Virus record (IMG/VR): IMGVR_UViG_3300027301_000003
Coordinates: 1-64,000 of that record
DNA: 64,000 nucleotides
Source: a virus
Direction: 5' to 3' (one strand)
Part shown: piece by piece, positions 1 through 64,000 of the stretch
How positions within the stretch are numbered: position 1 is the first letter of the stretch
How the letters are laid out: every line of letters begins with the position of its first letter
The notes under the pieces: model-generated
What the model saw: only the letters and a program-made list of their open reading frames with translations
Databases searched by the model: none
Told to the model about the DNA's origin: nothing
Program-made: the position numbers and the translations under genes

Positions 1-41
1 ACTTTAGATAATGCTACAATTTGAGTTTCATTTAGTTTCAT
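1..41 (-). CDS. 5' end of a leftward small gene, cut by the window edge
   Basis: The reverse strand reads an ATG at 41 with a GGATT-type ribosome site just upstream and 13 open codons (MKLNETQIVALSK) before the window ends. It follows copy A of the intergenic repeat, as the neighbouring small leftward genes follow theirs, so it is probably the next member of that array. Nothing can be said of its function. Confidence 0.45.
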   Translation of the reverse strand, partial: MKLNETQIVALSK

Positions 42-58
42 GATTTAATCCTGATTGA

Positions 59-120
59 TTATCGGTTAATATTAACCCCATAATACCCTAGAATATAATC
101 TAAGATATTATGAGAGAATA
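59..120 (-). repeat. Intergenic repeat copy A with hairpin (64-77)
   Basis: One of three ~60 bp copies (with 589-650 and 925-986), each lying between two small leftward genes. The core is a GGTT/AACC inverted repeat around AATATT. A conserved ATAATACCCTA block and a run ending in GATATTAT follow on the plus strand. Its position 5' of each leftward gene suggests a transcript leader or operator. Confidence 0.7.
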
Positions 121-342
121 TTATTGTTTTGAATAATCCCTTAGTGCTTTAATATATTCTCGCTTATTGGGTTTATTATCTATATTCCCTTTCCATGCTA
201 CGACAATAATACCATTTGATTTTGTACCCTGATATATTCCCTTATTATCTTTTGTACCCGCATATACATGTTGTCCGGGTTGAATATATCGGATTAATTC
301 ATTAGGGATATTCCAGATATTAAATGCTTGAATATATTTCAT
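121..342 (-). CDS. Hypothetical protein, 73 aa, AT-rich island
   Basis: The ORF starts at ATG 342 behind a clear GGAG site and is flanked by an intergenic repeat on its 3' side. The protein is rich in Lys, Ile, Asn and Tyr, has no membrane segment, and contains a central run of short beta-like stretches (GIIVVAWKG). I do not recognise a family. The good ribosome site and the regular gene-repeat-gene layout support it as real. Confidence 0.6.
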   Translation of the reverse strand: MKYIQAFNIWNIPNELIRYIQPGQHVYAGTKDNKGIYQGTKSNGIIVVAWKGNIDNKPNKREYIKALRDYSKQ

Positions 343-356
343 TTGATTATCTCCAA

Positions 357-587
357 TTAATCCGATAATACTTTATTATTTGCCATATATTCGATTTCCT
401 TGTATGCGGTATTAATTGCATCCTCTTTGTCATCAGTATAATACCAAGTATTATCTGACATAATCCGTTTATTTTCATCATAATATTTAACCACATATTC
501 ATTATAATCTGCATTATAATAAACTTTAGCTTGAAAACCGATACTCTTATTAATCGTTGAAATGAGTCGCATGATATAATCTTTCAT
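357..587 (-). CDS. Hypothetical protein, 76 aa, AT-rich island
   Basis: It starts at ATG 587 (MKDYIMRL), or less likely at the internal Met. No convincing Shine-Dalgarno is visible, unlike its neighbours. The product is soluble, Tyr/Asn/Asp-rich, with a predicted helical C-terminus (acidic KEDAINTAYKEIEYMA). Repeat copy B lies directly upstream. Family and function are unknown. Confidence 0.55.
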   Translation of the reverse strand: MKDYIMRLISTINKSIGFQAKVYYNADYNEYVVKYYDENKRIMSDNTWYYTDDKEDAINTAYKEIEYMANNKVLSD

Positions 588-588
588 T

Positions 589-650
589 TTCGGACAATAT
601 TATCCGACATAATGCACTATATTATTAATGCATTATATCTGATATTATCA
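589..650 (-). repeat. Intergenic repeat copy B with hairpin (591-606)
   Basis: Second copy of the element at 59-120 and 925-986. The inverted repeat is GGAC..ATCC on the plus strand. On the leftward transcript it becomes GGAU..GUCC, with a U-G wobble closing the loop, so the third base pair differs from copy A (U-A) yet pairing is kept. A second palindrome, CTGATAATATCAG, overlaps the end of the upstream gene. Confidence 0.7.
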
Positions 651-905
651 GGATTTTACTTTAGCGAATTGTCGCAGATATTTATTTGATTTAAACTGCA
701 TTTTCCAGTCTAGATTATGTTTTGCATTATCAATTCGAAAATTAATAATCGGTTTATCATTATTATCAAAACCCATAAACTGACCCCGATAATATAATGA
801 TTGATTATTAAGGGATAATCCAGTAATCCACTGCCCAATTTTCAAGGCTTTGAATTGATTATATTGATTATCTGATTTAATAAATACAGTTTTTGTATAT
901 TTCAT
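648..905 (-). CDS. Hypothetical protein, 85 aa, AT-rich island
   Basis: ATG 905 is preceded by GAGATAATCAA, nearly the same leader as the 121-342 gene, and the first residues (MKY) match too. The protein is basic at its C-terminus and rich in Asn and aromatic residues, with a central segment suggesting a small beta domain (YYRGQFMGFDNNDKPIINF). No known family is recognised. Confidence 0.6.
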   Translation of the reverse strand: MKYTKTVFIKSDNQYNQFKALKIGQWITGLSLNNQSLYYRGQFMGFDNNDKPIINFRIDNAKHNLDWKMQFKSNKYLRQFAKVKS

Positions 906-924
906 TTGATTATCTCATTTTGAG

Positions 925-986
925 AATCGGCCAATATTAGCCCGATAATACCCTATATTATATAAGATATTATCAGATAATATTAA
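925..986 (-). repeat. Intergenic repeat copy C with hairpin (929-942)
   Basis: Third copy of the island repeat. The inverted repeat is GGCC..AGCC on the plus strand and GGCU..GGCC in the leftward RNA, so the third pair is C-G here against U-A and A-U in the other copies. The flanking CCCTA and GATATTATC blocks are conserved. It lies in the leader of the 648-905 gene. Confidence 0.7.
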
Positions 987-1066
987 ACTAAATAACTGAT
1001 TATTGGGCAAACCATAAACCAGATTATCACGTTGATTTTAATCATTAGTTTATCTGTATTATCCAT
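983..1066 (-). CDS. Predicted 27-aa membrane microprotein
   Basis: ATG 1066 has an AGGAATAATAAA ribosome site that is formed by the last codons of the upstream gene (stop at 1071). After a short charged N-terminus (MDNTDKLMIK) the rest is one hydrophobic helix ending at the stop. Translational coupling and the single transmembrane segment make it plausible. It is too short for homology-based support. Confidence 0.4.
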   Translation of the reverse strand: MDNTDKLMIKINVIIWFMVCPIISYLV

Positions 1067-1070
1067 TTTA

Positions 1071-1262
1071 TTATTCCTGATTAATATAAGACTGCATTAA
1101 TTCGAATATATCATTATTACTAGGTGCGATATTAACTGCAAGTGCAATAATAAGAGATAATTTGTTATAATCCATGTCTTCAATTGCTTTAATGGTTACA
1201 TAATCCAGTTGATTATCTTTAATTGATTTTCTCAGATAATCCAATGATATATTTGTTTTCAT
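1071..1262 (-). CDS. Hypothetical protein, 63 aa
   Basis: I chose ATG 1262 (MKTNISLDYL), which has an AAAGG site, over the ATG 72 bases further upstream. The product is helical and mildly acidic, with alternating charged and hydrophobic residues typical of a small dimeric or regulatory protein, but no recognisable DNA-binding motif. It is the first gene of the AT-rich island downstream of the origin-like region; a TATAAT sequence lies near 1318-1323 on its strand. Confidence 0.55.
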   Translation of the reverse strand: MKTNISLDYLRKSIKDNQLDYVTIKAIEDMDYNKLSLIIALAVNIAPSNNDIFELMQSYINQE

Positions 1263-1334
1263 TTTGAAACCTTTAGTTTGTGAGTTTTGGGGTAATGTAT
1301 ACTTTAATTTGCATACATTATAGAAAACTCTCAA

Positions 1335-1650
1335 TTTTTAAAGAACTGAGTACTTTTGTTTCTAGTACTCTAGGTGTGCCCTATCGCTTCACCATGTAAT
1401 TGATTATACAGATATTTCCGTTGTTTTTCTGCAACAATGCAAATATTTTTATAGGGATAAACCCTATGTAAACTTTGGTTTCTCATTTTGTGCTTTATCT
1501 TATAAATAATGCACGCGCACGCGAAGAGCAAAAATCGTGCCAGTATTACACTGATAAAATGAATACTGTATAAAAAACCATGCCCCTAGAATCGATTTTA
1601 AGGCTGTTTTTAGCCGTTTTCCTTGTCTCTGGTACTACCCCATTAGAAAA
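1335..1650. other. Gene-free region upstream of origin-like repeats
   Basis: I see no credible gene here. A GAGTACT/AGTACTC hairpin lies around 1348-1370 and could terminate or attenuate transcription entering from either side. A CG-rich palindromic patch (GCACGCGCACGCG) sits near 1512-1524. The stretch leads into the DnaA-box cluster starting at 1653. Confidence 0.5.
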
Positions 1651-1652
1651 AG

Positions 1653-1782
1653 TTGTCCACACCACTAGTGCTAGTTGTCCACATTTTGACTCTTATATAA
1701 GACTGATAACCTGTGCATAAGTATGGCATGAATCCTGCTATCCTGTGCATAACTTTTCACCCTGTGGACAACCTGTGGACAA
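1653..1782. other. Cluster of six DnaA-box-like 9-mers (origin candidate)
   Basis: Two copies of TTGTCCACA read rightward (1653-1661 and 1675-1683). Two TTATGCACA (1712-1720 and 1744-1752) and two TTGTCCACA (1763-1771 and 1774-1782) read leftward. TTATGCACA fits the bacterial DnaA consensus TTATNCACA exactly and TTGTCCACA differs at one base. Six in 130 bp, next to AT-rich iterons, is the classic layout of a DnaA-dependent theta origin. A first CTTATATAAG copy lies inside the cluster at 1692-1701. Confidence 0.7.
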
Positions 1783-1802
1783 CTCAAATATATCAGTCTA
1801 TG

Positions 1803-1940
1803 CTTATATACGGATATTCTTATATAAGTCAACCCTTATATAAGTAAACGCTTATATAACCCTTCGCTTATATAATGAATTGCTTATATAAGTCAACCCT
1901 TATATAATTGTTCGCTTATATAAGTAAACGCTTATATAAT
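1803..1940. repeat. Iteron array, nine units at exact 16-bp spacing
   Basis: CTTATATAA starts at 1819, 1835, 1851, 1867, 1883, 1899, 1915 and 1931, with a diverged first unit (CTTATATACG) at 1803. The 9-10 bp core is palindromic (CTTATATAAG) and the 6-7 bp spacer varies between units. Strict phase with a very AT-rich core suggests an initiator-binding or unwinding element beside the DnaA boxes. Confidence 0.85.
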
Positions 1941-2079
1941 GACTGACTGATATATTTTGTGACTGTAGAGTCATAATTTGAACTCTCCGGTCACTTTACG
2001 ACTGAACCGTCTAGTTTCTGACTGAACGGTCTAGTCGGCGACTGAACGGTATAGTAAGTGACTGCTCGGTCGGCGCAGC
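1941..2079. repeat. Second iteron array, ~20-bp period, consensus GACTGAACGGTCTAGT
   Basis: Units begin at 1941, 1961, 1980, 2000, 2020, 2040 and 2060. The three at 2000-2059 are best conserved and the outer ones degenerate. Spacing is 20 bp except for one 19-bp step. The unit contains a partly symmetric ACNG..CGGT. It directly abuts the 16-bp array but is unrelated in sequence, so it probably binds a different protein. Confidence 0.75.
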
Positions 2080-2117
2080 CGGATTAACTTTAGGTCTTTC
2101 GCTTGAGAATTACCAAG

Positions 2118-2188
2118 GCGGGTTTTTAGAAAAATTAGGCAAGCGGGTTTTTGGGTAAAAATTCCAAGTAAACCTAAAAGCGGGTTTT
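2118..2188. repeat. Triplicate GCGGGTTTT direct repeats
   Basis: GCGGGTTTT occurs at 2118, 2143 and 2180, each followed by an A-rich run. No gene is present between the second iteron array and the terminator at 2201. The role is unknown; the copies may be protein-binding sites or decayed terminators. Confidence 0.45.
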
Positions 2189-2200
2189 CAAAATAAAAAG

Positions 2201-2232
2201 CAAAAAAAAAACCCGAGAAATTAATCTCGGGT
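2201..2232 (-). terminator. Terminator ending the leftward early operon
   Basis: On the minus strand an 8-bp perfect stem ACCCGAGA/TCTCGGGT with a 6-nt loop is followed by nine T. It lies just 3' of the last early gene (2255-2677) and insulates the origin-like region from the operon. Confidence 0.93.
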
Positions 2233-2254
2233 AAATACTTCATCACTCTCTCTC

Positions 2255-2677
2255 TCACTTCACCAATATATAACCTTTCTTGTAACTTCCAACTCGCATA
2301 TTCATGTAGTACGCACAATGGAAATAGTCGCTTTGACTATCTGATTCATCCCAATGGTCAACAAGCATGATAGCCTTGGCTTTCTCCATGTACTCCAGAG
2401 CTTTACCGCTGAATTGAGTATCCAGATAGTAATGATTGATCTGAATGCCTTGCTCAAGCTTTACCCAAGCAATAGTCTGCTCAACATCACGATGGATGCG
2501 TTTACTTGCAATTGTCTCGCAGTAGTTATTCAGAAAGTCAATGCTACCTTCTGCAACGGTAAGATTCAAGCACAAACCACCTTTACCGCTGAGTGTACTC
2601 TTTACACCGTACTCTTTATTGAGTGCTTTGAGAGCAGTACGAGCCTTGGTGATAACTTCTTCAGATACGTAAGCCAT
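2255..2677 (-). CDS. LPD29-like phage protein, 140 aa
   Basis: The N-terminal ~55 residues (MAYVSEEVITKARTALKALN..) resemble the LPD29 domain, found in large polyvalent proteins and small phage proteins. The C-terminal part ends in a Tyr-rich beta region with a YFHCAYYMNMRVG segment, common in similar phage proteins. The molecular role is not known. It starts at ATG 2677 and is the last gene before the strong terminator. A TATAAT with extended TGTGC element lies immediately upstream at 2709-2719. Confidence 0.75.
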   Translation of the reverse strand: MAYVSEEVITKARTALKALNKEYGVKSTLSGKGGLCLNLTVAEGSIDFLNNYCETIASKRIHRDVEQTIAWVKLEQGIQINHYYLDTQFSGKALEYMEKAKAIMLVDHWDESDSQSDYFHCAYYMNMRVGSYKKGYILVK

Positions 2678-2708
2678 GATTGTTTCCTTGGTTTGTTTCG
2701 ATGATTGA

Positions 2709-2719
2709 ATTATAGCACA
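2709..2719 (-). promoter_or_regulatory. Extended -10 promoter TGTGCTATAAT
   Basis: Minus-strand TGTGC-TATAAT upstream of the 2255-2677 gene. It overlaps the stop codon of the gene before it. The -35 region is weak, as expected for an extended -10 element. Member of a recurring set in the early operon. Confidence 0.65.
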
Positions 2720-2961
2720 GAATTTAGAGTTTGAGCCTCTGTTACAAATTCTTCTTCTACCAGAAAAGTACTACCAACTTCCCTTAGCTCTTCACCAATG
2801 TATGTAGGCAAATCACTAATGATGCTGTGCTGCACTTTACCACCGTATTTTACACGAGTTTCTTGCACAATGCCAGTTACCCATGCGCTGTCTAGGTATT
2901 TAGCAATGATCCATTGACCTTGGCGATCAAAGTTAGAGCCAGCGTTGTATTTGCATTTCAT
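2710..2961 (-). CDS. Hypothetical protein, 83 aa
   Basis: ATG 2961 (MKCKYNAGSNFDR) has a good CTGGAGAACATC ribosome site, so I prefer it to starts further upstream. The first half suggests a small beta-barrel (WIIAKYLDSAWVTGIVQETRVKYGG) and the C-terminal third is acidic. No family is recognised. Confidence 0.65.
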   Translation of the reverse strand: MKCKYNAGSNFDRQGQWIIAKYLDSAWVTGIVQETRVKYGGKVQHSIISDLPTYIGEELREVGSTFLVEEEFVTEAQTLNSVL

Positions 2962-2986
2962 GATGTTCTCCAGAAGTTGAGCTTTA

Positions 2987-2997
2987 ATTATATCACA
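2987..2997 (-). promoter_or_regulatory. Extended -10 promoter TGTGATATAAT
   Basis: Minus-strand TGTGA-TATAAT lying 26 bases upstream of the 2710-2961 start and overlapping the end of the preceding gene. Same pattern as at 2709. Confidence 0.6.
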
Positions 2998-3280
2998 GCT
3001 TTTCGTACTCTGCGTACCAATTTTCCATAAAATCACTGCAGATATAATCCACAACTGTTTCATCATCTTCAAGACCGTAAGGGATAATCTGTGCCCATCC
3101 GATGCGTTCACCACCAACAGCAAGCCGAATGACTACATTTGCTTCCTCTACGGATTCAATCGCTTCAATGATATTCTGGTACTTTGTACTGTGACTTACC
3201 TGCCACTCTTCACCATCCCATACACTGCAGGTATGACCTTGAGCTAATGCATGTTTGACGAGGTGTTTGTATGCTTTCAT
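2993..3280 (-). CDS. Hypothetical protein, 95 aa
   Basis: The start is ATG 3280 (MKAYKHLVKHALAQG) behind TTGGAGTACATC. The N-terminus followed by CSVWDGEEWQVSHSTKYQNIIEAIESVEEA resembles a common family of small phage proteins of unknown function. The C-terminus is acidic (LEDDETVVDYICSDFMENWYAEYEKL). It has no transmembrane segment. Confidence 0.7.
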   Translation of the reverse strand: MKAYKHLVKHALAQGHTCSVWDGEEWQVSHSTKYQNIIEAIESVEEANVVIRLAVGGERIGWAQIIPYGLEDDETVVDYICSDFMENWYAEYEKL

Positions 3281-3313
3281 GATGTACTCCAAGTTGTTTG
3301 CGATGGAAAATCA

Positions 3314-3346
3314 CAACCCCGTTGGGATTGCTCTGATTGAATTATA
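3314..3346 (-). promoter_or_regulatory. Promoter TATAAT (3341-3346) with hairpin at the transcript 5' end
   Basis: The minus-strand TATAAT preceded by CGTG would start RNA near 3334. A CAATCCC/GGGGTTG hairpin (about 3314-3330) would therefore sit at the extreme 5' end of the leader of the 2993-3280 gene, a placement that often stabilises phage mRNA. Confidence 0.5.
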
Positions 3347-3386
3347 CACGAGAAAATCACTTCAAACGCAAACTACAAGAAATATT

Positions 3387-3584
3387 TCAATCAGACAACC
3401 CTTGGTTTTCTTGCTGTAGCTCTGCAAGGTCAGCATCACCATTCCACAGCTTTGCCTCTTCAATACCCGCTAGAAGGGCTGTTTTGATACCTAGAAGGAC
3501 CATCATCCGAGTCTCTTCTGGTGACATATCAAAGGTAAATACTGCACTACCATCTTCGTTTTCTTTAGCTAAAATAACATCCAT
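3387..3584 (-). CDS. Hypothetical protein, 65 aa
   Basis: ATG 3584 is preceded by AAGGAGAAAATC. The protein is acidic, beginning with beta-prone residues (VFTFDMSPEETRMMVLLGIKTAL) and ending in a charged helix. It is similar in style to many short early phage proteins but no family is recognised. Confidence 0.65.
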   Translation of the reverse strand: MDVILAKENEDGSAVFTFDMSPEETRMMVLLGIKTALLAGIEEAKLWNGDADLAELQQENQGLSD

Positions 3585-3594
3585 GATTTTCTCC

Positions 3595-3804
3595 TTAAAG
3601 TAATTTATGCAAACTTAAATTTGCATTTTGCCATGCATTCCAACGCTCTTGCTGATGTTCTTGATCTGAGATACAAACACCTGAAATACTTGGACGATAA
3701 GCATCAATTTGAGCTTTGATGATTTCGATGCATTGCTGCAGTTCTTCCTTTTGCATCTCATAGAAGAACTTACCATTGAAAGAATTGCGGGTGATTCTAT
3801 TCAT
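3595..3804 (-). CDS. Hypothetical protein, 69 aa
   Basis: The ORF begins at ATG 3804, overlapping the last four bases of the preceding gene (ATGA-type coupling). The central region is a likely helix (FFYEMQKEELQQCIEIIKAQIDAYR). No conserved motif is seen and the function is unknown. Confidence 0.6.
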   Translation of the reverse strand: MNRITRNSFNGKFFYEMQKEELQQCIEIIKAQIDAYRPSISGVCISDQEHQQERWNAWQNANLSLHKLL

Positions 3805-4022
3805 TCCATATCCATTCCTAGTTTACAAACAACATCATACCAGAAATCCGTACCTTGTAGTGTATTTTCCCACACAACAACATCCCAAATGTCACCTGAT
3901 GGTTCAAACCCAGTAAGTTTACGCATTGGACCTTGCATATAATCTGCAGCATCTTTATTGATTTCTGCAACTCTTGCAATCAACTCTTGGTAATCTAGTT
4001 CATCTTGTGCTTCATCATTCAT
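3801..4022 (-). CDS. Hypothetical protein, 73 aa
   Basis: The third in-frame ATG (4022, MNDEAQDEL) has the best spacing from the AGGAGA site, so I use it. The product is strongly acidic, with Trp-rich C-terminal sequence (DIWDVVVWENTLQGTDFWYDVV). It overlaps both neighbours by a few bases, showing translational coupling. No family is recognised. Confidence 0.65.
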   Translation of the reverse strand: MNDEAQDELDYQELIARVAEINKDAADYMQGPMRKLTGFEPSGDIWDVVVWENTLQGTDFWYDVVCKLGMDME

Positions 4023-4155
4023 AATCATTCTCCTGTTGATGTGTTTGTTTAGCCTTGCGTTTCCTATTGAGGTGCTTCTGTACAGCTTTACGCATAACAA
4101 TAGCCACCAGATAGTTTCTTTGCTTGAGCTTGAGCTTTTTACTCTTCTTGCTCAT
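4015..4155 (-). CDS. Small basic protein, 46 aa
   Basis: ATG 4155 (MSKKSKKLKLKQRNYLVAIVMRK) gives a very basic peptide with a hydrophobic stretch (YLVAIVM) followed by a Lys/Arg-rich tail. Such short basic proteins beginning with SKK..RN are frequent in phage early regions and may bind nucleic acid. It overlaps the genes on both sides. Confidence 0.65.
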   Translation of the reverse strand: MSKKSKKLKLKQRNYLVAIVMRKAVQKHLNRKRKAKQTHQQENDYE

Positions 4156-4523
4156 ACTCCCTGTTCCTCTGCAATTATAGCAGCAAATTTCAACCATCCG
4201 TATCGTACTTGTTGATTTTTTGCAATAAATTCACCATTGTCGTTGAAAGCATTGATGGAACCCATAGGGCAACCCATAGCTTTTAAACCCTCAAAGCAAC
4301 GATTGATAAGTTCATCACGCTCACCTTCGGATAAAATCTCATGTTTATTATAAAGTTCCCATACAGCTTCACTTACAGCACAGCATGAGAATTTCTCTTT
4401 GCTTCCACCACGATTCCAGCACTGCTCTTCTTTACTGGCAAGTTTCTTGTCTGCAGCGTAGTGCAAGATTTCAGCGATAGTAAAAGATTTACGAAGTGAA
4501 GATTTTTCAGTGTATTCTTTCAT
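4152..4523 (-). CDS. Hypothetical protein, 123 aa
   Basis: Start ATG 4523. A central CWNRGGSKEKFSCCAVSEAVWELY segment is Cys-rich, followed by a helical region with a LINRCFEGLKAMGC motif. The pattern of Cys plus small residues recurs in the next gene upstream (4520-4849), which shares length and context. Possibly the two are distant paralogues. Function is unknown. Confidence 0.65.
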   Translation of the reverse strand: MKEYTEKSSLRKSFTIAEILHYAADKKLASKEEQCWNRGGSKEKFSCCAVSEAVWELYNKHEILSEGERDELINRCFEGLKAMGCPMGSINAFNDNGEFIAKNQQVRYGWLKFAAIIAEEQGV

Positions 4524-4849
4524 GCTTTCTCCTTAATTGTATCCTTGAGATATTCTACCAGAAACAAACACATATTTGCTCTTGGTTCCCATTCTTTTGG
4601 TGAATATGTATATTTACCGTAAGAAAGTTCATCTGTTTCATCGAATAGGTGCATCATATCATTGTAAGAATACTTGTATCCTAGATCATTCATTGCTTTA
4701 CAAATACCACAACCGATATTAACTTTCTTTGGGTCAATACTACATGACTGATGCTTTCCATTAAAGTACAACTCAGCAACTTCAGTAAGACCTTTGATAA
4801 GTCTTTTTCGTGCAGTAATAGACAGTTTTTTATTGCGTCCGAATTTCAT
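4520..4849 (-). CDS. Hypothetical protein, 109 aa
   Basis: The start is ATG 4849, overlapping the stop of the preceding gene (ATGA). The N-terminus is basic (MKFGRNKKLSITARKRLIKGL), followed by CSIDPKKVNIGCGICKAMNDLG with three Cys and then an acidic/aromatic part. It overlaps and may be related to the 4152-4523 gene. No family is recognised. Confidence 0.65.
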   Translation of the reverse strand: MKFGRNKKLSITARKRLIKGLTEVAELYFNGKHQSCSIDPKKVNIGCGICKAMNDLGYKYSYNDMMHLFDETDELSYGKYTYSPKEWEPRANMCLFLVEYLKDTIKEKA

Positions 4850-5178
4850 TGTGTTACTTTCTTTGCAATGTAAAGAGCAATACGAGTTGATACAGGTAGT
4901 ACTTTCCGGTAATAGTCAGTTTCATGATTATCTTTTTCTTGTACACCCAATGCTGTCAACAATACATTGGCATGTTCAATTTGATCTTTAGCTTCATCAC
5001 GAGCGTCTGATGCATATTTTAGACTATTTTCTGTATCAGAAAGTTTCTTTTGAAGTTCAGCAATTTGTTTAATCTGAGCTTTGTTATTGATGTACAAATT
5101 TGTAACTTGTACTTCATCTAGTGCAAGCGTTACTGTTTCAGGTTCATCACCTTGAATTACAATGTTAATTGTTTGCAT
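4846..5178 (-). CDS. Coiled-coil protein, 110 aa
   Basis: Of two adjacent ATG codons the second (5178) has better spacing from GGAG. Residues ~25-75 form a probable coiled coil (IKQIAELQKKLSDTENSLKYASDARDEA). The N-terminal beta-prone TINIVIQGDEPETVTLAL stretch is a short head. It is likely oligomeric; function is unknown. Confidence 0.65.
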   Translation of the reverse strand: MQTINIVIQGDEPETVTLALDEVQVTNLYINNKAQIKQIAELQKKLSDTENSLKYASDARDEAKDQIEHANVLLTALGVQEKDNHETDYYRKVLPVSTRIALYIAKKVTQ

Positions 5179-5190
5179 CATCTACTCCAA

Positions 5191-5454
5191 TCAAACAGCT
5201 ACAGCTTCAATACCTTGCATACGCAAACCAATGATTGTACTGCGGTTTACACTGCGATAACCTTTGTTTTGCACATCATAGATGCTGATGTATTCGTTGG
5301 CATCTACATTGGGTTTACCACCCTTGAGATACTTCTTTACACCAAGGCGACCGTTGAGAACACGAGTGCTGCCATCTTGTTTGATGAAAGTAACAGTAAC
5401 CATCTTACCGTTTGAATTGTCGATCATGCTAGCGAAAACTTTAGAGCTTGACAT
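5191..5454 (-). CDS. Conserved small phage protein, 87 aa
   Basis: The protein looks like a compact beta domain: residues ~18-45 (TVTFIKQDGSTRVLNGRLGVKKYLKGG) and a YISIYDVQNKGYRSVNRSTI segment match a widespread phage protein family of unknown function seen in many early regions. It starts at ATG 5454 with an AAAGGAACCTCA site. An extended -10 promoter (5484-5492) precedes it. Confidence 0.75.
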   Translation of the reverse strand: MSSSKVFASMIDNSNGKMVTVTFIKQDGSTRVLNGRLGVKKYLKGGKPNVDANEYISIYDVQNKGYRSVNRSTIIGLRMQGIEAVAV

Positions 5455-5483
5455 TGAGGTTCCTTTCAGTTGTTGAAGATTAG

Positions 5484-5492
5484 ATTATACCA
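5484..5492 (-). promoter_or_regulatory. Extended -10 promoter TGGTATAAT
   Basis: Minus-strand TGG-TATAAT between the 5504-5944 and 5191-5454 genes, 30 bases upstream of the latter's start. The -35 is not obvious. Part of the recurring early set. Confidence 0.6.
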
Positions 5493-5503
5493 GAGATTTT
5501 TAC

Positions 5504-5944
5504 TTATTCACCAAACTTTTCAATCTTTTTGAAGACTGCTACAACTCGCTTACCTGCAGGATTGTCGAAGGTGTCGATGATCTTACCATTGACTACAGCA
5601 ACAGCATGACCAGTGGTATTCACGATGTACTCACCGAAAGCAAGCTTAGGGAGAATCTTAGCGAGTGTAACACCCGCATCTGCTTCACGTTTGGCAATAC
5701 GAGCAGCATAACGAGCAGCACCTGTTGTACCATGCACAGTATCCAGAACAAAGCCAGCTTCCGTATAAGCCTTGAGCATTGTACCAAAGAAAGCACCACA
5801 GCGATCTTTCCTACCGTGTTTCTTGAGCAAAGCGTGAGCATTGTCATAGTGCATACCAGAAGCATTGCTCAGAGCACGAACAGTGCAATCACGGGTTTCA
5901 CCGTCAGAAGTAGCACCACGAGTAACAGCTTGAATCTTTTGCAT
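5504..5944 (-). CDS. Papain/C39-like cysteine-peptidase-fold protein, 146 aa
   Basis: ATG 5944 (MQKIQAVTRGATSDGE) has GGAGTTAAAG upstream and is preferred to longer starts. An early DCTVRALSNASG motif (Cys at ~19) and a later GHAVAVVNGKIIDTFDN motif (His at ~117) fit the Cys/His arrangement of C39- or papain-like peptidases found in small phage proteins. A catalytic role is an inference; no substrate is evident. Confidence 0.65.
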   Translation of the reverse strand: MQKIQAVTRGATSDGETRDCTVRALSNASGMHYDNAHALLKKHGRKDRCGAFFGTMLKAYTEAGFVLDTVHGTTGAARYAARIAKREADAGVTLAKILPKLAFGEYIVNTTGHAVAVVNGKIIDTFDNPAGKRVVAVFKKIEKFGE

Positions 5945-5976
5945 CTTTAACTCCATCAGTTGGTTTGTGAGCCTTG

Positions 5977-5987
5977 ATTGTAGCACA
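5977..5987 (-). promoter_or_regulatory. Extended -10 promoter TGTGCTACAAT
   Basis: Minus-strand TGTGC-TACAAT followed by the CAAGG leader. It lies 33 bases upstream of the 5504-5944 start and directly after the terminator at 5989-6021. Confidence 0.65.
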
Positions 5988-5988
5988 G

Positions 5989-6021
5989 AAAAATAGACTG
6001 CACAGATAACCCTACAGTCTA
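5989..6021 (-). terminator. Early terminator abutting a promoter
   Basis: Minus-strand stem TAGACTG/CAGTCTA with a 14-nt apical part, followed by TTTTTCT. It ends transcription from the 6054-6434 gene, and the next extended -10 promoter starts within two bases of the T run. Confidence 0.75.
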
Positions 6022-6053
6022 CTCAAGATTTATTTACCTTAGTTCGTTTGCAC

Positions 6054-6434
6054 TCACCACCAGCTATCATAATACACAGCAAAACCTTGGTCAATTTTAG
6101 CCAACGCTTTATGTGCAAATTCGATATCTTGGTTTGCAATTTCATCATCGTAATCGTACTGATGACCCCAAAAGAAACCAACCTTAGCTTTCAACTTATG
6201 GACTTGAGCGTCTTCGATCAATAACTCTAAATCCCCTTTGGTAAGTCGCAGAGGAATGCAGTTGAAACTTTCTGCAGTACCACGTTTATTAGTATACACA
6301 CTTTCCATCCAAGCATGTAAAGCATTGTGTTTACGCCAGTACATAAACTCTTCTTTTACAGCACCTTCAGCAATTTCAAAGTCACCCTTAGCATCAGCCA
6401 AAGGAACAGCAAAAGCATACATATCAAGACCCAT
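6054..6434 (-). CDS. Conserved phage protein of the MGLDMY family, 126 aa
   Basis: The protein begins MGLDMYAFAV and contains a YWRKHNALHAWMESVY motif at ~32-47, the hallmark of a widespread family of phage and bacterial proteins without assigned function. Length is typical. Start ATG 6434 has AAGGAGAAAATC. An extended -10 (TGGTACAAT, 6455-6463) is just upstream. Confidence 0.8.
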   Translation of the reverse strand: MGLDMYAFAVPLADAKGDFEIAEGAVKEEFMYWRKHNALHAWMESVYTNKRGTAESFNCIPLRLTKGDLELLIEDAQVHKLKAKVGFFWGHQYDYDDEIANQDIEFAHKALAKIDQGFAVYYDSWW

Positions 6435-6450
6435 GATTTTCTCCTTAAAA

Positions 6451-6759
6451 TTAGATTGTACCAGAATTTAAAGCAACCAAAGCGTAATCTACTGCTTTAT
6501 TTCGATTGTAGCTGTCGTAATTCCGAATAGGACTACGATTGTTTGTGTGCCTGTACGTGTGCTTAGGATCAGTACCGTACTTATCTTTGTAAGCATTGAA
6601 GAACAAAGAAGCATCACAGTCTTCTTCAAGGTAAGCTGTAGCTCCACGCATGTAGCTGTAGCTGCTAATCTGAGTAATGATACCAAGTTGCATCAACTCT
6701 TCGATCTTAACAGCAAGCCAACCATGACCGGGATCAGCGTAGAATTTATAAGTCTTCAT
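6451..6759 (-). CDS. Conserved phage protein, 102 aa
   Basis: It opens MKTYKFYADPGHGWLAVKIEEL, continues SYMRGATAYLEEDCDASLFFNAY and has a RSPIRNYDSY region. This pattern recurs in many phage early proteins of unknown function. ATG 6759 is preceded by AGGAGAATACG. It is soluble and without recognisable catalytic motifs. Confidence 0.75.
   Translation of the reverse strand: MKTYKFYADPGHGWLAVKIEELMQLGIITQISSYSYMRGATAYLEEDCDASLFFNAYKDKYGTDPKHTYRHTNNRSPIRNYDSYNRNKAVDYALVALNSGTI
6455..6463 (-). promoter_or_regulatory. Extended -10 promoter TGGTACAAT
   Basis: Minus-strand TGG-TACAAT, overlapping the last codons of the 6451-6759 gene and 21 bases upstream of the MGLDMY gene start. Same class as the other early promoters. 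Confidence 0.55.
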
Positions 6760-6775
6760 CGTATTCTCCTAAATA

Positions 6776-7081
6776 TCAGTTGCATTTGAGCTTAGAGTAT
6801 AGCACAGGTTCACTCTCATTGTACTTGTTGTGCTTTTTTATTTTCCAGATTTGAAACACAGCTTTACCGTATTCGTCTTCATCAACGCAAACGTAAGCTA
6901 CAGTCTTCAGTACACGAGCGAATCGTACACCATCAAGTACATCAACTTCATGCATAAAACCCTGCTCAATAGCCCAAAGGTTATCTGTCTTTCTGTACGT
7001 GAAGTACTTACCGAAGTCACACTCTTGGAATTCACCTTCGTTGAAAACATGATTGCCGTTTGCATCTTGAAATTTCATCAT
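6776..7081 (-). CDS. Hypothetical protein, 101 aa
   Basis: The ATG at 7081 (MMKFQDANGNHVFNEGEF) has the best placed AGGAGATACTT site. The protein is acidic with alternating beta strands (CDFGKYFTYRKTDNLWAIEQGF) and a charged tail. No known family. The gene is preceded by TGTGCTACAAT (7107-7117). A TGTGCTATACT (6796-6806) in its 3' end serves the next gene. Confidence 0.65.
   Translation of the reverse strand: MMKFQDANGNHVFNEGEFQECDFGKYFTYRKTDNLWAIEQGFMHEVDVLDGVRFARVLKTVAYVCVDEDEYGKAVFQIWKIKKHNKYNESEPVLYSKLKCN
6796..6806 (-). promoter_or_regulatory. Extended -10 promoter TGTGCTATACT
   Basis: Minus-strand TGTGC-TATACT inside the last codons of the 6776-7081 gene, 37 bases upstream of the 6451-6759 start. 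Confidence 0.6.
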
Positions 7082-7106
7082 AAGTATCTCCTGTGTTGAA
7101 GCCTTG

Positions 7107-7117
7107 ATTGTAGCACA
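7107..7117 (-). promoter_or_regulatory. Extended -10 promoter TGTGCTACAAT
   Basis: Minus-strand TGTGC-TACAAT with the same downstream CAAGGCTTCAAC leader as at 7516. It lies 26 bases upstream of the 6776-7081 start. Confidence 0.65.
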
Positions 7118-7124
7118 GTTTTTA

Positions 7125-7484
7125 TCATCGTGCAAAGATTTGAGCTTTTTTATCACGGCAAATCATAAAAACTTCCTTTGCGTTAAACACTGCAGTTTTG
7201 TTCATGGCTGTTACAAACGAATTGTACAGATAAGGATTGTACGTGATCTTTTCACCACAGATAGCAGCTTCAGCACTTGACTTCAGTTCACCAATGACGT
7301 AAGCATGTACGTTCTTGCGCTTCTCTTGCAGTACTCGATTGCGTCCAGCTTGCGATACTTTAAACATTGCGTTTTCAATTGTAACATCATCAGAGTAGTC
7401 AATCACTCTTCCTTTGTTAGCTCCCTCCAAAGCTTTGATGCTGAAGGTCTTCTTGTGCAGGTTGAAATAGACAGCGACTTTCAT
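7125..7484 (-). CDS. Hypothetical protein, 119 aa
   Basis: ATG 7484 (MKVAVYFNLHKKTFSIKALEG) follows GGAGTTACAA and is preferred to the upstream ATG. Its N-terminal strand-rich segment, with KVSQAGRNRVLQEKRKNVHAYV following, resembles a recurrent phage family that begins MKVAVYFNLHKK and has no assigned function. It ends with a CRDKKAQIFAR basic tail. Confidence 0.7.
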   Translation of the reverse strand: MKVAVYFNLHKKTFSIKALEGANKGRVIDYSDDVTIENAMFKVSQAGRNRVLQEKRKNVHAYVIGELKSSAEAAICGEKITYNPYLYNSFVTAMNKTAVFNAKEVFMICRDKKAQIFAR

Positions 7485-7515
7485 TTGTAACTCCAATGCA
7501 ATTGTTGAAGCCTTG

Positions 7516-7524
7516 ATTATACAA
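7516..7524 (-). promoter_or_regulatory. -10 promoter TTGTATAAT after terminator
   Basis: Minus-strand TTG-TATAAT with a CAAGGCTTCAAC leader shared with 7107. It follows the terminator at 7525-7557 directly, so one gene ends and the next begins its own transcript here. Confidence 0.6.
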
Positions 7525-7557
7525 CAAAAAATCCGCACAGGTTGATACCCATGCGGA
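7525..7557 (-). terminator. Early terminator, TCCGCA/TGCGGA stem
   Basis: Minus-strand perfect 6-bp GC-rich base extended by an inner GGT/ACC pairing, followed by TTTTTTG. It lies downstream of the 7571-7720 gene. Confidence 0.88.
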
Positions 7558-7570
7558 AATAAAGGTTATT

Positions 7571-7720
7571 CTACCACCTATGAAGAACACCAGCAATAAT
7601 GAATACGTTTGTAACAACAGCTTGAGTCATCAAAAGAATACGAATCCAAGCAATTTTGTTAGCTTCTTCATCAGTATTACCTGTTTTCTCACCGAGTGCT
7701 TTTGCTATTAGTCTGAACAT
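7571..7720 (-). CDS. Small membrane protein, 49 aa
   Basis: ATG 7720 (MFRLIAKALGEKTGNTDEEAN) follows an AAAGAGAAA site. Residues ~26-45 (IRILLMTQAVVTNVFIIAGVL) form one transmembrane helix ending in HRW. It overlaps the SleB-like gene's 3' end by 32 bases, so the pair is coupled. A holin-like or accessory role next to a wall hydrolase is possible but unproven. Confidence 0.65.
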   Translation of the reverse strand: MFRLIAKALGEKTGNTDEEANKIAWIRILLMTQAVVTNVFIIAGVLHRW

Positions 7721-8258
7721 TTTTCTCTTTATCTTTGTAGAACACATGACCACCAATTCTAGCAGCAACTTTCTTGGTTTTTGTCCAATAGTTTTTTACA
7801 TAAGTTGCAGCATAGAAACGCACTGAATGATCTAGTACGGGTTCAAATTCACCAGCAATGACTTTATCAGCTACCTCTTCAACCTTAGCATAAGCTTTAG
7901 CTTCCATTGGTTTGAAGTTAGTTTTGATGATTTCAACATCTGGTTTCCTCAGTAATGTATAGCTAAATTGTTTATGCTGATGAATGACACCACAGTATGT
8001 ACTAGGGTAATCGGGGTGATTTTTACGATTCTCAATTACTGTAGCTACAGCTTGAATACCGTACAATGACTGATTACCTGCTTCATACCACAGTGCATTC
8101 TTAAGGCAGTTCTTTTCAGCTTCCTTCTCTTGCCTGACCAAATCCTTGCGTACCTCTTCAAGTTCTTGCAGTTGTTGGTACTCACGGTATTGATCTGTAA
8201 ACCACATTGCTACAAAGAATATAGCAAAGTAAACTGACCAGCGTTTGATAATGTTCAT
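7689..8258 (-). CDS. SleB-type cell wall hydrolase with N-terminal membrane anchor, 189 aa
   Basis: Residues 8-20 are hydrophobic (VYFAIFFVAMWF), giving a signal-anchor, followed by a coiled linker (~25-50). Residues ~53-165 match Hydrolase_2/SleB: NALWYEAGNQS with the expected catalytic Glu at ~59, then IQAVATVIENRKN and CGVIHQHKQFSY. The family cleaves peptidoglycan. It lies in the early operon, far from the lysis cassette, and shares overlap with a small membrane protein downstream. Early expression suggests remodelling of the envelope or an anti-superinfection role rather than final lysis. Confidence 0.85.
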   Translation of the reverse strand: MNIIKRWSVYFAIFFVAMWFTDQYREYQQLQELEEVRKDLVRQEKEAEKNCLKNALWYEAGNQSLYGIQAVATVIENRKNHPDYPSTYCGVIHQHKQFSYTLLRKPDVEIIKTNFKPMEAKAYAKVEEVADKVIAGEFEPVLDHSVRFYAATYVKNYWTKTKKVAARIGGHVFYKDKEKNVQTNSKSTR

Positions 8259-8407
8259 TGAAACTCTCCACGCTTTTGCTCACGTTGCTTACTAAAGTCC
8301 TTCTTATTCTTTTGCTTCTTGGTTGGTTTCAGATCATCCTCATAACCACCATCATCAAACTTGCGTTTAGTGCGTTTGTTATTTTGCAAAAATGAACCTT
8401 GTGACAT
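8255..8407 (-). CDS. Small basic, charged protein, 50 aa
   Basis: ATG 8407 has an AAGGAAAGATT site and the ORF overlaps the SleB-like gene start (ATGA). The product is hydrophilic, with NNKRTKRKFDDGGYEDD then a Lys/Gln-rich KKQKNKKDFSKQREQKRG tail. It is probably disordered. Function is unknown. Confidence 0.6.
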   Translation of the reverse strand: MSQGSFLQNNKRTKRKFDDGGYEDDLKPTKKQKNKKDFSKQREQKRGEFQ

Positions 8408-8422
8408 AATCTTTCCTTGTGT

Positions 8423-8587
8423 TTAGTTTGCTTCTTCCAGCTCTAGCACCATTGCTACAGCATCTTCGAATTGTACACCCTTTGCGATGAATTCTACATC
8501 TTCTGTGAAATAATTTACGACAATTACATCATATAAACGTTGTACTGTAGTATTGCGAATAATTAGAACTTCTTTATCACTGTGCAT
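8423..8587 (-). CDS. Hypothetical protein, 54 aa
   Basis: ATG 8587 with GGAGAATCAA. A short strand-rich start (EVLIIRNTTVQRLYDVIVVNYF) is followed by an acidic helix (EDAVAMVLELEEAN). It lies directly after the terminator at 8611-8637, so it may be first in a transcript. No family is recognised. Confidence 0.6.
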   Translation of the reverse strand: MHSDKEVLIIRNTTVQRLYDVIVVNYFTEDVEFIAKGVQFEDAVAMVLELEEAN

Positions 8588-8610
8588 TTGATTCTCCTAG
8601 ATGTAAAACA

Positions 8611-8637
8611 AAGAAAGACCCTAGAGTGAACTAGGGT
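8611..8637 (-). terminator. Early terminator ACCCTAG/CTAGGGT
   Basis: Minus-strand 7-bp perfect stem with a 6-nt loop, followed by CTTTCTTTGTTTT. It separates the 8645-8776 gene from the genes to its left. Confidence 0.8.
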
Positions 8638-8644
8638 ATTGAGC

Positions 8645-8776
8645 TTAACGCTGACTGTTCATCCGAAAACAAGCTTTGTCTGCATCCGTCTTCAGACCAT
8701 GCATGGATACATCACGGTACTCTTGCATGTCAAACACTTTCCAGTAACCGTTGTTCCATTTTACTACGTATTTCAT
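8645..8776 (-). CDS. Hypothetical protein, 43 aa
   Basis: ATG 8776 overlaps the stop codon of the preceding gene (AATGA). It begins MKYVVKWNNGYWKVFDMQEYRDV and ends with a Met/Ser-rich tail. The opening beta hairpin is typical of small phage proteins. Function is unknown. Confidence 0.6.
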   Translation of the reverse strand: MKYVVKWNNGYWKVFDMQEYRDVSMHGLKTDADKACFRMNSQR

Positions 8777-8913
8777 TCTTCGTTCCTTTCATGGTTATAT
8801 TCATGCCAGCTATCAAAAGATTGTAACACCTGATAGCTGTCCTCTTCTGTCACATACTCTAGATCACCCTCAGAGAACCTAGATTGTACATCAAATTTTG
8901 GTTTCAACTCCAT
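8773..8913 (-). CDS. Small acidic protein, 46 aa
   Basis: ATG 8913 lies within the last codons of the 8904-9377 gene and follows a CTATGGAG context. The product is acidic and hydrophilic (FSEGDLEYVTEEDSYQVLQSF). Coupling to both neighbours supports it; no family is recognised. Confidence 0.55.
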   Translation of the reverse strand: MELKPKFDVQSRFSEGDLEYVTEEDSYQVLQSFDSWHEYNHERNEE

Positions 8914-9377
8914 AGTGATTGAAAATATTTACCAAATAATTCACAACCTTTTTGTATGCGCTCGTGGTGTGCGTTAAGACCTTGCATATCAACTTTCATA
9001 GCATTGACCTGTTCCATTACACCCTTAGTTTCATCAACTTCAGAACAATCATAGAATTGATCGTCAGTGTTATCAGAGCAAAGTTGCTGCATACTCCAAA
9101 TCATTTCATCCAGTGCATAATCCCATCGTGGATACCAATTATCATCAATGTCCCATTCGTTTTTTGTAGGTGCTGCTGCAGTAGTACGTAAATGTTCAGG
9201 AACATCTATATCATCTACATTAGGTGCTCCCTGCTTATCTTCCTTCATTTTCTGCAGCAATGGTACAATAATCAGCGCCAGCGTATGGTCAGCACTCCAA
9301 GTATCCCAAGGATCAATCTTGACGCTAATCTTGCGTTCTTTATCACCCTTTGGATAACGTCCGATATTTACTTTCAT
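8904..9377 (-). CDS. Hypothetical protein, 157 aa
   Basis: ATG 9377 follows AAGGAGTAAAT. The N-terminal part (MKVNIGRYPKGDKERKISVKIDPWDTWSADHTLALIIVPLL) and a later DNWYPRWDYALDEMIWSMQQL segment match a recurrent phage family of unknown role that begins IxIGPYPkgdkeRkv and contains DTWSmDhTLA. No catalytic motif is seen. Confidence 0.75.
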   Translation of the reverse strand: MKVNIGRYPKGDKERKISVKIDPWDTWSADHTLALIIVPLLQKMKEDKQGAPNVDDIDVPEHLRTTAAAPTKNEWDIDDNWYPRWDYALDEMIWSMQQLCSDNTDDQFYDCSEVDETKGVMEQVNAMKVDMQGLNAHHERIQKGCELFGKYFQSLWS

Positions 9378-9379
9378 AT

Positions 9380-9829
9380 TTACTCCTTCGCTCTTACAAC
9401 GGGTTTATCACCACCAAATAATGAATAGTGCTCACGAATAACTTCCAGTTTACCTTCTCTGTGCATACTTTCAATATTCACCAGCAAGAACAGATATTGT
9501 AGCATAGAAGTTAGACTATCGGGGTCAACCTCTAGTTCACCTTCTCCTAAAGCTAAGATAAAGCACAACAGGCATAAACTCTGCAAGTCTTCTTCTGCTT
9601 GCTGCGACAATACATTGAACTGCTTGAAATTAGCCGTATGAATGTACTCCAGAGCACTTGTCATTTCATAGATTTCAACGTCATCTAGTTTTTCAAAGTA
9701 CTCACCAGCAGGTAGAAACCCTGAGTGCTTTACTTCAAAAGCAGCTTTGAGTACCCAATTGGGAAGTTTCTTATTGCCAAGAATCTTATCAATACTAATG
9801 AGTCGAAAGTTTTTAACTGCTTCGTTCAA
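9380..9829 (-). CDS. Hypothetical protein, 149 aa, TTG start
   Basis: The start is TTG 9829, overlapping the previous stop (TTGA) with AGAGG seven bases upstream. The first half is mixed and the second half helical, with an acidic Leu-rich region (LQSLCLLCFILALGEGELEVDPD). The layout suggests a small regulatory or scaffold protein, but no family is recognised. Confidence 0.65.
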   Translation of the reverse strand: MNEAVKNFRLISIDKILGNKKLPNWVLKAAFEVKHSGFLPAGEYFEKLDDVEIYEMTSALEYIHTANFKQFNVLSQQAEEDLQSLCLLCFILALGEGELEVDPDSLTSMLQYLFLLVNIESMHREGKLEVIREHYSLFGGDKPVVRAKE

Positions 9830-9975
9830 AGCATTGCCTCTTCATAGTCATCTGTAGAAAATACATCTTTAGTATTGTACTGTTTGGAATCCATCAGTTC
9901 TTGTGAAGCTTCTGTTCTTGCACCATTGACAGTAGGGAAAGGCCAAACAACTTTTTCATTCTGTTGGTTCTGCAT
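9826..9975 (-). CDS. Small acidic protein, 49 aa
   Basis: ATG 9975 follows AAAGGAACACT. It is hydrophilic and rich in Gln, Asp and Thr (VVWPFPTVNGARTEASQEL). Its start lies within the 3' end of the HU-like gene and its stop overlaps the next gene's TTG, so the three are coupled. Confidence 0.6.
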   Translation of the reverse strand: MQNQQNEKVVWPFPTVNGARTEASQELMDSKQYNTKDVFSTDDYEEAML

Positions 9976-10273
9976 AGTGTTCCTTTAAATGCTGTTGAAG
10001 TATACTGTCGGTTGCAACTGACAACCTGAACGCAGTATAGCACAACTTTTCACCTTCTGTATTGAACATGCGTGAAATTTTCATCTGTTTCACTTTCATT
10101 GTTCCAAGACCTCGAAGCTTTACATCCGTACCTTCAGCAAGTAATACCTGAATATTACCCACTAAGTGATTCAGCACATCTTCTACTTCGTATTGATAGT
10201 AGCCAGAGGACTTAGCTACCATTTCAATCAGTTGTTTGTACTTTTTTGACTTACGTTTTTGTTTATCACCCAA
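9956..10273 (-). CDS. HU/IHF-family DNA-binding protein, 105 aa
   Basis: After a very basic N-terminus (KQKRKSKKYKQLIEMVAK) the sequence follows the HU/IHF plan: two helices (YYQYEVEDVLNHLVGNIQVLL) then the GTDVKLRGLGTMKVKQM beta segment that matches the family signature. The DNA-gripping arm is short. HU-like proteins bend and compact DNA; here it may act at the iteron-rich origin or in early transcription. It overlaps the upstream gene by 46 bases. Confidence 0.8.
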   Translation of the reverse strand: MGDKQKRKSKKYKQLIEMVAKSSGYYQYEVEDVLNHLVGNIQVLLAEGTDVKLRGLGTMKVKQMKISRMFNTEGEKLCYTAFRLSVATDSILQQHLKEHYAEPTE

Positions 10274-10476
10274 GGGAATACCTCCATTGCTCTAGGAAAT
10301 ACCAATGCATTCCAGATTTCTCTAGTTTCAGCATATGCAATTTCATTCAGTACATAATGAATCTTGTACATACGATTATCACCGAATACACTAAACATAT
10401 CACCTTCTTTTAACTGCTCAAGTTTCAAAGGTTCTGTTAGCATAACCCAATCGTTTATATCATGTTCATTCAACAT
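10228..10476 (-). CDS. Hypothetical protein, 82 aa
   Basis: The ORF starts at ATG 10476 inside the end of thyX. It has a beta-barrel feel (LEQLKEGDMFSVFGDNRMYKIHYVL) and ends in a basic tail that overlaps the HU-like gene. No family is recognised. Confidence 0.6.
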   Translation of the reverse strand: MLNEHDINDWVMLTEPLKLEQLKEGDMFSVFGDNRMYKIHYVLNEIAYAETREIWNALVFPRAMEVFPWVINKNVSQKSTNN

Positions 10477-11134
10477 TAAACACCTCCGAGATAGCTTCAG
10501 CTACTTTCTGAGCCAGTACAATATGCTCTAGCTGTGTACCATTAGCTTTACGTACTTCAATGTAGTGGATAAAACTACGAATGGTTCCTTGTACGTACAA
10601 ACGAGACATAGTGCAACCCTCTGGTAGTACAGCACGAGCTTGCTCCTTAGCGATACCATTGGCAATAGCGAAGGCATAAGCATTTTGTGCAGTCTCAATA
10701 ACCTTGTTCTGGTAATTCTCCCATAGCGATTGCAATGCTAGATTTTCAGTAATAACGGAGTTCTGACGATTCTTAGGGTCTTGCAGTCGTGCTTCCCTAG
10801 TAACAAACGTCAAGTCCTTCGTGGGGTCTGCATAGCGTTGACTAAACTCCTGAAATGTAAAACTGCGGTGACGTAATAGCTGACGAGCAATATCACGAGT
10901 TGTTTCAATCTCAATAGTTGCACTAGCCATTTCAAACGGACTAAAGTGCTTGTGCTTTAGCAGATAAGTAATCAGCTTATCAGAGGTTTCCATGTTCAGT
11001 TGGTTACTTGGGTTAGACACCCTAGCGCAATAAGCCACAAGGTCTTTAATGGTCTTAAACTGCCCTTTGAACTCTTCGGTAGCCTGTGAGTAAGCAATTA
11101 GCTTTGCGGTGGTGTAATCTTCAATCTTTTGCAT
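10466..11134 (-). CDS. thyX: Flavin-dependent thymidylate synthase ThyX, 222 aa
   Basis: ThyX converts dUMP to dTMP with methylene-tetrahydrofolate, FAD and NADPH. The diagnostic RHRx7S motif is present (RHR at ~88-90, Ser at ~98 in RHRSFTFQEFSQR), as are the C-terminal GCTMSRLYVQGTIRSFIHYIEVR residues that bind nucleotide. I start at ATG 11134 (MQKIEDYTTAKL), which has AAAGGTTATTG upstream. It belongs to the dNTP supply set with the deaminases and the ribonucleotide reductase. Confidence 0.95.
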   Translation of the reverse strand: MQKIEDYTTAKLIAYSQATEEFKGQFKTIKDLVAYCARVSNPSNQLNMETSDKLITYLLKHKHFSPFEMASATIEIETTRDIARQLLRHRSFTFQEFSQRYADPTKDLTFVTREARLQDPKNRQNSVITENLALQSLWENYQNKVIETAQNAYAFAIANGIAKEQARAVLPEGCTMSRLYVQGTIRSFIHYIEVRKANGTQLEHIVLAQKVAEAISEVFNVE

Positions 11135-11702
11135 CAATAACCTTTCTGTGTTGATCTGCTGAGTAAATATCTTCATGTTGCATAAAAGCAACTACTTCGT
11201 CTTCTGTGATGAACTTGTGCTCTCCGTATAGATTATATGCGGAATCTAAGCCTACGTCAAGCATTTTTCCACGATAATCTTTAAAATTACCATGAGAATG
11301 ACCATGTAGATGCCATGAACCATGACTTTGACGATGCCACGATGCAATAGGGAAGTGAAATAGTACTGTAGGAATATCCTGCAGCTTAATTTCCTTGTAA
11401 TCATACCATGCTTGAATCAAGTTATCTTTTACAAGTTGATCTAGGTGCTCTCTACGATCATGATTACCCTTGATGAAAATCTTTTGACCGTTTAGCTGCT
11501 TAGTAAACTTTGCAATATCATCGTAATTTTTAGCAAAGGAATAGTCACCTAATGAGTAAACAACGTCACCTTTAGTGACTTGACTATTCCACAAATGCAC
11601 CAACCATTCATCATGATTTTCTTGAGTTGTATCTACGCTTCTATTTGTAAATTCAACAATTCTTTTGTGTGCCATATGTAGGTCACTCGTAAAAATTCGC
11701 AT
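11121..11702 (-). CDS. Calcineurin-like metallophosphoesterase, 193 aa
   Basis: The metal-ligand motifs of the calcineurin superfamily are all present: SDLHMAHKR (D7, H9), GDVVYSLGDYS, IKGNHDRREH and HLHGHSHG. The start is ATG 11702 (MRIFTSDLH) behind GGAGCAAATT. Such phage enzymes hydrolyse phosphomono- or diesters; the substrate here is unknown. It lies near an RNA ligase and a P-loop kinase, so end-healing of RNA is one possibility. Its 5' end overlaps the HNH endonuclease gene by 20 bases. Confidence 0.9.
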   Translation of the reverse strand: MRIFTSDLHMAHKRIVEFTNRSVDTTQENHDEWLVHLWNSQVTKGDVVYSLGDYSFAKNYDDIAKFTKQLNGQKIFIKGNHDRREHLDQLVKDNLIQAWYDYKEIKLQDIPTVLFHFPIASWHRQSHGSWHLHGHSHGNFKDYRGKMLDVGLDSAYNLYGEHKFITEDEVVAFMQHEDIYSADQHRKVIDAKD

Positions 11703-12273
11703 AATTTGCTCCATTTTGATTACATTTATCAATGAAATATTTCCTGCATTCACTAGCAAGAATCAGTGCCAACTCTTTACCATATTTACTTATTGGAAAA
11801 TGAAAGGTTATTGGTTTTCCAGATGGAAATTCCCTGTAAGATGCAGAGTATGCATACAACACATCATCTATGTTTAACTCCGAAACTCCTGTAAAACCTG
11901 ATTTATTGTTTTCTTGTAATTTTTTACCCGTGTGACTCGAACATTTTCTCATGTTTTCTGATTGATGCACTACTTCAAGATTTTCTAAAAGATTATTAAA
12001 AGGATTGTTATCAATATGATTAATAACTAAAGCATCATCGTACTCGCTATCATACATAGCACATAAAATTCTGTGAACTTTGTAAAGTTTTCCTTGATAT
12101 CGCACATCCCATGTTTTAGCTTTCAATTTATTTTCATCACTCCAAGCCTTGGAACCAGCAACATCTCCACAATTCTTTTTACCACATTTTACTAGCCAAC
12201 GTAAACCGGATGGTGATTCTGGATCATAATAAAAAATTTTATTCCACTCTATATCTGCATAATTTATCTTCAT
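11683..12273 (-). CDS. HNH homing-type endonuclease, 196 aa
   Basis: The central region has the HNH pattern (KLYKVHRILCAMYD, then VINHIDNNPFNNLLENLEVVHQSENMRK), followed by an AP2-like DNA-binding segment (NKSGFTGVSELNIDDVLYAYSASYREF). This is the plan of free-standing phage homing endonucleases. It is more AT-rich than its neighbours and overlaps the metallophosphoesterase start, as expected for an invading gene. Confidence 0.88.
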   Translation of the reverse strand: MKINYADIEWNKIFYYDPESPSGLRWLVKCGKKNCGDVAGSKAWSDENKLKAKTWDVRYQGKLYKVHRILCAMYDSEYDDALVINHIDNNPFNNLLENLEVVHQSENMRKCSSHTGKKLQENNKSGFTGVSELNIDDVLYAYSASYREFPSGKPITFHFPISKYGKELALILASECRKYFIDKCNQNGANYANFYE

Positions 12274-12274
12274 A

Positions 12275-12538
12275 TCATTCCTTAAAATCTTCTTCGATTA
12301 AGTTAGCAGTATACAAATACAGATTATGTCTATCTTTACTAATCTCGTGCAATTCTTTGAGTAAAGTTACAACTTCTTGTATTGTTTCTTTGCGAGTTTG
12401 TTTCTGCAGCAAATCAGCAAATACTTTAAACTCCTGTTCATAATCACAGGACCAATCAATAGGTTCCTCTGCGTCTTCTTCTGGAGAAAAGAAACAGAAA
12501 CCAGCTTCTTGTGCTAGTAGTTTGATTTTATCTTGCAT
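12275..12538 (-). CDS. Hypothetical protein, 87 aa
   Basis: ATG 12538 has GAAAGGTAACA and overlaps the end of the next upstream gene. The sequence (LAQEAGFCFFSPEEDAEEPIDWSCDYEQEF) is acidic, then helical. Proteins beginning IxxLAxxAGF are common in phage early regions, with no assigned role. Confidence 0.65.
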   Translation of the reverse strand: MQDKIKLLAQEAGFCFFSPEEDAEEPIDWSCDYEQEFKVFADLLQKQTRKETIQEVVTLLKELHEISKDRHNLYLYTANLIEEDFKE

Positions 12539-12722
12539 TGTTACCTTTCATTTGTCCTTTAAGTCTAAGATACTCTTCGTCTTCTAGTTCACGAGCACCT
12601 ACACAAGCTTTGTTAATCTGCTTTTCAGTTGCACGATTACCAAGGCGAATAAGACCACAACGACCACAGTATACAAACATACCTTTGGCGTGTAGCGTTC
12701 TGTTGAAGTTGTGACCTTGCAT
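12528..12722 (-). CDS. Small protein with CxxC, 64 aa
   Basis: ATG 12722 follows AAAGGAGCATAA. A VYCGRCGLIRLGNRATEKQINKAC segment has CxxC and a third Cys ~19 residues later, suggesting a small metal-binding fold (also present in many phage early genes). The C-terminus is charged. Confidence 0.65.
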   Translation of the reverse strand: MQGHNFNRTLHAKGMFVYCGRCGLIRLGNRATEKQINKACVGARELEDEEYLRLKGQMKGNNAR

Positions 12723-13601
12723 TTATGCTCCTTTTAAATTCTCAAGAATTAATCTGCGTTGTTGATCGCTCATACCTAACCAAGCATCTTTATTTATATT
12801 ACTCACGATCAGGCGAGGTACATCATACCACATCTCTGGTAGAGTATTTGCAATTTCAAAGCCGTTTTTGTACATCAATTCTACATTCTTTGCTTGCATA
12901 CGCATTAGCTTCTTTTTACCAATGTAGTAATCGGTCTTTAGTTTACAGCAGTTATTGTAATCATAAGTACCATCAGCTTGCATAGGATAAAGCATAAAGC
13001 CTTCACCACGATCTGACTTTGCGATTTCTAATGCTTGCTCTAATGTACAACGAATGGCTTCACCAAATGGAGTAAAATCACCAGTGTCTTTATTACGAGA
13101 ACCTAAGAAATGCAAACCTTGGCGTTCTTGCACAATATGAGGGTCTTGTGGTAATACAACTTCAAATAAACAACTATATTGGTCATCAATCACAATATTA
13201 TATAAATCATTATAATCATTCGAGATCAATTCCTTAGCCCACATAGCGTAATCACTTGTAGTAGTACCTGTAGTACTAACCAAGAGTTCACCATCATGCA
13301 GAGTAGCACAAGCCATGAAACCATTGACTTTCTTGTACATTTCAACTGGAGTATCCAAAGGAACATCTTTCCAGTAATTGCGCTCAAGGTAATTGAAGCT
13401 TTTACGTGGAGCAGCTTGTACGAGTTCTTTCGTAGCGTTTGAATACACATGACCTCTGCACTCTAGCAGATCAGTTATTTGATACCAGAGATATTCATAC
13501 ATGGCTTTACGAGCGTACTTGAACGTAGTGTACTTACCATCGTTTTTCAGAGTAGCAAGACCACGCATTACTAAATTGATTTGTTGATCATAGTTTAACA
13601 T
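12723..13601 (-). CDS. RNA ligase, T4 Rnl1-like, 292 aa
   Basis: Nucleotidyltransferase-ligase motifs are recognisable in order: motif I KVNG with Lys at ~91 (the AMP-accepting residue), VSTTGTTT, FEVVLP (motif IIIa), EGFMLYP (motif IV) and KLKTDYY (motif V). KVNG rather than KxDG favours the Rnl1 branch. These enzymes join RNA ends, typically repairing cleaved tRNA. The P-loop kinase gene lies directly upstream in the same operon, matching the T4 kinase-ligase pairing. Confidence 0.85.
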   Translation of the reverse strand: MLNYDQQINLVMRGLATLKNDGKYTTFKYARKAMYEYLWYQITDLLECRGHVYSNATKELVQAAPRKSFNYLERNYWKDVPLDTPVEMYKKVNGFMACATLHDGELLVSTTGTTTSDYAMWAKELISNDYNDLYNIVIDDQYSCLFEVVLPQDPHIVQERQGLHFLGSRNKDTGDFTPFGEAIRCTLEQALEIAKSDRGEGFMLYPMQADGTYDYNNCCKLKTDYYIGKKKLMRMQAKNVELMYKNGFEIANTLPEMWYDVPRLIVSNINKDAWLGMSDQQRRLILENLKGA

Positions 13602-13612
13602 TATTTACTCCT

Positions 13613-14011
13613 TTACAGTCGTACACTGAATTTCCTTTTCATCTGTTCGACTTTAGCATCAGGACAACCGTGAACGTTCTTACCACCGTGACGATTCTCA
13701 ACAATGATACTCACGAAGTTAGCTTCAGTATCTCGTGCAATTGTAGCATAAGTTTCCACTTCCCACTCAGCGCAAGATGTATTTGATACTGCAACTGACA
13801 TTCCTTCGTACAAAGCTAACCATGTATTGCGCTTGCATTGCTGATGAGCATCTTCTAGTTTTGTAGGATCAAACTGATATACACCCGCTTCTGTAAAATA
13901 GTCATCAGCTTCATACATGCGTTGTACTAAGCGATTTTTGAATAGTTGCCAAGCAAAAGATGACTTACCACTTCCGGGTACGCCACGTATTAGATACAAA
14001 GTAGGTTTCAT
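13613..14011 (-). CDS. P-loop kinase (AAA_33/PNK-like), 132 aa
   Basis: Walker A is GVPGSGKSS at ~10-18. It is followed by an EADDYF motif and a DAHQQCKRNTW segment, as in the 5'-kinase domain of polynucleotide kinase and zeta-type proteins. At 132 residues it lacks the phosphatase domain of T4 Pnk. The start at ATG 14011 overlaps the preceding stop (ATGA). It lies next to the RNA ligase, suggesting 5'-phosphorylation of RNA ends. Confidence 0.82.
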   Translation of the reverse strand: MKPTLYLIRGVPGSGKSSFAWQLFKNRLVQRMYEADDYFTEAGVYQFDPTKLEDAHQQCKRNTWLALYEGMSVAVSNTSCAEWEVETYATIARDTEANFVSIIVENRHGGKNVHGCPDAKVEQMKRKFSVRL

Positions 14012-14217
14012 TTTATCCACCAATGTAAAAGACCAAACAAATAGATAGCTGCAGAAGCAGCTTCCACTAAAATCAAAGCTTTATCTTTGTAGTTAAAGCC
14101 CACGATACACCAGAGTATACCACCAATTGCACCAAAGATTAGATTCAATGGAAAAATATTTAATGCAGTTAGCAGCATACCGATCATATAGAAGATTGTA
14201 CCGGACCATCTAAGCAT
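14008..14217 (-). CDS. Small polytopic membrane protein, 69 aa
   Basis: Nearly the whole protein is hydrophobic, with likely membrane helices at ~5-20, 24-42 and 48-64 and two short loops (NYKDK; HWW at the end). It lies between dCMP deaminase and the kinase. Function is unknown; similar short three-helix proteins are frequent in phages. Confidence 0.7.
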   Translation of the reverse strand: MLRWSGTIFYMIGMLLTALNIFPLNLIFGAIGGILWCIVGFNYKDKALILVEAASAAIYLFGLLHWWIK

Positions 14218-14647
14218 GTTGTTCTACCACAACACCTGCAAGTTGCAACAGATCAGTGCCACCTTGATCACGATACGTATCTTTGTACACCAAGCGTGTA
14301 ATGCCAGCTTGAATCATCATGGCAGCGCAAGGTACACAAGGAGAAAGAGTTACATACATTGTAGCACCAATACAACTTACGCCTTCACGAGCAGCTTTTA
14401 AGATGCAGTTGAGTTCAGCATGAATTACTTCTGGTTTTGTTACTAAGTATGTATCACCGTTTGAATCCCATTTTACATTTTCACATTCATTACGAAGCCC
14501 TGCAGGAGTACCGTTGTAACCAGTGAGAGTAACCCCTTGACTAGTGACTAAAACGGCTCCTACCTGTGCTCTAATGGCTTTGGATAACCTTGCATGAAGC
14601 ATTGCTGTACCCATGTAGGTTTCATCTAATTGTTTTTGATCAGCCAT
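14210..14647 (-). CDS. dCMP deaminase, 145 aa
   Basis: The zinc-site motifs are present: HAE (76-78) and PCVPC (103-107), with the substrate-side TGYNGTPAGLRNECEN. Length is typical of the T4 Cd/ComEB family. The enzyme converts dCMP to dUMP, the substrate of the ThyX encoded further along the operon. It starts at ATG 14647 and overlaps the downstream membrane protein gene. Confidence 0.93.
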   Translation of the reverse strand: MADQKQLDETYMGTAMLHARLSKAIRAQVGAVLVTSQGVTLTGYNGTPAGLRNECENVKWDSNGDTYLVTKPEVIHAELNCILKAAREGVSCIGATMYVTLSPCVPCAAMMIQAGITRLVYKDTYRDQGGTDLLQLAGVVVEQHA

Positions 14648-14906
14648 GTACTTTTACTACTTTCGTAGGATCAACCTTAACGTGCTCTTTTTTATTAAGT
14701 AAAGCAACAGCTTCTTCATATGTATCTAGTGTGCAGAACTTTTCTACATTACCGTAGAAGTTCCACCAGTGGATTTCATCATCATTAGCAAATGTGTGCT
14801 TTTCTTTGTACTTCCAAACACCACCCCATTTACGTACAGCAAACTTACCATTAGCGAACTCCACAATGTGAGCTTTGAACGGATTGTATAGTTTAGGCAA
14901 TTTCAT
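14640..14906 (-). CDS. Hypothetical protein, 88 aa
   Basis: The protein (MKLPKLYNPFKAHIVEFANG..) is aromatic-rich with WGGVWKYKEKHTF and EIHWWNFYG stretches, and resembles a recurrent phage protein family starting with a PFKAHIVEF-like motif. It sits between two deaminase genes and overlaps both. No function is assigned. Confidence 0.7.
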   Translation of the reverse strand: MKLPKLYNPFKAHIVEFANGKFAVRKWGGVWKYKEKHTFANDDEIHWWNFYGNVEKFCTLDTYEEAVALLNKKEHVKVDPTKVVKVHG

Positions 14907-15237
14907 ATTCTTTGATTCCTTCTTCAGATGTATAACGAACGATCTTTACTCCAAATCCTTTGAGCATAGCTTTGCAAGTTGGACATGGTGCAGCTACTGC
15001 CATTGTACCATCATTATGAAACCGCTGCACAAAGATACTATGAATATTTTTGCGACCTGATGCAAGTACAGCAGAGAGTTCAGCGTGAAGTTTGTCCTTT
15101 TGTTCAGACTCTCCAGCTTTAACTGCAAAGTGCTTCATCAAGGGATGACTACGGCTGTAATCATTTACACCTGTACCAAGCACTTTACCTTTGCGGTCAA
15201 AGCACGTAGCAACAATTTCATAGCGTTTGCGTGTCAA
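14893..15237 (-). CDS. Second cytidine/deoxycytidylate deaminase-family protein, 114 aa
   Basis: I choose the TTG start at 15237, which follows the upstream stop codon and GGGG, because family members begin close to the KRYEIVATCFD strand. The longer ATG form would read through the previous gene. Zinc motifs are HAE (51-53) and PCPTC (84-88). The HPLMKHFA segment is typical of the phage branch. The substrate may be a free deoxycytidine nucleotide. Confidence 0.85.
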   Translation of the reverse strand: MTRKRYEIVATCFDRKGKVLGTGVNDYSRSHPLMKHFAVKAGESEQKDKLHAELSAVLASGRKNIHSIFVQRFHNDGTMAVAAPCPTCKAMLKGFGVKIVRYTSEEGIKEYEIA

Positions 15238-15238
15238 T

Positions 15239-15661
15239 TTAGCGCCCCATCTGCTTTTTAAGCTTGTGTTGGATACGTGCAAGAGCTTTGTGCCCTTTCT
15301 TAATCTTGCGTTGTTGTGTACGGTATTCATTCATTACATTGAAGTATGGTTCACTATCTTTATCATCAGGATTACTCTTTTCCCAACACTGTTGAATGCG
15401 AAGCTTTAGATTTCTTAGTTGTAGCTCATCGTTGGCTAGAACCAATGCTAGACCATCTGTTAGAAGCTGCAGTTCAGCTTGTGTAAGTTCTCGTGAAGGT
15501 CCGGGATAAAGGTATGTGTTTTTCAATAGAACAGGTTCCTGTACTGGTTTACCTTGCATTGCTCGTTCAGCTTTCTCCCATACGATTTCAGCCAGAGCTA
15601 GTTCACCATCTTCTAGACCAAGGTGGTTGATCATGTGATAGAATTCGTTCTTGAGTAGCAT
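15239..15661 (-). CDS. Hypothetical protein, 140 aa, first leftward early gene
   Basis: ATG 15661 (MLLKNEFYHMINHLGLEDG) has AAAGGAACTAAC and is preferred over starts further up. The protein is highly helical, with a basic C-terminus (IKKGHKALARIQHKLKKQ). It is the first gene behind the leftward promoter at 15695-15723. No family is recognised. Confidence 0.7.
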   Translation of the reverse strand: MLLKNEFYHMINHLGLEDGELALAEIVWEKAERAMQGKPVQEPVLLKNTYLYPGPSRELTQAELQLLTDGLALVLANDELQLRNLKLRIQQCWEKSNPDDKDSEPYFNVMNEYRTQQRKIKKGHKALARIQHKLKKQMGR

Positions 15662-15694
15662 GTTAGTTCCTTTCGGTTTGGTTGTGAAGGCTCT

Positions 15695-15723
15695 ACTGTA
15701 GCACAAGCTTTAGCACAATGCAA
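15695..15723 (-). promoter_or_regulatory. Leftward early promoter TTGCAT-17-TACAGT
   Basis: On the minus strand -35 TTGCAT (15718-15723) and -10 TACAGT (15695-15700, extended TGTGC) are 17 bp apart, 34 bases before the first leftward gene. It likely drives the start of the operon. Confidence 0.75.
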
Positions 15724-15756
15724 CAAATAATTTAAAAAATATTTTGCAGATAGGGC

Positions 15757-15785
15757 TTGACAAGACTTGCCGATGTTGGTAGAAT
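15757..15785 (+). promoter_or_regulatory. Rightward early promoter TTGACA-17-TAGAAT
   Basis: A consensus -35 and a one-mismatch -10 with ideal spacing. It begins the rightward operon; RNA would start near 15792, about 135 bases before the first gene. Confidence 0.85.
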
Positions 15786-15926
15786 TCGGTTCAGGGGTCA
15801 GGGGCAGCAGAGGGACAAGCGAGAGTTGACAAGCTCAAGTTTCAAAAACTCAGTTTCAATTTAAGTATAACTTAAGTTATAACTGCAGTTAAGCACAAGT
15901 TTAAACAGAAGGTAAAGGAGTAAGTT
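15786..15926 (+). promoter_or_regulatory. Long leader with operator-like repeats
   Basis: This leader contains GGGGTCAGGGGCAG direct repeats, a second TTGACA (15826) without a clear -10, several CAAGTTT repeats and a TTAAGTATAACTTAAGTTATAAC palindromic patch near 15862-15884. The symmetric AACTTAAGTT core looks like a repressor or activator site. Confidence 0.45.
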
Positions 15927-16163
15927 ATGAATGAAATGAATGAAAAGCCTACAGTATGCTACTTAGGAGTACCGCAGTTTTCTGATTGGGGTGAGCACAA
16001 GGTAGCACATCTGCAGTACGTCATCGGTCATCCAGCTTTAGGTAATTGCAGCAATGTAAGAACATCAAGTGTACAGGAAGTACTAAATGATGGTACAATC
16101 ATTACTCGCAATACAATCTACAAAGCAATTTCACAGGAGAAGCTCAATGCGCTTAAAAGCTAA
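15927..16163 (+). CDS. Hypothetical protein, 78 aa
   Basis: First rightward gene, with AAAGGAGTAAGTT before ATG 15927. It begins MNEMNEKPTVCYLGVPQFSDWG and is followed by VAHLQYVIGHPALGN. The C-terminus (LNDGTIITRNTIYKAI) is strand-rich. It has a resemblance to the next gene at NDGTI/SDGTI but no known family. Confidence 0.65.
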   Translation: MNEMNEKPTVCYLGVPQFSDWGEHKVAHLQYVIGHPALGNCSNVRTSSVQEVLNDGTIITRNTIYKAISQEKLNALKS

Positions 16164-16320
16164 GGATGTTAAAAATATCCGTCTAACATGGCAAGAAGTC
16201 AAAAGTGATGGTACAATCTCATCTCGTACTTACGCTTGTGATGATAAAAGTGCAAGCTGGCATCTGATGCAAATGCGTAAGAGTCCTAGCCTTCGTAATA
16301 TTAAGATGGAGAAACTATGA
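16147..16320 (+). CDS. Hypothetical protein, 57 aa
   Basis: ATG 16147 (MRLKAKDVKNIRLTWQEVKSDG) has AGGAGAAGC upstream and overlaps the preceding gene. The product is basic and mixed alpha/beta. It is part of a run of overlapping small genes. No family is recognised. Confidence 0.6.
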   Translation: MRLKAKDVKNIRLTWQEVKSDGTISSRTYACDDKSASWHLMQMRKSPSLRNIKMEKL

Positions 16321-16586
16321 GTGATATCGCAGAAGAACGTATGCAGAACTACATTGACGAACTAGAGCAAGAGAACCGTCTGTTACGTGCTCGTAATGAT
16401 AGGTTAGAAGCACTGGTGGGTAATCAACCTTCTCAAGAGCAGATTATTGCTGGTGCTAAAGCTTTGGGTAAACGATCAGCAGAAATCTGTGAAATTGATG
16501 AAGGTGATCAATGGAAGGTATACAGTGAAGAACTCATTGAAGATGCTCGTGTAGTATTGACTGCAGCTTTTAACTTGAAAGGGTGA
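16317..16586 (+). CDS. Coiled-coil protein, 89 aa
   Basis: ATGA overlap with the previous gene. Residues ~5-35 are a strong leucine-rich coiled coil (YIDELEQENRLLRARNDRLEAL), followed by a helical acidic region. It probably dimerises. Function is unknown. Confidence 0.65.
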   Translation: MSDIAEERMQNYIDELEQENRLLRARNDRLEALVGNQPSQEQIIAGAKALGKRSAEICEIDEGDQWKVYSEELIEDARVVLTAAFNLKG

Positions 16587-16588
16587 AC

Positions 16589-16741
16589 ATGATCTATTAT
16601 GTAACAATCAAAGTCGAAGAAACACTTGTCATTGATGATGTGTGCAATGAAGCTGAAGCTATTAAACGAGCAATACAATGCTTTGATCCAACAGCAGGTG
16701 ACCCTGAAGTTGTAGAAGTATGGGATGATAGCGATGATTGA
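16589..16741 (+). CDS. Small acidic protein, 50 aa
   Basis: ATG 16589 lies two bases after the previous stop, with GAAAGGGTGAAC as the ribosome site. Composition is acidic (TIKVEETLVIDDVCNEAEAIKRAI), with the frame of a small beta-alpha protein. It overlaps the next gene. Confidence 0.6.
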   Translation: MIYYVTIKVEETLVIDDVCNEAEAIKRAIQCFDPTAGDPEVVEVWDDSDD

Positions 16742-17162
16742 TAAAACTCAAGTTATCATCCGTAATGCAATAATGACACCAGATGGTACTTACTTGCGTA
16801 GCTATCATCGTCATGACTATGTACAGCATCTGGATAGATTTACAGGTGAAGTTTACATTGTAGATGGTGGTAGCAATTACTTGCGCCGTAGTTTAAATAC
16901 AACACCTGCAGAAGACCTTACTGTATACCTAAGTGATCCATTTGATGTAGTGCGTGAAGCTTTCGTATGGAAGAGCTACGGTAAGAACTTTGAACATTTA
17001 CCTGATGGAATTTATATTAAGTTGTGCGATATGACAACTGAACATATTCGTGCTATACTTGAGACTCAGACGCAGATCAAAGGAAGTTTCGTTGAGATGC
17101 TATTCAAGAAAGAATTGGTGCTTAGAACAGGCACTCTAACTTTAGGAGAAAACGATGAGTGA
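16725..17162 (+). CDS. Hypothetical protein, 145 aa
   Basis: It starts at ATG 16725 or, equally plausibly, ATG 16734 (MIDKTQVIIRNAIMTPDGTYLRS), which would follow the common phage pattern. The N-terminus is strand-rich with YLRSYHRHDYVQHLDRFTGEVYIVDGGSNYLRRS, a motif found in many phage early proteins of unknown role. It overlaps the next gene. Confidence 0.7.
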   Translation: MIAMIDKTQVIIRNAIMTPDGTYLRSYHRHDYVQHLDRFTGEVYIVDGGSNYLRRSLNTTPAEDLTVYLSDPFDVVREAFVWKSYGKNFEHLPDGIYIKLCDMTTEHIRAILETQTQIKGSFVEMLFKKELVLRTGTLTLGENDE

Positions 17163-17292
17163 TGTTGAGGCTTTTTGGGCAAAGGTAGCAGCTAAGTTTG
17201 GTGACAATCGTACTTGGCATCAGTTGAACTTAATGGAGCAACAGATGGTTATCCAAGGTATTAACATGATTTTGCAGGTGGTAGCAAAATGA
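17155..17292 (+). CDS. Small helical protein, 45 aa
   Basis: ATG 17155 follows TTAGGAGAAAAC. It is helical (VEAFWAKVAAKFGD, then LNLMEQQMVIQGINMIL) and overlaps the DNA ligase start (ATGA). The position suggests a co-translated partner of the ligase; function is unknown. Confidence 0.6.
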   Translation: MSDVEAFWAKVAAKFGDNRTWHQLNLMEQQMVIQGINMILQVVAK

Positions 17293-18182
17293 TTCCAGAA
17301 GGTTTTAAACCACAGTTAGCTATTGAGCAAACAAAAGTCAAGACACAACCTAGCAATATGTATATGTCTGAAAAGCTCGATGGTATTCGCTGCATTATCT
17401 TTGGTGGTGTAGCTTACAGTCGTAGCCTCAAGCGCATTCCTAATCTGAGCATTCAAGCTTATGTACAACATCATGCAGAAGCTATGGAAGGTATGGATGG
17501 TGAACTTATCGTTGGTGATAAGAATGCACCTGATGTATTTAACCAAAGTACTTCTGGAGTTATGCGTATTGAGGGAGAACCTGATTTTACCTTTTGGGTG
17601 TTTGATCGCTGGCATCCTACAGCTACTTGGCTTGATCGTTATGCACGTTTGGTAAACCATAGTAGACTACCTGCTCGTGTTAAACTGCTAGAGCATTTTC
17701 CAGTAGAAGAGATGTTTAACATTGATGAATTCGAACGTGATATGCTGGCGCAGGGTGCTGAAGGTGTTATGCTGCGAGATACAGATGCTAAATACAAATG
17801 CGGTCGATCTGGTACAAAGAATCCAGAGCTACAAAAAGTAAAACGATTTGTTGACAATGAGTTTGAAATCATTGGTTGGGAGCCTAAGTACACCAACACC
17901 AATGAAGCAAAGACCAATGAATTAGGGCGCACAGCACGTTCTACAGCTAAGGATGGTATGGTAGCCCTAGACACAATGGGATCATTGATTCTATGCACCT
18001 CTAAAGGCGATACATTCAGTTGTGGTAGTGGCATGACAGACGCTATCCGAGAAGACTTGTGGGAGCGCAGGGAAACTTTAATGGGTCAACTTGCAAAGGT
18101 TAAGTATTTTGACGTTGGAAACGGGTATAATGTACCTAGATTTCCGGTACTGGTTGGTATCCGGCATAAGGACGATTTGTGA
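17289..18182 (+). CDS. ATP-dependent DNA ligase, 297 aa
   Basis: Motif I is EKLDGIR with the AMP-accepting Lys at ~29. Later come GMDGELIVG (motif III region), FWVFDRW, GAEGVMLRD (motif IV) and LQKVKRF (motif V), followed by a small OB domain. Size and order match phage and bacterial short ATP ligases that seal nicks in dsDNA, e.g. Okazaki junctions. It lies just before the RNA ligase and primase-helicase genes. Confidence 0.92.
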   Translation: MIPEGFKPQLAIEQTKVKTQPSNMYMSEKLDGIRCIIFGGVAYSRSLKRIPNLSIQAYVQHHAEAMEGMDGELIVGDKNAPDVFNQSTSGVMRIEGEPDFTFWVFDRWHPTATWLDRYARLVNHSRLPARVKLLEHFPVEEMFNIDEFERDMLAQGAEGVMLRDTDAKYKCGRSGTKNPELQKVKRFVDNEFEIIGWEPKYTNTNEAKTNELGRTARSTAKDGMVALDTMGSLILCTSKGDTFSCGSGMTDAIREDLWERRETLMGQLAKVKYFDVGNGYNVPRFPVLVGIRHKDDL

Positions 18183-18212
18183 TGTTTTGACGGAAACAGA
18201 AAAGGAGAAATT

Positions 18213-19232
18213 ATGAGTGAACGTAAATTAGCAACGATTCGTAAGATCGCAGCTATTGAACCCATCGAAGGTGCAGATGCTATTGAAGTGGCTGTAGTCG
18301 ATGGTTGGAAAGTTGTGGTTAAGAAGGGTGAATTCGCTTTAGATTCACTTGCTGTGTATTTTGAAATTGACAGTTGGATTCCGACAGAATTAGCACCGTT
18401 TCTATCCAAAGGTAAAGAACCAAGGGAATACGAAGGTGTAAAAGGAGAAAGACTACGCACTGTAAAACTACGTGGTCAACTTTCACAAGGTTTATTGCTA
18501 CCAATTCCAGAAGATACAATCAAAGGTGCTGGTCATCTTATCGCTGAAGGTCTTGACGTAACTGATCATTTCGGTATCCTAAAATGGGAACGCCCAATGA
18601 ATGCTCAACTCGCTGGTATGGCACGAGGTAATTTCCCTGCGCTAGTACCAAAGACTGATCAAGAGCGTATTCAAAACTTGACTCGATCTTTTGCAGAGTA
18701 CCAACTTGATACTTGGTCCATCACTGAAAAACTAGATGGTTCATCTTGCACTTTCTATCTAGATGACGAAGGTTCATTTCACGTATGCTCACGCAACCTT
18801 GATCTGAAAGAAGACGAAGCAAATTCATTCTGGAAAGTAGCACGTAAGTTTCAAATCGAAGATATCATGCGTAGGAACTTCATGAAAGGTATGGCTATTC
18901 AAGGTGAGATGATTGGTGAGGGTATTCAAGGCAATCAGTACAAAGTTCAGCTTGACTTCTACGTCTACGACATGTACAATACAGCTACAGGGCAATACAT
19001 TTTGCCAGTGCAGCTTAAAGCAGCGTGTGAACGTTTAGGATTAAAGCACGTACCTATTCTTGCAGAAGACACTGATATTAAAGAACAAAGTATTCAGTCT
19101 ATCTTGGATTTTGCAGAAGGTAAGTCTTTGCTAAACGGCAGCAATCGTGAAGGTGTTGTATTCAAGAGCAACACTGTGCATGATCGCAGTTTTAAGTCAA
19201 TCTCAAATTCTTGGTTACTGAAAAATGAATAA
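18213..19232 (+). CDS. RNA ligase, DraRnl/Rnl5-type (DRB0094 family), 339 aa
   Basis: An N-terminal OB-like domain (~1-130) precedes the nucleotidyltransferase core, with motif I EKLDGSS (Lys ~173), IQGEMIGEGIQGN, FYVYD and NREGVVFKS (motif IV), then FKSISNSWLL (motif V). The N-terminal OB order identifies the Rnl5 group, which seals nicks with a 3'-OH RNA end in a duplex. With the Rnl1-like enzyme this gives the phage two RNA ligases. Confidence 0.9.
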   Translation: MSERKLATIRKIAAIEPIEGADAIEVAVVDGWKVVVKKGEFALDSLAVYFEIDSWIPTELAPFLSKGKEPREYEGVKGERLRTVKLRGQLSQGLLLPIPEDTIKGAGHLIAEGLDVTDHFGILKWERPMNAQLAGMARGNFPALVPKTDQERIQNLTRSFAEYQLDTWSITEKLDGSSCTFYLDDEGSFHVCSRNLDLKEDEANSFWKVARKFQIEDIMRRNFMKGMAIQGEMIGEGIQGNQYKVQLDFYVYDMYNTATGQYILPVQLKAACERLGLKHVPILAEDTDIKEQSIQSILDFAEGKSLLNGSNREGVVFKSNTVHDRSFKSISNSWLLKNE

Positions 19233-19240
19233 GGAGTAAA

Positions 19241-20971
19241 ATGGCAGCATTCATCAAGCATACAAATTGCGATAAGTGCGGTAGCTCAGATGGTAAGGCA
19301 GTATACGAAGGTGGCTCTTCGCACTGCTTTGTCTGTGAACATACAGTACCGTCTAGTGAATTCAAGGAGTTAAATCCCAAGAAGACAACCAAAGTAAGAT
19401 CAACAGCAAAGGAAGAAAAGAGTATGGAAGTTAAACCAAGTGGTAAACCTGCAATGACACCAGATGAAAATGCAGAGATTAAATCCGTAACTGGTGTAGC
19501 TGGTAAGGGTTTCCGTGGATTAAAAGATGAAACTACAAAACCCTTTGGTGTACGGTATGCGTATGATGATGATGGTGAAGTTGAAGAGCAGTACTACCCA
19601 ACTACACAAGATGGTCAAATCGTAGGATACAAAATCCGTGAAGTACCAAAGAACTTTTACTCCAAAGGCAGAACTGGTGCTGACTGCGAATTGTTTATGC
19701 AGTTTAAGTTTAACCGTGGTGGTAAATACATTCTAATCACTGAAGGTGAACTTGATGCTCTATCTGCGTATCAGATGTTTGCTGAGTACACTAAAGCTCG
19801 TAGCGGCGATTATGAGATGGCTGTAGTATCACCAACTACTGGTGCTAACTCACATAAACAAATTGCTGCTCAGTATCGCTTCTTTGATAGCTTTGATAAT
19901 ATTATCGTTTGCTATGATAATGATAAAGCTGGTAAGGAAGCAACTGAAGATATAGTCAAGGCTTTGCCAAAGGGTAAAGTTAAAGTCATGCACATGCGAT
20001 ATAAAGACCCTAACACCTATCTTGAAGAAGGTAAACAGGATGAGTTTATTCGTAACTTCTATGAAGCTAAACGCTATACTCCAGTTGGTGTATTAGGTAG
20101 TGGTGATTTGTATGATAAAATCCTAGAGCAAGCTACAGTACCAAAAGTACCGTTTCCACCATTCATGAATACATTGAATGAAATGCTTGTAGGTGGCTTA
20201 CCACTAGGACACATCATTAACGTTGCTGCAGGTACAGGTCTTGGTAAAACATCCTTTGTTAACGAAATGATTTATCACTGGATTTTCAACTCACCGCACA
20301 AAATCGGTATTGTTTCAATGGAATTAGATTCAGGTCAATACGGTGAGACACTACTAGGTAGACACCTCAGTCGTAAGATTTCGTTGATTCAAGATGATAC
20401 CGCTAAGAAAGATTTACTGGAGTCTGATCGTGTGCGTGAAAAGGCAAATGAGCTATTCTATAACTCTGATGGTCAACATCGTTTCTATCTACTCGATAAC
20501 CGTGATGGTACAATCGAAGAGATTCAAGATACAGTAGAAGAGCTTGTGGTATCATGCGGTTGCAGAATCATTGTGCTGGACCCCTTACAGGATATCCTTG
20601 ATGGTCTATCCAATGAAGACCAAGCATTGTTCATGAAGTGGTCCAAGGGTATCATCAAGAGTCATAACGTAACGCTGATCTTTATCAATCACGTTCGTAA
20701 GTCAGCTTCTGGTGTACAGAATTCTTCACAAGGTGGTGCATTCACTGAAGAGGAAATTCAAGGTAGTTCTACTATCATTAAGTCAGCTTCAGCTAACATT
20801 TTGTTAAGTCGAAATAAGTACGCAGAAGACCCAACTGAACGCAATACAACCAAAGTTGTACTAAGTAAGAATCGTATCTGTGGATTAACTGGCCCTGCTG
20901 GTAACGTCTACTATGACAACGACACTCATACTTTGCATAACTTAGATGATTGGTTGAACAACAACAATTAA
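19241..20971 (+). CDS. Primase-helicase, T7 gp4-like, 576 aa
   Basis: An N-terminal zinc finger (CDKCGSSDGKAVYEGG..CFVCEH, ~9-36) is followed by a TOPRIM domain (ILITEGELDALSA; IIVCYDNDKAGKEA) and a DnaB-like RecA core with Walker A AAGTGLGKTSF and Walker B IIVLDPLQDI. This fused layout is the T7 gp4 type, which unwinds DNA and makes primers at the fork. The gene ends at a terminator preceding the polymerase. Confidence 0.95.
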   Translation: MAAFIKHTNCDKCGSSDGKAVYEGGSSHCFVCEHTVPSSEFKELNPKKTTKVRSTAKEEKSMEVKPSGKPAMTPDENAEIKSVTGVAGKGFRGLKDETTKPFGVRYAYDDDGEVEEQYYPTTQDGQIVGYKIREVPKNFYSKGRTGADCELFMQFKFNRGGKYILITEGELDALSAYQMFAEYTKARSGDYEMAVVSPTTGANSHKQIAAQYRFFDSFDNIIVCYDNDKAGKEATEDIVKALPKGKVKVMHMRYKDPNTYLEEGKQDEFIRNFYEAKRYTPVGVLGSGDLYDKILEQATVPKVPFPPFMNTLNEMLVGGLPLGHIINVAAGTGLGKTSFVNEMIYHWIFNSPHKIGIVSMELDSGQYGETLLGRHLSRKISLIQDDTAKKDLLESDRVREKANELFYNSDGQHRFYLLDNRDGTIEEIQDTVEELVVSCGCRIIVLDPLQDILDGLSNEDQALFMKWSKGIIKSHNVTLIFINHVRKSASGVQNSSQGGAFTEEEIQGSSTIIKSASANILLSRNKYAEDPTERNTTKVVLSKNRICGLTGPAGNVYYDNDTHTLHNLDDWLNNNN

Positions 20972-20983
20972 AGCTTGACGTAG

Positions 20984-21018
20984 ACCTAGAGTTGTGATAG
21001 ACTCTAGGTTTTCTTTAT
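20984..21018 (+). terminator. Terminator after primase-helicase
   Basis: Perfect 9-bp stem ACCTAGAGT/ACTCTAGGT with an 8-nt loop and a TTTCTTTATT tail. A TTGACG-17-TAGACT pair overlaps the stem (20974-21002), so the site may also start the polymerase transcript. Confidence 0.85.
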
Positions 21019-21031
21019 TGGAGAACTATAA

Positions 21032-23224
21032 ATGGATTTGACAAGAGACTGGATTTATGACATTGAAACGTACAAGTCAGCTTTTACGTTCGCTGTTGTT
21101 CGTGCAGACGGTAAACACGCACGAGTATTTGAGGTTTCCAGCCGTACTAATGAGCTAGAGCGCATCTATGCTTGCGTTGACCATATTGAAGCCTCTACTG
21201 GTCGTTTGGTGGGTTTCAACAACGTAGGATTCGACTATCCTATCTTGCATGAAGTTCTTTTGAATCGCAGTCGTTGGTTGGCTAAATCAGGTAAGCAAGT
21301 TGCTGCTGATGTACACAAGCTTGCACAAAAGCAGATTGACTCCTTCAAGGATAATGGTTTCGGTAATAGCATTAAGACTGAAGAGCAAATTGTTCCTCAA
21401 GTTGACCTCTATCGTATCCATCACTTCAATAACAAAGCACGAGCCACTGGTCTAAAGATGCTGGAATTCAACATGCGTATGGATAACATCGAAGACTTAC
21501 CTTATGCTGTGGATGCAGAACTAACCGCAGAAGAAATTGACAAACTTAAAAGCTATAACATGCATGATGTGCGCTGTACTCTTGCGTTTTACTTGAAGTC
21601 CATTGCTCAGATTGAATTCAGGGATAACTTGAGTATCAAACTTGGTCGTGACTTTACCAATGCTGACGATACAAAAATTGGTGCTGAGTTCTTTCAGATG
21701 AAGCTTGAGGAATCAGGTGTAAAGCTGCATAAGTTCAAAGACGGTAAGAAAGTCATGATGCAAACCAAGAGAGACAAGATCGCTATTAAAGACTGTCTGT
21801 TTGGTTATTACAAGTTTGATCGTCCAGAGTTTCAAGCAGTTTATGATTGGTTTTCTAAGCAGATCATCACTGAGACTAAAGGCGTGTTCTCAGATATTGA
21901 AGAGCACAATCTTGGTGAAGTTGCTAAGTACGCAAACCTTACTCTAAAGCGCAAGAAGTTCAAAGGTGCTCCAACTGAACGAGAAGTTGATGATTTCAAG
22001 AATGAACATCCAATGGGTTGGATCGAAGTAGAAGAGCTTAAGGCTACTGAATATCTGTTTGATGCCAATGGTGAACATGTGCTTGAATACATACTGGATG
22101 CTGATGGTTGTCCAGACCTTGCAAAGAAGCGCAAGAAGGTCCGTGTAGCGAAGAAATCCTATTGGGGTTGCTACCGTATTGCTGAGACTCTAAATGTCCT
22201 TGTAGATGGCTATAGGATTGATTTTGGAGTAGGTGGTGTACATGCATCTCTATCTGAGAAGGTTGCTAGTGCAGGTAAGCTGTACATGCTAAGGGACGCT
22301 GACGTAAGTTCAATGTATCCTAACATTGCTATTTCAAATAAGATTTATCCTGAGCATCTTGGTGCAGAGTTCTGTGCAATTTATCAAGACATGTATGAGC
22401 AGCGTAAATCCTATGCAAAGAATACACCTGAGAATGCAATGCTTAAACTTGCACTCAACGGTACATACGGTAAGAGCAATGATAAATACTCTGTGTTCTA
22501 TGATCCAAAGTTTACAATGTCGATTACCATCAACGGTCAATTGTCTTTGCTAATGCTTGCTGATCGTTTACTGCAGATTCCAAAGCTAAAGTTAGTCCAA
22601 CTAAATACAGACGGTTTGACTGTAGCTATGACACGAGATACTGAAGAGCAGTACAATGCAATCTGTTTGCAATGGCAAAAGGATGTAAAGCTTGACTTGG
22701 AATTCGTAGATTATCAGAACATGTATATTCGTGATGTGAATAACTACATTGCTTTGTACACAAATGGTAAGGTAAAGCGCAAAGGTGCTTATCAGTACGA
22801 AGATTTAGGTTGGCATCAAAACCAAGGTGGTCTAGTGATTCCAATGGCTGCTGAAGCTGCTATGTTGCATGGTAAGGATGTACGAGAGTTCATTCAGGAA
22901 AGACTTGATCAAGGTCATATCTTTGATTTCATGCTGCGTACAAAAGTCCCTCGCAGTTCTAAACTTGTGCTAGAATTTGAAGATGGTCGTGTAGAGCAAC
23001 AGCAGAACATCTGTAGATACTACCCTTGTAAAACTGGTGGTAAACTAATGAAGTTGATGCCAGCACTACCAGATAGCGAAGACAAGAGCGATAGAAGAAT
23101 GGGTATTGACACATCTTGGAATGTAAAGACCTGCAATAACATCGCTGATTTCGGTTATGATGTAGACTTGGATTACTATGTAAGTGAAGCTGAGAAGCTA
23201 GTTATCAGAAAGGACAAAGCATGA
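21032..23224 (+). CDS. DNA polymerase, family B-like with 3'-5' exonuclease, 730 aa
   Basis: The N-terminus carries a DnaQ-type exonuclease (WIYDIETYKS, D10/E12; VGFNNVGFDYPIL). The polymerase part shows family-B-like motif A DVSSMYPN (~D424), motif B LALNGTYGKSN (~N476) and motif C LNTDGLTV (~D527). Motif C has Asn where DTD is usual, though the second Asp remains. It is shorter than cellular PolB and lacks protein-priming insertions I can identify. With the T7-like primase-helicase and SSB it forms the phage replisome. Confidence 0.85.
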   Translation: MDLTRDWIYDIETYKSAFTFAVVRADGKHARVFEVSSRTNELERIYACVDHIEASTGRLVGFNNVGFDYPILHEVLLNRSRWLAKSGKQVAADVHKLAQKQIDSFKDNGFGNSIKTEEQIVPQVDLYRIHHFNNKARATGLKMLEFNMRMDNIEDLPYAVDAELTAEEIDKLKSYNMHDVRCTLAFYLKSIAQIEFRDNLSIKLGRDFTNADDTKIGAEFFQMKLEESGVKLHKFKDGKKVMMQTKRDKIAIKDCLFGYYKFDRPEFQAVYDWFSKQIITETKGVFSDIEEHNLGEVAKYANLTLKRKKFKGAPTEREVDDFKNEHPMGWIEVEELKATEYLFDANGEHVLEYILDADGCPDLAKKRKKVRVAKKSYWGCYRIAETLNVLVDGYRIDFGVGGVHASLSEKVASAGKLYMLRDADVSSMYPNIAISNKIYPEHLGAEFCAIYQDMYEQRKSYAKNTPENAMLKLALNGTYGKSNDKYSVFYDPKFTMSITINGQLSLLMLADRLLQIPKLKLVQLNTDGLTVAMTRDTEEQYNAICLQWQKDVKLDLEFVDYQNMYIRDVNNYIALYTNGKVKRKGAYQYEDLGWHQNQGGLVIPMAAEAAMLHGKDVREFIQERLDQGHIFDFMLRTKVPRSSKLVLEFEDGRVEQQQNICRYYPCKTGGKLMKLMPALPDSEDKSDRRMGIDTSWNVKTCNNIADFGYDVDLDYYVSEAEKLVIRKDKA

Positions 23225-23409
23225 GTTACGGTGGATTACCTTGGTGGATATACGAAGCAATCTATGAGCATGATATAGCACAGATGCAATGCTGCTTTGA
23301 AGATGAATGGTTTGCTGGTACATCTAAAGTGCTACCTGAGCATGTAATTGCAATTTCAAGAGCTACTTTTAAAACACACGATATTGGAGGGTGGAATTAT
23401 GACAACTGA
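23221..23409 (+). CDS. Hypothetical protein, 62 aa
   Basis: ATGA overlap with the polymerase gene. The sequence starts MSYGGLPWWIYEAIYEHD and is aromatic-rich. It overlaps the next gene's start. No family is recognised. Confidence 0.6.
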   Translation: MSYGGLPWWIYEAIYEHDIAQMQCCFEDEWFAGTSKVLPEHVIAISRATFKTHDIGGWNYDN

Positions 23410-23596
23410 ATCTGAGATACTTCGCAAACGCTGTGATGCTCTGCTAACTGCACTACTTGGTAAAAACCTTGTTGACAACTGGTGGAAATCACCCAACAAA
23501 GCTTTTTGCGATGATACTCCTGAAGTTATCTTTGCTGTAGCACCAAGAACAGTGTACAATTATTTGATGAAATATTACGATGCAGGTGGATCATGA
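23399..23596 (+). CDS. Hypothetical protein, 65 aa
   Basis: ATG 23399 (MTTESEILRKRCDALL) has GGAGGGTGG upstream. It is helical, with a DNWWKSPNKAF segment and a VYNYLMKYYD end. The start lies inside the previous gene. The pattern recalls small phage proteins that follow MbpA/B-like annotations, but I cannot assign a family. Confidence 0.6.
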   Translation: MTTESEILRKRCDALLTALLGKNLVDNWWKSPNKAFCDDTPEVIFAVAPRTVYNYLMKYYDAGGS

Positions 23597-23769
23597 AGTA
23601 CAAATACGAGTATAATAAAGAGTACCAGACGTTACAGCAGTTTGATGCAAACGGTGTGCTACGATCTAGCATGAGTATGCCAAAGAGTGATCTGAACTTG
23701 ATTGCTCAGTTGAACATCAAAGAAAATATTTTGCGAAGTGTTGACTTGGAGTTGAAAACTGATGTATAA
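23593..23769 (+). CDS. Hypothetical protein, 58 aa
   Basis: ATG 23593 overlaps the previous stop. The product is mixed and hydrophilic (KYKYEYNKEYQTLQQFDANG). Its last codons contain the -10 element of the tRNA promoter, so its 3' end is under dual constraint. Confidence 0.6.
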   Translation: MKYKYEYNKEYQTLQQFDANGVLRSSMSMPKSDLNLIAQLNIKENILRSVDLELKTDV

Positions 23770-23770
23770 T
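23741..23770 (+). promoter_or_regulatory. Promoter TTGACT-18-TATAAT for tRNA/structured RNA
   Basis: -35 TTGACT (23741-23746) and perfect -10 TATAAT (23765-23770) with an 18-bp spacer. RNA would start near 23777, five bases before tRNA-Arg, which suggests a dedicated stable-RNA transcript. Confidence 0.8.
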
Positions 23771-23781
23771 TGAGATATCAA

Positions 23782-23856
23782 ACGGCTATAGTATAATGGA
23801 CAATGCAACAGGCTTCTACCCTGTGAATGGTGGTTCGATTCCATCTAGTCGTACCA
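23782..23856 (+). tRNA. tRNA-Arg (UCU)
   Basis: Full cloverleaf: acceptor ACGGCTA/TAGTCGT (one G-U), D stem GTAT/ATGC, anticodon stem ACAGG/CCTGT with loop CTTCTAC (anticodon UCU), T stem GGTGG/CCATC, encoded ACCA end. The UCU anticodon reads AGA/AGG, codons that are rare in many Gram-negative hosts. Confidence 0.95.
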
Positions 23857-24166
23857 AATTTAGTCCCGATCCTCTGCAGAGTTTCAAATCCCTAGAAACA
23901 ATGCACGATGCGAGGTAGGTGAAAGCCCTATCACTAAAATGCAAGTACTGATGGCGTGGTACTGCAGGATTTCCAAGGCCAAAGGGTTGTCGCCCGGATG
24001 TAACAAGACACTATAATACCTATTTAGGGATAGGTGGTTATAGTTCAGTATATTTCAGGTTGGGTAGACGAACGTGGTTTACTATTTGGGGTATCGAATC
24101 GTTCTGTGGTGGAATGAGGGGGCATACCTAAGATACGGAATATACTGAACTATAACTAAGGAGTAA
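23857..24166 (+). ncRNA. Gene-free stretch with a predicted large structured RNA
   Basis: No ORF fits, yet pairing is dense. A long-range stem ATC..CTGCAG/CTGCAG..GAT (about 23871-23880 with 23962-23973) encloses hairpins GTTTC/GAAAC, GGTAGG/CCTATC and AGTAC/GTACT. Then a bulged 13-bp hairpin (24011-24023 with 24030-24043) precedes an 18-bp perfect inverted repeat (24037-24054 with 24139-24156) that encloses ~84 nt. The last two share GTTATAG (24037-24043), so they are mutually exclusive. The 18-bp stem ends two bases before the AAGGAG of the next gene. Either a stable RNA or a regulatory leader. Confidence 0.55.
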
Positions 24167-24167
24167 T

Positions 24168-24986
24168 ATGAAAAACCTACTGATTGGTTCTCGTGCATTA
24201 GAGTACTGGAGTGCAGACTTCAAGTGCAAACCCAATGCTGATTGGGATATTATTAGTTTGCATGGAATTGAAGATGCAACTAAGCGCATTGAATGGCACG
24301 ATTTCAATAAACTAGGTAACTACGATATTGAACGGTATGCTTCTGAGCAGTCTTTTGATATATTAGGTCAGCGTGTGCACATCGTTAATCCAATTGGTCT
24401 TACGATTATCAAACGCAGTCACCTGTGGCGTGATCTAAGCTTTCAAAAGCACATTACGCACTATCATAAGCATCTTGCAAAGTATCGCAGTATGTTTACA
24501 GCATTTGATGAACGTGTTCTGGAAAAGCGCATAGCTTATACAATGGAAGCTTACCCACAAGGTCATCCTAGTTTGAAGAAATCCGTAGAAGACTTCTTTG
24601 ATGACTACGTTGAGAAGAAATACAATCATGATTATTTGCATGAACTTGTTGCATATCACGACAAACCGTTGTATACTCAGCTTCAACGCAATGCAAGTAG
24701 TGCGTGGTGTGACGAAGACTTGTGGGATAAGCTATCAAACGATGATAAAATCAAGTGCGTAGCTGAAGAAGCACAGGTCATTGCAATCGAGCGTTTTCTT
24801 GTACCAAGCAACTGGAACTATGCACCACGACATGCGTACTTAAAAGCACTTGATAAAGTATGCACTACATTGTGCAGTGGTTGGTTTAGAGATTTTGCGA
24901 TAGATAATTATCCTGAAATCTTTAATTTATGTGATACAATGAAGTTTGACAACATCAGAAAGGAACTAGAACATGGCACGAACTAA
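24168..24986 (+). CDS. Predicted nucleotidyltransferase-fold protein, 272 aa
   Basis: The N-terminus reads LIGSRALEYW..KPNADWDIISL, which fits the pol-beta-type nucleotidyltransferase signature GS-x(n)-DxD seen in phage proteins annotated as nucleotidyltransferases. The remainder is helical with HDKPLYTQLQ and EEAQVIAIERFLVP. Catalysis is inferred from a single motif. It lies directly after the structured RNA, whose 18-bp stem abuts its ribosome site, and between two tRNA loci; a tRNA/RNA substrate is worth considering. Confidence 0.65.
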   Translation: MKNLLIGSRALEYWSADFKCKPNADWDIISLHGIEDATKRIEWHDFNKLGNYDIERYASEQSFDILGQRVHIVNPIGLTIIKRSHLWRDLSFQKHITHYHKHLAKYRSMFTAFDERVLEKRIAYTMEAYPQGHPSLKKSVEDFFDDYVEKKYNHDYLHELVAYHDKPLYTQLQRNASSAWCDEDLWDKLSNDDKIKCVAEEAQVIAIERFLVPSNWNYAPRHAYLKALDKVCTTLCSGWFRDFAIDNYPEIFNLCDTMKFDNIRKELEHGTN

Positions 24987-25467
24987 AGTAGCGGAGCTAA
25001 CAGTAGAGCAGCAGATTGCTCAAATTCAAAAAGAAGCTGCAGAGAAAATTAAGCAACTTCAAACGGCATTACCTTGGAATAAACGTTTCAAAAATGCGTT
25101 TGATAAATATCTTATTGGTAATAGACCTGATATTGCCAAGTACATGACTGGTTATGAACCAGAAAGTAGCATTCAACATGATATCAATGATCACTTACGT
25201 GATGTCAATCTAAGTATTAAATACGATTCATCAACTTTTGATAATTCATTGTACAATCAAAGTGTAATTAACAATCTTGTTGATCAATACGACTTGACTG
25301 AATATCCAGTGTATACTATCTTTGCTGTACTTGAAGGTAAAAATATTGTTGGTTATGTTAAGATTAACTGCCAATATTCATCGTATAATGGTAATGAGTA
25401 CAGTAACTTTTGTTTTGTAAAACCACAAGAAATTACTTGTACAGTATTTAATGCTTATAACCCTTGA
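24973..25467 (+). CDS. Hypothetical protein, 164 aa
   Basis: ATG 24973 overlaps the previous gene by 14 bases and has AAAGGAACTAGAAC upstream. After an N-terminal coiled part (EQQIAQIQKEAAEKIKQL) the C-terminal ~45 residues (GYVKINCQYSSYNGNEY..ITCTVF) closely resemble those of the next gene (FIKFQGWYASYEGSTY..ITVF). The domain is common in phages and has no assigned role. Confidence 0.7.
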   Translation: MARTKVAELTVEQQIAQIQKEAAEKIKQLQTALPWNKRFKNAFDKYLIGNRPDIAKYMTGYEPESSIQHDINDHLRDVNLSIKYDSSTFDNSLYNQSVINNLVDQYDLTEYPVYTIFAVLEGKNIVGYVKINCQYSSYNGNEYSNFCFVKPQEITCTVFNAYNP

Positions 25468-25478
25468 AAGGAAATAAC

Positions 25479-25826
25479 ATGCTTAATGATAAAGTTGTAG
25501 CTTTGCTTGCAGAAGCTGATAATAGTGTACTCACAGATTTCTTCAATTGTGAATTTCAAGTTAAACCTTGGGATTGGGACTCAGAAGAAATCATAGAATT
25601 TCGTAATGTACTTTTAAATGCAGGTATTGCTTTTGAAGAAGTAGATCGTTACGGCGGTGAAGATCAAGGTTCTGATTACTGGTCTGTGTATTCATTCAGT
25701 GATGGTATGCAAGTTGTATTCATTAAATTCCAAGGTTGGTACGCTTCATACGAAGGTTCCACCTATGAGGAATTTTTTGAGGTAACTCCTGTAGAGAAAA
25801 CCATCACTGTATTTGAAAAGAAATAA
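25479..25826 (+). CDS. Hypothetical protein, 115 aa, paralogue of preceding gene
   Basis: ATG 25479 (MLNDKVVALLAEADNS) follows AAAGGAAATAAC. The C-terminal half shares the FIKFQGWYASYEGSTYEEFFEV..TVF pattern with the 24973-25467 protein. The N-terminal part is unique and acidic. Probably a tandem duplication with swapped N-terminal domains. Confidence 0.7.
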   Translation: MLNDKVVALLAEADNSVLTDFFNCEFQVKPWDWDSEEIIEFRNVLLNAGIAFEEVDRYGGEDQGSDYWSVYSFSDGMQVVFIKFQGWYASYEGSTYEEFFEVTPVEKTITVFEKK

Positions 25827-25878
25827 AGCATCATAAATGATATCTAATGTTATCTTAGGTATTGTTTATGATACATAA

Positions 25879-25953
25879 GGGTCAGTAGCTTAAAGGTGAA
25901 GCCCTCGACTCATAATCGAGATAGTGCTGGTTCAAGTCCAGTCTGACCCACCA
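25879..25953 (+). tRNA. tRNA with CAU anticodon (Met or Ile2)
   Basis: Acceptor GGGTCAG/CTGACCC, D stem GCTT/AAGC, anticodon stem CTCGA/TCGAG with loop CTCATAA (CAU), T stem GCTGG/CCAGT and encoded ACCA end. CAU could be elongator Met or, if lysidine-modified, Ile for AUA. The sequence alone does not decide; initiator is unlikely because the acceptor starts with a G-C pair. Confidence 0.95.
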
Positions 25954-25956
25954 AAT

Positions 25957-26047
25957 GGACATGATGTGTCAATTACCTGATGCTGGTATGAAACTTCCTA
26001 ATAGCATAGGAGGGAGAAGCGGGTTAGATTCCCGTTGTTGTCCACCA
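25957..26047 (+). ncRNA. tRNA-like element with CCA end
   Basis: Three bases after the CAU tRNA. A T-arm-like hairpin GCGGG-TTAGATT-CCCGT and a terminal GTTGTCC-ACCA are present, and GGACA at the 5' end pairs with TGTCC for five bases. I could not find a standard anticodon arm (no 5-bp stem with U33). At 91 nt it has the size of a long-variable-arm tRNA. It may be a decayed or diverged tRNA. Confidence 0.5.
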
Positions 26048-26067
26048 AAAATAACGTCAATAAACTA

Positions 26068-26096
26068 TTGACAAAGCATTTGCAGTTTGCTATAAT
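26068..26096 (+). promoter_or_regulatory. Consensus promoter TTGACA-17-TATAAT before SSB
   Basis: Both hexamers match sigma-70 consensus perfectly with ideal spacing. A CACTATC/GATAGAGT hairpin (about 26107-26131) lies in the ~55-base leader before the SSB gene. Confidence 0.92.
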
Positions 26097-26158
26097 TGCA
26101 CTTCGGTCACTATCTCCGTTATGATAGAGTCTTTTATTAATAGTCGAAAGGAAATATT

Positions 26159-26803
26159 ATGCAAAAACTAACAGGTATGCTTCTCTATGTTCAACTAAAT
26201 AAGCCAGCAAAAGCTTATGTCAAGGCAGGAGAGCCAGTGAAACCAGATGAATGGAAAGCTTCAGTAGCTATTACAGATGAAGATGTAGTAGATGAGTACG
26301 AAGAGTTTGCCAAAGGTATTGATGCCAAAACATCCATCAAGAAAGTAAAGACCACTGAATTTGAAGGTATCTACAAAGTAGCACCTCCAGAAGATGCAGG
26401 TAAGAACATTTGGGTGGTAACTCTACGCAAGTCAACTCAGCTAGGTAAAACTGGCAAAGAAGTACCTGATTTGTACAAGCCAAAAGTCTTTGAGAAAGTC
26501 GGTAAAGCACTAGTTGATGTTACCAACAGCAAACTACCTGCGAATGGTTCTTACGGTTCAATCAGTATTGACAAGTTTGAGCGCACCAATGGTACAGCAT
26601 CATTGTATCTAAAGAACGTACTAGTCACTTCAATGATTGAATACGTTGCTGAATCAGGTCCAGAATATGAACCCGGAAGCGAATTCGATGATGAGCCTAA
26701 AGCAGAAGCTGCACCAGCACCAAAAGCTAAAGCAGAAGTTAAACCCAAAGCTCGTGCTAAGGTTGAAGTTGCTGTTGAAGACGAAGATGAAATCCCGTTC
26801 TGA
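26159..26803 (+). CDS. Single-stranded DNA-binding protein, 214 aa
   Basis: An N-terminal OB-like region (LTGMLLYVQLNKPAKAYV..) with DEWKASVAITDEDVVDEYEEF and VVTLRKSTQLGKTG segments matches phage ssDNA-binding proteins that lack the cellular SSB fold signature. The tail is Ala/Lys-rich, then strongly acidic, ending EDEDEIPF, which is the typical partner-docking C-terminus. It has the strongest promoter in the window, fitting a highly expressed replication protein. Confidence 0.85.
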   Translation: MQKLTGMLLYVQLNKPAKAYVKAGEPVKPDEWKASVAITDEDVVDEYEEFAKGIDAKTSIKKVKTTEFEGIYKVAPPEDAGKNIWVVTLRKSTQLGKTGKEVPDLYKPKVFEKVGKALVDVTNSKLPANGSYGSISIDKFERTNGTASLYLKNVLVTSMIEYVAESGPEYEPGSEFDDEPKAEAAPAPKAKAEVKPKARAKVEVAVEDEDEIPF

Positions 26804-26816
26804 TTGAAAGGTTGAT

Positions 26817-27026
26817 ATGACAAAACAAACTAGGGATATTATGACAATTGTAGCGTTACTTACTTTTGCCGTGTTACTGATCATCTTTGGACCTCTTGCT
26901 ATCATTTGGTCGTTGAACACCTTGTTCCCGATCTTAGCAATTCCATTTGGTTTCTATCAGTGGGCAGCAGTAGTTCTATTGAACTTGACGATTTTCAGCA
27001 AAGCAGTTTTTACTCGAAAGGATTAA
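26817..27026 (+). CDS. Small two-helix membrane protein, 69 aa
   Basis: Residues ~8-30 and ~38-58 are hydrophobic, separated by the WSLNTLFPILAIPFGFYQWAA motif that recurs in a widespread phage membrane protein family of unknown role. ATG 26817 follows GAAAGGTTGAT. Basic ends suggest both termini are cytoplasmic. Confidence 0.75.
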   Translation: MTKQTRDIMTIVALLTFAVLLIIFGPLAIIWSLNTLFPILAIPFGFYQWAAVVLLNLTIFSKAVFTRKD

Positions 27027-27027
27027 T

Positions 27028-27246
27028 ATGAATCAGAAAGAAGCAATCGCAAAACTAGTTCGTATTTATACTGAAGAGCAATCACTAGCTGAAGAAGCTA
27101 AGGAAATCAAGGATGAAGCTAAAGAATCAGGTCTTGATCCAGCAATTGTTAGTGCAGTAGCAAAAGCAATCGTTAAAAATAAGGTTGATGAACTGAAAGC
27201 TAAATCAGATGAAATTCTGAAAGCTATCGACATTAGCCGAAGCTAA
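27028..27246 (+). CDS. Helical acidic protein, 72 aa
   Basis: ATG 27028 has GAAAGGATTAAT. Nearly all residues are in predicted helix (EEQSLAEEAKEIKDEAKESGLDPAIVSAVAKAIV), resembling the DUF2312/GapR-like style in which EAKxxGFD follows a coiled coil. That link is tentative. The gene is closed by a strong terminator. Confidence 0.65.
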   Translation: MNQKEAIAKLVRIYTEEQSLAEEAKEIKDEAKESGLDPAIVSAVAKAIVKNKVDELKAKSDEILKAIDISRS

Positions 27247-27252
27247 TATTTT

Positions 27253-27281
27253 ACCCCGAGGCTAATACCCTTGGGGTTTTT
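27253..27281 (+). terminator. Terminator closing the SSB operon
   Basis: Stem ACCCCGAGG/CCCTTGGGGT with a CTAATA loop, one G-T pair and one bulged base, followed by TTTTTCG. Strong intrinsic terminator, 7 bases past the stop. Confidence 0.92.
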
Positions 27282-27295
27282 CGTTAAGGAGGATT

Positions 27296-28279
27296 ATGAG
27301 TAAAAGACTCTTAATTGTAGATGGTGATTTAGTAGCGTACAAACATGCCGCTGCTGCTGAAACTCGATCAGTTATTGCAAAGCATTTAAAGTCAGGTAGA
27401 GAAAAAGAGTTCGGTACAAGAACAGAATTCAAGAAGTTTTTAGCTGATAAAGAGATTGAGTTTAAACCCGAAGCTTATGAAATCACAGATCATCAACATC
27501 CTATGGATATTTCAATTGCTATAGGTACTGCAAATAAAAGTATCAGTGCTTTACTTGAAAATACTTGGTGTGATGAACTTGAGATTTATATTGGTGGTGG
27601 TCAAACATTTAGGCATAAACTACCTTTACCTTCACCGTACAAAGACAATAGGGACCAGTTGATTAAACCAGTGCATTTGACAGCAATTAGAAATCATCTA
27701 AGACGCAAGTACAAAGCAAAGGTTATTGAGAATGGTATGGAAGTGGATGATGTGGTTACAATACGTGCCTATGAATGCCTTCAAAACGGTCAGGAAGCGG
27801 TGTTAGCAAGCGTAGATAAGGATAGCTATCAGTGTCAAGGAATCCATCTATTTAACTGGACTGATGACAATCCTAAGATTCACCTGATACCAACGATTGG
27901 ACATTTACGTAAAGTAAAAACTACAGTCAAAGGTGATGGTTTAATCTTCTTAGCACTGCAGGTATTATCCGGTGACTTAGCTGATACATATAAACCTTAT
28001 GAATTATCCAAAGTAAGTTATGGTCCAATTAAAGCAATGAAAGCTTTAGAAGGTTGCACAACTGAACAGGAGATTTTACGAAAGGTTATTTCGGAGTTTA
28101 AACGCCTGTATCCTGAACCTTTTGATTACACTGATTGTCATGGTGTATTTCATGAAGAAGCTGATTGGTTTGATATGCTGCAGATGTACTGGACTTGTGC
28201 CTACATGAAACGCAGTTGGGATGACGTTAGCAGCTTTATGCAGTTCGCAATGGAAAGAGGGGTTAATCCTTATGAATGA
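27296..28279 (+). CDS. FEN-like 5'-3' exonuclease, 327 aa
   Basis: PIN/FEN-type acidic motifs are visible: LIVDGDLVAYKHA near the N-terminus, ENGMEVDDVVTIRA at ~143-156 and LASVDKDSYQ at ~165-174, followed by a helix-hairpin region (QVLSGDLADTYKP). The order and size match phage flap or RNase H-type exonucleases that remove RNA primers. It follows a terminator, so it may depend on read-through or an unrecognised start. Confidence 0.85.
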   Translation: MSKRLLIVDGDLVAYKHAAAAETRSVIAKHLKSGREKEFGTRTEFKKFLADKEIEFKPEAYEITDHQHPMDISIAIGTANKSISALLENTWCDELEIYIGGGQTFRHKLPLPSPYKDNRDQLIKPVHLTAIRNHLRRKYKAKVIENGMEVDDVVTIRAYECLQNGQEAVLASVDKDSYQCQGIHLFNWTDDNPKIHLIPTIGHLRKVKTTVKGDGLIFLALQVLSGDLADTYKPYELSKVSYGPIKAMKALEGCTTEQEILRKVISEFKRLYPEPFDYTDCHGVFHEEADWFDMLQMYWTCAYMKRSWDDVSSFMQFAMERGVNPYE

Positions 28280-28466
28280 AGAAAGTTTAGTTTATCGTTT
28301 GAGAAAACGCTCTGAGATTCGCAGAAGTATTCAGAATAGAAAGTCAGTACAAGAGGGTAAACCTGATCGTATTGCGGATTTACTTGAAGAAGCTGCCGAT
28401 GAAATTGATAGGCTGGAATCATTAGCTGATCGCTTGTATAAAAGATTGGATACAAATGACGATTGA
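28272..28466 (+). CDS. Small charged helical protein, 64 aa
   Basis: ATG 28272 (MNEESLVYRLRKRSEIRRS) overlaps the exonuclease stop. The core RIADLLEEAADEIDRLESLADRLY is a typical phage motif in which an RIADLLEEAAxxIxxLE helix is shared by many small proteins of unknown role. It overlaps the HNH-like gene. Confidence 0.7.
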   Translation: MNEESLVYRLRKRSEIRRSIQNRKSVQEGKPDRIADLLEEAADEIDRLESLADRLYKRLDTNDD

Positions 28467-28896
28467 CGAAAAAGAATACCAAAAATTATACAGGGAAAAG
28501 CATAAACTGAAAGCAAAAGAATATGCTAAACAGTACTATCTTAAAAATAAAGACACAATGCTTAAATCGAATCTTGAAAGAAAACATTCAAATCCTGAAA
28601 GAATTTTATGGCAAAGTGCAAAAGACAGATCAGTTAAATTCAACTTACCATTTGATATAGAAGTATCGGATGTGGTTATACCAAGTCATTGTAAAATACT
28701 TGGCATTCCTTTATTTAAAGGTATTGGTAAACCAACAGCGAATTCACCTAGCTTAGACAGGATTGATCCAAAACTTGGCTATACAAAGACTAATATTCAA
28801 ATAATAAGTTTTAAAGCAAATACAATAAAGTCAAATGCTTCTAAAGAAGAATTAATTGTGTTTTCATATTGGATTTTGGAGAATTATCTTGACTGA
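28456..28896 (+). CDS. HNH-like homing-type endonuclease, 146 aa
   Basis: Residues ~85-130 include CKILGIPLF, SPSLDRIDPKLGYTKTNIQIISFKANTIKSNA, the pattern of small HNH proteins of phage mobile genes (a DRIDPxxGYxxxNxxxISxxAN motif). The N-terminus is a Lys/Tyr-rich helix. It is more AT-rich than its flanks and overlaps both neighbours, suggesting a later insertion between them. Confidence 0.8.
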   Translation: MTIDEKEYQKLYREKHKLKAKEYAKQYYLKNKDTMLKSNLERKHSNPERILWQSAKDRSVKFNLPFDIEVSDVVIPSHCKILGIPLFKGIGKPTANSPSLDRIDPKLGYTKTNIQIISFKANTIKSNASKEELIVFSYWILENYLD

Positions 28897-29401
28897 AGAT
28901 TTATACAATGCATCAGATAAGAAAAGAGTTAGGGAACTACTCACAGCGGAGCAGTCCAATCTTTGTGCAATAACCGGACTACCAATTGAACCAAAACAAC
29001 ATATTCTAGAGCATTCACATGATGATCAGATGTTTATAAGAGGTGTCACTAGTAGACAAGCCAACAGTGCTCTTGGTGTAATTGAAAAAATGTGGACCAG
29101 ATATATGAAGTGGTGGTATAATGGCACTCTTAGTAATTTTTTACGACAATGTGCTGACTATCTTGAAAAAGAACATGATTCTCGCTGGCGACATGATATG
29201 TGGATACGCAAAGTTAACACCGAATTTAATAAGCTAAAGGAAGCACAAAAAGATAAAGTACTGTTATCTTTAGGTCAAACAGCAGGTAAGAATGCTACTG
29301 AACGCAAGAAGTTATTTCAGAAAATGCTATTGACACGAACTCACAGTTATGATACAATCCGCAACATCATCAATAATACAAAGGAATATTATGAAGATTA
29401 A
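28889..29401 (+). CDS. Endonuclease VII-like protein, 170 aa, TTG start
   Basis: I choose TTG 28889 (GGAGAATTATC-TTG), since the ATG upstream (28856) would extend into the HNH gene. The core NLCAITGLP..LEHSHDDQMFIRGVTSRQANSALG matches endonuclease VII, but the four zinc Cys of the T4 enzyme are mostly replaced. T4 Endo VII resolves branched DNA before packaging. The long helical tail (MWTRYMKWWYNG..) is also typical. Confidence 0.8.
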   Translation: MTEDLYNASDKKRVRELLTAEQSNLCAITGLPIEPKQHILEHSHDDQMFIRGVTSRQANSALGVIEKMWTRYMKWWYNGTLSNFLRQCADYLEKEHDSRWRHDMWIRKVNTEFNKLKEAQKDKVLLSLGQTAGKNATERKKLFQKMLLTRTHSYDTIRNIINNTKEYYED

Positions 29402-29576
29402 AATCATCAAATGCACCAATCGTTCTCTTTGGTACAATAAACACATAGGTGAAGAGTTTGAAGTAAGATTTGTCGATGATAAGTCCTACTGGACAAGAGA
29501 ACGAGATGGAGTATTCAATGCTCTGAATTGGATATACAAACATGATGCAACTGTAACGGAAGGAAACTTAGAATGA
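29391..29576 (+). CDS. Hypothetical protein, 61 aa
   Basis: ATG 29391 (MKIKIIKCTNRSLWYNKHIGEEFEV) has AAAGGAATATT and overlaps the preceding stop. It is a likely five-strand beta domain, like a family of phage proteins with a WY..IGxxFxV motif and no assigned role. Confidence 0.7.
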   Translation: MKIKIIKCTNRSLWYNKHIGEEFEVRFVDDKSYWTRERDGVFNALNWIYKHDATVTEGNLE

Positions 29577-29785
29577 TGCGAGTTGAGCATACTATCAAAA
29601 TAGTTTTATCCGAAAATAATGAAGTTGTACTAACAAAAGATCAAGCTGAAGAATTATATACAGCATTAACAAATGCTTTAAATAAAACTTCAAGTTTGTA
29701 TTATCAACCAAACCATCGTGGTAACAATAACATGTTATTAGCAGGTGGACCAATCGTAGCACAAGGAGCACAAGGAGCAACATGA
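29573..29785 (+). CDS. Hypothetical protein, 70 aa
   Basis: The start overlaps the previous gene by a few bases. An ordered beta-alpha N-terminus (HTIKIVLSENNEVVLTKDQAEELYTALTNAL) is followed by a Gly/Asn/Gln-rich flexible tail. The gene overlaps the exonuclease start. Function is unknown. Confidence 0.6.
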   Translation: MMRVEHTIKIVLSENNEVVLTKDQAEELYTALTNALNKTSSLYYQPNHRGNNNMLLAGGPIVAQGAQGAT

Positions 29786-30741
29786 AGCATTCAGATACAA
29801 TCGTAGAGCAAGTCGTAAGAATGACAGGTGCTGGAATGAGTAGTCGATACGTTGCAGAGCAGCTAGGTATCAGTAAGACCAGTGTTAACGATATTTGGAA
29901 TCGTTGGATTGCTAATCCTAAGCCTTTCTATAATGCAGAAGAAGTAGCATTTAAGCAAAAAGAAGGACCAAAGATTTTAGTATTTGATACTGAAACTGCA
30001 GCAGCTACTGCGCTTACATTTGGTCGATTCAAAGTTAATCTATCACAAGACAATATCTTAGATAATGGTGGTTGGTTACTATGTGCTTGCTGGCGCTGGT
30101 TAGGTAGCAATACTACAGAAAGTATTCACCTTACACCTGAAGAAGTACTAGAAAAAGATGACTCCAGAATTGTAGCAAAGCTGTTTGAATTGTATGAAGA
30201 AGCTGATGCGGTGTTAGCTCATAACTCACAAGGCTTTGATCATAAGGTTGTACAAACACGAGCAGTCTACAATGGCTTTCCTCCGCTACCACAAGTTAAA
30301 GTACTAGATACTCTACAACTGGTAAAGAAGTACTTAAAGCTACCTAGTAATCGCTTGGATGCAATTGGTGAATTCTTCGGTCTAGGTCGCAAGATCAGCA
30401 CTGGTGGTATTTCACTATGGCGTAAAGTTCAAGAAGGTGATGAAGAAGCGATGGAACAGATGGTAGAATACTGCCTACAAGACGTTGATTTGTTGTATGA
30501 TGTTTATCTGCGTACTCGTCAACTAGGTCGTGCAGGTTCTGATTTCAATGCAGCTTTGTACTTTGATGATGATCTTATGCGTTGTCGTGTATGCGGTAGT
30601 TCAGACGTTGAAGTTACAGGTCGTACAATCGAAACATCTTTGAATGTCTTTGATGAAGTTCGCTGTAATGAATGCGGTGCTGTACATCGTCATCGTGAAT
30701 CAAAAACATCAAAACAAAAGCGAAAGAACTTGTTGATGTAA
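29782..30741 (+). CDS. HTH + DEDD 3'-5' exonuclease + zinc-ribbon protein, 319 aa
   Basis: Residues ~1-45 form a helix-turn-helix (MSSRYVAEQLGISKTSVNDIWNRW). Residues ~65-250 are a DnaQ/RNase H-like exonuclease: FDTETA (D69/E71), AHNSQGFDHKVV, LDTLQLVKKYL and YCLQDVDLLYDV. The last ~55 residues hold two CxxC pairs (CRVCG..VRCNECGAVH), a zinc ribbon. The combination suggests sequence- or structure-guided nuclease action. It may also supplement the polymerase's proofreading. Confidence 0.85.
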   Translation: MKHSDTIVEQVVRMTGAGMSSRYVAEQLGISKTSVNDIWNRWIANPKPFYNAEEVAFKQKEGPKILVFDTETAAATALTFGRFKVNLSQDNILDNGGWLLCACWRWLGSNTTESIHLTPEEVLEKDDSRIVAKLFELYEEADAVLAHNSQGFDHKVVQTRAVYNGFPPLPQVKVLDTLQLVKKYLKLPSNRLDAIGEFFGLGRKISTGGISLWRKVQEGDEEAMEQMVEYCLQDVDLLYDVYLRTRQLGRAGSDFNAALYFDDDLMRCRVCGSSDVEVTGRTIETSLNVFDEVRCNECGAVHRHRESKTSKQKRKNLLM

Positions 30742-30758
30742 CGAAACTGTGCTATACT
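30730..30758 (+). promoter_or_regulatory. Promoter TTGTTG-17-TATACT
   Basis: Moderate sigma-70-like promoter within and just after the exonuclease stop codon. It would start RNA near 30765, upstream of a terminator-like hairpin that precedes the MazG-like gene, which raises the possibility of attenuation. Confidence 0.6.
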
Positions 30759-30797
30759 AGCAATACAACACTTCGTTGATTACAATTTGAGTTCACA

Positions 30798-30824
30798 CCC
30801 CGGTTAACAGCCGGGGATTTTTTG
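30798..30824 (+). terminator. Terminator CCCCGG/CCGGGG with T run
   Basis: Six-bp perfect GC stem with a 7-nt loop and ATTTTTTG tail. It lies between the promoter at 30730 and the gene at 30842, so it could attenuate rather than just end transcription. Confidence 0.9.
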
Positions 30825-30841
30825 TCACTAAAAGGAGAAAC

Positions 30842-31345
30842 ATGATTTACGATTACAACATTTCGGATTTTCAAGATGATTGCTATGCTTTCAATAGCGT
30901 TGCAGGTAAAGATAGTCTTTGTACTTTAAAAGATATTGAGTTTCAGTACAACTTAATCTTAGAGGAAACTAAAGAGATTAAAGAAAAAGGTATTGATCAT
31001 AACAATGCCAAAGAAGTAGTTGATGGTGTAGTAGATGTAATGGTTACTGCACTTGGATTGATGCAAAAGCTAGAGTATCTTGGTGTAGACATGAACAAAG
31101 CTATGCGAGATACGGCGTACAATAACTTAACAAAGTATCCTTCTGATGAGTACATTGCTATTCAAACTGCACAAAAGTACGAGCAAGAAGGTAAGCAAGT
31201 TACTGTTGACTACAAAGCTGAATATGAATTGTTTGTGATCAAAGATTTGAAAGATAAGGTAATGAAACCTATTGGTTTTGAGAGCAATGATCTGAGCAAT
31301 TGCATCCCTGAAGATTTACTACTGAATGGTTTTAAGGAGGACTGA
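30842..31345 (+). CDS. MazG-like nucleotide pyrophosphohydrolase, 167 aa
   Basis: The alpha-helical core has an ILEETKEI..EVVDGVVDVMVTALG pattern, matching the EExxE and ExxD metal-binding sites of the all-alpha NTP pyrophosphatase superfamily. The C-terminal ~60 residues are an extension of unknown role. Such enzymes hydrolyse (d)NTPs to monophosphates or alter (p)ppGpp levels in phage infection. Confidence 0.8.
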   Translation: MIYDYNISDFQDDCYAFNSVAGKDSLCTLKDIEFQYNLILEETKEIKEKGIDHNNAKEVVDGVVDVMVTALGLMQKLEYLGVDMNKAMRDTAYNNLTKYPSDEYIAIQTAQKYEQEGKQVTVDYKAEYELFVIKDLKDKVMKPIGFESNDLSNCIPEDLLLNGFKED

Positions 31346-31347
31346 AC

Positions 31348-31914
31348 ATGAGTTTCAATAATATTACAGTTATTGGTAAAGAATATACACCTGTATTGGA
31401 TATAGATGGTACACAAGGTTGTTATTCATGTGCATTTCGTAATGACAGCAGAGGTTGCAGGGAGGCAAATTTGATTATGAACTGTTCAGATACTGATGCA
31501 TTTTTTGTACCAGCTTCTGCTGTGGACTTACGATCAGCTACTCAACAAATGCAAGATTGGCAACCTACGAATACTGTTACAGTTACCGAAAACCAACCAG
31601 CAGGTACTAAGTATGATCAAGATAAGTTGCAATACAGCTTAATTCCAGCGTATGCTTTAGAACAAATTGCTAAGAATCTTACAGTTGGTCTAAAGAAGTA
31701 CAAAGAGCGTAATAACTGGAAGAAAGTACAGGATGCAGAACAGCGTTATCTAGATGCTCTTTATAGGCATTTAGAGGCACATAGGAGAGGCGAAGTATAT
31801 GACCCTGATAGTAGCGTACCAGATATGCCACATCTCGCTGCTGTAGCCGTTAATGCAATGTTCTTGCTTGAATTCATGCTTGACCCACAACTTAAACAAA
31901 AGGATAACAAATGA
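31348..31914 (+). CDS. DUF5664/MazZ-like dNTP diphosphohydrolase, 188 aa
   Basis: The C-terminal ~95 residues (GTKYDQDKLQYSLIPAYALEQIAKNLTVGLKKY, then YRHLEAHRRGE and PHLAAVAVNAMFLLEF) match the dATP/dGTP diphosphohydrolase domain (DUF5664). The N-terminal ~50 residues carry a Cys-rich small domain (GCYSCAFRNDSRGCREANLIMNC) often found in front of this or related phage domains. No PurZ is present in the window, so it is probably a dNTP pool enzyme here. Confidence 0.85.
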   Translation: MSFNNITVIGKEYTPVLDIDGTQGCYSCAFRNDSRGCREANLIMNCSDTDAFFVPASAVDLRSATQQMQDWQPTNTVTVTENQPAGTKYDQDKLQYSLIPAYALEQIAKNLTVGLKKYKERNNWKKVQDAEQRYLDALYRHLEAHRRGEVYDPDSSVPDMPHLAAVAVNAMFLLEFMLDPQLKQKDNK

Positions 31915-32069
31915 TCGTATTGCAAGTAATTAGTGCGTTAGTTCTAATATTTATTATCGCTATCATGTACGCAGTTGCTATTAAATTAGTAAATGAACAT
32001 CGTGAACTGCAAAATAAAAAGGATGATATTGACGATCAAGATAACCTTGATTTAACCAATAAGCAGTGA
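31911..32069 (+). CDS. Small single-pass membrane protein, 52 aa
   Basis: ATGA overlap with the previous gene. Residues 3-25 form one membrane helix (QVISALVLIFIIAIMYAVAI), then a charged helix (NEHRELQNKKDDIDD). Its 3' end contains the -35 of the next promoter. Confidence 0.65.
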   Translation: MIVLQVISALVLIFIIAIMYAVAIKLVNEHRELQNKKDDIDDQDNLDLTNKQ

Positions 32070-32075
32070 TATAAT
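32047..32075 (+). promoter_or_regulatory. Promoter TTGATT-17-TATAAT before RNR operon
   Basis: Two-mismatch -35 and perfect -10 with 17-bp spacing, overlapping the end of the 52-aa gene. It leads into the 32108 gene and the nrdB-nrdA-thioredoxin set. Confidence 0.82.
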
Positions 32076-32107
32076 AGGACTCTCGTTTATTCTGAAAGGT
32101 AGTAACA

Positions 32108-32518
32108 ATGAATAAAAAACCAACACGCCCAAATGCAATTGTAGCTTTATGTATTATTTCTGAATCGGAGATTATAAAAGTAATGCCAAATTACTCCAGT
32201 GCATTTGAGGACAAGGATGAAGAATTTAAGAACTTTCTTTATTCTTTAGGAATGAATGTAGATAGACCATACCAAAGGCAAGATGCACTACAGCACAGGA
32301 ATCGTTTTAACGAAATTGTTGTATGCAGTCGATGGGTTGGTGAGGAACGATTAGATGAAGCTTGGATTAAAAGTGGTTACGCAAGTAGACCAGCAATTGA
32401 TAAAGCTAGTGGAAGTAAATTAACAGAAGATATTTATCGTGCTCGATATGAAACTGAAGATGCTCAAGCATTGTTGGAATCCAGAGATAAATATGCTACA
32501 ACAACAGAGGAAGACTAA
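32108..32518 (+). CDS. Hypothetical protein, 136 aa
   Basis: ATG 32108 follows GAAAGGTAGTAAC. It opens MNKKPTRPNAIVALCI and has a MNVDRPYQRQDALQHRNRFNEIVVCSRWVGEERLDEAWI core, seen in phage proteins placed next to RNR genes. No function is assigned. It overlaps nrdB by one base. Confidence 0.7.
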   Translation: MNKKPTRPNAIVALCIISESEIIKVMPNYSSAFEDKDEEFKNFLYSLGMNVDRPYQRQDALQHRNRFNEIVVCSRWVGEERLDEAWIKSGYASRPAIDKASGSKLTEDIYRARYETEDAQALLESRDKYATTTEED

Positions 32519-33514
32519 ATGCTAGAAAAATACTTGTTACCTATCAATGAACGACAGGAACCAGTTGAGTTTGCAGATCAGCAATTGAAAGTATTCTGGT
32601 TACCGGATGAAATCAAAGTAGAGAAAGATATTCAAGATGTATTGGTGAACTTCACACCTGCAGAAAAACATGCAGTGATCACTACATTGAAACTATTCAG
32701 TATCTACGAAACACACGCTGGTTCAGAGTATTGGGGTGGACGGTTTAAGAATATGTTTAATGGTGCAGAGTTTCATAGAATGGCTTCGGTCTTCTCTATG
32801 TTTGAACTAGCTGTTCATGCACCGTTTTACAATAAGATCAATCAGCTATTGCACATTGATACACCTGAATTTTATACATCGTATCTAAATGATCCTGTAT
32901 TAAATCAAAGAGTAGAGCACATTGGTGAAATCATTGATCATCCTGATGACTTAATTTCACTAGCAGCTTTTTCAATGGTGGAGGGTGTAATCTTGTATTC
33001 ATCCTTTGCATTCCTAAAGCACTATCAGTCTCAAGGTAAGAATAAGCTAATGAACATTGTGCGTGGGATTAACTTCTCAGTGCGTGATGAAAATATGCAC
33101 TCTACTGGTGGAGCTTGGGCTTTCAAGTACAAGTTAGAGCAGTTAAAACAAAAGTTGTCACCTGAAGCATTTGAGTTACATAAACTAGCAATTGAAGCAC
33201 AAGTTCGACTAGTAGCACAAAAGCTTTATGAGCACGAATGCCAGATTATTGCTAAGTTATTTGAGCAAGGTGAGATCAAAGGTATTACTGCACATCAGCT
33301 TGAGAACTTTGTACAATCTAGGGTTAATGAATGCTTGAAGCAATTGGGGTTTGCAAAAGAGTACGATGTGAAGTACAATCCTATTTCGGAATGGTTCTAC
33401 AAGGGTATCAACGATTACACCTTCAATGACTTCTTCAGTGGTATGGGTAATCAGTATCATCGCAGTTGGGATAGTGCAGATTTTGTATGGAAAAAGGAGA
33501 ATGTAAATGAGTAA
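32519..33514 (+). CDS. nrdB: Ribonucleotide reductase small subunit, class I, 331 aa
   Basis: NrdB supplies the radical for reduction of ribonucleotides. Ferritin-like helices carry the metal-site pattern: FELAVHAPFYNKI (radical-Tyr region), MVEGVILYSSFAF and VRDENMHS. The first Glu-His spacing appears to be ExxxH rather than the ExxH seen in E. coli NrdB, so the metal site deserves checking. It lies immediately upstream of nrdA with a small gene between. Confidence 0.92.
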   Translation: MLEKYLLPINERQEPVEFADQQLKVFWLPDEIKVEKDIQDVLVNFTPAEKHAVITTLKLFSIYETHAGSEYWGGRFKNMFNGAEFHRMASVFSMFELAVHAPFYNKINQLLHIDTPEFYTSYLNDPVLNQRVEHIGEIIDHPDDLISLAAFSMVEGVILYSSFAFLKHYQSQGKNKLMNIVRGINFSVRDENMHSTGGAWAFKYKLEQLKQKLSPEAFELHKLAIEAQVRLVAQKLYEHECQIIAKLFEQGEIKGITAHQLENFVQSRVNECLKQLGFAKEYDVKYNPISEWFYKGINDYTFNDFFSGMGNQYHRSWDSADFVWKKENVNE

Positions 33515-33701
33515 AGTTGTAAATAAAAATTGCATAGAATTACGCAAATCTACTAGTGGTAATTGGGTTCAAATGATTATCAATCATCGCATTGTTTTTC
33601 AAGGTCCACGTATACCTGACTTCATTTGGTTAGATGTATTGGCAGACACAAACTTTGATGTTTCAGAAACCCAATATGATCCCGAAGAGGAATTTGAATG
33701 A
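33507..33701 (+). CDS. Hypothetical protein between nrdB and nrdA, 64 aa
   Basis: ATG 33507 overlaps nrdB, and the stop overlaps nrdA. The start CIELRKSTSGNWVQMIINHRIVF suggests a small beta domain and the C-terminus is acidic. The position suggests coordinated expression with RNR but no function is known. Confidence 0.65.
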   Translation: MSKVVNKNCIELRKSTSGNWVQMIINHRIVFQGPRIPDFIWLDVLADTNFDVSETQYDPEEEFE

Positions 33702-35392
33702 GTAATATTTACAAAGAACTAAGTGAAGAGCGCAAGAAACTACAGGAGCAAGATTTAGTTCCTCAGTGGTATACAACTGCAGGTTATCAGATGTTCAAAG
33801 ATAAATATGAATATCAAACTGAAGGTCGTTCTGTACGTGGTCAATTTGAGAGGATAGCCCGTACTGCAGCAAAACACGTTCCTATGCTTCCTAATGCTGA
33901 ATCAGAGTTCTTTAAACTGCTTTGGAACGGTTGGTTGTCTCCTAGCACCCCTGTACTAGCTAACATGGGAACAAGCCGTGGAATGCCCGTTTCGTGCTCA
34001 GGAACCATTGCTGATGATTCGGTGGATGGTTTCTACACGAACTTGCATGAAGTTGCTATGTTGACTAAATACGGTTTTGGTACAGCAACTGACCTCAGTT
34101 CTATTCGTCCTCGTGGTTCAAAGATTAGCGTAGGTGGTAAAGCCTCTGGTGTTCTACCTGTGATTAAAGAGCATGTTAACGCTATGCGTAATATCGCACA
34201 AGGTACTGCACGTAGAGGTGCTTGGGCTTTCTATCTAGATATCGAACATGGTGACTTCAACGAAATCTCTGATCATATCTTAGCTGAACCCGATGATTTG
34301 AATGCAGGTTGGACCATTCGACAATCATTCATTGATCGTTTGGAAGCAGGTGACCGTGATGCTATTGAACGCTTTCAGAAAGCCATGAAGATCAAGATGG
34401 TGACTGGTAAAGGTTACTTCTTCTTTATTGACAAAGCTAATGCTAAACGTCCAGTTACTTATGTAGATCATGGACTAAAGATTAATAACTCTCAGCTATG
34501 TTCTGAGATTATGCTGTTCAATGATTTAGATCATACTTACACTTGCGTACTATCTTCAATGAATGCAGCTAAGTACAGAGAATGGCAGCACACCAATGCA
34601 GCTTATTGGGCAACAGTCTTTTTAGATTGTGTAGCTTCTGAATTCATCGAAAGAGCAGAAGGTATTAACGGTCTAGAGAAAGCTGTACGATTCACTAAGA
34701 AGAGCCGAGCACTTGGTTTAGGTCTATGTGGTATCCATACGCTGTTTATGCAAGAGATGCTACCGTTTGAAGGCTTTGATGCACATAGGTTAAGTCAAGA
34801 GATTCAAGCTAGTATTTGGGAACAAGCTCAAGGTGCTACTAAAGCTATGGCTGCACTATTAGGTGAACCAGAGTGGTGTAAAGGTTATGGTATTCGTAAT
34901 ACGCACTTGATTGCTATTGCACCAACTAAATCAACTGCTTTACTAATGGGTGGTGTATCAGAAGGTATTAACCCTGATCCAGCTATGAGTTACAATCAGA
35001 TGACTTCTGCAGGTGAAATTGATCGCTTGAATCCTGTACTACTTGAGCTAATGAAAAAGAAGGGTGTCTACACCAAGAAACATGTGCAAGAGATTACAGA
35101 TAAGCAAGGTTCCGTTCAGCACGTAGAATGGCTAACCGATGATGAAAAGCAAGTATTTAAAACTGCTTTTGAAATCAACCAGAAAGCTGTGCTAAGATTA
35201 GCATCTGCACGTAGTCGATACATTGATCAATGGCAGTCTCTAAACCTGTTCTTTGCAGCAGATGAAGACCCTGCTTGGATCGCTGAAGTTCACGCTGAAG
35301 CTTTCCGTGACCCTAATATCTTAGCGTTGTATTATATTTATACTCAAGCTGGTGTACAAGCCAGTAAGGGTGAATGCGAAGCTTGTCAATGA
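33698..35392 (+). CDS. nrdA: Ribonucleotide reductase large subunit, class I, 564 aa
   Basis: The barrel carries the expected residues: SPSTPVLANMG..PVSCSGT (Cys ~100, C225-like), NNSQLCSEI (thiyl Cys ~268), YTCVLSS (C462-like), LYYIY (radical Tyr pair) and a C-terminal CEAC redox pair. It lacks the N-terminal ATP-cone, so dATP feedback is probably absent, as in many phage NrdA. The position two before the active Cys is Gln where E. coli has Asn. Confidence 0.93.
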   Translation: MSNIYKELSEERKKLQEQDLVPQWYTTAGYQMFKDKYEYQTEGRSVRGQFERIARTAAKHVPMLPNAESEFFKLLWNGWLSPSTPVLANMGTSRGMPVSCSGTIADDSVDGFYTNLHEVAMLTKYGFGTATDLSSIRPRGSKISVGGKASGVLPVIKEHVNAMRNIAQGTARRGAWAFYLDIEHGDFNEISDHILAEPDDLNAGWTIRQSFIDRLEAGDRDAIERFQKAMKIKMVTGKGYFFFIDKANAKRPVTYVDHGLKINNSQLCSEIMLFNDLDHTYTCVLSSMNAAKYREWQHTNAAYWATVFLDCVASEFIERAEGINGLEKAVRFTKKSRALGLGLCGIHTLFMQEMLPFEGFDAHRLSQEIQASIWEQAQGATKAMAALLGEPEWCKGYGIRNTHLIAIAPTKSTALLMGGVSEGINPDPAMSYNQMTSAGEIDRLNPVLLELMKKKGVYTKKHVQEITDKQGSVQHVEWLTDDEKQVFKTAFEINQKAVLRLASARSRYIDQWQSLNLFFAADEDPAWIAEVHAEAFRDPNILALYYIYTQAGVQASKGECEACQ

Positions 35393-35613
35393 TTTATAAA
35401 ATAATCAGAAACTCACACAATTATGAACGGTATGATCAAAATGACGAAGAAACATTGTATAGTACCAATCATAAATCTACTTTAGTATTTGTAGGTTGTA
35501 AAATGAAAGTTGTGAAAGAAAAACTAAAAGAGATGAAAGATGCTGAAGAAGTACATGGTGATCATCACTGTGTTTATTTTGAATTTGTAAAGGAAAACGT
35601 ATGCAAAAACTAG
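35389..35613 (+). CDS. Hypothetical protein, 74 aa
   Basis: ATG 35389 overlaps nrdA's stop (ATGA). It begins MIYKIIRNSHNYERYDQNDEE and contains a KMKVVKEKLKEMKDAE helix. It is a mixed small protein between nrdA and thioredoxin; function is unknown. Confidence 0.6.
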   Translation: MIYKIIRNSHNYERYDQNDEETLYSTNHKSTLVFVGCKMKVVKEKLKEMKDAEEVHGDHHCVYFEFVKENVCKN

Positions 35614-35843
35614 TAGTATTTAAAGCTCATTGGTGTGCTCCATGTAAAATGCTTAGTAAAGTAATCCAAGATACTGATCTAGGTATTCCAGTAGAAACAG
35701 TAGACATTGATGCTGACCCTACAGCTACAACTGAATACGATATTCGTGGAGTACCAACTTTACTTCTCATGAGCGATAATCAAGTCATGCGGCGTAAGTC
35801 AGGTTACATGAATGCTGAACAATTAAAAGAGTTTGTTGCGTAA
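35601..35843 (+). CDS. Thioredoxin, 80 aa
   Basis: The redox motif WCAPC (Cys 12 and 15) follows the KLVVFKAH strand; the cis-Pro region GVPTLLLM and C-terminal helix are present. At 80 residues it is a minimal thioredoxin. It is the last gene of the RNR operon and likely reduces NrdA's C-terminal CEAC. Confidence 0.92.
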   Translation: MQKLVVFKAHWCAPCKMLSKVIQDTDLGIPVETVDIDADPTATTEYDIRGVPTLLLMSDNQVMRRKSGYMNAEQLKEFVA

Positions 35844-35861
35844 AGTACAGACGTAAAAATG

Positions 35862-35899
35862 CCCGGAGTCCTGTAAAGGATATCCGGGTTTTCTTTTTA
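35862..35899. terminator. Bidirectional terminator between convergent operons
   Basis: Stem CCCGGA..CCT/AGG..TCCGGG (35862-35888) has TTTTCTTTTT on the plus side and ATTTTTAC on the minus side. It ends both the rightward early/middle operon and the leftward late operon. Confidence 0.93.
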
Positions 35900-36364
35900 C
35901 ATATGAATACCGTTTAGATACACGGTTTTACCATTTTGTTTAACTGCTGTTAATACTTGGCATTTTAGATTGTCAGGATTATATGATACATGTACCCAAC
36001 CTGAGTTTGGTAATCCTTGTGTATAAAACTCAAGAATAACTTGCGTGAACTTAAAGTTCTCTATGATATAATTAGCAAGATCACCATTAGCCATACCTGC
36101 GATTTCAATATCAGCAGCTTGACCTTTGCAATGATCAGAAGTAGCACTACCACCTACTGCTGTATTAACTGCAGGGGAGCGATAACCGCTATTAATCTTT
36201 AGAGGCTTACCTAGTTTTTCACGTAATGGTTGCAATACATTATCTACTAGGATTTGCATATTAGCGATAATCTCAGGAGTTGGTGTATTATCAATACCTT
36301 TACTAATTGCAGTACCAGAGTATGTTAGTTCAGCTAAGGAAAAGTTCTTCGACAACTGTGTCAT
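35897..36364 (-). CDS. Endolysin, peptidase M15-type, 155 aa
   Basis: The zinc-peptidase motifs of Peptidase_M15_3 are visible: INSGYRSPAVNTAVGG, SDHCKGQAADIE (His 78, Asp 85) and GWVHVSY (His 125). These L-alanyl-D-glutamate or D-Ala-D-Ala-type peptidases cut peptidoglycan cross-links. There is no signal peptide, so release needs the holin. It is the last late gene. Confidence 0.93.
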   Translation of the reverse strand: MTQLSKNFSLAELTYSGTAISKGIDNTPTPEIIANMQILVDNVLQPLREKLGKPLKINSGYRSPAVNTAVGGSATSDHCKGQAADIEIAGMANGDLANYIIENFKFTQVILEFYTQGLPNSGWVHVSYNPDNLKCQVLTAVKQNGKTVYLNGIHM

Positions 36365-36376
36365 ATATTCTTTCTA

Positions 36377-36829
36377 TTATTTTGCAGAGGATGTAGGCCA
36401 TGATTGAATCAACGTTCTGGCATCAAGGGCGTGACCATCAGCTTTTCTCGCCATTTCTTCAAGAGCAACTGAACACTCTCCGAATACGGTTGTTGCGGTT
36501 GCTGCGTAGTCTCTAACGGAGGTGCAGGTAGAACTATTGATGGTGGCACTATTACGGGTGTTGTAGTCCCGCACCCAATTAAGCTCAGACTGAGCAGCAG
36601 AGGCAGCAGCAGCGTTTTGTTTAGCTTTGACTTGTGCTTGTTGTAGTGCAGCATCTTTTTTCCTTTGCAATTCTGTTGATTGATCTAAAACTTGTTGTGT
36701 AGCGGTAGCTAAAGCTTTGGAATGCTGAGTATGAATATCACTGATAACAGAATCCATACGCCAACCTTGGACCAAGAAACCCGCAACGAAAGCACAAGCA
36801 GTTAAGCCAGCAGTGATATAGTAATTCAT
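36377..36829 (-). CDS. i-spanin (Rz-like), 150 aa
   Basis: An N-terminal membrane anchor (YYITAGLTACAFVAGFLVQGW) is followed by a periplasmic coiled coil (HSKALATATQQVLDQSTELQRKK..AAAASAAQSEL). This is the Rz plan: the inner-membrane spanin. It fully contains the o-spanin ORF in another frame and lies just upstream of the endolysin. Confidence 0.88.
   Translation of the reverse strand: MNYYITAGLTACAFVAGFLVQGWRMDSVISDIHTQHSKALATATQQVLDQSTELQRKKDAALQQAQVKAKQNAAAASAAQSELNWVRDYNTRNSATINSSTCTSVRDYAATATTVFGECSVALEEMARKADGHALDARTLIQSWPTSSAK
36409..36654 (-). CDS. o-spanin (Rz1-like lipoprotein), 81 aa, nested in Rz
   Basis: The N-terminus is basic and then hydrophobic (TLLLPLLLSLSLIGC), ending in the lipobox LIGC at ~28. 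The mature part is Pro-rich (PVIVPPSIVLPAPPLETTQQPQQP), which is typical of Rz1. It is entirely embedded within the i-spanin in a different frame, as in several phages. Together they fuse inner and outer membranes at lysis. Confidence 0.88.
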   Translation of the reverse strand: MLHYNKHKSKLNKTLLLPLLLSLSLIGCGTTTPVIVPPSIVLPAPPLETTQQPQQPYSESVQLLLKKWREKLMVTPLMPER

Positions 36830-36830
36830 A

Positions 36831-37169
36831 TTATTCCTTATTATCCTTATTCATAGTACCACGAATATAAGCTGTAGCTGCCATGAATGCAACAACGATA
36901 GTACCCATTGCAGCAGAGAATGTAGTTGCTAAACCCATTATTAGATTAACTTTTTCAGAACTAACAAAAGGTAGTGTCATTAATATAATAGTTAAAAATG
37001 GTAAGAATAAAGCTGCCCATGCCATTAATCGCTGTTGATCAGCTAATTTATCCATGTTATCTATTTGTAGCATTCTTTCGCTGCGATTTAATTCATCGTC
37101 AGTTACAATACCGTCATGGTCTGCATCAAATTGTTCATAAATGGAATTTGCTTCTAGTTTTTTTGACAT
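36831..37169 (-). CDS. EF-hand-containing holin-like membrane protein, 112 aa
   Basis: A canonical calcium-binding loop DADHDGIVTDDE (15-26) is preceded by YEQF. Two membrane helices follow (~50-68 and ~76-98) with an Arg/Lys-rich C-terminus. The position in the lysis cassette suggests a holin. The soluble EF-hand could make lysis timing calcium-sensitive; I infer that, it is not shown. Confidence 0.78.
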   Translation of the reverse strand: MSKKLEANSIYEQFDADHDGIVTDDELNRSERMLQIDNMDKLADQQRLMAWAALFLPFLTIILMTLPFVSSEKVNLIMGLATTFSAAMGTIVVAFMAATAYIRGTMNKDNKE

Positions 37170-37177
37170 AATGCACC

Positions 37178-37657
37178 TTAAGTCATTAATTGATATACTA
37201 CCATAAATAATAGATAAGCTAAATACAAAGCAATTGCAAGCATTGAATACAAGAATATATTTTCTATGACTTGTTTCTTGTGCGCTATTTGCAGTTTCTT
37301 ATCTCTGATTCTCTTGGCTATAATAGCTCTTCTTTCATCTATCATTTCTCGATAAGCAGCTTCACCGTAAGCCATCTTCACTAGCATCATTAACTCATAT
37401 TCTTGTTTAATTACTGCTCTGCGTCTTACTAGGTTATCTAGGGCTTCTTGCTCTACGGAACCTTTGCTGATTAACTTCTTAAATATTGAAGGATTTTGTA
37501 CTTCTTCTTCGGATTGCTTTACATCAGATACTGCAGTGAAGAATTTACCCAATGCTCCAGAAACTTCATGTAATTCTCTACCAACTTCAATACCTTGCTT
37601 TACTGCATTATAAGCAGCAGTTGCTATTGCAAAAGCACTTACCGGATCAATCATCAC
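37178..37657 (-). CDS. Lysis-region membrane protein, 159 aa
   Basis: The N-terminus (MMIDPVSAFAIATAAYNAVKQGIEVGREL) is a family signature seen in many phage lysis-region proteins, followed by a long charged helix and one C-terminal membrane segment (~132-155). The function is not established; it may assist the holin. Confidence 0.75.
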   Translation of the reverse strand: MMIDPVSAFAIATAAYNAVKQGIEVGRELHEVSGALGKFFTAVSDVKQSEEEVQNPSIFKKLISKGSVEQEALDNLVRRRAVIKQEYELMMLVKMAYGEAAYREMIDERRAIIAKRIRDKKLQIAHKKQVIENIFLYSMLAIALYLAYLLFMVVYQLMT

Positions 37658-37881
37658 ACACCCAATATAAGTTTAATTACATTAGTAATACCCATTGCTT
37701 GTGACAATACCACTACTACAGCACCTATCGCTAAATACTTGATTTGATTTAATGTATTTTCTATACCAGTTAAGGAGTTGCGTAAATCAGTTGAAATATC
37801 CTGAAGTTTCTTTAGTTCTTCAGCATGATCTTCTACTCTTAACTCTAACTTAATAACACGGTGTTCAATTTGTTCAGACAT
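37654..37881 (-). CDS. Holin-like protein, coiled coil plus membrane helix, 75 aa
   Basis: An N-terminal coiled coil (HRVIKLELRVEDHAEELKKLQDI, ~6-45) precedes a single membrane helix (~48-70, LAIGAVVVVLSQAMGI). This resembles the XhlA/haemolysin-like proteins that accompany holins. It begins the lysis group, just after a terminator. Confidence 0.75.
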   Translation of the reverse strand: MSEQIEHRVIKLELRVEDHAEELKKLQDISTDLRNSLTGIENTLNQIKYLAIGAVVVVLSQAMGITNVIKLILGV

Positions 37882-37910
37882 ACTACTACTTTCAGACTAC
37901 TTAAGGATAT

Positions 37911-37941
37911 AAACGAAAATAGGCCACCCGAAGGTGACCTA
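37911..37941 (-). terminator. Terminator between structural genes and lysis cassette
   Basis: Minus-strand stem TAGGTCACC/GGTGGCCTA with a TTCG tetraloop and one mismatch, followed by TTTTCGTTT. It ends the tail-fibre transcript before the lysis genes. Confidence 0.85.
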
Positions 37942-37983
37942 GCAATGATTTATTATATCATTAATGTTGATGAAAATCAAGGG

Positions 37984-38154
37984 TTATTTATCTTCGATTA
38001 CTACTTCTGGTTCAACTTTATTGAGTTGTTCTTCAGTTTGTAATTTAAACTTCATGCACAGAGGATAGACCCCGGATTTAGTTGGTAAGTCACCTAAGAT
38101 TTCTAGTACTTTTTGTACGTCCTCTAGTTCTAATTGAATGTTTAATGATTTCAT
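37984..38154 (-). CDS. Hypothetical protein, 56 aa
   Basis: ATG 38154 follows AAAGGAGAAAT. The sequence MKSLNIQLELEDVQKVLEILGDLPTKSGVYPL fits a common small phage protein of tail regions (a VQxILxxLGELPTKTGxxPL-like motif) with unknown function. The C-terminus is acidic. Confidence 0.75.
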   Translation of the reverse strand: MKSLNIQLELEDVQKVLEILGDLPTKSGVYPLCMKFKLQTEEQLNKVEPEVVIEDK

Positions 38155-38163
38155 ATTTCTCCT

Positions 38164-38442
38164 TTAATTGGTTATATTGGCAAAAACATTTACAAACACA
38201 GTGCCATCTTCCAATGCTTCAATTTCATGCCATTCGTTTGCGACAAGATTTACAGGCTGAGTGTCTTTAGTCATTACCAACTCACGACCCTCTTTGCGAA
38301 CAATGCAACACCCTGAGTGACACATTGTAAGGTGTGAATACAGATGTTCGTGCTTTGGTAACCCTTCGCCTTTTTTGGTGTGGTAGACATTCAGGGTTGT
38401 GCCGTTTTGTGTGACAACAAAGCGTGGGGCTACTGTGTTCAT
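38164..38442 (-). CDS. Cupin-like protein, 92 aa
   Basis: A GLPKHEHLYSHLTMCHSGCCIV segment supplies the His/Glu cupin motif 1, with a later NEWHEIEALEDGTVFVNVFAN strand for motif 2. Such single-cupin proteins lie beside fibre genes in several phages. The ligand is unknown. Confidence 0.75.
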   Translation of the reverse strand: MNTVAPRFVVTQNGTTLNVYHTKKGEGLPKHEHLYSHLTMCHSGCCIVRKEGRELVMTKDTQPVNLVANEWHEIEALEDGTVFVNVFANITN

Positions 38443-38690
38443 AGCGTCTGAGCACCTTCCGTAACAGGCTGCACAGGCTCTGGTGGAGGGATATATTCAG
38501 CGATTGGACCATATGTTCCATCAACAATGTCTGCAAATATTGCACGACCATGTGACTCAACGTCATTTGGTGATGCAGTGAATGGTAAAACCTCATCGCC
38601 AAATTGTGATGTTGTGATTTCACAATTTATTGCAGTGTGTTCTGCGTTGCCCCACACGGGGTTTGTCAGGGAGTTAAGTGTTGCTTGCAT
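38439..38690 (-). CDS. Tail-fibre-region protein, 83 aa
   Basis: ATG 38690 (MQATLNSLTNPVWGNAEHTAINC) has AGGAAAAATT and is chosen over the upstream start. It contains FTASPNDVESHGRAIFADIVDGTYGPIAEYIPP, the motif of a widespread small phage protein near the fibre genes (possibly a fibre assembly factor). Confidence 0.75.
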   Translation of the reverse strand: MQATLNSLTNPVWGNAEHTAINCEITTSQFGDEVLPFTASPNDVESHGRAIFADIVDGTYGPIAEYIPPPEPVQPVTEGAQTL

Positions 38691-38701
38691 AATTTTTCCT
38701 C

Positions 38702-39073
38702 TTAAGAAATTCTTAGCCAAAGACTAAGCCTACCATCACCAACTGCACCACAACCTCCATCTACTACGCCAGCCGAAAAACCCATCAATCGCCATGTTCC
38801 AGCTACAGCGGGAGTTACTGTCGAACTCCCGGCGTAGTTACCACCCGCTAAAGCTGCACCACCATATCGCAAGCCAGTTCCCGCCAAAGTTGTTCCCGGT
38901 GTTCTAGTTGCGTTTGCCGCAAGATTAACATCAACCATAAACGCATACGTTCCAACTGCTCCAACAGCAGCCCCTGCGGTTGCGTTTAAAACAGTGGTTG
39001 ATGTTATAGCAGTGCTCTGTGTTGTACCATCATTAAAGACAATACCATTAGTACCATTAATAGTAACTGCCAT
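38702..39073 (-). CDS. Short tail-fibre/receptor-binding-type protein, 123 aa
   Basis: It opens MAVTINGTNGIVFNDGTTQSTAI, a hallmark of phage fibre or tail proteins (the GTxGIxFxDGTxQ motif). The rest is Gly/Ala/Thr-rich with beta character. It probably forms part of a tail fibre tip. Confidence 0.75.
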   Translation of the reverse strand: MAVTINGTNGIVFNDGTTQSTAITSTTVLNATAGAAVGAVGTYAFMVDVNLAANATRTPGTTLAGTGLRYGGAALAGGNYAGSSTVTPAVAGTWRLMGFSAGVVDGGCGAVGDGRLSLWLRIS

Positions 39074-39074
39074 A

Positions 39075-39329
39075 TTACTCTCCAGCTAAAGCAGTAGGTA
39101 TAGCAGCTTTTAGTTCTTCAGGTGTAGTTGCATATACCACAACAGGGTCAGTTGTTGCATCTCTTAGAGCTTGCTTTTTAGCTCCAATCTCAGCTTGCTT
39201 TGCTGTATCACCAGCTTCAATGGCTCTCATCATTTCGATATCAAGAGCAGCTAAAAGTGGAGCACGTTCTGCACGAATCATATCTTTTTTGATTTCCAAT
39301 GCTTTTTGCATGTTTACAATAATAGGCAT
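39075..39329 (-). CDS. Small fibre-region protein, 84 aa
   Basis: ATG 39329 (MPIIVNMQKALEIKKDMIRAER) with GGAGTAAAGTT replaces a longer upstream start. It is helical (LLAALDIEMMRAIEAGDTAKQAEIGAKKQALRD), ending in a DPVVVYATTPEELKAAIP region common among phage tail-fibre-adjacent proteins. Confidence 0.75.
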   Translation of the reverse strand: MPIIVNMQKALEIKKDMIRAERAPLLAALDIEMMRAIEAGDTAKQAEIGAKKQALRDATTDPVVVYATTPEELKAAIPTALAGE

Positions 39330-39333
39330 AACT

Positions 39334-39522
39334 TTACTCCATTGTCCAAGCGTTACGGAAAGTACGATCTTGTGGGATATCTGCAGCATCTACAATTTCG
39401 TAAGGAGTACCGTGTGGTACATCTTTGGCTGCAATTTGTTGAATAGTTAAACCAGATTCAGGTGCTGGAATGATAACCGCAACGCCTCCATCTGGTGTTT
39501 TATAAATGATTCTATTTGTCAT
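39334..39522 (-). CDS. Small fibre-region protein, 62 aa
   Basis: MTNRIIYKTPDGGVAVIIPAPE..PHGTPYEIVDAADIPQDRTFRNAWTM is a typical phage protein placed next to tail fibres, with no assigned role. The C-terminal DRTFRNAW motif is strongly conserved among such proteins. It overlaps nothing; ATG 39522 has AAAGGAAATATA. Confidence 0.78.
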   Translation of the reverse strand: MTNRIIYKTPDGGVAVIIPAPESGLTIQQIAAKDVPHGTPYEIVDAADIPQDRTFRNAWTME

Positions 39523-39554
39523 TATATTTCCTTTATGTTAAAGTTGACGATTAA

Positions 39555-39947
39555 TTAGCGGAAGATGGATATACACACAATGTTGCAGTCGATTGGACCA
39601 GACGAGTTCCCCTGCTTCCAAAATCCACGTAGAGCACTTGTAGTAGGAGGAAAAGATGTTCTTGAGTTAAAACATTGACCACCAACCACTGTGTCAATAT
39701 TGTCTCCACTCGATCCTGAAGCTGTGAAGCAATAGTTAGCATCTGTCATAGCATTAGTAAAGTTTACAGTATAATCACCAGTACCATTATCAGTAATACT
39801 ACTTACATTAAAAGCTGCACGAATAGCTACAGTACCTGTACCGTTAAAGTTAACCCAAGCTTTTGCACTACCGTTTACTACTGTACCTACCGGAACGGTC
39901 AATGTACCCGCTACGTTTTGAAGGGTGTCTGTTTTTATTGTTGACAT
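39555..39947 (-). CDS. Short fibre paralogue, 130 aa
   Basis: It begins MSTIKTDTLQNVAG and contains AKAWVNFNGTGTVAIRAAFNVSSITDNGTGDYTVNFTNAM, a repeated phage fibre/collar module. It is a paralogue of the next gene (39965-40336). Both share near-identical DNA around AAAGCTTGGGTTAACTTTA. Confidence 0.85.
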   Translation of the reverse strand: MSTIKTDTLQNVAGTLTVPVGTVVNGSAKAWVNFNGTGTVAIRAAFNVSSITDNGTGDYTVNFTNAMTDANYCFTASGSSGDNIDTVVGGQCFNSRTSFPPTTSALRGFWKQGNSSGPIDCNIVCISIFR

Positions 39948-39964
39948 TTGTTGGTCCTTTTAGA

Positions 39965-40336
39965 TTAGCGGAAGATTACAACGTTTACCTGTGGTAAGTC
40001 TTGCAGTGTGTGACCATTACCAACTGACCATGTACCAATCCTTATCGAACTAGATGTCCTGAAATACGAAACTTCGGAACCGCTAACGAAATAACCAGAA
40101 AGAGTACCTGTTGGTGTATCTGCATTTGCCCATCCAGATACAGCATAATCACTGTCTACCATAGCATTAGTAAAGTTTACATTATAATTACCTACTCCAT
40201 TATCAGTAATACTTGAAACATTACCGGAAGCTCGTATTGTAATAGTACTAATACCACTAAAGTTAACCCAAGCTTTTGCTGTATATACCTCAACACCAGA
40301 TAAATTCTGGATTGTTGTGCATTTAATTGTTGACAT
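39965..40336 (-). CDS. Short fibre paralogue, 123 aa
   Basis: It begins MSTIKCTTIQNLSG, followed by AKAWVNFSGISTITIRASGNVSSITDNGVGNYNVNFTNAM. It is a diverged copy of 39555-39947, differing most at the C-terminal half, as expected if receptor-facing parts vary. It lies after the main tail fibre gene. Confidence 0.85.
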   Translation of the reverse strand: MSTIKCTTIQNLSGVEVYTAKAWVNFSGISTITIRASGNVSSITDNGVGNYNVNFTNAMVDSDYAVSGWANADTPTGTLSGYFVSGSEVSYFRTSSSIRIGTWSVGNGHTLQDLPQVNVVIFR

Positions 40337-40354
40337 TATTATTTTCCTTATTCA

Positions 40355-43300
40355 TTATACAACAGTCCATACAGAGCCACTTGATACAGTTACCGTAATA
40401 CCACTGTTAATAGTAATAGGTCCAGCACTCATTGCATTTTTACCAGTAGCAACGGTATAGTTAGTAGTTACTGCTTGACCATTCTCATAGAAAATCTGAT
40501 CAGCACCACCACCAGTTGCACCACCTCCACTTAAACCCAATGTTCTCCATGAAGTTCCATCTGTGATTATAATACAAGATTGTCCGGGTGTCAATACCTT
40601 AGTAGCTGCACCATCAATTAATTCTGCACTGTTGGGGTCAATAGTAATTGTACCTGTACCAGTATTAATGATACCTACAGAGAAACCGTTAGCTAAAGTA
40701 GCAGCAGCAGTTAAAGATACACTGAATGTACCAGAGCATAAGATAACATCACCACGATCACCAACTACTACAGTATAAGCTGCAGTCTTTGCTACAGTTT
40801 GAGCAGCAATAGCACCTAAGTTTTGTAGAGCAGCAATTTGAGTCGTAGCACCTGTACCACCTGCTGCTAATGCAACAGTACCCCATGTAGGAGCAGCAGC
40901 ACCACCTGAGAGCAATACTTGACCAGATGTACCAGCGGCACTAATAGCCATTGCAGAAGCACCAGAATAGACGATACCACCGTTTACTGCAGTTAGAGAA
41001 GCGTTAGTACCACCAGCGGCTAAAGAAACGTCTGTAGCATTCCATACACCTGTAGTGATTGTACCTACTGTAGTTGCAGCAGCGGAATTGACAGCAGCAG
41101 TTGTTACAAGTTCAGATTGTACGTTAGCTAAAAGTTTAGGTCTAACTACACCGTCTGTGCCTGTTTCTACATAATAATGGGTAGCTGCAGTTGCCGTATC
41201 TGCTGTACCAACTAAGTTTAAACTTGTAGGATAAAAAGCACCACCGTAGTTTAAACGAGTAGTACCAGTTGGAGTTGTAGTTCCACCATCAAGTTGACCT
41301 GCAGCAGCAGTTGTACCATTGTACTTTAAAGCACCAGTACTTGTTGAACCTGCAGTTAATGTAGTTGCAGATACAGTAGCAGTAGTTACTATCTCAGCTT
41401 GAGCATTAGCTAAAGTCTTAGGTCTAACAAAACCATCACTAGCTGTTTCTACAAAGTAGTGACTAGCTGCAGTTGCTGTATCACCAGCACCTAGTAAGTT
41501 CAAGTTTGTAGTATAAAAATTACCTTCGTAGTTTAAACGAGTAGTATTTACTGGAGTTGTTGTACTTGCGTTAAAAGTACCCGCAGAAATCGCAGTACCT
41601 GTTACCTGTAATAAACCACCAATTATTTGATTACCACCTAAATAAGTATCACCTCCAGCAACAAATAGTGACCAACGGCTACTAATTGTTACGTTAGTAC
41701 TTGCAACAGGAGCACCAGCAATATATAAAGTACTTGCGTTTGTATAGGTACTAGCTGAACTAGATTGTAATGTTTCTATACCTAATGAATTTGAAGCTAA
41801 ATGAGCAACAGCACCTGCTACTGTCATTGTAGTCGCAGAAGGAATAGCAATATTAATACCTGCTGTAGTAACTGGTGTAGGGATAAAACTAGAAGCGTTT
41901 GCATCCACAAATCTATTCCAAAGCATTACTGTAGTATTAAGAGTAGAAGTTCCTGTAAAGTAAGTCTTGAAACTTTTACCGGAGTTAACTGTACCTACGC
42001 TTACGTTTACAATAGCACCATCTAAGTCACCGGATGAATCAGCATCTACAGAACGAGTCAATGTCCAAGGAACTGTAGTAGAACCAATTGCTGTAACAGT
42101 ATAAACACCGTTATACTTAGGTGCATCAGTAGCAATTAAACCACCTAAAGTGCGTTGATCTTTTACAAGAACTCTGTCGTTTACAGCAACAGCCACACCG
42201 TCAATTGAAAGAGCCGCAATGACTTGTGTAAATGTAGTTGCAACAGCAGTACCAGCTACAGTAGCTGCTGCTGAAAGAACAAAAGTAGTTGCGTTCGTAA
42301 TCGAAACAACGGTAGTACCAACTGGAATATTAGCGTTACCGGATAGGACAGCACCAACTTTGATACCAGCAGTAGAAGTCGTAGTAGCAGTAGTGGAAAG
42401 AGTTGTAGTTACTGCTAGACTGAAAGTGTCATCATAACCAGTTAATACGTTAGCCGCAAAAGTACTTGCAGGTAAATCTGCAGTTGTTGCAACTCTTACG
42501 ATTTTCTTATATGAAGAATCAGCAGCATGAATACTTAGATCAAAAGAAGCCCAAGTTGGAGCAGAAGCACCATTACTTTGCAGAACTTGACCAGCAGTAC
42601 CAGCAGCAGTAGAAGCATAAGCAGTAGTGCTATTACCAAAGATAATACCACCTTGAGATGGTGCAGTTGTTGTACCTGTACCACCGTAACCAACGGCTAC
42701 CGTATTACCGTTCCATACTGAACTTGTAGATAATGTCTTATTGGTTAAAGTTTGAGCTTCGTCAGTATTAACTACAGTTCTTTGAACAGTACCGTTACCA
42801 TAAGTAAATGCACCTGATAAGTAACCTAGTCTACCTGCAGTTGTACCAGATGCTGTACCTGATAATACTGGAGTTGTTAAAGTTTTATTGGTTAATGTTT
42901 GAGTACCACTAACTGTATCAATATCCACACCGTTAGCTTGAACAGTACCTGTACCTTTGGAAACTAAATCTAAACTAATGTTGGTATCACCACCTCTAGC
43001 AGCAACAGTAGGTTTTACACCAGTTGCTGCATTAATTACAGCAACATAGTTTACAGCAGAAGCATTACTGTCGAATTCCAATAGTTCATTACCAGCAGCA
43101 TCAGCAATAAAACCCAAATCTGCAAATCTTGGAGCAGTCAAAGTTTTATTAGTTAAGGTATCTGTAGTAGCTCTACCAACTAGTGTATCAGTTGATGTAG
43201 GTAAAGTAATTGTACCAGTGTTAGTAATAGTTGAAATTACAGGAGCAGTGAGTGTTTTGTTAGTTAGCGTTTGAGTATCGCTAACAGTTACAGCAGCATT

Positions 43301-43621
43301 ACCACCAATTGTAGTACCACTAGCAAGAGCAGTAGTACCACTAGATGACAGCGTAGTAAAAGCACCTGTTGATGCAGTAGTAGCACCAACAGAGCCGTTA
43401 ATGTTGATAGAAAAAGAGGTGCTCAGAGCACCCCAAGTTGTACCGTTATATTTCTCCCAATAACGCAACGCACTATTCCATCTAATTGAGTTAGTTGGAA
43501 CGTTTGTTGCCGTAGTAACTGCAGGGTCCAAACCAACGGAAAGGTCGTCAAACCTTCCGTCAAGTTCAGAAACGAAGTTTACATACGTACTGGTTGTCTG
43601 AGGCAAGTTATGATTTGCCAT
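40355..43621 (-). CDS. Tail fibre protein, 1088 aa
   Basis: Repeats of the TLTNKTLTAP(V/R) type occur through the first half, as in many phage tail fibres, with intervening Gly/Thr/Ala-rich beta segments. The C-terminal end (GKNAMSAGPITINSGITVTVSSGSVWTVV) is the classical fibre end motif. It follows the tail-tip gene and probably trimerises. A receptor-binding role is inferred from order. Confidence 0.88.
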   Translation of the reverse strand: MANHNLPQTTSTYVNFVSELDGRFDDLSVGLDPAVTTATNVPTNSIRWNSALRYWEKYNGTTWGALSTSFSININGSVGATTASTGAFTTLSSSGTTALASGTTIGGNAAVTVSDTQTLTNKTLTAPVISTITNTGTITLPTSTDTLVGRATTDTLTNKTLTAPRFADLGFIADAAGNELLEFDSNASAVNYVAVINAATGVKPTVAARGGDTNISLDLVSKGTGTVQANGVDIDTVSGTQTLTNKTLTTPVLSGTASGTTAGRLGYLSGAFTYGNGTVQRTVVNTDEAQTLTNKTLSTSSVWNGNTVAVGYGGTGTTTAPSQGGIIFGNSTTAYASTAAGTAGQVLQSNGASAPTWASFDLSIHAADSSYKKIVRVATTADLPASTFAANVLTGYDDTFSLAVTTTLSTTATTTSTAGIKVGAVLSGNANIPVGTTVVSITNATTFVLSAAATVAGTAVATTFTQVIAALSIDGVAVAVNDRVLVKDQRTLGGLIATDAPKYNGVYTVTAIGSTTVPWTLTRSVDADSSGDLDGAIVNVSVGTVNSGKSFKTYFTGTSTLNTTVMLWNRFVDANASSFIPTPVTTAGINIAIPSATTMTVAGAVAHLASNSLGIETLQSSSASTYTNASTLYIAGAPVASTNVTISSRWSLFVAGGDTYLGGNQIIGGLLQVTGTAISAGTFNASTTTPVNTTRLNYEGNFYTTNLNLLGAGDTATAASHYFVETASDGFVRPKTLANAQAEIVTTATVSATTLTAGSTSTGALKYNGTTAAAGQLDGGTTTPTGTTRLNYGGAFYPTSLNLVGTADTATAATHYYVETGTDGVVRPKLLANVQSELVTTAAVNSAAATTVGTITTGVWNATDVSLAAGGTNASLTAVNGGIVYSGASAMAISAAGTSGQVLLSGGAAAPTWGTVALAAGGTGATTQIAALQNLGAIAAQTVAKTAAYTVVVGDRGDVILCSGTFSVSLTAAATLANGFSVGIINTGTGTITIDPNSAELIDGAATKVLTPGQSCIIITDGTSWRTLGLSGGGATGGGADQIFYENGQAVTTNYTVATGKNAMSAGPITINSGITVTVSSGSVWTVV

Positions 43622-43634
43622 TGATTTCTCCTAT

Positions 43635-46600
43635 TTAATAACCTCGTACAGTCCAAGATATTGTTCCACCTACATTTGCACCTGCTGAATTGTAGTTAAA
43701 GATGTTAAACCTAGTAGGATAAGGTTTATCAAAGAAATCTACAACAGTTGTTGTTGGGTTAACACTATTTGGAGTTGTTGTAATAGATGTAACATCTACA
43801 TAATCTATATTAGGTACTACAGTAGCACCATAATCGTTTGTGCATTTCAATAGATACGAAATCTTTGAAGCTGCGTCTGCTGCATCGCATTGGATAACAA
43901 CTGGTCTAGCCATGAATTGAACTTGTGTACCTGTTCCTGTTGGGTTATTCCAATGAAAACATCTTTGCATAGTCTGAAGAGCACCTGCTGTAAACTTATA
44001 ACTTGTAGCAGAAACAACCTTAGTTCCTGACATATTATAAATACCAGAGATGCCACCATCAACAGTACCATAACTAGATGGATAGACATAACCAATCAGT
44101 AAATACCAAGTATTCAATGCAGGTAAATCTCCAGTCCAGAAATATGGGTTAGCATTCACAGTTCCAGCTAAGTTAGATATGGAATTATTATTAGCTGTAC
44201 CAAAATAGCTAACACCATTATTTGTAGTTGTTTTCACAAATACAGCAAACATGTAACCTTTAGTTGAATCAATATCTGAATAAATACTCTGGAAACCACC
44301 ATCATCATTTAATGAAGTGTCTGCATCAATACAAGTCCAGATATTTTCATTACTTGTACTTGGCCCACTAGCTGTAATAATTGTATTTTCAGCAGCAGTA
44401 CCAATTAAAGTATAACCAGAAGGTGGCATTGTCATACCAGCAGTCCATGTATAATAATCAGGAATAACGCTTCCTTGAGCATGTGATCCACCGATTGCCA
44501 ATACTGAGGAACCCGAATCAGTTTTCTGTTTAGCATCAAGTCTTACAACTAAACCGCTAATACTATAAATATTACCTGAAGTAACTTGTGTTGCGCTTAC
44601 TCTGACTTTAATATATCTAAAGTTAGTAGCGAAAGCACTTGTACCTGCAGGGAATGAAGTATATGTACTACCGTTCAATGAAGAACTAATTGTAACAGAA
44701 ATATCAGGAGAACCTGCAATATTTACACCAGAAAGAGATACTGTAATCTGACTACTACCAAGAGTTGTTCCATAGTCAAAGACTTCTTCATAGTAACCAG
44801 AGGTAGTTCCCGGTTGAATATAAATTGGAAAACCTGCATTGATTTGATCAGTAGGAGTATTCCATGATCTTGTTGTAAAGTGTCCTGAGAAACTTTCAAC
44901 AGTATCAACTGGTAATACTAAATATCCTGTGTTAGCCTCTATTATAGCATTAGATTTGGTTCCTGTAAAGGTGCTAATGTACTCTGCGTTAAAAATATAA
45001 TCAGGAGGTTGTGAAACAGTAGCAGCTAAACTAATAGGAATGGACTCATTGTTATCGGTATCTACTACAGCAATCCAATATGTGTATAAACCACCTTGAA
45101 GTTCTGTAACAGTAGTGAATGTACCAGACTTAGTACCGATTATACTTGCTGTATTCCAAGTAGCACCCTTCTTAATAAGAACGTGTGAAATTGGAAGCGA
45201 TGTAATCTGAGGTAAGTCCCAATACAACAATACGGTATTATCAATAACCTGTGCTTTTAAGTTACTAGCAGCATGAGGTGTTTCTTTAGTTACACTGATA
45301 GGAGTTCCTGTTGATTTATTACCGATTAAGTCCACTGTTCTTACTGTATAAATCTTATCACCTAACCAATCAGCGTCTTGCGTTATTGATGTAGAATTTG
45401 AGTAATTGATATTATTGTAGACAGTACCAACGGAAGTACCAGCAAGAACACCAGCAGCATTATCAATATACAATTGAGTTGCGCTAATAATCTGAGTAAC
45501 TTTTCTACCTGCAGGAATGTTTGCATTACCTGATAGAACATCACTTACAAGAATACCTTTAGTACTTGTTAGAGTTAATAAATTACTGTTTGCAGTAGTA
45601 GTAGTGGGTACAGACAATGCACCTGTAATTTCATAATGCTTTAAACCAAAAGTAGGAGAAGTATCTAACCATCTTAAAGATACAGTAGCACTTGTTAGAC
45701 TTGTATCAACGAACTGATAAGTTATACTTGCAGTATTTACAGGTGCAGCTACAGTGTATTGAAATAGTCTAGAAGATGAACTATATCTATTATCTGAATC
45801 ATACGCTCTTAGATACCAGCTTGAAGTAGTACCGCTTGTAATACCAACCATATCAACAGAAGTATTAGATGCAGAACCTTTCCAAATAAAACCAGTACCA
45901 CCCCAATTAGTATCAGAACTTCTTAGTTCATAACCAACAATAGGTAGTGATGTTTTAATATTGTCAGGCCAATCCAAAGATAACGCAGTACCTTTAATAC
46001 CGGGAGTTAAAAATGCTCCGGGTTGATTTGGAACAACTTTAGCTAATACAAAAGTTTGTGCAAGTGAAGCAAAACCAAGGTTATCGTAAGCAGTTACAGA
46101 CAAAGTAGCATTACCTAACCAATCAGCAGGTACAGCCCAATCAGTAGTGAGTCTAGTACTATTAATTGTTCTAACAGGATCAGTTGTAGTTAATGAAACT
46201 TCGTATCTTTCAATACCAAATACACTGGTTGATGGCTTAACCCATTTGAATTCAGCTAAGGAGTTGGTCAATGAAGTATTAAACGCTCCAGATAAAGTCT
46301 GCGGATTACTTGGTCTTACAGTAGTATAACTAACTGGACGAGCAACAAGTGAATAACGCAAGTCAGTATCAAATGCCCATAAGTCCCAAGTGTTAGCACC
46401 TAGAACTAGATTTGAAACAGTAACAGATGAAGCTGTACCTTTCCAAATGTAATCAGTACCTCCGGGAGAACTACCAGTTGCTCTTAGTTCATAACCAGCA
46501 ATTGGTAAACTACCTTTAACACCTTCGTTCCAAGCAATTGTTAAACCAGTTGGTGAAGCAGTTGTTGTAACAGTAGTCGGTGCAACAGGTCGAGTTTTAC

Positions 46601-49600
46601 CTATGGTAGAACTGAAGTTAGCACCTGCGTTGTTAGAGGTATCTACAGCGACAATATCTAATGTAGCATCACCTAACCAATCAGCAGCGGTTGTAAAGGT
46701 GTTAGCTGAGACATTAGCGGTTATTACAATACTTCCGGGTTTAGTGAGAGTAATATTATAAGACGAAATATCAAAAGTACCTTTGTTTCCTGTCCACTTA
46801 AAAGTAACTGTTGTACCACTTGTAGAAGTGTTAGCATAAGTTGTGACCAGAGAATCGGAAGCCAATGGTGCATTAACTACTAGATCAAAAGAAGTAGCCA
46901 ATGTACTATAAACACCTTCTGTATCAAAAGCTTTAATATAGAAAACATTTGAACCAGTGCTGAGAGAACCAATTGATGTAGTATTTGTTGCACCTCTCCA
47001 AGTTAAACCTGTTGAAGTACCCCAACCTGTGTCATTAGCTCTAATTTCATAACCAGCAATTGGAAGAGTTGTTTTAGCAATTGGTGTCCACTTAACAACC
47101 ATTTCATTAACTGAAGGTGTAAAAGTAACAGTCCCTACGTCATTAGGTGCTGATTTTACTACGTTTAAAGTTGCATTGGTAGCTGAAGAAAAGTCCAGCA
47201 TGTCAACAGTGGTTATTGCTAAAGTTGCAGTACCTGTCCAATCAGCAGCAATTGTCCAAGTAGTTGAATCCAAAGATGCTGTTACAGTACCACCAGCGGG
47301 TTTAGTTAATGTAGCAATGTACTTTTTAATTCCAAAAGTTGTAACTGCAGGAGCTATCCAATCAAATTTTACAACAGCACTGGTTGTTGAAGTATCACTA
47401 AATGTAGCAGTTAAACTTGTTGCAATCGCAGGTCTTTGTACAGTATAAGTAATCAGTGTACCAGAAGATGCATAAACATTATCAGTATCAAAAGTATTGA
47501 TGTACCAGTTATTTGCACCAGCGATTAAACCCTTTAAAGTAGCATTGGATACAGAACCTCTCCATACAAAGTTAGTGTCATTTGTACCCCAACCTGTGTT
47601 ATTCTTTCTGATTTCATAACCAGCAACAGGAAGAGTTGTCTTAGCAACATCTGCCCAATCAGCATAAACTTGTGAGTCAGATATCGTAAAGGTAACAGAA
47701 GCTGGAGCAGTTGGTCTTGATTTAGCAATTACTACACCAGTAGATGCAGCAACGGATTTATTACCAAGAATATCAATTGATTTAATTGTAACAGTAGCAT
47801 TACCTACCCAATTGGCTAAAGTAGTCCAAGTTAATCCTGAGATTTCTTGCACAACGGTAGCACTAGGTTTAACAATAGTAACTTCATACTTATTAATTGC
47901 GAATACACCTGCTGGCGCTGCTGTCCAATTTAATGTAACAGTAGAGTCAGTTGTTGATGTATCTGCATATGATGATGTAATTGTACCAGTGTAAGTTGCT
48001 GGAGCAGTTACAGTATAACTTGCTGAAACAGAAGCAACACTGTATTTTTTACCAAAATCCAAGGCTCTTACATAAAATGTTCTAACTACATTTAGGGCAG
48101 CGGGATTAGTAGTACAAGTATTAGTTGCGCCTGAGAATACTAAAGCAGAGTTATTAACTCCCCAATTTGCATCTTCAGTTCTAACTTCATAACCCTTAAG
48201 ATCAATTTCAGTATTATCATCCCACTTTAGGATTAATTTACCTGTTAAACTATCTGCAGTGATTGTCAAACCTGTAATATTTGCAGGTGGTACAGTCTTA
48301 CCTAATACAGTATGCGTTACAATAGGGGACCATGCACCAACTTTACCATCATCAGAAATATATCTGACTCTGATATCATAAGAAGCACCTTCTACAACAG
48401 AAGTAAATAATATACCTTTATCTTCTATTTTGGTGTTAATAGCATTCTGCCAAACTTTACCAGTACTAAGTTTAATTTCACCTTGTAGATATTTAATCTT
48501 TTGTAAAGAAGCATTTGTAGTATTTAAAGGTGTAATTGGTACTAGCATCTTATAGATAAAACTACTAGGTCCAACTTTTTCCATTACTTTATCATCACTA
48601 ACAATCTTAGTTGATTCTATTGTAGGAATATAAGTAATTACACTTTCTAATGAACCAGCGGGTTTTGTTATTTGACTATTAAATGCAGGGATAACTTCTG
48701 AATCTGAATTATAGATAGCTGGAGAATAATCAACTAGCGTTAATCTAGCAGACATATTATCAGATGGTTCAATTGACTGAACAATTAGATCAACTGATTC
48801 TTGATTATATTCACCAAATAATAATAAATCATCAGGATTTAAATTATCGGAAGTTGCATCATAAGCAGTAAAAACACCACCAGAATAATTTACTAATTCT
48901 AATTCCTCATAATATTCGCTTAAACCAACAGGTCTTACTGTTTTAACAAAACTAGAATTTGATTGAGTTCTAATCCTTACAGCGTAAATAGTACCAGCAA
49001 CCATTGGTAAAGCTTCATCTAATACAAGCCTTGTACCAACAGTACCAGTGTAAGCAATGACAGAAGTTATTCTACCAGAACCAACACCCCAAGTTGGAAC
49101 ATCATGCACTACCTTTACTCTATCACCACGAGTACAAATAACGTGCTCAATATCTACGTTCAGTGTATAGATTTCTGGTCTTAACTTTAATTGAGCAAGA
49201 TGGAATCTAGCATGTTTGTAGATATTCTTTGGTTCAGTAACTCCGGGTAATTCAATTGTTTCAAACAATGTAGAATTAGCGGAAGTATAACCATCATTAT
49301 ATACAATCATTTCATCAGCTTGCCAACCCTTTTCAGAATTGTTAAAGTTTACTCTGAATGCATGTGGAAGTTGAGGGAACGATCTTGTACCTTCAAAACC
49401 CCAAGAATTGTGCGGTGTAAAATGCTGTGCGATTGTTTCTTTTGGTACATCAACAACAACAGACCATTTACCATCAACCATTGTAGGTGAAGCTCTACCA
49501 GCAGCAGCAATGTCCTTTAATACTTCAAGTAAAGAATTTGGTTCTAAAATAATCTTGTCAAAGTTAAAAGCATTAGTCTTACAATATGTATACCAAGCAT

Positions 49601-52244
49601 TAATTGCTGCATCGTCAATTAGTACTGAAGAAGCTTTTGCGTTACCTTGATGCTTTAGAACGTGCCTAAACAAAGCTGCAGGGTTTCTAATAGGTTGATT
49701 TGCAACCCATACTCCACCTTGGAAATCTTCACCAAGAGTCTGTACAGTAGCAGTAACACCTTCAACTAAACCGTTGATTTGACCAGTTGAACGAATCTTC
49801 AAAGCAGAACGTGCTAATTTAATTGGACTATTGTAACTATCTTTAGGTAAAACAATAGGTCTAGTATTTGTGTAACCTGTAATAGAAGATAATATGCAGG
49901 TATCTGATGTTGTATCCGTGATGTAAGTATTGGAATTTGTTCGTTTTACTCTAACTTCATAATTTGCTCGTGATACATTAAAAGATATAGTTTTAGAATA
50001 ACCGTACTTAATAATATCTTTCAAGAAAAAAGTACTCTTTGTAAGATCAAAAGTAGGATCGTTTTCAGAAATTCTAATAATAACACCACTGGCTACACTG
50101 AAAAATCTTGCAGCAGATAAACCAGTACCCGCAGCAATATTACTTGCACAACCTGAAGAAATAACACCAGAACGAGTATCCACTACATCTGTAATTACAT
50201 TACCATAAACACAAACTTTATAGATTGTTTCTTCTTGAGATAATACAGCAGGTAAGTATTCAAAAGTAGAATTAAAACCTACACCAGAAGCCTGTTGTAA
50301 TCTAGTTAATAAAGTTCCACTTGGATTTGCATTTTTATTATTAGTTATGGAACCAGAACGCAGTACTAATTTACCTTCTGAAGTAACATTAACATAATGC
50401 CACTGATAGACGGATTCTAATTCTGCATCATTGTCAATATTATAATAAGCAGAAGATAATGTAAAGCTATCATTATATACTGTTTCAAATGCTTCATTCC
50501 AAGTTGTCTCACCCACGGGTCGTAATTGAATAGAAACACTTACTTCTCTTTGTGCGTCATCACCTCCACTGGTTAGACCATATAAACCTTGTGGGAAATT
50601 TAAAGTTACACCAATGCGATCAACTTCTTGACCAATAGTAAATTCACTCCAAGGGTTACCACCTGTGAAATATGCTGTGTCACCTGAACCAAATGGATTA
50701 TACGAACTTTGTGGATATGTACCGTTTGTATAACTACCAGTAGACACTTGGCATTTAAAAACTGTTTCACTAATAATTTGAGTTACTATTAAATCTTTAA
50801 TATCAATAATTTCATTAACTTCTTGAGTGTATGTACCACCATCGAGAGGATCAATAACATTTATTAAAACAGTTGCACCATTCCAAAAACTAAGAGTCTG
50901 AATGGGATCACCAACTTGTAAATCATGTACTTTATCTTTACCTCGTTGATCTACGGTAACTTGAAAAGTATTACCACCAGTAACAATAACTTCTGTAAGG
51001 TACTGACGTTTGCACTCAAGCTCTAAGTTAGGATTTTGCTGAGTTACATCTTGACCATAGATAGCATTGAACTTATTAATATTGGCAGAAGTGTCTTCAG
51101 CAGTACCATATAGCGTTTGATGTTCAATTTCATCATATGAAGATAAAGGAACATTGCCTAATTTTACATCAGTAACTTGTAAAGGACCATATCCCCAAAT
51201 AGCAAGCATTCTTAAATAACTGGTATCACCATCGTTCTCAACGAAAGTTTTAGCGCCAACTGGAGGGGTATAACGTAATCTTCCTAGTACAACAGGGATT
51301 GAACCGTATTGATTTTCTCTGTTTGATCCACCTTGAATTAAGTTGGTGTTCTTGAAAGCACTAGCATTACCACCACCTTGCTCTGGTGGCCTAATTGGAA
51401 ATAGTGCATTGACTAGTAAACCACCAACTATATTTACACCAGCCATAGCAATAGAAGCTGTTAAGGCCATAGTTGAACCAGCACCTGACGCAGCAACACC
51501 AGCCCAACCAGCTGAACCAAAAGAACCAGCCCCTGCCAAATATGGAGCAACATACCATGCTACAACCATAATAGCTAGTGTAGCTAATAGTCTACCAACA
51601 CCACTACCTGTTGGTACAACACGATAGTCTACGTGCTGACCTTCTTTTAGAATAGTAGTTGCCCATTGTGTTTTGGATACAGGATAACCATCTAAGAATA
51701 GAACATGATTAACGAATATTTTTGGATCAAGTTTTTGTCTTGTTTGTAGACCATCTACAATATCTTGTAAGCTTTGACCGGGATGTACAACAAGATCAAG
51801 TCTTAATGTTTTTAGTGGATTTACAACAGCATGAACGTATGACTCTACTTTACTTGTGTACTTATAGACACCTACAAGTCTTCTGCGCCATTGAGCAGAA
51901 TCAAGTTTTTCAATTGTTACACTGTTACCTTCTCGGGCATGAATGAATTTATTGTCATCAATGATAACGCCTACGTGTGACTCTGAACCATTGATTCTAA
52001 ATAAAGCTACATCACCTACAGTGTAATCATTGGATAAAGACCAACCTTCTTTATTTCGTGCAATAACCTCTTCATTATGACGAACATCATCTGAGTTTAA
52101 ATATTCTTCAGAAAAACTAGGAAGATCAATATCTTTTTGCTCTTTGTAAATTAGGCGCACCAATCCCCAACAGTCTAAACCGTCTTCATCTCTGCCGTGT
52201 AATTTGTAGGGAATACCTACATAATCATTCCACATTTTTTTCAT
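43635..52244 (-). CDS. Fused tail-tip protein: NlpC/P60 + I-like + J-like with FN3 repeats, 2869 aa
   Basis: Residues ~1-130 are an NlpC/P60 peptidase (Cys 25 in GLDCWGLV, His 90 in SHVGVIID). Residues ~137-215 resemble the beta-grasp of tail assembly protein I (LRLDLVVHPGQSLQDIV), then a Gly/Ala-rich hydrophobic stretch follows (~215-285). The J-like core (~300-1250, with SIPVVLGRLRYTPPVGAKTF) leads to tandem ~95-residue FN3-like modules and a C-terminal beta-rich, probably carbohydrate-binding region. It fuses functions of lambda gpK, gpI and gpJ in one polypeptide. Confidence 0.9.
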   Translation of the reverse strand: MKKMWNDYVGIPYKLHGRDEDGLDCWGLVRLIYKEQKDIDLPSFSEEYLNSDDVRHNEEVIARNKEGWSLSNDYTVGDVALFRINGSESHVGVIIDDNKFIHAREGNSVTIEKLDSAQWRRRLVGVYKYTSKVESYVHAVVNPLKTLRLDLVVHPGQSLQDIVDGLQTRQKLDPKIFVNHVLFLDGYPVSKTQWATTILKEGQHVDYRVVPTGSGVGRLLATLAIMVVAWYVAPYLAGAGSFGSAGWAGVAASGAGSTMALTASIAMAGVNIVGGLLVNALFPIRPPEQGGGNASAFKNTNLIQGGSNRENQYGSIPVVLGRLRYTPPVGAKTFVENDGDTSYLRMLAIWGYGPLQVTDVKLGNVPLSSYDEIEHQTLYGTAEDTSANINKFNAIYGQDVTQQNPNLELECKRQYLTEVIVTGGNTFQVTVDQRGKDKVHDLQVGDPIQTLSFWNGATVLINVIDPLDGGTYTQEVNEIIDIKDLIVTQIISETVFKCQVSTGSYTNGTYPQSSYNPFGSGDTAYFTGGNPWSEFTIGQEVDRIGVTLNFPQGLYGLTSGGDDAQREVSVSIQLRPVGETTWNEAFETVYNDSFTLSSAYYNIDNDAELESVYQWHYVNVTSEGKLVLRSGSITNNKNANPSGTLLTRLQQASGVGFNSTFEYLPAVLSQEETIYKVCVYGNVITDVVDTRSGVISSGCASNIAAGTGLSAARFFSVASGVIIRISENDPTFDLTKSTFFLKDIIKYGYSKTISFNVSRANYEVRVKRTNSNTYITDTTSDTCILSSITGYTNTRPIVLPKDSYNSPIKLARSALKIRSTGQINGLVEGVTATVQTLGEDFQGGVWVANQPIRNPAALFRHVLKHQGNAKASSVLIDDAAINAWYTYCKTNAFNFDKIILEPNSLLEVLKDIAAAGRASPTMVDGKWSVVVDVPKETIAQHFTPHNSWGFEGTRSFPQLPHAFRVNFNNSEKGWQADEMIVYNDGYTSANSTLFETIELPGVTEPKNIYKHARFHLAQLKLRPEIYTLNVDIEHVICTRGDRVKVVHDVPTWGVGSGRITSVIAYTGTVGTRLVLDEALPMVAGTIYAVRIRTQSNSSFVKTVRPVGLSEYYEELELVNYSGGVFTAYDATSDNLNPDDLLLFGEYNQESVDLIVQSIEPSDNMSARLTLVDYSPAIYNSDSEVIPAFNSQITKPAGSLESVITYIPTIESTKIVSDDKVMEKVGPSSFIYKMLVPITPLNTTNASLQKIKYLQGEIKLSTGKVWQNAINTKIEDKGILFTSVVEGASYDIRVRYISDDGKVGAWSPIVTHTVLGKTVPPANITGLTITADSLTGKLILKWDDNTEIDLKGYEVRTEDANWGVNNSALVFSGATNTCTTNPAALNVVRTFYVRALDFGKKYSVASVSASYTVTAPATYTGTITSSYADTSTTDSTVTLNWTAAPAGVFAINKYEVTIVKPSATVVQEISGLTWTTLANWVGNATVTIKSIDILGNKSVAASTGVVIAKSRPTAPASVTFTISDSQVYADWADVAKTTLPVAGYEIRKNNTGWGTNDTNFVWRGSVSNATLKGLIAGANNWYINTFDTDNVYASSGTLITYTVQRPAIATSLTATFSDTSTTSAVVKFDWIAPAVTTFGIKKYIATLTKPAGGTVTASLDSTTWTIAADWTGTATLAITTVDMLDFSSATNATLNVVKSAPNDVGTVTFTPSVNEMVVKWTPIAKTTLPIAGYEIRANDTGWGTSTGLTWRGATNTTSIGSLSTGSNVFYIKAFDTEGVYSTLATSFDLVVNAPLASDSLVTTYANTSTSGTTVTFKWTGNKGTFDISSYNITLTKPGSIVITANVSANTFTTAADWLGDATLDIVAVDTSNNAGANFSSTIGKTRPVAPTTVTTTASPTGLTIAWNEGVKGSLPIAGYELRATGSSPGGTDYIWKGTASSVTVSNLVLGANTWDLWAFDTDLRYSLVARPVSYTTVRPSNPQTLSGAFNTSLTNSLAEFKWVKPSTSVFGIERYEVSLTTTDPVRTINSTRLTTDWAVPADWLGNATLSVTAYDNLGFASLAQTFVLAKVVPNQPGAFLTPGIKGTALSLDWPDNIKTSLPIVGYELRSSDTNWGGTGFIWKGSASNTSVDMVGITSGTTSSWYLRAYDSDNRYSSSSRLFQYTVAAPVNTASITYQFVDTSLTSATVSLRWLDTSPTFGLKHYEITGALSVPTTTTANSNLLTLTSTKGILVSDVLSGNANIPAGRKVTQIISATQLYIDNAAGVLAGTSVGTVYNNINYSNSTSITQDADWLGDKIYTVRTVDLIGNKSTGTPISVTKETPHAASNLKAQVIDNTVLLYWDLPQITSLPISHVLIKKGATWNTASIIGTKSGTFTTVTELQGGLYTYWIAVVDTDNNESIPISLAATVSQPPDYIFNAEYISTFTGTKSNAIIEANTGYLVLPVDTVESFSGHFTTRSWNTPTDQINAGFPIYIQPGTTSGYYEEVFDYGTTLGSSQITVSLSGVNIAGSPDISVTISSSLNGSTYTSFPAGTSAFATNFRYIKVRVSATQVTSGNIYSISGLVVRLDAKQKTDSGSSVLAIGGSHAQGSVIPDYYTWTAGMTMPPSGYTLIGTAAENTIITASGPSTSNENIWTCIDADTSLNDDGGFQSIYSDIDSTKGYMFAVFVKTTTNNGVSYFGTANNNSISNLAGTVNANPYFWTGDLPALNTWYLLIGYVYPSSYGTVDGGISGIYNMSGTKVVSATSYKFTAGALQTMQRCFHWNNPTGTGTQVQFMARPVVIQCDAADAASKISYLLKCTNDYGATVVPNIDYVDVTSITTTPNSVNPTTTVVDFFDKPYPTRFNIFNYNSAGANVGGTISWTVRGY

Positions 52245-52753
52245 TAAAATAATCCCGGAAAAGAACTTGGTAAAAATGAATGCGATGGAAAAGGTTCTGT
52301 GTCTAATCCATCAACAACAAGTTGACCAGTGATTGAATCTTTAGTGTAAGTTACACCTGCTAATTTTAGACCTGCGAAATCAGCTTCTAATGTATTAACG
52401 GATGTACTCAATACTAACTCTATTAAAACTGAAGGTGGTCCTGTTAGTTGCCTAAGTTGAGGCATCACATGTCTTGTAACATCATATATTGTGATGTTTG
52501 CTCTAGGTAAAGAACCACTCTCTTCATTTGGTAAGTTAATTTGCATTGGTAAAAACGTATATGTATTACCTCGGCTGATAACCCCATAGGTTTGATCATC
52601 AGCAGTTTCGCTGATTCTCTGTGTGTAGTTATCGCAAAGCCTGATAGGAGTAGTAATACCCCCACCAGTCAATGTCAATAAGATAATTAGTGTAGAATCA
52701 CTATTCGGTGATAATACAGCTTTAAGAGCATTTGTACTTAATGCACGACTCAA
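52244..52753 (-). CDS. DUF1833 minor tail protein, lambda gpL-like, 169 aa
   Basis: The sequence starts LSTNALKAVLSPNSDSTLIILLTL and continues RISETADDQTYGVISRGNTYTFLPMQINLPNE, then PRANITIYD..LRQLTGPPSVLIELVLS and EPFPSHSFLPSSFPGLF, the pattern of DUF1833. These are tail-tip proteins below the tube. It directly precedes the fused J-like gene. Confidence 0.88.
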   Translation of the reverse strand: MSRALSTNALKAVLSPNSDSTLIILLTLTGGGITTPIRLCDNYTQRISETADDQTYGVISRGNTYTFLPMQINLPNEESGSLPRANITIYDVTRHVMPQLRQLTGPPSVLIELVLSTSVNTLEADFAGLKLAGVTYTKDSITGQLVVDGLDTEPFPSHSFLPSSFPGLF

Positions 52754-53115
52754 GGTAATACCTCCATACTTAATGAAACAGACCAGTAACCGGGAGATAA
52801 ATATTTGATATCATAAAGTTGACCATCACCAGAAGGTATTAGTCTAACTTCAACGGAAGTATTTGTTCTAGGATGAGTAAAACCAAATCTAGCTACACCA
52901 TTGATTGTACTCTTAACAAATGTTTCCAGAGTAACAACTTGTGCATCCGTCATATCAAAATTTAAACTTAAAGTCTGAGGTCTGTTTCCTCTTTTGCGTT
53001 GTTTTGCAGGTCCAGAATCCATAGGTGATCTAACAACTAAAACACCTCCAGATTCTGAATAATTTGTATTAGGTTTCTGCGGTAATGATATGGGCCAGAT
53101 ATATGATACTGCCAT
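52750..53115 (-). CDS. Minor tail protein, lambda gpM-like, 121 aa
   Basis: The Trp/Pro-rich beginning (YIWPISLPQKPNTNYSESGG) and the PQTLSLNFDMTDAQVVTLETFVKSTINGVARFGFTHPRTNTSVEVRL core match phage tail-tip hub proteins. It overlaps the DUF1833 gene. The role is inferred from order: TMP, this protein, DUF1833, J-like. Confidence 0.82.
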   Translation of the reverse strand: MAVSYIWPISLPQKPNTNYSESGGVLVVRSPMDSGPAKQRKRGNRPQTLSLNFDMTDAQVVTLETFVKSTINGVARFGFTHPRTNTSVEVRLIPSGDGQLYDIKYLSPGYWSVSLSMEVLP

Positions 53116-53117
53116 GA

Positions 53118-56100
53118 TTATCTCCTTACGAGTTGATTACGAGAAGAGTTAACTGCCGTATTTACAGCACTACCTTTTCTATTAACTTCAGCAGCAACCA
53201 TGTCACCAATGGTAACTTCAATTCTACGATTACCACGACTATCTACAGTTTCTTGAGTAGTTGCAGTAGCATTGCTATTGTTGTTAACTACAACCTGTAC
53301 ATTTGAAGAAGCACCAGCAGCTACAACACCTAGAGAACCATCAGCACCCCTGCGTAGAGGCATGATAGCTTCAGGTCCAGCTTCACCCATTAGACCTGTA
53401 CCTTTAGCGAATTTGAACATTGTAGGGCTATCTACGATACTATTTGTGAAAGCACCACCTTTAGCGAAACCCAATGATCCAGCAAGTTCCATTCCACCTG
53501 CATCGTTCATGAAACCACCACCACCAGTAATCATGTTCATGATACCACCGAAACCACCAAGACCTTTGTAGATGCTAGACATTTGCATCTGCATTTCCAT
53601 CCTGATTAAGTCAGCTATAATTGATTTCGTTAGATCACCAAATGATGTTTTACCAGTTAAGGCAAAGTCAGCAATAGCATCTGCCATACCTTTGAATACA
53701 TTTTCAAAAGCATTAGCATAAGCTTGTTGACGCTTGTAACCATCGCTTAGTAAATATTCTTCTCTTTTATAAACATCGTCAGCTAAAGCTTTTTTAGCAT
53801 CAGCTTGTTTTTTGTACATTAACCATTCAGAATAAGTAGTCTCTTCAGTTGCTGCAGCAATTTGTTTTTCATACTCAGCATCAGCTTGTGAAATTTTCTT
53901 TTTGTAATCAGATAGATTTTTAATTGCAGCTTTTTCATCAGCAGTTTTAAAGTCACCACCATATTGATCAGCAACTCCAGTGCGTTCAGCAGCAATACCA
54001 GCCATTACTTTAGCATTCTCAGCTTGAGCAGCAGCAAGTCTCTTAGCTTCTGGAGTAGTAGCTTCTAATGCAGCTTTTAGTTGTAGAACTTCATCTGCAC
54101 CGAATCGACCCTCTTTAGCATACTTATTAATAAGATCAATAGTTTTGTAATATTCTTTACCAAGATTTTCAGATTTACCAAGTAGTCTATTTTTTAGTTC
54201 CAATGCGTCTTCTGCTTCTTTTTCAGATTTAACTAATTTTTCATTAGCATTAGCTTGTTGATAAATAGCGTCAATTTGTTTCTTCTGTTCATCATTGAAT
54301 GACTTATAAACATCACTTTCTTTTACCTTATTCAAAGCTATTTCGGATTTTGTTAAATCCTCAACGGCTCCAATTTGAGTTTGATAAAATTTATTAGCTG
54401 TTTCAAGAGCGTTTGCAAAATCTTTTTCAGATTTTACTAATTTTTCATTAGCAGATGCAGCACCATATAGTGCCTCAATTTGATCCTTAATAACTTGTGG
54501 AGTTTTTTCCCAAAGTGGATCAGTACGCAACTTTAATAAACTAACTTCAGCTTTAGTCAAATGATCAAGAGCGCCAATTTGTGTAAGATAAGCTTCAGTA
54601 GCTTGCTTTACATTCTTTTCATCGAAGCCTTGTTGAGCTTTGATTCCTTTATTTTCATCCTTTAGACCTTTTTCTAACTTAGTAACATCAGCAGTATTCT
54701 TAGCTTTTTCATCACCAAGTTTTTTCTGAGCAGCAAGTTGTTTCTCAATACCTTCAATAACTGCTTTAGCACCTTGAATAGAATTCTTACGGTACTGATC
54801 AGTCATAAATCCATCACCAGCTTCTAAAGACCTTAATTCTTTTTGAGCTTCTGCTAATTGTTTAGCAAGAGGTACTGCACGACCGATGTTTAAAATTTCA
54901 TTCCATACCATCTTAGCACCTCTGGCTACATGGAAGAAGAAATCTTCAAGAAAACCCATATCTTGTTTGATTGCTTTAGAAGCATCTCTTAAAGCACCAG
55001 CGTATGCTTCGGTTGCTACTTTAGCAGCTTCGGTATATTTTCCAGCACGTTCTAACTGTTGAATATGTCTTAGTACTGAAACATTTATTGTTCCTAATTC
55101 TTTAGCAAAAGGAATTAAACCTTCAAGTGGTTTCTCTGATATTTTACTGAAGTTTTTAGCAAGTGTTTCTGAGCTAATACCTGTTATTCTACTGACTTCA
55201 ACAATTGTAGTAGCTACTGTTTTTAAGTTATTAGATGTAATACTACCTGCTTTAGCAATATCGGTGATAGCAGTAACATAAGCTCCTACATTACCTTTTG
55301 AACCAGCAAATGCTTCAGATAAAGCAAGAGCAGAATCTGTAGTAAGACCAAGCGAACCACCTGTAAGATTTATAGATTTAGATAGTGCTGATTCTTCTGC
55401 AATAACTTGTTTGAGAGCAACACCGTATGCAATGAAAGCAGCGATAGCACTAAAAATAGCTGTAGCAACAATACCTGTTACTATAGTACCCATAGTCATA
55501 AAGCTTTTCATTAAAGTACCATTAGAACCATCTAGCAATGCAATTTGATATCTTACATATTCTAGAGCAGAACTTGTACCCGTAATGTCCATGATGAATG
55601 TCTTAACTGATTTACCAGCAGCCATGAATGCACCAACTAATGCACCACCTACAGCAACACCTACATCTTTAACGCTACTAACCATACCTAGTGTAGCTTT
55701 AGTAAGCATGTCACCCATGTCTTTACCAGCAACACCAGCCAAAGCAAACTGATCTCGTAACTGACCACCCTGTTGTAACAAGATAGTTAAAGGTGCTTGA
55801 CCTGTGGCTAAACCAACTGCAATGTCGGTAATCTGTGGACCTAGTGCTCTTGATAGATAATCAACTTGACGATTACCTGCAGCTTTTTGAGTAGCCATCA
55901 AAGCGTTCTTATAAACTTCAAGTTGTGTAGTTACTTCAGCAGCAGTTCTACCAGATGCTCTTAATGATTGTTCAAACTTAATCAATCTATTATTAGTTGC
56001 GCTAGTTATATCACCATTGGATGCAGTCAACCGAGTAACTCTTTCCATTTCATTAGCAATAAACTCATTAGCTTTAGCAGCATCATTTTGTGATTTAATC

Positions 56101-56795
56101 TGAGCTTTTAAAACATCATTGCGTCCCTGTTCTGCAACTTTTAAAGTATTTACACTATTTGCAACACCTAGATACAAATCTTGTTGTATTTTTAACTCGG
56201 AGTTAAATTTAGTAAGACCTTCACCTTGTGTTGGATCAAGACCAACAGCCTTTACCTTACCTTTAATCTCACTAGCAATTTTACTGTACTCTTTTAATTG
56301 ATTAGTAGTTAAAAAGATACCTTTGGCAGCAAGTTCAGAACGATAATTTAAACTATCATATTCTTGTGTAATAGACCTAACTGAACCGATTGCGGAATCA
56401 AAAGGAGATTTAGATAGTTCTCTAATATTTTCTAAGATAGCTTTATAAGGTTTTAAAGCTTCTTCGGTTGTTGCACCAAGACTTCTAGCCAACTGCAATA
56501 CACCAGCTTCAGCAGATGTACTACCTTTAGCCATATCGGTATAACGATTCGTTAACTTGTCAAGTAGACTGTCTAACTTAGATGAGCTATCAGCTACCTT
56601 AGTGTCTCCTTTTACTTTATTTTCATTAGCTTTACTTGCTTTTTCTGTCGCAGTAGATACTTTAGCAGTATTAGTAGCTAAGTCTTGCATTGGCTTATTC
56701 AATTTAGATACTGCTGTACCTAATTCTGCAACTCTAGTAGCTGCTTCTTTTAATTGTGTCGTATCAACTACGAACTTTAATTCTGCTAAATCCAT
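53118..56795 (-). CDS. Tape measure protein, 1225 aa
   Basis: It carries an N-terminal coiled region (ELKFVVDTTQLKEAATRVAELGT), a Gly/Ala-rich segment with hydrophobic helices (~340-470), and long helical coils. The C-terminal motif GLMGEAGPEAIMPLRRGADG is typical of lambda gpH-type tape measures. Residues ~745-900 hold a tandem duplication of a ~65-residue unit ending ANEKLVKSEK. Its length sets the tail length, roughly 180 nm at 0.15 nm per residue. Confidence 0.95.
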   Translation of the reverse strand: MDLAELKFVVDTTQLKEAATRVAELGTAVSKLNKPMQDLATNTAKVSTATEKASKANENKVKGDTKVADSSSKLDSLLDKLTNRYTDMAKGSTSAEAGVLQLARSLGATTEEALKPYKAILENIRELSKSPFDSAIGSVRSITQEYDSLNYRSELAAKGIFLTTNQLKEYSKIASEIKGKVKAVGLDPTQGEGLTKFNSELKIQQDLYLGVANSVNTLKVAEQGRNDVLKAQIKSQNDAAKANEFIANEMERVTRLTASNGDITSATNNRLIKFEQSLRASGRTAAEVTTQLEVYKNALMATQKAAGNRQVDYLSRALGPQITDIAVGLATGQAPLTILLQQGGQLRDQFALAGVAGKDMGDMLTKATLGMVSSVKDVGVAVGGALVGAFMAAGKSVKTFIMDITGTSSALEYVRYQIALLDGSNGTLMKSFMTMGTIVTGIVATAIFSAIAAFIAYGVALKQVIAEESALSKSINLTGGSLGLTTDSALALSEAFAGSKGNVGAYVTAITDIAKAGSITSNNLKTVATTIVEVSRITGISSETLAKNFSKISEKPLEGLIPFAKELGTINVSVLRHIQQLERAGKYTEAAKVATEAYAGALRDASKAIKQDMGFLEDFFFHVARGAKMVWNEILNIGRAVPLAKQLAEAQKELRSLEAGDGFMTDQYRKNSIQGAKAVIEGIEKQLAAQKKLGDEKAKNTADVTKLEKGLKDENKGIKAQQGFDEKNVKQATEAYLTQIGALDHLTKAEVSLLKLRTDPLWEKTPQVIKDQIEALYGAASANEKLVKSEKDFANALETANKFYQTQIGAVEDLTKSEIALNKVKESDVYKSFNDEQKKQIDAIYQQANANEKLVKSEKEAEDALELKNRLLGKSENLGKEYYKTIDLINKYAKEGRFGADEVLQLKAALEATTPEAKRLAAAQAENAKVMAGIAAERTGVADQYGGDFKTADEKAAIKNLSDYKKKISQADAEYEKQIAAATEETTYSEWLMYKKQADAKKALADDVYKREEYLLSDGYKRQQAYANAFENVFKGMADAIADFALTGKTSFGDLTKSIIADLIRMEMQMQMSSIYKGLGGFGGIMNMITGGGGFMNDAGGMELAGSLGFAKGGAFTNSIVDSPTMFKFAKGTGLMGEAGPEAIMPLRRGADGSLGVVAAGASSNVQVVVNNNSNATATTQETVDSRGNRRIEVTIGDMVAAEVNRKGSAVNTAVNSSRNQLVRR

Positions 56796-56819
56796 AGCAT
56801 TTTCTCCTGTTGTGGATGT

Positions 56820-56884
56820 AAATTTCTATGTGTATAAACTACACCAATTCGTACACATAGAAGCCCTCGTTAGAAGGCTACTAT
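56820..56884. other. Inverted repeat between tail chaperone and tape measure
   Basis: TTCTATGTGTA (56824-56834) pairs perfectly with TACACATAGAA (56852-56862), and an AGCC/GGCT pair lies beside it. The hairpin sits in the leader of the tape measure gene and may attenuate or stabilise its mRNA. Confidence 0.55.
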
Positions 56885-57677
56885 TTATTTCTTAGAAGCT
56901 TTCTTGCGTTCTAGTTCTGCTTCTTTTGCGTAAGAGTTCAACGCTTCCATATCGAAACGTTTGAGTAATTCAAGTTCCCATTCTTCAATCTCTATATGTA
57001 TTAGATCAAGATAGGATTTGATATCTGAATATGATATTGGGTTAACTCCAAAACCATTTGATGATCTGGAGTTATTAAGATCAATGAACCATTTCCAAAC
57101 TTGGCTGCAACTCTGAGGTAACTCTTTAAGTTCTTCTAGCTCTTTGGGTTTTACACCAGTTTGTCTCCATACGGAATTTAACTGATCACGAAGACTACCT
57201 GAATTACCGGACTTTCTACCAAGCTCAAACTCTTGTTTAGCAAAAGTTATAGCATCATCTAGTTCACTCTGATCGAAAGTTTAGCAGTTGACCCGCTTCC
57301 TCCATTACTTGGTCTTTAATCCAAGAATATTCTTTGAAGATGCGTTCTGCATTTTCTTTTGTAAAAGGTACTTCTTTACCATTTTCAGTAATGTTCTTCC
57401 AAGAGATAACTCGCACAATAGCTGATTCTACGCTTAGTTCTTCAGCTTCCTCTAGTGTCATATCATCTACGTCTTTACCACGGCGTTTAGCTTGCTGTTC
57501 ACGTAGTTTAAATTCACTGTACTTCTTGCGACCAAATGCTTTTACTGTCTTGGATTGATCACCACGTACTGTAATAAATACTCCAGTACCTTCGCCTGTA
57601 CCGGGAAGCTTTAGTTCAAATTCAAAACCAGCTTCTGCAATCTCTGTGTAATTATGTTTTGCCAAATCAAATGTCAT
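56885..57677 (-). CDS. Tail assembly chaperone extension (GT-like), by probable +1 frameshift
   Basis: The region 56885-57280 is an open frame in +1 relative to the gene above, has no usable start codon, and ends at TAA 56885. It begins at a TAA (57281-57283) in its own frame, so entry must occur within codons CTA AAC TTT CGA before the TGA at 57264. The sequence TTT-CGA (57278-57273) is a good +1 slip site: Phe-tRNA can re-pair on TTC while the rare CGA waits. The fusion would be ~263 residues. Confidence 0.75.
57264..57677 (-). CDS. Tail assembly chaperone (G-like), 137 aa
   Basis: The sequence (MTFDLAKHNYTEIAEAGFEFELKLPGTGEGTGVFITVRGDQ..) resembles phage tail assembly chaperones. It lies between the tail tube and tape measure, the standard slot. 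Translation normally stops at 57264; a fraction is thought to shift into the downstream frame. It is driven by its own promoter at 57710-57738. Confidence 0.88.
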   Translation of the reverse strand: MTFDLAKHNYTEIAEAGFEFELKLPGTGEGTGVFITVRGDQSKTVKAFGRKKYSEFKLREQQAKRRGKDVDDMTLEEAEELSVESAIVRVISWKNITENGKEVPFTKENAERIFKEYSWIKDQVMEEAGQLLNFRSE

Positions 57678-57709
57678 AATAGTTCCTTTCTATTGTTAAT
57701 GAAGTACTG

Positions 57710-57738
57710 ATTATAGCATATTTTTTAGGATAAATCAA
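57710..57738 (-). promoter_or_regulatory. Late promoter TTGATT-17-TATAAT (tail genes)
   Basis: Minus-strand -35 TTGATT (57733-57738) and perfect extended -10 TGC-TATAAT (57710-57715). It lies between the major tail protein terminator and the chaperone gene, so tail genes can be expressed separately. Confidence 0.85.
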
Positions 57739-57751
57739 GAGGTTGTAATAA

Positions 57752-57784
57752 AGAAAAAACCCCTCGGCTTTTGACCGAAGGGTT
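57752..57784 (-). terminator. Terminator after the major tail protein
   Basis: Minus-strand stem AACCCTTCGG/CCGAGGGGTT (one mismatch), loop TCAAAAG, tail TTTTTTC. It separates the head/tube transcript from the tail transcript. Confidence 0.92.
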
Positions 57785-57808
57785 ATATTCTCAAGTGAGT
57801 CTTAGCGA

Positions 57809-59014
57809 TTAAGCAGCAGAATCTTGAATCTGAATTGTAGTAGCAGGTAGACCTGCAGTAGTAACATCATTCAATAGAGCTTGGAAGCTAGAAGATGCAA
57901 CAATACCTAGTTCACCGTCATCTTTAGAGAAGCTACCTAGTTTAACTTTTGGTAGAGTAAAGGCAATGAAGTTAGCAGTAGCAGAACTATCAGCAGTCAT
58001 TGTTAATACAATACTAACAGGAGTTTCATCATCAAAGTAATCTCTGAAATCTGCATCTTGGAAGTAAACACTCAAGTTACCAGTAACACGAATACGACCA
58101 GTGAAAATGTCAGCAACAGAGTTGGAACCAACTACGTTTGCATTCTCAGTTGCTCTTTCGATTGCGAAATCAGCAGAAGTAACCAAAGCTACAGGAGCAC
58201 CGTTAACTAGCATCACACCGTTTACAGCAGCAAAGATACCATTGTTACCTTGAGCAGTTGGTGAAGTGAAGTATTGTGATGTACCATTTAGAGCAAGGTC
58301 TTTACCAGCAAAACCGATATCAACAGTGCTTAGACCAGTTGCTGGAAGTTGAACAGCAATGTTGTTAACTTTCATACCAGTGTAAACTTCTGATTGAGCA
58401 ATATCAGAATAGAACTCTTCTACAGTATAGGAATCATCGGTGTGACCTGTAGCTGGAACGAATGTTTGCTTACCGGGAGCAGTAATAGTTACGCTTGTAC
58501 CAGTACCTTGAGCAGTTAGTGCTACACCATTCAATGGTACAACGACTAAGTTAGTAGCGGTGATGCTTGCAACAAGTAGATTTCGTGCGTTATCTGCAAC
58601 AGTTGTTAAACCAGCAGCACGAACTACCATACCAACTTTGACACCATCAGTAATCCAAGAACCAGTTGAACGAACGATTGTGTAAGTTGTACCTGAAACA
58701 GTAACTGTACAGCTTACAGCAGAACCAAGAGTTACTGCAGCAAAATCTTTACCTACAACAGAACCCATGAAATCAGCATAAGAAGCTGCGGATAGTTCAC
58801 CGTTTAAGCTACCTTCTGCAGAACGCACACCATGACGAAAATCAGAAACTTGACGATCAGTACGAATTTCACCTGATTCATAAGCTTCTTTTGCTAGGTT
58901 AAAACTAGCAGTAACTCTACGAAGTAGTTTACCAGATGTATTACCTGCTAAAACACCCCATGTAGTTTCCTTTTTGTAACCAACTTGTTTGGCTGTACCT
59001 TTGGAGATTGGCAT
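57809..59014 (-). CDS. Major tail (tube) protein, 401 aa
   Basis: It opens MPISKGTAKQVGYKKETTWGVLAGNTSGKLLRRVTASFNLAKEAYESGEIRTDRQ, the signature of phage tail-tube proteins of this type. A Thr/Val-rich insertion (~90-170) is probably an Ig-like surface domain. Order after the tail terminator protein supports the assignment. It ends at a strong terminator. Confidence 0.92.
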   Translation of the reverse strand: MPISKGTAKQVGYKKETTWGVLAGNTSGKLLRRVTASFNLAKEAYESGEIRTDRQVSDFRHGVRSAEGSLNGELSAASYADFMGSVVGKDFAAVTLGSAVSCTVTVSGTTYTIVRSTGSWITDGVKVGMVVRAAGLTTVADNARNLLVASITATNLVVVPLNGVALTAQGTGTSVTITAPGKQTFVPATGHTDDSYTVEEFYSDIAQSEVYTGMKVNNIAVQLPATGLSTVDIGFAGKDLALNGTSQYFTSPTAQGNNGIFAAVNGVMLVNGAPVALVTSADFAIERATENANVVGSNSVADIFTGRIRVTGNLSVYFQDADFRDYFDDETPVSIVLTMTADSSATANFIAFTLPKVKLGSFSKDDGELGIVASSSFQALLNDVTTAGLPATTIQIQDSAA

Positions 59015-59040
59015 ATTATTTTCCTTAATTTAAATTATCA

Positions 59041-59087
59041 ACATTTGCAAATGTACTGATTTAGGTTCAGCAACCTTGATTATCAAG
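59041..59087. other. Palindromes between tail terminator and tube genes
   Basis: A perfect 14-bp palindrome ACATTTGCAAATGT (59041-59054) and CTTGATTATCAAG (59075-59087) lie in the short gap, the second overlapping the end of the tail-terminator gene. Neither has a T run, so operator or RNA-processing roles are possible. Confidence 0.4.
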
Positions 59088-59487
59088 AGTATACCTCTGC
59101 CACCAATTCAATTAGTACAGGACAAATCACTCTTTCAGATACAACCGTATTGCCAGCAATTTGCGGTGTTCTTAATACGTGTATTTTTACACTACCTTCA
59201 TTTAGTACTAAACCTTTTGCAAAATGCGCTCTGATTAATTCAGCACGATTTATAACTTCGGAAGTTCCCTTGTTTGCAGCACCAACAACAAATACCTGCA
59301 TTGTCATTCGTTCTCTGTGAAAGCCTGTACCAAGCACAGGATCATCTGGAGTTTGAAGAGTAAATTGCACTCTTTGGTATATTGTATTGGGTGGAGTAAA
59401 ACTAACACCTTCCCATGCTGTTGTTACAGTAGGAGTTAATGCGTTTAGTCTTCTTTCGGCTGCTCTTTTAATTTCTATGATTGCCAT
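59083..59487 (-). CDS. Tail terminator protein, DUF4128, 134 aa
   Basis: The sequence (IKRAAERRLNALTP..TIYQRVQFTLQTPDDPVLGTGFHRERMTMQVFVV) and later AELIRAHFAKGLVLNEGSVKIHVLRTPQI match DUF4128, the lambda gpU-type tail terminator. It lies between the gp10-like and tail tube genes. It caps the growing tail tube. Confidence 0.87.
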   Translation of the reverse strand: MAIIEIKRAAERRLNALTPTVTTAWEGVSFTPPNTIYQRVQFTLQTPDDPVLGTGFHRERMTMQVFVVGAANKGTSEVINRAELIRAHFAKGLVLNEGSVKIHVLRTPQIAGNTVVSERVICPVLIELVAEVYS

Positions 59488-60029
59488 TAACTTGCCTCAT
59501 AATATTTGTTTAGTGAAGATGCATATATACCATAGATAGCATGTAATGTAGGTTCCATAATACCATAAGGTGCTTGTTCCGATGCACCACTTTCTAGTGA
59601 TCTAACAGGAGCACCATTCTTGTATGTTTCGTAAGGCCAACCATCTGAAGCAACATATCTAACACTGTTCATTATGTAAACATCATCGCCAAGTTTATAC
59701 TTTTGACTATCATTATCAGCATTGCTTTTAATATTCAAAGCATTTTCATCAACAGCTCTCTCAGGAAATATAATCTTAGTTGGACCATTGAAAGATATTG
59801 TCCAACCACCTTTAGCTGAACCTGCCTCCGGTGGTAATGTTTTCAATCTAATGAAATTATTATATAACTTACCATAATCAGTTATATTACCAAAAGGAGT
59901 GTTCTCAATAGCTTCAAAGGTTACCTCGTAAGTAAAGATTTTCACCATACCTTCCATCTTACGAACAGCTTCTTCATGGAACTTCTTTAGGCTTTCTTCT
60001 AGTTTTGAAGTATCGCATGTAACTTGCAT
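59487..60029 (-). CDS. HK97 gp10-like neck/tail completion protein, 180 aa
   Basis: It starts MQVTCDTSKLEESLKKFHEEAVRKMEGMVKIFTYEVTFEAIENTPFG, then GGWTISFNG and YIMNSVRYVASDGWPYETYKNGAP, a typical gp10-like pattern in tailed phages (the N..YA..VE.G segment). It lies in the neck module between head closure and tail terminator. Confidence 0.8.
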   Translation of the reverse strand: MQVTCDTSKLEESLKKFHEEAVRKMEGMVKIFTYEVTFEAIENTPFGNITDYGKLYNNFIRLKTLPPEAGSAKGGWTISFNGPTKIIFPERAVDENALNIKSNADNDSQKYKLGDDVYIMNSVRYVASDGWPYETYKNGAPVRSLESGASEQAPYGIMEPTLHAIYGIYASSLNKYYEAS

Positions 60030-60031
60030 GA

Positions 60032-60388
60032 TTAACCCTTAACGGTTAGAATCTTGTATAGAATCACAAGACCATCTGCAGCGTGTTCTGTAATGGAATC
60101 TACAGTATATGTAATACTATCAATAGTAATCTTATCTTTAACTGCAGGTACAAAACTTAAATTGTTATTAGCTAAATAAAATAAAGCAGAATCTCTGCCG
60201 ATCATATTTGGAAAGTTATACTGACTAGCTCTGATGTGTTTCTTGTACATTTTAACAGAATGCGATGTTTCCGTATTGGTTGTACTACCCGTTTCAATAT
60301 CATAAGTACCTTCAGTTACAATAACATAACTGCAGGTTTTACCATGCGTATTAATTGCTTTTAGTGCTATTGCTAAGTATTTATCCAT
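60032..60388 (-). CDS. Head closure-like neck protein, 118 aa
   Basis: A beta-rich protein with YDIETGSTTNTETSHSVKMYKKHIRASQYN and a VKDKITIDSITYTVDSITEHA segment, resembling the SPP1 gp16/lambda FII-type beta-barrel that seals the connector. Assignment is mostly from order. Confidence 0.7.
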   Translation of the reverse strand: MDKYLAIALKAINTHGKTCSYVIVTEGTYDIETGSTTNTETSHSVKMYKKHIRASQYNFPNMIGRDSALFYLANNNLSFVPAVKDKITIDSITYTVDSITEHAADGLVILYKILTVKG

Positions 60389-60402
60389 AGTGTTTCCTTG
60401 GC

Positions 60403-60810
60403 TTAAATACCGAATGAACTAGGACGATAAGTGAATGTCTCAGCTTGTGGGTCTTTTACGATGTTGTTATCTAAGTTAGAATCATTGGCTAACATATCTT
60501 CTTTTGAGATACCGCCAGCATAACCTTGTACTTTTTCGTACATTGCATTGAGGTCAGGATTCTTGATATACATCTGCAAAGCTTGCATGTAATTCTTAGC
60601 TGCAGAAGCACCTTTGATACTAAAGATGTCAACTGTTTCGTCAGTACGCATGGAAAGCTTGAGCATGATACTCTTAGCTGCATCCATTGCTGAACGATGT
60701 AAAGCATTTGAGTTTTTAGTTAAAAAGTACGTATACTCAGCATCACTCATAATAGGGAATTCGGCTGAAGTATCACCTAGTTCATAGCGAAGGTCTTGAA
60801 TTGTAGCCAT
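60403..60810 (-). CDS. Head-tail connector adaptor, 135 aa
   Basis: A helical protein starting MATIQDLRYELGDTSAEFPIMSDAEYTYFLTKNSN, followed by AMDAAKSIMLKLSMRTDETVDIFSIKGASAAKNYMQAL, the pattern of adaptor proteins of the HK97 gp6/SPP1 gp15 type that bind the portal. It lies after the capsid gene. Confidence 0.78.
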   Translation of the reverse strand: MATIQDLRYELGDTSAEFPIMSDAEYTYFLTKNSNALHRSAMDAAKSIMLKLSMRTDETVDIFSIKGASAAKNYMQALQMYIKNPDLNAMYEKVQGYAGGISKEDMLANDSNLDNNIVKDPQAETFTYRPSSFGI

Positions 60811-60852
60811 TTATTATTCCTTGTATTATAAAATATCTAACATTAATCCTGT

Positions 60853-60881
60853 ATTCTAACATGCGTAATGTTACAAAGCAA
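60853..60881 (-). promoter_or_regulatory. Late promoter TTGCTT-17-TAGAAT with flanking inverted repeats
   Basis: Minus-strand -35 TTGCTT (60876-60881) and -10 TAGAAT (60853-60858). CTAACATTA (60837-60845) and TAATGTTAG (60885-60893) form an inverted repeat around it, and an internal CTAACAT/ATGTTA pair lies at the centre, like operator half-sites. Confidence 0.75.
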
Positions 60882-60891
60882 GACTAATGTT

Positions 60892-60910
60892 AGAAAGCCC
60901 CCGAAGGGGC
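60892..60910 (-). terminator. Terminator after the capsid gene, TTCG tetraloop
   Basis: Minus-strand GCCCC-TTCG-GGGGC stem followed by TTTCT. It ends the capsid transcript, directly before the promoter at 60853-60881. Confidence 0.85.
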
Positions 60911-60928
60911 AATCTAAGTATCTAACGA

Positions 60929-61942
60929 TTAGTTAGAAGTGGTTAGCTGAACAACAGCTTGTGGGCGGCGAATCAAGTTCAAGAAGTTAGCTTCTGATTG
61001 AATCTGAATTTCGCTGTCTTTTGGATCACGGTAAGTGAATACATAAGCTTGCTCACCAATGGTGTTAACATGTGAGAACTTGTTAGCAGGGCTAAAGTAA
61101 GTCTTGAACATGTCAGCAGTACCTTGTGGTAGCATGTAAGCTTCACCAGCAGGGATCAAAGCAGTACCGTTATAAGAACCACGGTATTCGATGTACTCAA
61201 CACCACCGTGTACGAAACGGCGATATACACCAGAACCTAGACGGTTACGGAGAGGCTCTTGAGTGCTTGTGTAGTACTTGTAAGCTTCTTTAACAGTAGC
61301 GTGGTTGATTAGCTTACCGAAGAATGCAGGTGAGCATAGTACGATAATGTTGCTAACAACTTCACCACTCTGGATTGTATCCTGAATGTGAGCGATACCT
61401 TCTTCTGACTTAGCGTTTAGGTCAGTGGTAGAAGTACCGAGTACGAAGTCGATGGACTTACGGGTGATACCGAAATCAGTGTAGAAGTTACCAGCTACAG
61501 TACCGTTAGGAGCATAGATAGCACCAACAGTGATAGCGTAGGCACGAGCAGCTTCTAGAGTTACTGAGTGGTTCATACGGATGCGCTCTAGCTTACGAGC
61601 GATAACAGCGGCTTCAGTTTCAGCTTGATCAGCAGAACCGTAAGCACGTTTACCTTGTACATCTTCAGGCTTAACAGCATCATCCATTGGGAAGTGAGGA
61701 ATAGCGAATGAACGTAGAGCACGAGTGTCGCTCTTAGCTACGTTGTTGCGCTCACCACGGATTTTGTCGGTAACTAGACCGAGTGTACCTTCGCTGGATT
61801 CAACGGTAACGCTGTGTTGAGCTACGCCTTCTTCACCGAATAGACCTAATTCATTGATCAAGCCCCATTTATTAGGAACTAAGAGTAGTTCTTCTGTGTA
61901 ATCGACTAGCTCAAATGGTTTTTCAAAACTACGAGTTTGCAT
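60929..61942 (-). CDS. Major capsid protein, lambda gpE-like, 337 aa
   Basis: It has the E-family plan: an N-arm, then FELVDYTEELLLVPNKWGLINELGLFGEEGVAQHSVTVE, IPHFPMDDAVKPEDVQGKRAYG, RIRMNHSVTLEAARAYAITVGAIYAPNG and the C-terminal AVVQLTTSN end. Size matches lambda gpE (~340). It follows the decoration protein gene. Confidence 0.95.
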   Translation of the reverse strand: MQTRSFEKPFELVDYTEELLLVPNKWGLINELGLFGEEGVAQHSVTVESSEGTLGLVTDKIRGERNNVAKSDTRALRSFAIPHFPMDDAVKPEDVQGKRAYGSADQAETEAAVIARKLERIRMNHSVTLEAARAYAITVGAIYAPNGTVAGNFYTDFGITRKSIDFVLGTSTTDLNAKSEEGIAHIQDTIQSGEVVSNIIVLCSPAFFGKLINHATVKEAYKYYTSTQEPLRNRLGSGVYRRFVHGGVEYIEYRGSYNGTALIPAGEAYMLPQGTADMFKTYFSPANKFSHVNTIGEQAYVFTYRDPKDSEIQIQSEANFLNLIRRPQAVVQLTTSN

Positions 61943-61978
61943 TATAATTTCCTTGTTTTATTGTTCGGTAAGTTAGTA

Positions 61979-62374
61979 TCAGACTGCATCGTTGCAGAGA
62001 ATACCCTTGGCTTCTAGAGCAGCGTATACAGCATCTTTTTCAGCAGTTAGGTTGTAGGTTGCATCTAGAACTAGACCATCCTTAGATACAATAGCTGGAC
62101 CACGTACTAGGCATAGAACCTTAGTGTCGGTAGTAGCAGCAACAGCTTGCTCAACCATTACGATAGCGTCAGCAACTTCTGAACCATCGGTAGCAGTTTG
62201 TACGGCGATTTTGTATTTACCGCCAGTGGTTACCTTACCGAGAACAGTACCGGGAACTAGAGTGGCAGCAGTACCATTATAGGTAACAGCTACACGGCAG
62301 TATGCAGACTCAGGGAAGAGTTCTTGCTTGACAACGTTAGAAAGACGTTTTGCTTCAGTTGCGATTAGTGGCAT
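61979..62374 (-). CDS. Head decoration protein, lambda gpD-like, 131 aa
   Basis: A beta-rich protein with LSNVVKQELFPESAYCRVAVTYNGTAATLVPGTVLGKVTTGGKYKIAV and a C-terminal GLVLDATYNLTAEKDAVYAALEAKGI segment, matching the lambda head decoration family. It stabilises expanded capsids as trimers. Position directly before the capsid gene agrees. Confidence 0.9.
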   Translation of the reverse strand: MPLIATEAKRLSNVVKQELFPESAYCRVAVTYNGTAATLVPGTVLGKVTTGGKYKIAVQTATDGSEVADAIVMVEQAVAATTDTKVLCLVRGPAIVSKDGLVLDATYNLTAEKDAVYAALEAKGILCNDAV

Positions 62375-62389
62375 TTTATTTCCTTTTTA

Positions 62390-63613
62390 TTACTTAGTTA
62401 CTTGCTTGGCTTTAAGTAATTTTGCCACAGCAGATTCTTTAACAGCGGTTTCTTCTTGAACGGAAGCACCTTTTTCTACGAACATCTCAGATTTTTCAAC
62501 AGTAGTCATCATTGCTTCCATAGCAGCGAGGAATGCTGTAAAATCATCTTCGGATTCTAGAGATAGAGCAGCCTTAGCGATTGCTTCTACCTTGCTCTCG
62601 TCTTTAACGATTGCTTTAACTTTTTCAGTTTTCGCTTTATTGATAGCTTCTTTTTTCTCAGCTTCAAATTGAGCGATTGTTTCCATAGCTTTTTGTAGTT
62701 GTACCTTCTGCTCATCTAGAGCTTTTTGTACAAGTTCAAATTGAGCTTTTTCAACGGTTTCGACTTTAACTTCGTCTTCCATCTTGGTTTTCTCCAATTC
62801 TTCTTTGTTAACAGAGGTAGACACCCCTTCAATATTCTCAACGCCAGCGTTTGTTGAGGTATCATTACCGTCTGCGGAAGCAGCAGGTGCAGATTCTTTT
62901 GTAAGAGACTTCTTGATCTTAGTAAGAGTACTAGCCTTGTGACCAACCAAAGTTTCAGTAGGTTCACCATCTCTGTAAATTCTAATTAGAGCAGCAGGGT
63001 TCTCTGCAGTAGCATTAATGCTAAACTCAGTACCGGGAACACCCAAAGTACCTTCGGTCATTACATGTTCAATTTTACCACTGGCTTTACCACCACTTGA
63101 GTTCCATTGCACCATGTCACCAGTTTTAGGCTTATATGCTTTTTGTAATTCTTCAAATGCTTTTTCGACTCGCTCTTGGTCGTTGAGCATTGCTAGATAT
63201 TCTGTTTCATCCAAAGAAGATAGTACATCAGCTAGACTTTCAGCTTCATGTGCGGATTTCAAAATCTCGAAAGCTTCCATCTTGGACTGAATGTAATCTT
63301 CGTAGCTTTCCATTGGTTCAGAATAGTCTTCAGATTCAGGCTTCTCGTAACCCATCATACGAGCTAGGACTTCAACGTCATCACCGTACATTCCAAAGAA
63401 CTTACGCAAGAAATCAGGTAGTTCCATAGTTACACGAACTTGTTGCATCTTTTGTACAAACTCTTCACTGAACTTATTGCTTTTTAACACAAGTGCATAG
63501 TCGTGTGTATTAGCTGGACCACCTTGTTGCTTTGAAGTCAGAGCTACGTGAGCACCTTCTTTTTCAAAACTAATATCGGATAGTTTTCTTTTAGCTTTTC
63601 GTTGTGTTGCCAT
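62390..63613 (-). CDS. Head scaffold-like protein with internal Tudor-like domain, 407 aa
   Basis: An internal domain (~165-240, GDMVQWNSSGGKASGKIEHVM..LVGHKASTLTKI) matches DUF2945/hypervirulence-associated Tudor domains. The C-terminal ~130 residues are a long charged coiled coil (~280-400) as in scaffold proteins, ending SAVAKLLKAKQVTK. The position between prohead protease and decoration protein is the scaffold slot. The N-terminal part is charged and helical. Confidence 0.78.
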   Translation of the reverse strand: MATQRKAKRKLSDISFEKEGAHVALTSKQQGGPANTHDYALVLKSNKFSEEFVQKMQQVRVTMELPDFLRKFFGMYGDDVEVLARMMGYEKPESEDYSEPMESYEDYIQSKMEAFEILKSAHEAESLADVLSSLDETEYLAMLNDQERVEKAFEELQKAYKPKTGDMVQWNSSGGKASGKIEHVMTEGTLGVPGTEFSINATAENPAALIRIYRDGEPTETLVGHKASTLTKIKKSLTKESAPAASADGNDTSTNAGVENIEGVSTSVNKEELEKTKMEDEVKVETVEKAQFELVQKALDEQKVQLQKAMETIAQFEAEKKEAINKAKTEKVKAIVKDESKVEAIAKAALSLESEDDFTAFLAAMEAMMTTVEKSEMFVEKGASVQEETAVKESAVAKLLKAKQVTK

Positions 63614-63615
63614 TA

Positions 63616-64000
63616 TTAATCATCCTCTTCGATTGATTCGACAGATGCTAAAGCACCAATACTCAAACCATTAATTTCACCAGACTTGATTAATTCCCAT
63701 AGATTATCATCTAAGGATTGAATAGTAGCTAACCAAGTACCTTTTTTTACGAATTTATCACCCAATACAAAGTCAGTTGGGCAGCAGTAACTTTCACAGA
63801 ATTCAAAGGTATCGGTTTCAACTAAATGAAACAAGTTAGCTTTCATGCTGTATTTATTAAAGTTATGACAAGCTTTACGAACTTCAGCTTCACTGGTTAC
63901 ATCACCGTGAGCATCAATTTCCTCTGGAACCATTACAATAAATGTAGCTTGCCTTAGTTCCTCATCAACTGCTTTTGTAATCGGAAGCTTTACTCCCGGT
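63616..64000 (-). CDS. XkdF-type prohead protease, C-terminal part (cut by window edge)
   Basis: The frame stays open to the window end. It reads VDEELRQATFIVMVPEEIDAHGDVTSEAEVRKACHNFNKYSMKANLFHLVETDTFEFCESYCCPTDF.., the pattern of XkdF-like (S78-type) prohead proteases, and ends with GEINGLSIGALASVESIEEDD. Such proteases process the capsid scaffold; the N-terminus lies outside the window. Confidence 0.85.
   Translation of the reverse strand, partial: PGVKLPITKAVDEELRQATFIVMVPEEIDAHGDVTSEAEVRKACHNFNKYSMKANLFHLVETDTFEFCESYCCPTDFVLGDKFVKKGTWLATIQSLDDNLWELIKSGEINGLSIGALASVESIEEDD

What the first reader, a model, noticed from the sequence alone, without database searches (positions are those of the whole stretch)
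1653..2079. Plasmid-like origin with DnaA boxes and two different iteron arrays
Six DnaA-box-like 9-mers lie in 130 bp, followed by nine CTTATATAAG-type units at exactly 16-bp spacing and then seven units of an unrelated 20-bp repeat. This resembles an iteron-controlled theta origin far more than the terminal or nick-based origins of many siphophages. No Rep protein is obvious in the window, though an HU-like protein and many unknown small proteins are present. It raises the option of a plasmid-like prophage or replication state.
Basis: partly seen in the sequence, partly recalled or inferred. Interest (0 to 1): 0.75.

Follow-up and report, generated by a model that had tools for sequence, protein, structure and literature searches.

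The report
Host-DnaA origin-like element in freshwater phages
A freshwater phage carries a cluster of binding sites for its host's replication starter protein around a short palindrome, a layout shared by at least 100 uncultured phage sequences and matched in part in phage T5, which suggests these lytic phages borrow the host's own start switch to begin copying (or to pace entry of) their DNA.

Summary
In detail: six DnaA boxes in 130 bp (1653-1782), nine CTTATATA units at exactly 16 bp (1803-1946) and seven ~20-bp units (1941-2071), far beyond chance. This dyad recurs in two isolates (Limnohabitans phage DC31, Curvibacter phage P26059A) and in about 100 distinct sites, nearly all from uncultured viral contigs, with gaps held to 7-9 bp. 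It joins phages that otherwise share little beyond a T7-type primase-helicase. One variant of its right half gave no hit in 84,980 bacterial and archaeal genomes. The 16-bp and 20-bp arrays are optional add-ons (about 8 and 12 of 100 sites). I read it as a phage replication origin driven by host DnaA (0.55). The 'plasmid-like prophage' idea is not supported: no Rep_3, ParA, integrase or DnaA gene was found, close relatives are reported lytic, and the phage encodes its own replisome. Unexpectedly, the annotated injection stop signal of T5 has the same palindrome/inverted-DnaA-box layout, so a role in DNA entry is the main rival. No read-depth, binding or cloning data exist here.

The parts
1653..1661 (+). 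DnaA box 1 (TTGTCCACA)
   Evidence: sequence; TTATCCACA in DC31; box1-box2 pitch 22 bp is the commonest pitch among 100 distinct sites
1675..1683 (+). DnaA box 2 (TTGTCCACA), 7 bp left of the palindrome
   Evidence: gap 7-9 bp wherever box 2 was found (92 of 100 sites; that gap range was partly imposed by the search pattern)
1691..1702 (.). core palindrome TCTTATATAAGA; exactly one per core-bearing genome
   Evidence: absent from KPP10, KIL1 and FelixO1
1712..1720 (-). DnaA box 3 (inverted, TTATGCACA), 9 bp right of the palindrome
   Evidence: gap 7-9 bp in 94 of 95 sites where box 3 was found
1744..1752 (-). DnaA box 4 (TTATGCACA)
1763..1771 (-). DnaA box 5 (TTGTCCACA)
1774..1782 (-). DnaA box 6 (TTGTCCACA)
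1803..1946 (.). nine CTTATATA(A)(G) units at 16-bp pitch; among the least stable 0.4% of 100-bp stretches in the window; candidate unwinding element and/or extra palindrome sites
   Evidence: optional in relatives
1941..2071 (+). seven ~20-bp units headed GACTG (half-palindrome GACTGAACGGTC), pitch 20,20,19,20,20,20
   Evidence: related 20-bp arrays in about 12 of 100 core sites
2117..2188 (+). three copies of [A/G]GCGGGTTTT; similar repeats lie at this place in close relatives (AAGCGGCTTTTC in L021, L022, L028, L029)
2211..2232 (-). intrinsic terminator ending the leftward operon upstream of the block
121..342 (-). 73-aa protein of phrog_21585, the small gene most often near the core in both phage lineages (32 of 73 core loci versus 1 of 30 core-less TerL loci)
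9956..10273 (-). HU/IHF-family protein (PF00216), present in all core-bearing genomes of the 75-84 kb group and not found in KPP10, KIL1 or FelixO1
19241..20971 (+). TOPRIM + DnaB_C primase-helicase (T7 gp4 type)
21032..23224 (+). DNA polymerase (phrog_1252)

Best explanation
A replication origin of a lytic phage that uses host DnaA as its initiator. Inferred mechanism: DnaA fills the box cluster. Boxes 2 and 3 face each other across the palindrome TCTTATATAAGA, which is bound by a second, unidentified sequence-specific protein or deformed by DnaA. The nucleoprotein complex, helped by HU (host or phage), opens the neighbouring AT-rich 16-bp array. The phage's own primase-helicase and polymerase then load, so host DnaB/DnaC are not needed. 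The 16-bp array doubles as weak extra copies of the palindrome; the 20-bp array is an accessory binding array. Shown here: sites, spacing, conservation, uniqueness, absence of Rep_3/ParA/integrase profiles, replisome genes, low duplex stability. Inferred: DnaA binding, unwinding, origin function.
For: Six DnaA boxes in 130 bp, conserved in DC31 through TTGTCCACA to TTATCCACA swaps. Dyad geometry in 100 distinct sites with gaps 7-9 bp on both sides. The left gap was partly set by the search pattern, but box 3 and box 1 were free in the set and the left boxes were free in the set. Exactly one TCTTATATAAGA in each of ten core-bearing genomes, and zero hits for one right-half variant in 84,980 bacterial and archaeal genomes. 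Dyad scan: one site each in the window, DC31 and P26059A, none in KPP10, KIL1 or FelixO1, none in 200 shuffles. The module joins phages that share few genes and whose primase-helicases are only about 30% identical; the window's DNA polymerase is not found in G009 or G015, yet the core stays. The 16-bp array is among the least stable 0.4% of the window (1.5% in DC31) and abuts the boxes. In a set chosen by terminase only, 14 of 46 loci have at least 3 boxes in 200 bp upstream, some with a different centre.
Against: No functional data. GC skew does not turn at the core in the window genome, DC31 or P26059A; its turns follow transcription direction. A T7-type replisome does not usually need DnaA. 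The same palindrome/DnaA layout in T5 lies in an element annotated as injection stop signal. No palindrome-binding protein identified. Most terminase relatives lack the palindrome (40 of 46), so it is not essential to that phage group.
Confidence: 0.55

Rival explanations
1. A DNA-entry control element like the T5 injection stop signal: host DnaA and a palindrome binder hold the incoming genome after the first segment, until early proteins release it.
For: T5's annotated iss (9140-10149) contains the one dyad found in its first 12 kb: TTATTCACT, 9 bp, TACTGTATAAATATACAGTA, 8 bp, TGGGGATAA. In seven T5-like phages the palindrome plus GATAACC plus DnaA box is nearly invariant. Direct repeats follow it, as here. 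The iss is described as repeats, palindromes and DnaA boxes in PMC13250531.
Against: No homologs of T5 A1, A2 or dmp. Two-step transfer is not reported for these phages. In a phage lineage with other structural genes the module sits upstream of the terminase genes. The iss mechanism itself is unproven, so the likeness may mean both are origins.
Confidence: 0.18
2. A DnaA sink or regulator (datA/DARS-like): the cluster titrates or resets DnaA to stop host initiation.
For: Dense, strictly spaced boxes including a head-to-head pair; DnaA-box clusters recur in many viral contigs with varied centres.
Against: Does not explain the invariant palindrome or the AT array; one site per genome is a small sink unless phage copy number is high.
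Confidence: 0.1
3. A packaging (pac/cos) or transcription-control site for the terminase operon.
For: In many relatives the core lies about 0.8-1.4 kb upstream of the terminase genes; CTTATATAAG arrays without DnaA boxes lie upstream of terL in other contigs.
Against: In DC31 the candidate terminase genes lie about 8 kb away; no good sigma70 promoter is centred on the dyad; DnaA boxes are unexplained.
Confidence: 0.08
4. A plasmid-type iteron origin or partition site of a plasmid prophage, with the 16-bp and 20-bp repeats as Rep or ParB iterons.
For: Array form and pitch; the arrays vary in sequence and copy number as iterons do.
Against: No Rep_3, ParA or integrase profile hit in seven core-bearing records; arrays absent from most core sites; no gene tracks the 16-bp array; lytic isolates.
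Confidence: 0.05

Closest known systems
Bacterial oriC / DnaA-dependent plasmid origins
   Same: Clustered DnaA boxes next to an AT-rich repeat array; HU available.
   Different: Phage-borne; the centre is an invariant palindrome between opposed boxes; the replisome that would load is the phage's own primase-helicase; one variant of the right half was absent from 84,980 genomes.
T5 injection stop signal (annotated 9140-10149)
   Same: Opposed DnaA-like boxes 8-9 bp either side of an AT-centred palindrome, followed by direct-repeat arrays; nearly the same right half GATAACCTGTGGATAA.
   Different: Different palindrome (ACTGTATA..TATACAGT); left box degenerate in several T5-like phages; no A1/A2 homologs here; lies in the T5 terminal repeat, while the ends are unknown here.
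Putative origin of Pseudomonas phage vB_PseuGesM_254 (PMC11512268)
   Same: Same phage superfamily; AT-rich tandem repeats called as origin by Ori-Finder.
   Different: No stringent DnaA box and no palindrome in that region by my scan; its repeats are TTTATATTAATAATT; it adjoins the primase region.
Iteron plasmid origins (Rep_3 type, RK2, P1 oriR)
   Same: Direct-repeat arrays plus DnaA boxes.
   Different: No Rep_3 gene; arrays dispensable.

Membership tests
DnaA-dependent replication origin | cluster of DnaA boxes beyond chance | tested here: met
   6 in 130 bp; at most 3 in 140 bp in 200 shuffles
DnaA-dependent replication origin | adjacent AT-rich, easily unwound element | tested here: met
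   16-bp array in the lowest 0.4% of duplex stability
DnaA-dependent replication origin | initiation at the site / DnaA binding | not testable with these tools
   needs read depth, footprinting, cloning
DnaA-dependent replication origin | GC-skew turn at the site | tested here: not met
   no turn in G000, DC31 or P26059A; skew follows gene direction, so weak evidence and not a strictly defining feature
Iteron plasmid origin | cognate Rep gene | tested here: not met
   no PF01051 in 7 core-bearing records; other Rep families not tested
Iteron plasmid origin | iterons required/conserved | tested here: not met
   16-bp array in 8 and 20-bp array in 12 of 100 core sites
Plasmid prophage (P1/N15-like) | partition and/or lysogeny genes | tested here: not met
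   no ParA-type AAA_31 or tyrosine integrase; isolates reported lytic
T5-type injection stop signal | DnaA boxes, palindromes and repeats together | tested here: met
   description in PMC13250531
T5-type injection stop signal | A1/A2 second-step-transfer genes | tested here: not met
   tblastn of A1, A2 and dmp: no credible hit
T5-type injection stop signal | location in terminal repeat; pause in DNA entry | not testable with these tools
   termini unknown for this phage

The most novel reading that the evidence does not exclude
The opposed-DnaA-box/palindrome dyad is one class of phage control element shared by freshwater phages and T5-like phages. In both it couples host DnaA to an early checkpoint, pausing DNA entry and then firing replication, so the unexplained T5 injection stop signal and these origins would be the same device.
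Probability: 0.15. Interest if true: 0.82.

Novelty: new variant of a known kind. Interest (0 to 1): 0.62.

Why it matters
DnaA-dependent origins are a hallmark of cells and plasmids; phages with their own T7-like replisome are not expected to rely on host DnaA. A fixed 12-bp palindrome between opposed DnaA boxes, spread over about 100 distinct phage loci, gives a simple marker for origins in uncultured phages, implies an undiscovered palindrome-binding factor, and ties in with the long-unexplained T5 injection stop signal. Two isolates with hosts (DC31, P26059A) make it testable. I found no earlier description in the papers searched, but the library holds only open-licence papers.

Tried and rejected
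Plasmid collection search with the DnaA block: only 20-21-bp chance matches. Core in bacterial genomes: none for one right-half variant. 16-bp arrays in bacterial genomes: five loci, all Bacillota; in the four whose flanking genes were compared the neighbour is arsR-arsB, so these arrays are probably unrelated operators. Terminase-linked CTTATATAAG arrays in other phages (L052, L055, L062, L070) lack DnaA boxes, so the array motif alone is not diagnostic. Search for a protein tracking the 16-bp array: none. phrog_21585 as the palindrome binder: linked (Fisher p 2e-5) but absent near 56% of core sites, so not the universal factor. Symmetric promoter reading of the dyad: TATAAG has G at the critical last -10 position and the promoter scan finds none there; rejected. 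Unbiased scan of opposed TTATCCACA pairs shows many other DnaA clusters without the palindrome, so the palindrome class is one subclass. Structure prediction was not used because no single candidate protein stood out.

Full report
WHAT IS THERE. The window is the first 64 kb of a 74,422-bp viral record. Its nearest isolate is Limnohabitans phage DC31 (about 85% nt identity); next is Curvibacter phage P26059A. Capsid and primase place it in the KPP10 / PAK / KIL superfamily. The region 1653-2079 lies in a 0.9-kb intergenic stretch between two leftward operons and is bounded on the right by a - strand terminator at 2232-2211. Shuffles never reach this density.

A tenth TTATATAA lies alone between boxes 2 and 3. 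Box 2, 7 bp, TCTTATATAAGA, 9 bp, inverted box 3 is almost unchanged in DC31, where the boxes switch between TTGTCCACA and TTATCCACA, both DnaA-type, and in P26059A, which has no arrays. The exact right half found 7 and then 16 viral contigs and no bacterial or archaeal genome among 84,980. After removal of near-duplicates there are 108 sites; 100 have flanking boxes and 8 do not, which gives the background. Among the 100, the left gap is 7-9 bp in all 92 with a detectable box 2, the right gap 7-9 bp in 94 of 95, and box 1 is most often 22 bp from box 2. The left gap in the set is partly imposed by the pattern; the right side was free there, and in the set the left side was free.

WHO CARRIES IT. 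Each of 18 records searched with the core pattern has exactly one copy, and each of ten core-bearing genomes has one TCTTATATAAGA, against none in KPP10, KIL1 or FelixO1. Many carriers are a different phage lineage with small and large terminase genes, portal, primase-helicase and T7-like polymerase; the core lies upstream of the terminase genes and on the other side of it run the replication genes. With the window they share a primase-helicase at about 30% identity, the 5'-3' exonuclease, ThyX, and in G010 ribonucleotide reductase. The window's polymerase is not found in G009 and G015 although the core is kept. So the element moves between replisomes and structural modules. Among 50,697 phage records only DC31 and P26059A match two consensus versions. 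In a sample chosen by terminase, not by motif, 14 of 46 loci have at least 3 DnaA boxes in 200 bp upstream and 6 have the palindrome; some others have DnaA clusters with another centre. Opposed TTATCCACA pairs are frequent in viral contigs generally, mostly without the palindrome.

THE ARRAYS ARE OPTIONAL. Of 100 core sites, 8 have a 16-bp CTTATA array and 12 a 20-bp GACTG array. Relatives show either, both, an 8-bp variant (L022) or none. No gene is present in all array-bearing complete relatives and absent from array-less ones. The 16-bp array is among the least stable stretches (lowest 0.4% of the window, 1.5% in DC31), fitting an unwinding element; that its unit copies the core palindrome, and that L080 and L170 carry tandem core-like palindromes at a wider pitch, argues that the palindrome is also a protein site.

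INTERPRETATION. An origin fired by host DnaA is the most economical reading. DnaA boxes are the constant; the genome has no DnaA; Rep_3, ParA-type and tyrosine integrase profiles are silent in seven records; an HU-family protein is conserved in the group; and the phage supplies helicase-primase, polymerase, exonuclease and ligase. DnaA binding and initiation are inferred. GC skew gives no support.

T5 LINK. A weak hit to Proteus phage PM135 led to T5. A generalized dyad scan (boxes with up to 1 mismatch, palindrome arm at least 6, gaps 7-9) finds one site in T5's first 12 kb, at 9391, inside the annotated injection stop signal, one each in the window, DC31 and P26059A, and none in 200 shuffles. 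In seven T5-like phages plus PM135, the palindrome's right arm, the spacer GATAACC and the inverted DnaA box are largely preserved; the left box is weaker and missing in several. The iss is described as repeats, palindromes and DnaA boxes with unknown mechanism (PMC13250531). This makes entry control the chief rival, or suggests both elements do the same thing. T5 A1, A2 and dmp have no relatives here.

VERDICT. Observation confirmed. Interpretation partly supported: origin likely, plasmid or prophage state not supported. New variant of a known kind; broad, precisely spaced, testable.

Noticed in passing
window 2117-2188: Three copies of [A/G]GCGGGTTTT (25- and 37-bp steps) follow the arrays; similar repeats (AAGCGGCTTTTC) sit at the same place in L021, L022, L028, L029 and L067. 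Function unknown.
   Followed up: partly
L003 17333-17373 and L029 about 10100: DC31 and another close relative carry a second, short CTTATATAA array (3 units, 16-bp pitch) a few kb from the core, in an intergenic region without a DnaA-box cluster.
   Followed up: partly
L050 9391-9445 (T5 AY543070): The annotated T5 injection stop signal contains an opposed DnaA-like-box/palindrome dyad whose palindrome and right box are conserved across T5-like phages.
   Followed up: yes
L052, L055, L062, L070: CTTATATAAG arrays at 16-bp pitch lie upstream of the terminase large subunit gene in contigs with no DnaA boxes nearby; possible packaging or operator sites.
   Followed up: partly
L074-L077: Three-unit CTTATATAA arrays at 16-bp pitch lie next to arsR-arsB in Fredinandcohnia and Sutcliffiella/Bacillus; probably ArsR operators unrelated to the phage element.
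   Followed up: partly
L232, L240, L254, L267: Terminase relatives without the palindrome carry a different DnaA cluster: TTATCCACA-GG-TTATCCACA-14 bp-TTATCCACA followed by a conserved TTAACATAATG segment.
   Followed up: partly
L006-L011, L212, L236, L244, L264: A G-run (GGGGGGGAGGG) recurs downstream of the origin-like region in the terminase-linked phage lineage.
   Followed up: no
window 121-342: phrog_21585 (73 aa, function unknown) lies within 1.6 kb of the core in 32 of 73 core loci and in only 1 of 30 core-less terminase loci.
   Followed up: partly
L386 1037-1428 (phage 254): The published Ori-Finder origin of Pseudomonas phage 254 is an array of about six TTTATATTAATAATT repeats; my scan finds no stringent DnaA box there.
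   Followed up: yes

Follow-up and report, generated by a model that had tools for sequence, protein, structure and literature searches.

Phage T4 makes two small, stable RNAs, C and D, that are transcribed within its tRNA cluster and whose function is unknown. Processing stems of the rRNA type, which are cut by RNase III, are long and nearly perfect helices that border a stable RNA within a polycistronic transcript. GOLLD and ROOL, found in phages and prophages, are large RNAs with pseudoknots. They are often encoded near tRNA islands and their function is also unknown (PMC12286853).

The RNA described here lies in a 64,000-nt window, positions 1 to 64,000 of the 74.4-kb IMG/VR virus record IMGVR_UViG_3300027301_000003. 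Coordinates without a locus name are those of the window, and the RNA and its flanking promoter and genes are on the plus strand. A sequence-only reading had singled out positions 23857-24166 as a gene-free stretch with dense pairing. This was borne out: stops break up each frame, the longest open stretch is 59 codons, and a coding role was rejected on these grounds. The stretch is predicted to fold at -94.8 kcal/mol (z -2.75), a better fold than that of any of 100 dinucleotide shuffles. It is preceded by tRNA-Arg (TCT; 23782-23856), whose CCA end is 5 nt upstream of a conserved AGTCCCG, and followed by a gene for a DUF7275/DUF7277 protein (24168-24986), which we treat as a neighbor outside the RNA system. 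A sigma-70-type promoter sequence (TTGACT-18-TATAAT, 11 of 12 matches) is present at 23741-23770, just ahead of the tRNA, as had been noted, and a similar promoter precedes tRNA-Arg in homologous loci L005 and L056. The count of promoter-like sites in the region is not above that in shuffled sequences.

The best named relative of the window is Limnohabitans phage DC31, with 88% identity across 83% of the 8 kb surrounding the RNA. DC31 has a long tail and makes clear plaques on freshwater Limnohabitans (PMC12195039). It keeps the same stretch, without annotation there.

We gathered homologues through relatives of the next gene and through two motif scans of IMG/VR, and verified them by alignment or with a covariance model (R1). 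More than 100 IMG/VR phage contigs carry the RNA, as does a single cultured phage, DC31; BLAST with five variants found it in no other isolated phage. Two exact patterns, which divergent copies would escape, gave 0 matches in 84,980 bacterial and archaeal species genomes, and within that scope a bacterial or prophage RNA was rejected. On the window's own record, which is among the sequences used to build the model, R1 scored E 1e-43. Divergent members, in which hairpin P2 is missing and helix P0 is different, still scored E 1e-8 to 1e-20. Exactly one copy was found in 23 of 23 positive records, which led us to reject a mobile repeat; a second, partial copy occurs only in L178. Pattern matches in L039, L062, L070, L090, L097, L187, L189, L191, L199, L204, L206 and L211 were discarded as chance or coding matches.

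The conserved core (P0 to P7; 23862-24044) was defined with R1 and two alignments, A1 (44 members) and A2 (64 members), and is about 180-200 nt in size. In the architecture that these alignments show, P0 surrounds P1, P2 and P3; P4, P7 and P8 follow; and there are three pseudoknots, PK1 to PK3. P0 pairs AGTCC (23862-23866) with GGATT (23967-23971). This is the true closing helix: an enclosing CTGCAG stem, suggested by the sequence-only reading, does not appear in the predicted fold, and homologues do not keep CTGCAG. The supported pairings are instead those of TGCA, 23875-23878 with 23902-23905, inside P1, and 23940-23943 with 23963-23966, in P3. The pairs of P0 take the forms GTCC:GGAT, AGTCC:GGACT, GGCC:GGTT, GGCCC:GGGCT and GAGG:CCTC among homologues, and the best helix reached 4 pairs or more in 90% of native pairs of strands, compared to 50% of swapped ones.

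P1 (23867-23912; helices 1-4 of A1 and 1-3 of A2) is closed by 23867-23871 with 23907-23912 and contains two inner stems defined by the covariation alignments, the TGCA pairing and 23881-23885/23895-23899. Its loop, TCCCTA (23889-23894), is the 5' side of PK1 and pairs with 24025-24029/30 in the loop TTTAGGGA of hairpin P8 (24019-24034). PK1, loop UCCCUA with loop UAGGGA, is 99% paired in A1 and has no covariation because its pairs are nearly invariant. P2 (GGTAGG-TGAAAGC-CCTATC; 23914-23932) has compensatory changes at 23916-23930 and 23917-23929 and a T-loop-like loop, TGNAANN (UGNAANN in RNA). The best covarying pairs include 23942-23964 in P3 (23940-23966) and 23953-23980 in PK2, which joins the P3 loop GGC (23953-23955) to GCC (23978-23980); in A1 the corresponding columns, 134-166, contain GC 30, UA 8, AU 5 and GU 1. 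P4 (GGGT-TGTC-GCCC; 23984-23995) exchanges A-U for G-C at 23986-23993. Its loop GTC (23989-23991) pairs with GAC (24007-24009) to form PK3, which is 100% paired and shows a compensatory change, TCTC with GAGA (CUC:GAG), in two homologues, L028 and L029. P8 has compensatory changes in all five of its pairs. Together with P7, whose 5' arm is strand a (24010-24017), it makes up the bulged hairpin that had been seen in the sequence and is present at 24010-24044. The P7 pair 24011-24043 was the top covarying pair of A1 in a first scan, and was significant under a tree-preserving null. Two unpaired stretches of the core, UUAAAAA and AAGAC, are nearly invariant.

The covariation is decisive for a structured core, as judged from the aligned homologues. 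In A1 (44 distinct sequences), 96.2% of cells were paired, 31 of 46 pairs had double changes, and the covariation score was 0.439. When partners were slid by 1-3 columns, 36.5-38.9% of cells were paired and the score fell to 0.046-0.075. A2, whose 64 sequences were fitted to the model and whose alignment is biased towards the structure, scored 0.556 compared to 0.048-0.110 in the controls. Under the tree-preserving null (our own script, modelled on R-scape), A1 gave 13 significant pairs, 10 of which are within the structure, and A2 gave 12, of which 11 are. The sequence-only reading had proposed a large structured phage RNA. This is strongly supported and withstands two checks that the reading itself had set, as homologues covary strongly and Rfam has no match to the core.

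We found no match in Rfam (release 15) to the core, either of the window or of distant members, even at E values up to 5; the searches gave tRNA, tmRNA and chance matches only. The titles and abstracts listed by searches of an incomplete open-access library gave no description of this RNA. Within the limits of Rfam release 15 and of that incomplete literature, the RNA is filed as a new family, because by covariance model it belongs to neither GOLLD nor ROOL, has no constant target gene and matches no known aptamer. The family extends the short list of tRNA-associated phage RNAs of unknown function, such as GOLLD and ROOL, by one class of structured RNA. Its small size suits in vitro folding and crystallography, and the cultured lytic pair of DC31 and Limnohabitans sp. 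DCL3 (PMC12195039) makes it testable.

Several known classes were considered and rejected. A remnant of a group I intron had been named as a possible outcome of the Rfam scan. There was no Intron_gpI match at E up to 5, the covarying helices are ordered differently, and the RNA interrupts no gene, as the tRNAs upstream of it and the genes or tRNAs downstream are complete. T-box leaders and the self-cleaving ribozyme families of Rfam were rejected for want of a covariance-model match, and known riboswitches because no Rfam riboswitch matched and the 3' neighbors are varied. In L188 and L200, a CUGAUGA .. GAAA ahead of the core looks hammerhead-like by eye; it gave no Rfam match at the gathering score and is not claimed as a hammerhead. 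Like permuted tmRNA (RF04321), the present RNA is phage-encoded, pseudoknotted and placed in tRNA arrays, and one permuted tmRNA shares the L094 array with it. Unlike permuted tmRNA, the core has no tRNA-like domain, no tag reading frame and no match to RF04321. ARAGORN found no tmRNA in the window, and no tmRNA family of Rfam matched the core. The resemblance to T4 RNAs C and D, location in a phage tRNA cluster, is one of description only; BLAST matches of the region to T4-like phages are limited to the tRNA part.

The closest likeness in setting is to GOLLD and ROOL, and the RNA might be a structural or RNP-forming RNA of that kind, acting in trans from tRNA islands with neither catalysis nor cis regulation. 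It shares their genomic niche (PMC12286853), 58 of 63 loci having a tRNA within 4 kb, and like them it has pseudoknots; its single copy also fits. Many GOLLD members exceed 800 nt, the present core is far smaller, and it matches neither the GOLLD nor the ROOL covariance model of Rfam. A homo-oligomeric cage also marks GOLLD and ROOL; nothing in the sequence analysis points to multimers of the present RNA. We consider this explanation decidedly unlikely.

The 3' end of the core is shared between two helices. Strand b (24037-24054) and strand c (24139-24156) form the perfect 18-bp inverted repeat that had been reported, with 84 nt between its arms. The first part of b, b1 (GTTATAGT; 24037-24044), can pair either with strand a, making P7, or with c1 (ACTATAAC; 24149-24156), which competes with a for it. 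The second part, b2 (24045-24054), pairs with c2 and can persist in both states in constrained folds. GTTATAG (24037-24043) is indeed common to both stems, and the claim that they exclude each other is strongly supported by three-way covariation. Across 41 homologues, nearly all positions of b1 have a partner in a as well as in c, and where one strand changes the other two change to match (a-b-c triplets include C-G-C 23, G-C-G 9 and A-U-A 6); the covariation of b with c is partly selected, because c was located through its complementarity to b. A b:c helix of at least 12 bp was found in 61 of 63 homologues and in 34 of 315 shuffled controls. The helix ranges from 14 to 24 bp and is usually just upstream of the next tRNA or gene. 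The b:c hairpin loop (24055-24138) is an exchangeable module: depending on the homologue, it can be very short or about 140 nt long. L015 carries two b:c hairpin modules in tandem near 2760-3000, as if the second one had been gained by recombination.

This layout is like that of riboswitches: the same strand is used in a helix of the conserved core and in a second one next to the following gene, and the two helices exclude each other. The RNA could be a two-state switch in cis, with the core as an aptamer for a metabolite, a tRNA or a protein. Ligand binding would favor a:b1, leaving c1 single-stranded and the Shine-Dalgarno or tRNA 5' end open; without ligand, b:c would block it. The shared switching strand is the textbook arrangement, and as b2:c2 can be kept in both states, only b1 would be exchanged. 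Strand c ends a few nucleotides before the next Shine-Dalgarno or tRNA in many homologues. In the window, as had been noted, the AAGGAG Shine-Dalgarno of the 24168 open reading frame starts about two bases past the 3' arm of the repeat. The sequence-only reading had suggested, as one possibility, a leader controlling this gene.

We found that the neighbors do not support such a leader. Downstream of c is the DUF7275 gene in the window, other genes in L018 and L025, tRNAs or tRNA-like genes in L021, L037, L057 and L068, and a hairpin resembling an intrinsic terminator in L200. Among 12 phage records compared, the DUF7275 gene is present in 4, all from the window's clade; the rest carry the RNA without the gene, and L013 and L027 have the gene without the RNA. 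Because the downstream neighbors vary, and because gene and RNA occur separately, the RNA is not a leader dedicated to a single gene. A switch in cis also has to accommodate b:c loops far longer than usual expression platforms, and two homologues, L058 and L222, that wholly lack strand c. Both still have P7, in an extended form of about 10 bp; a tRNA-Met starts directly after b in L222, and in L058 a degenerate tRNA-like sequence is at the same place. They count as about one case because they are close relatives of each other. With no constant regulated gene, a strand c that two homologues lack and no match to a known aptamer, we regard a cis-acting switch as possible but unlikely. Overall, what the sequence-only reading observed is partly confirmed, and its interpretation is partly supported.

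All 475 tRNAs within 4 kb of the RNA are on the same strand and 0 are on the opposite strand. A tRNA ends no more than 12 nt upstream of the core in 19 of the 63 loci, and a promoter-like site is directly upstream of the core, at 16-19 nt, in L089, L094 and L195. Carriers beyond the window's clade have about six ordinary genes in common with the window's phage (among them ribonucleotide reductase, dCMP deaminase and cell-wall hydrolase), and a protein partner was rejected on this basis. The place of the core among tRNAs, its single copy and its knotted fold suggest an RNA related to translation or to tRNA, rather than a switch for one neighboring gene.

The same arrays repeatedly contain long hairpins that resemble b:c but have no core, and several of these hairpins begin at the CCA of a tRNA. 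These hairpins, and the location between tRNAs, would also fit a mere spacer that serves processing or stability of polycistronic tRNA transcripts and has no function of its own. Three pseudoknots and nearly invariant loops are more than a spacer would need, as is one intact copy per genome kept across phages with few genes in common. We think a spacer very improbable.

The simplest reading, we infer from the homologues without c and from the coreless hairpins, is that b:c serves the array as a processing stem and that P7 belongs to the mature RNA. Based on these comparisons we suggest, with a probability of roughly 45%, that the RNA is a trans-acting phage RNA released from tRNA-array transcripts, and that b:c is a precursor-processing stem that gates P7. 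The RNA would be made as part of a tRNA-array transcript. As long as c is attached, b would be held in the b:c hairpin and the core would be unable to close P7. A putative nuclease would then take off c, either by cutting the long helix in the manner of RNase III or, where a tRNA directly abuts b, as RNase P. Once c is removed, b1 would be free to pair with a, so that P7 closes the 3' end of a stable RNA, which would act in trans during infection. The b:c helix would be like an rRNA processing stem in being long, nearly perfect and at the boundary of an RNA within a longer transcript. Unlike in rRNA, the helix that is putatively cut would compete with a helix of the mature RNA. If this coupling of processing and folding is true, it would be a clear natural case in which a precursor cut passes a strand between helices and closes an RNA core.

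In favor of this model we count the covariation of the core, of P7 and of the three strands, the b:c helices in 61 of 63 homologues, L058 and L222, the terminator-like hairpin of L200, the promoters before the core, the coreless hairpins, the varied neighbors, the single copy and the strand bias of the tRNAs. Against it we count the energetics. When pseudoknots are left out of the constrained folds, the median advantage of b:c over a:b1 is 6.6 kcal/mol, and a switch driven by core folding or by a ligand is possible. The position of c against the Shine-Dalgarno in the window also counts against it, as an effect on translation is plausible too.

The strand exchange might also reflect catalysis. 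Alternative hairpins separate the reaction states of some self-cleaving RNAs, and the core could cleave or ligate near the a/b/c junction, the exchange from a to c separating the states before and after reaction. The knotted core, the nearly invariant unpaired UUAAAAA and AAGAC, and the exchange of strands at one site are what a ribozyme might show. No ribozyme family in Rfam matches, and b and c have no conserved cleavage-site sequence, as their letters change with those of their partners. We find a ribozyme of this kind quite improbable. It seems unlikely, too, that the RNA is a new phage ribozyme, or an RNA of the tRNA or translation machinery, whose active fold would be licensed once a nuclease removes c. 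If that is true, maturation of the RNA would itself be the on-switch of the active fold.

Other structured elements were seen in and around these arrays. One family of long hairpins, at 254-912 of L057, 3018-6103 of L186 and 11253-12511 of L094, has arms that are nearly identical and covary (ACCATATTGAAGCACATT .. AGTGTGTTTCAATATGGT), variable loops and several copies per tRNA array. The permuted tmRNA of L094 (RF04321, 100.7 bits) is at 11320-11589 in the tRNA array, with a long hairpin on each side. Just 3' of c in L068, L089, L094 and L195 is a tRNA-like gene whose anticodon region carries a long insertion. It reads GGATCGG .. CCGATCCACCA in L068 and L094, and in L068 and L089 c overlaps its first acceptor bases. 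L004, L067, L083 and L093 have a second conserved, apparently structured spacer between tRNA-Arg and the RNA (ACCGAAAGGTTGCCAGCCTCGATGCC .. GGATTCGTAAG in L004); L020 has a different one. A phage tRNA with anticodon CTA, called as tRNA-Pyl and possibly an amber suppressor, is at 7370-7446 of L042. Far upstream in the window, positions 1785-1957 hold an array of 16-nt repeats around CTTATATA. The array is strongly AT-rich and self-complementary, and is possibly a replication origin or a regulatory array.
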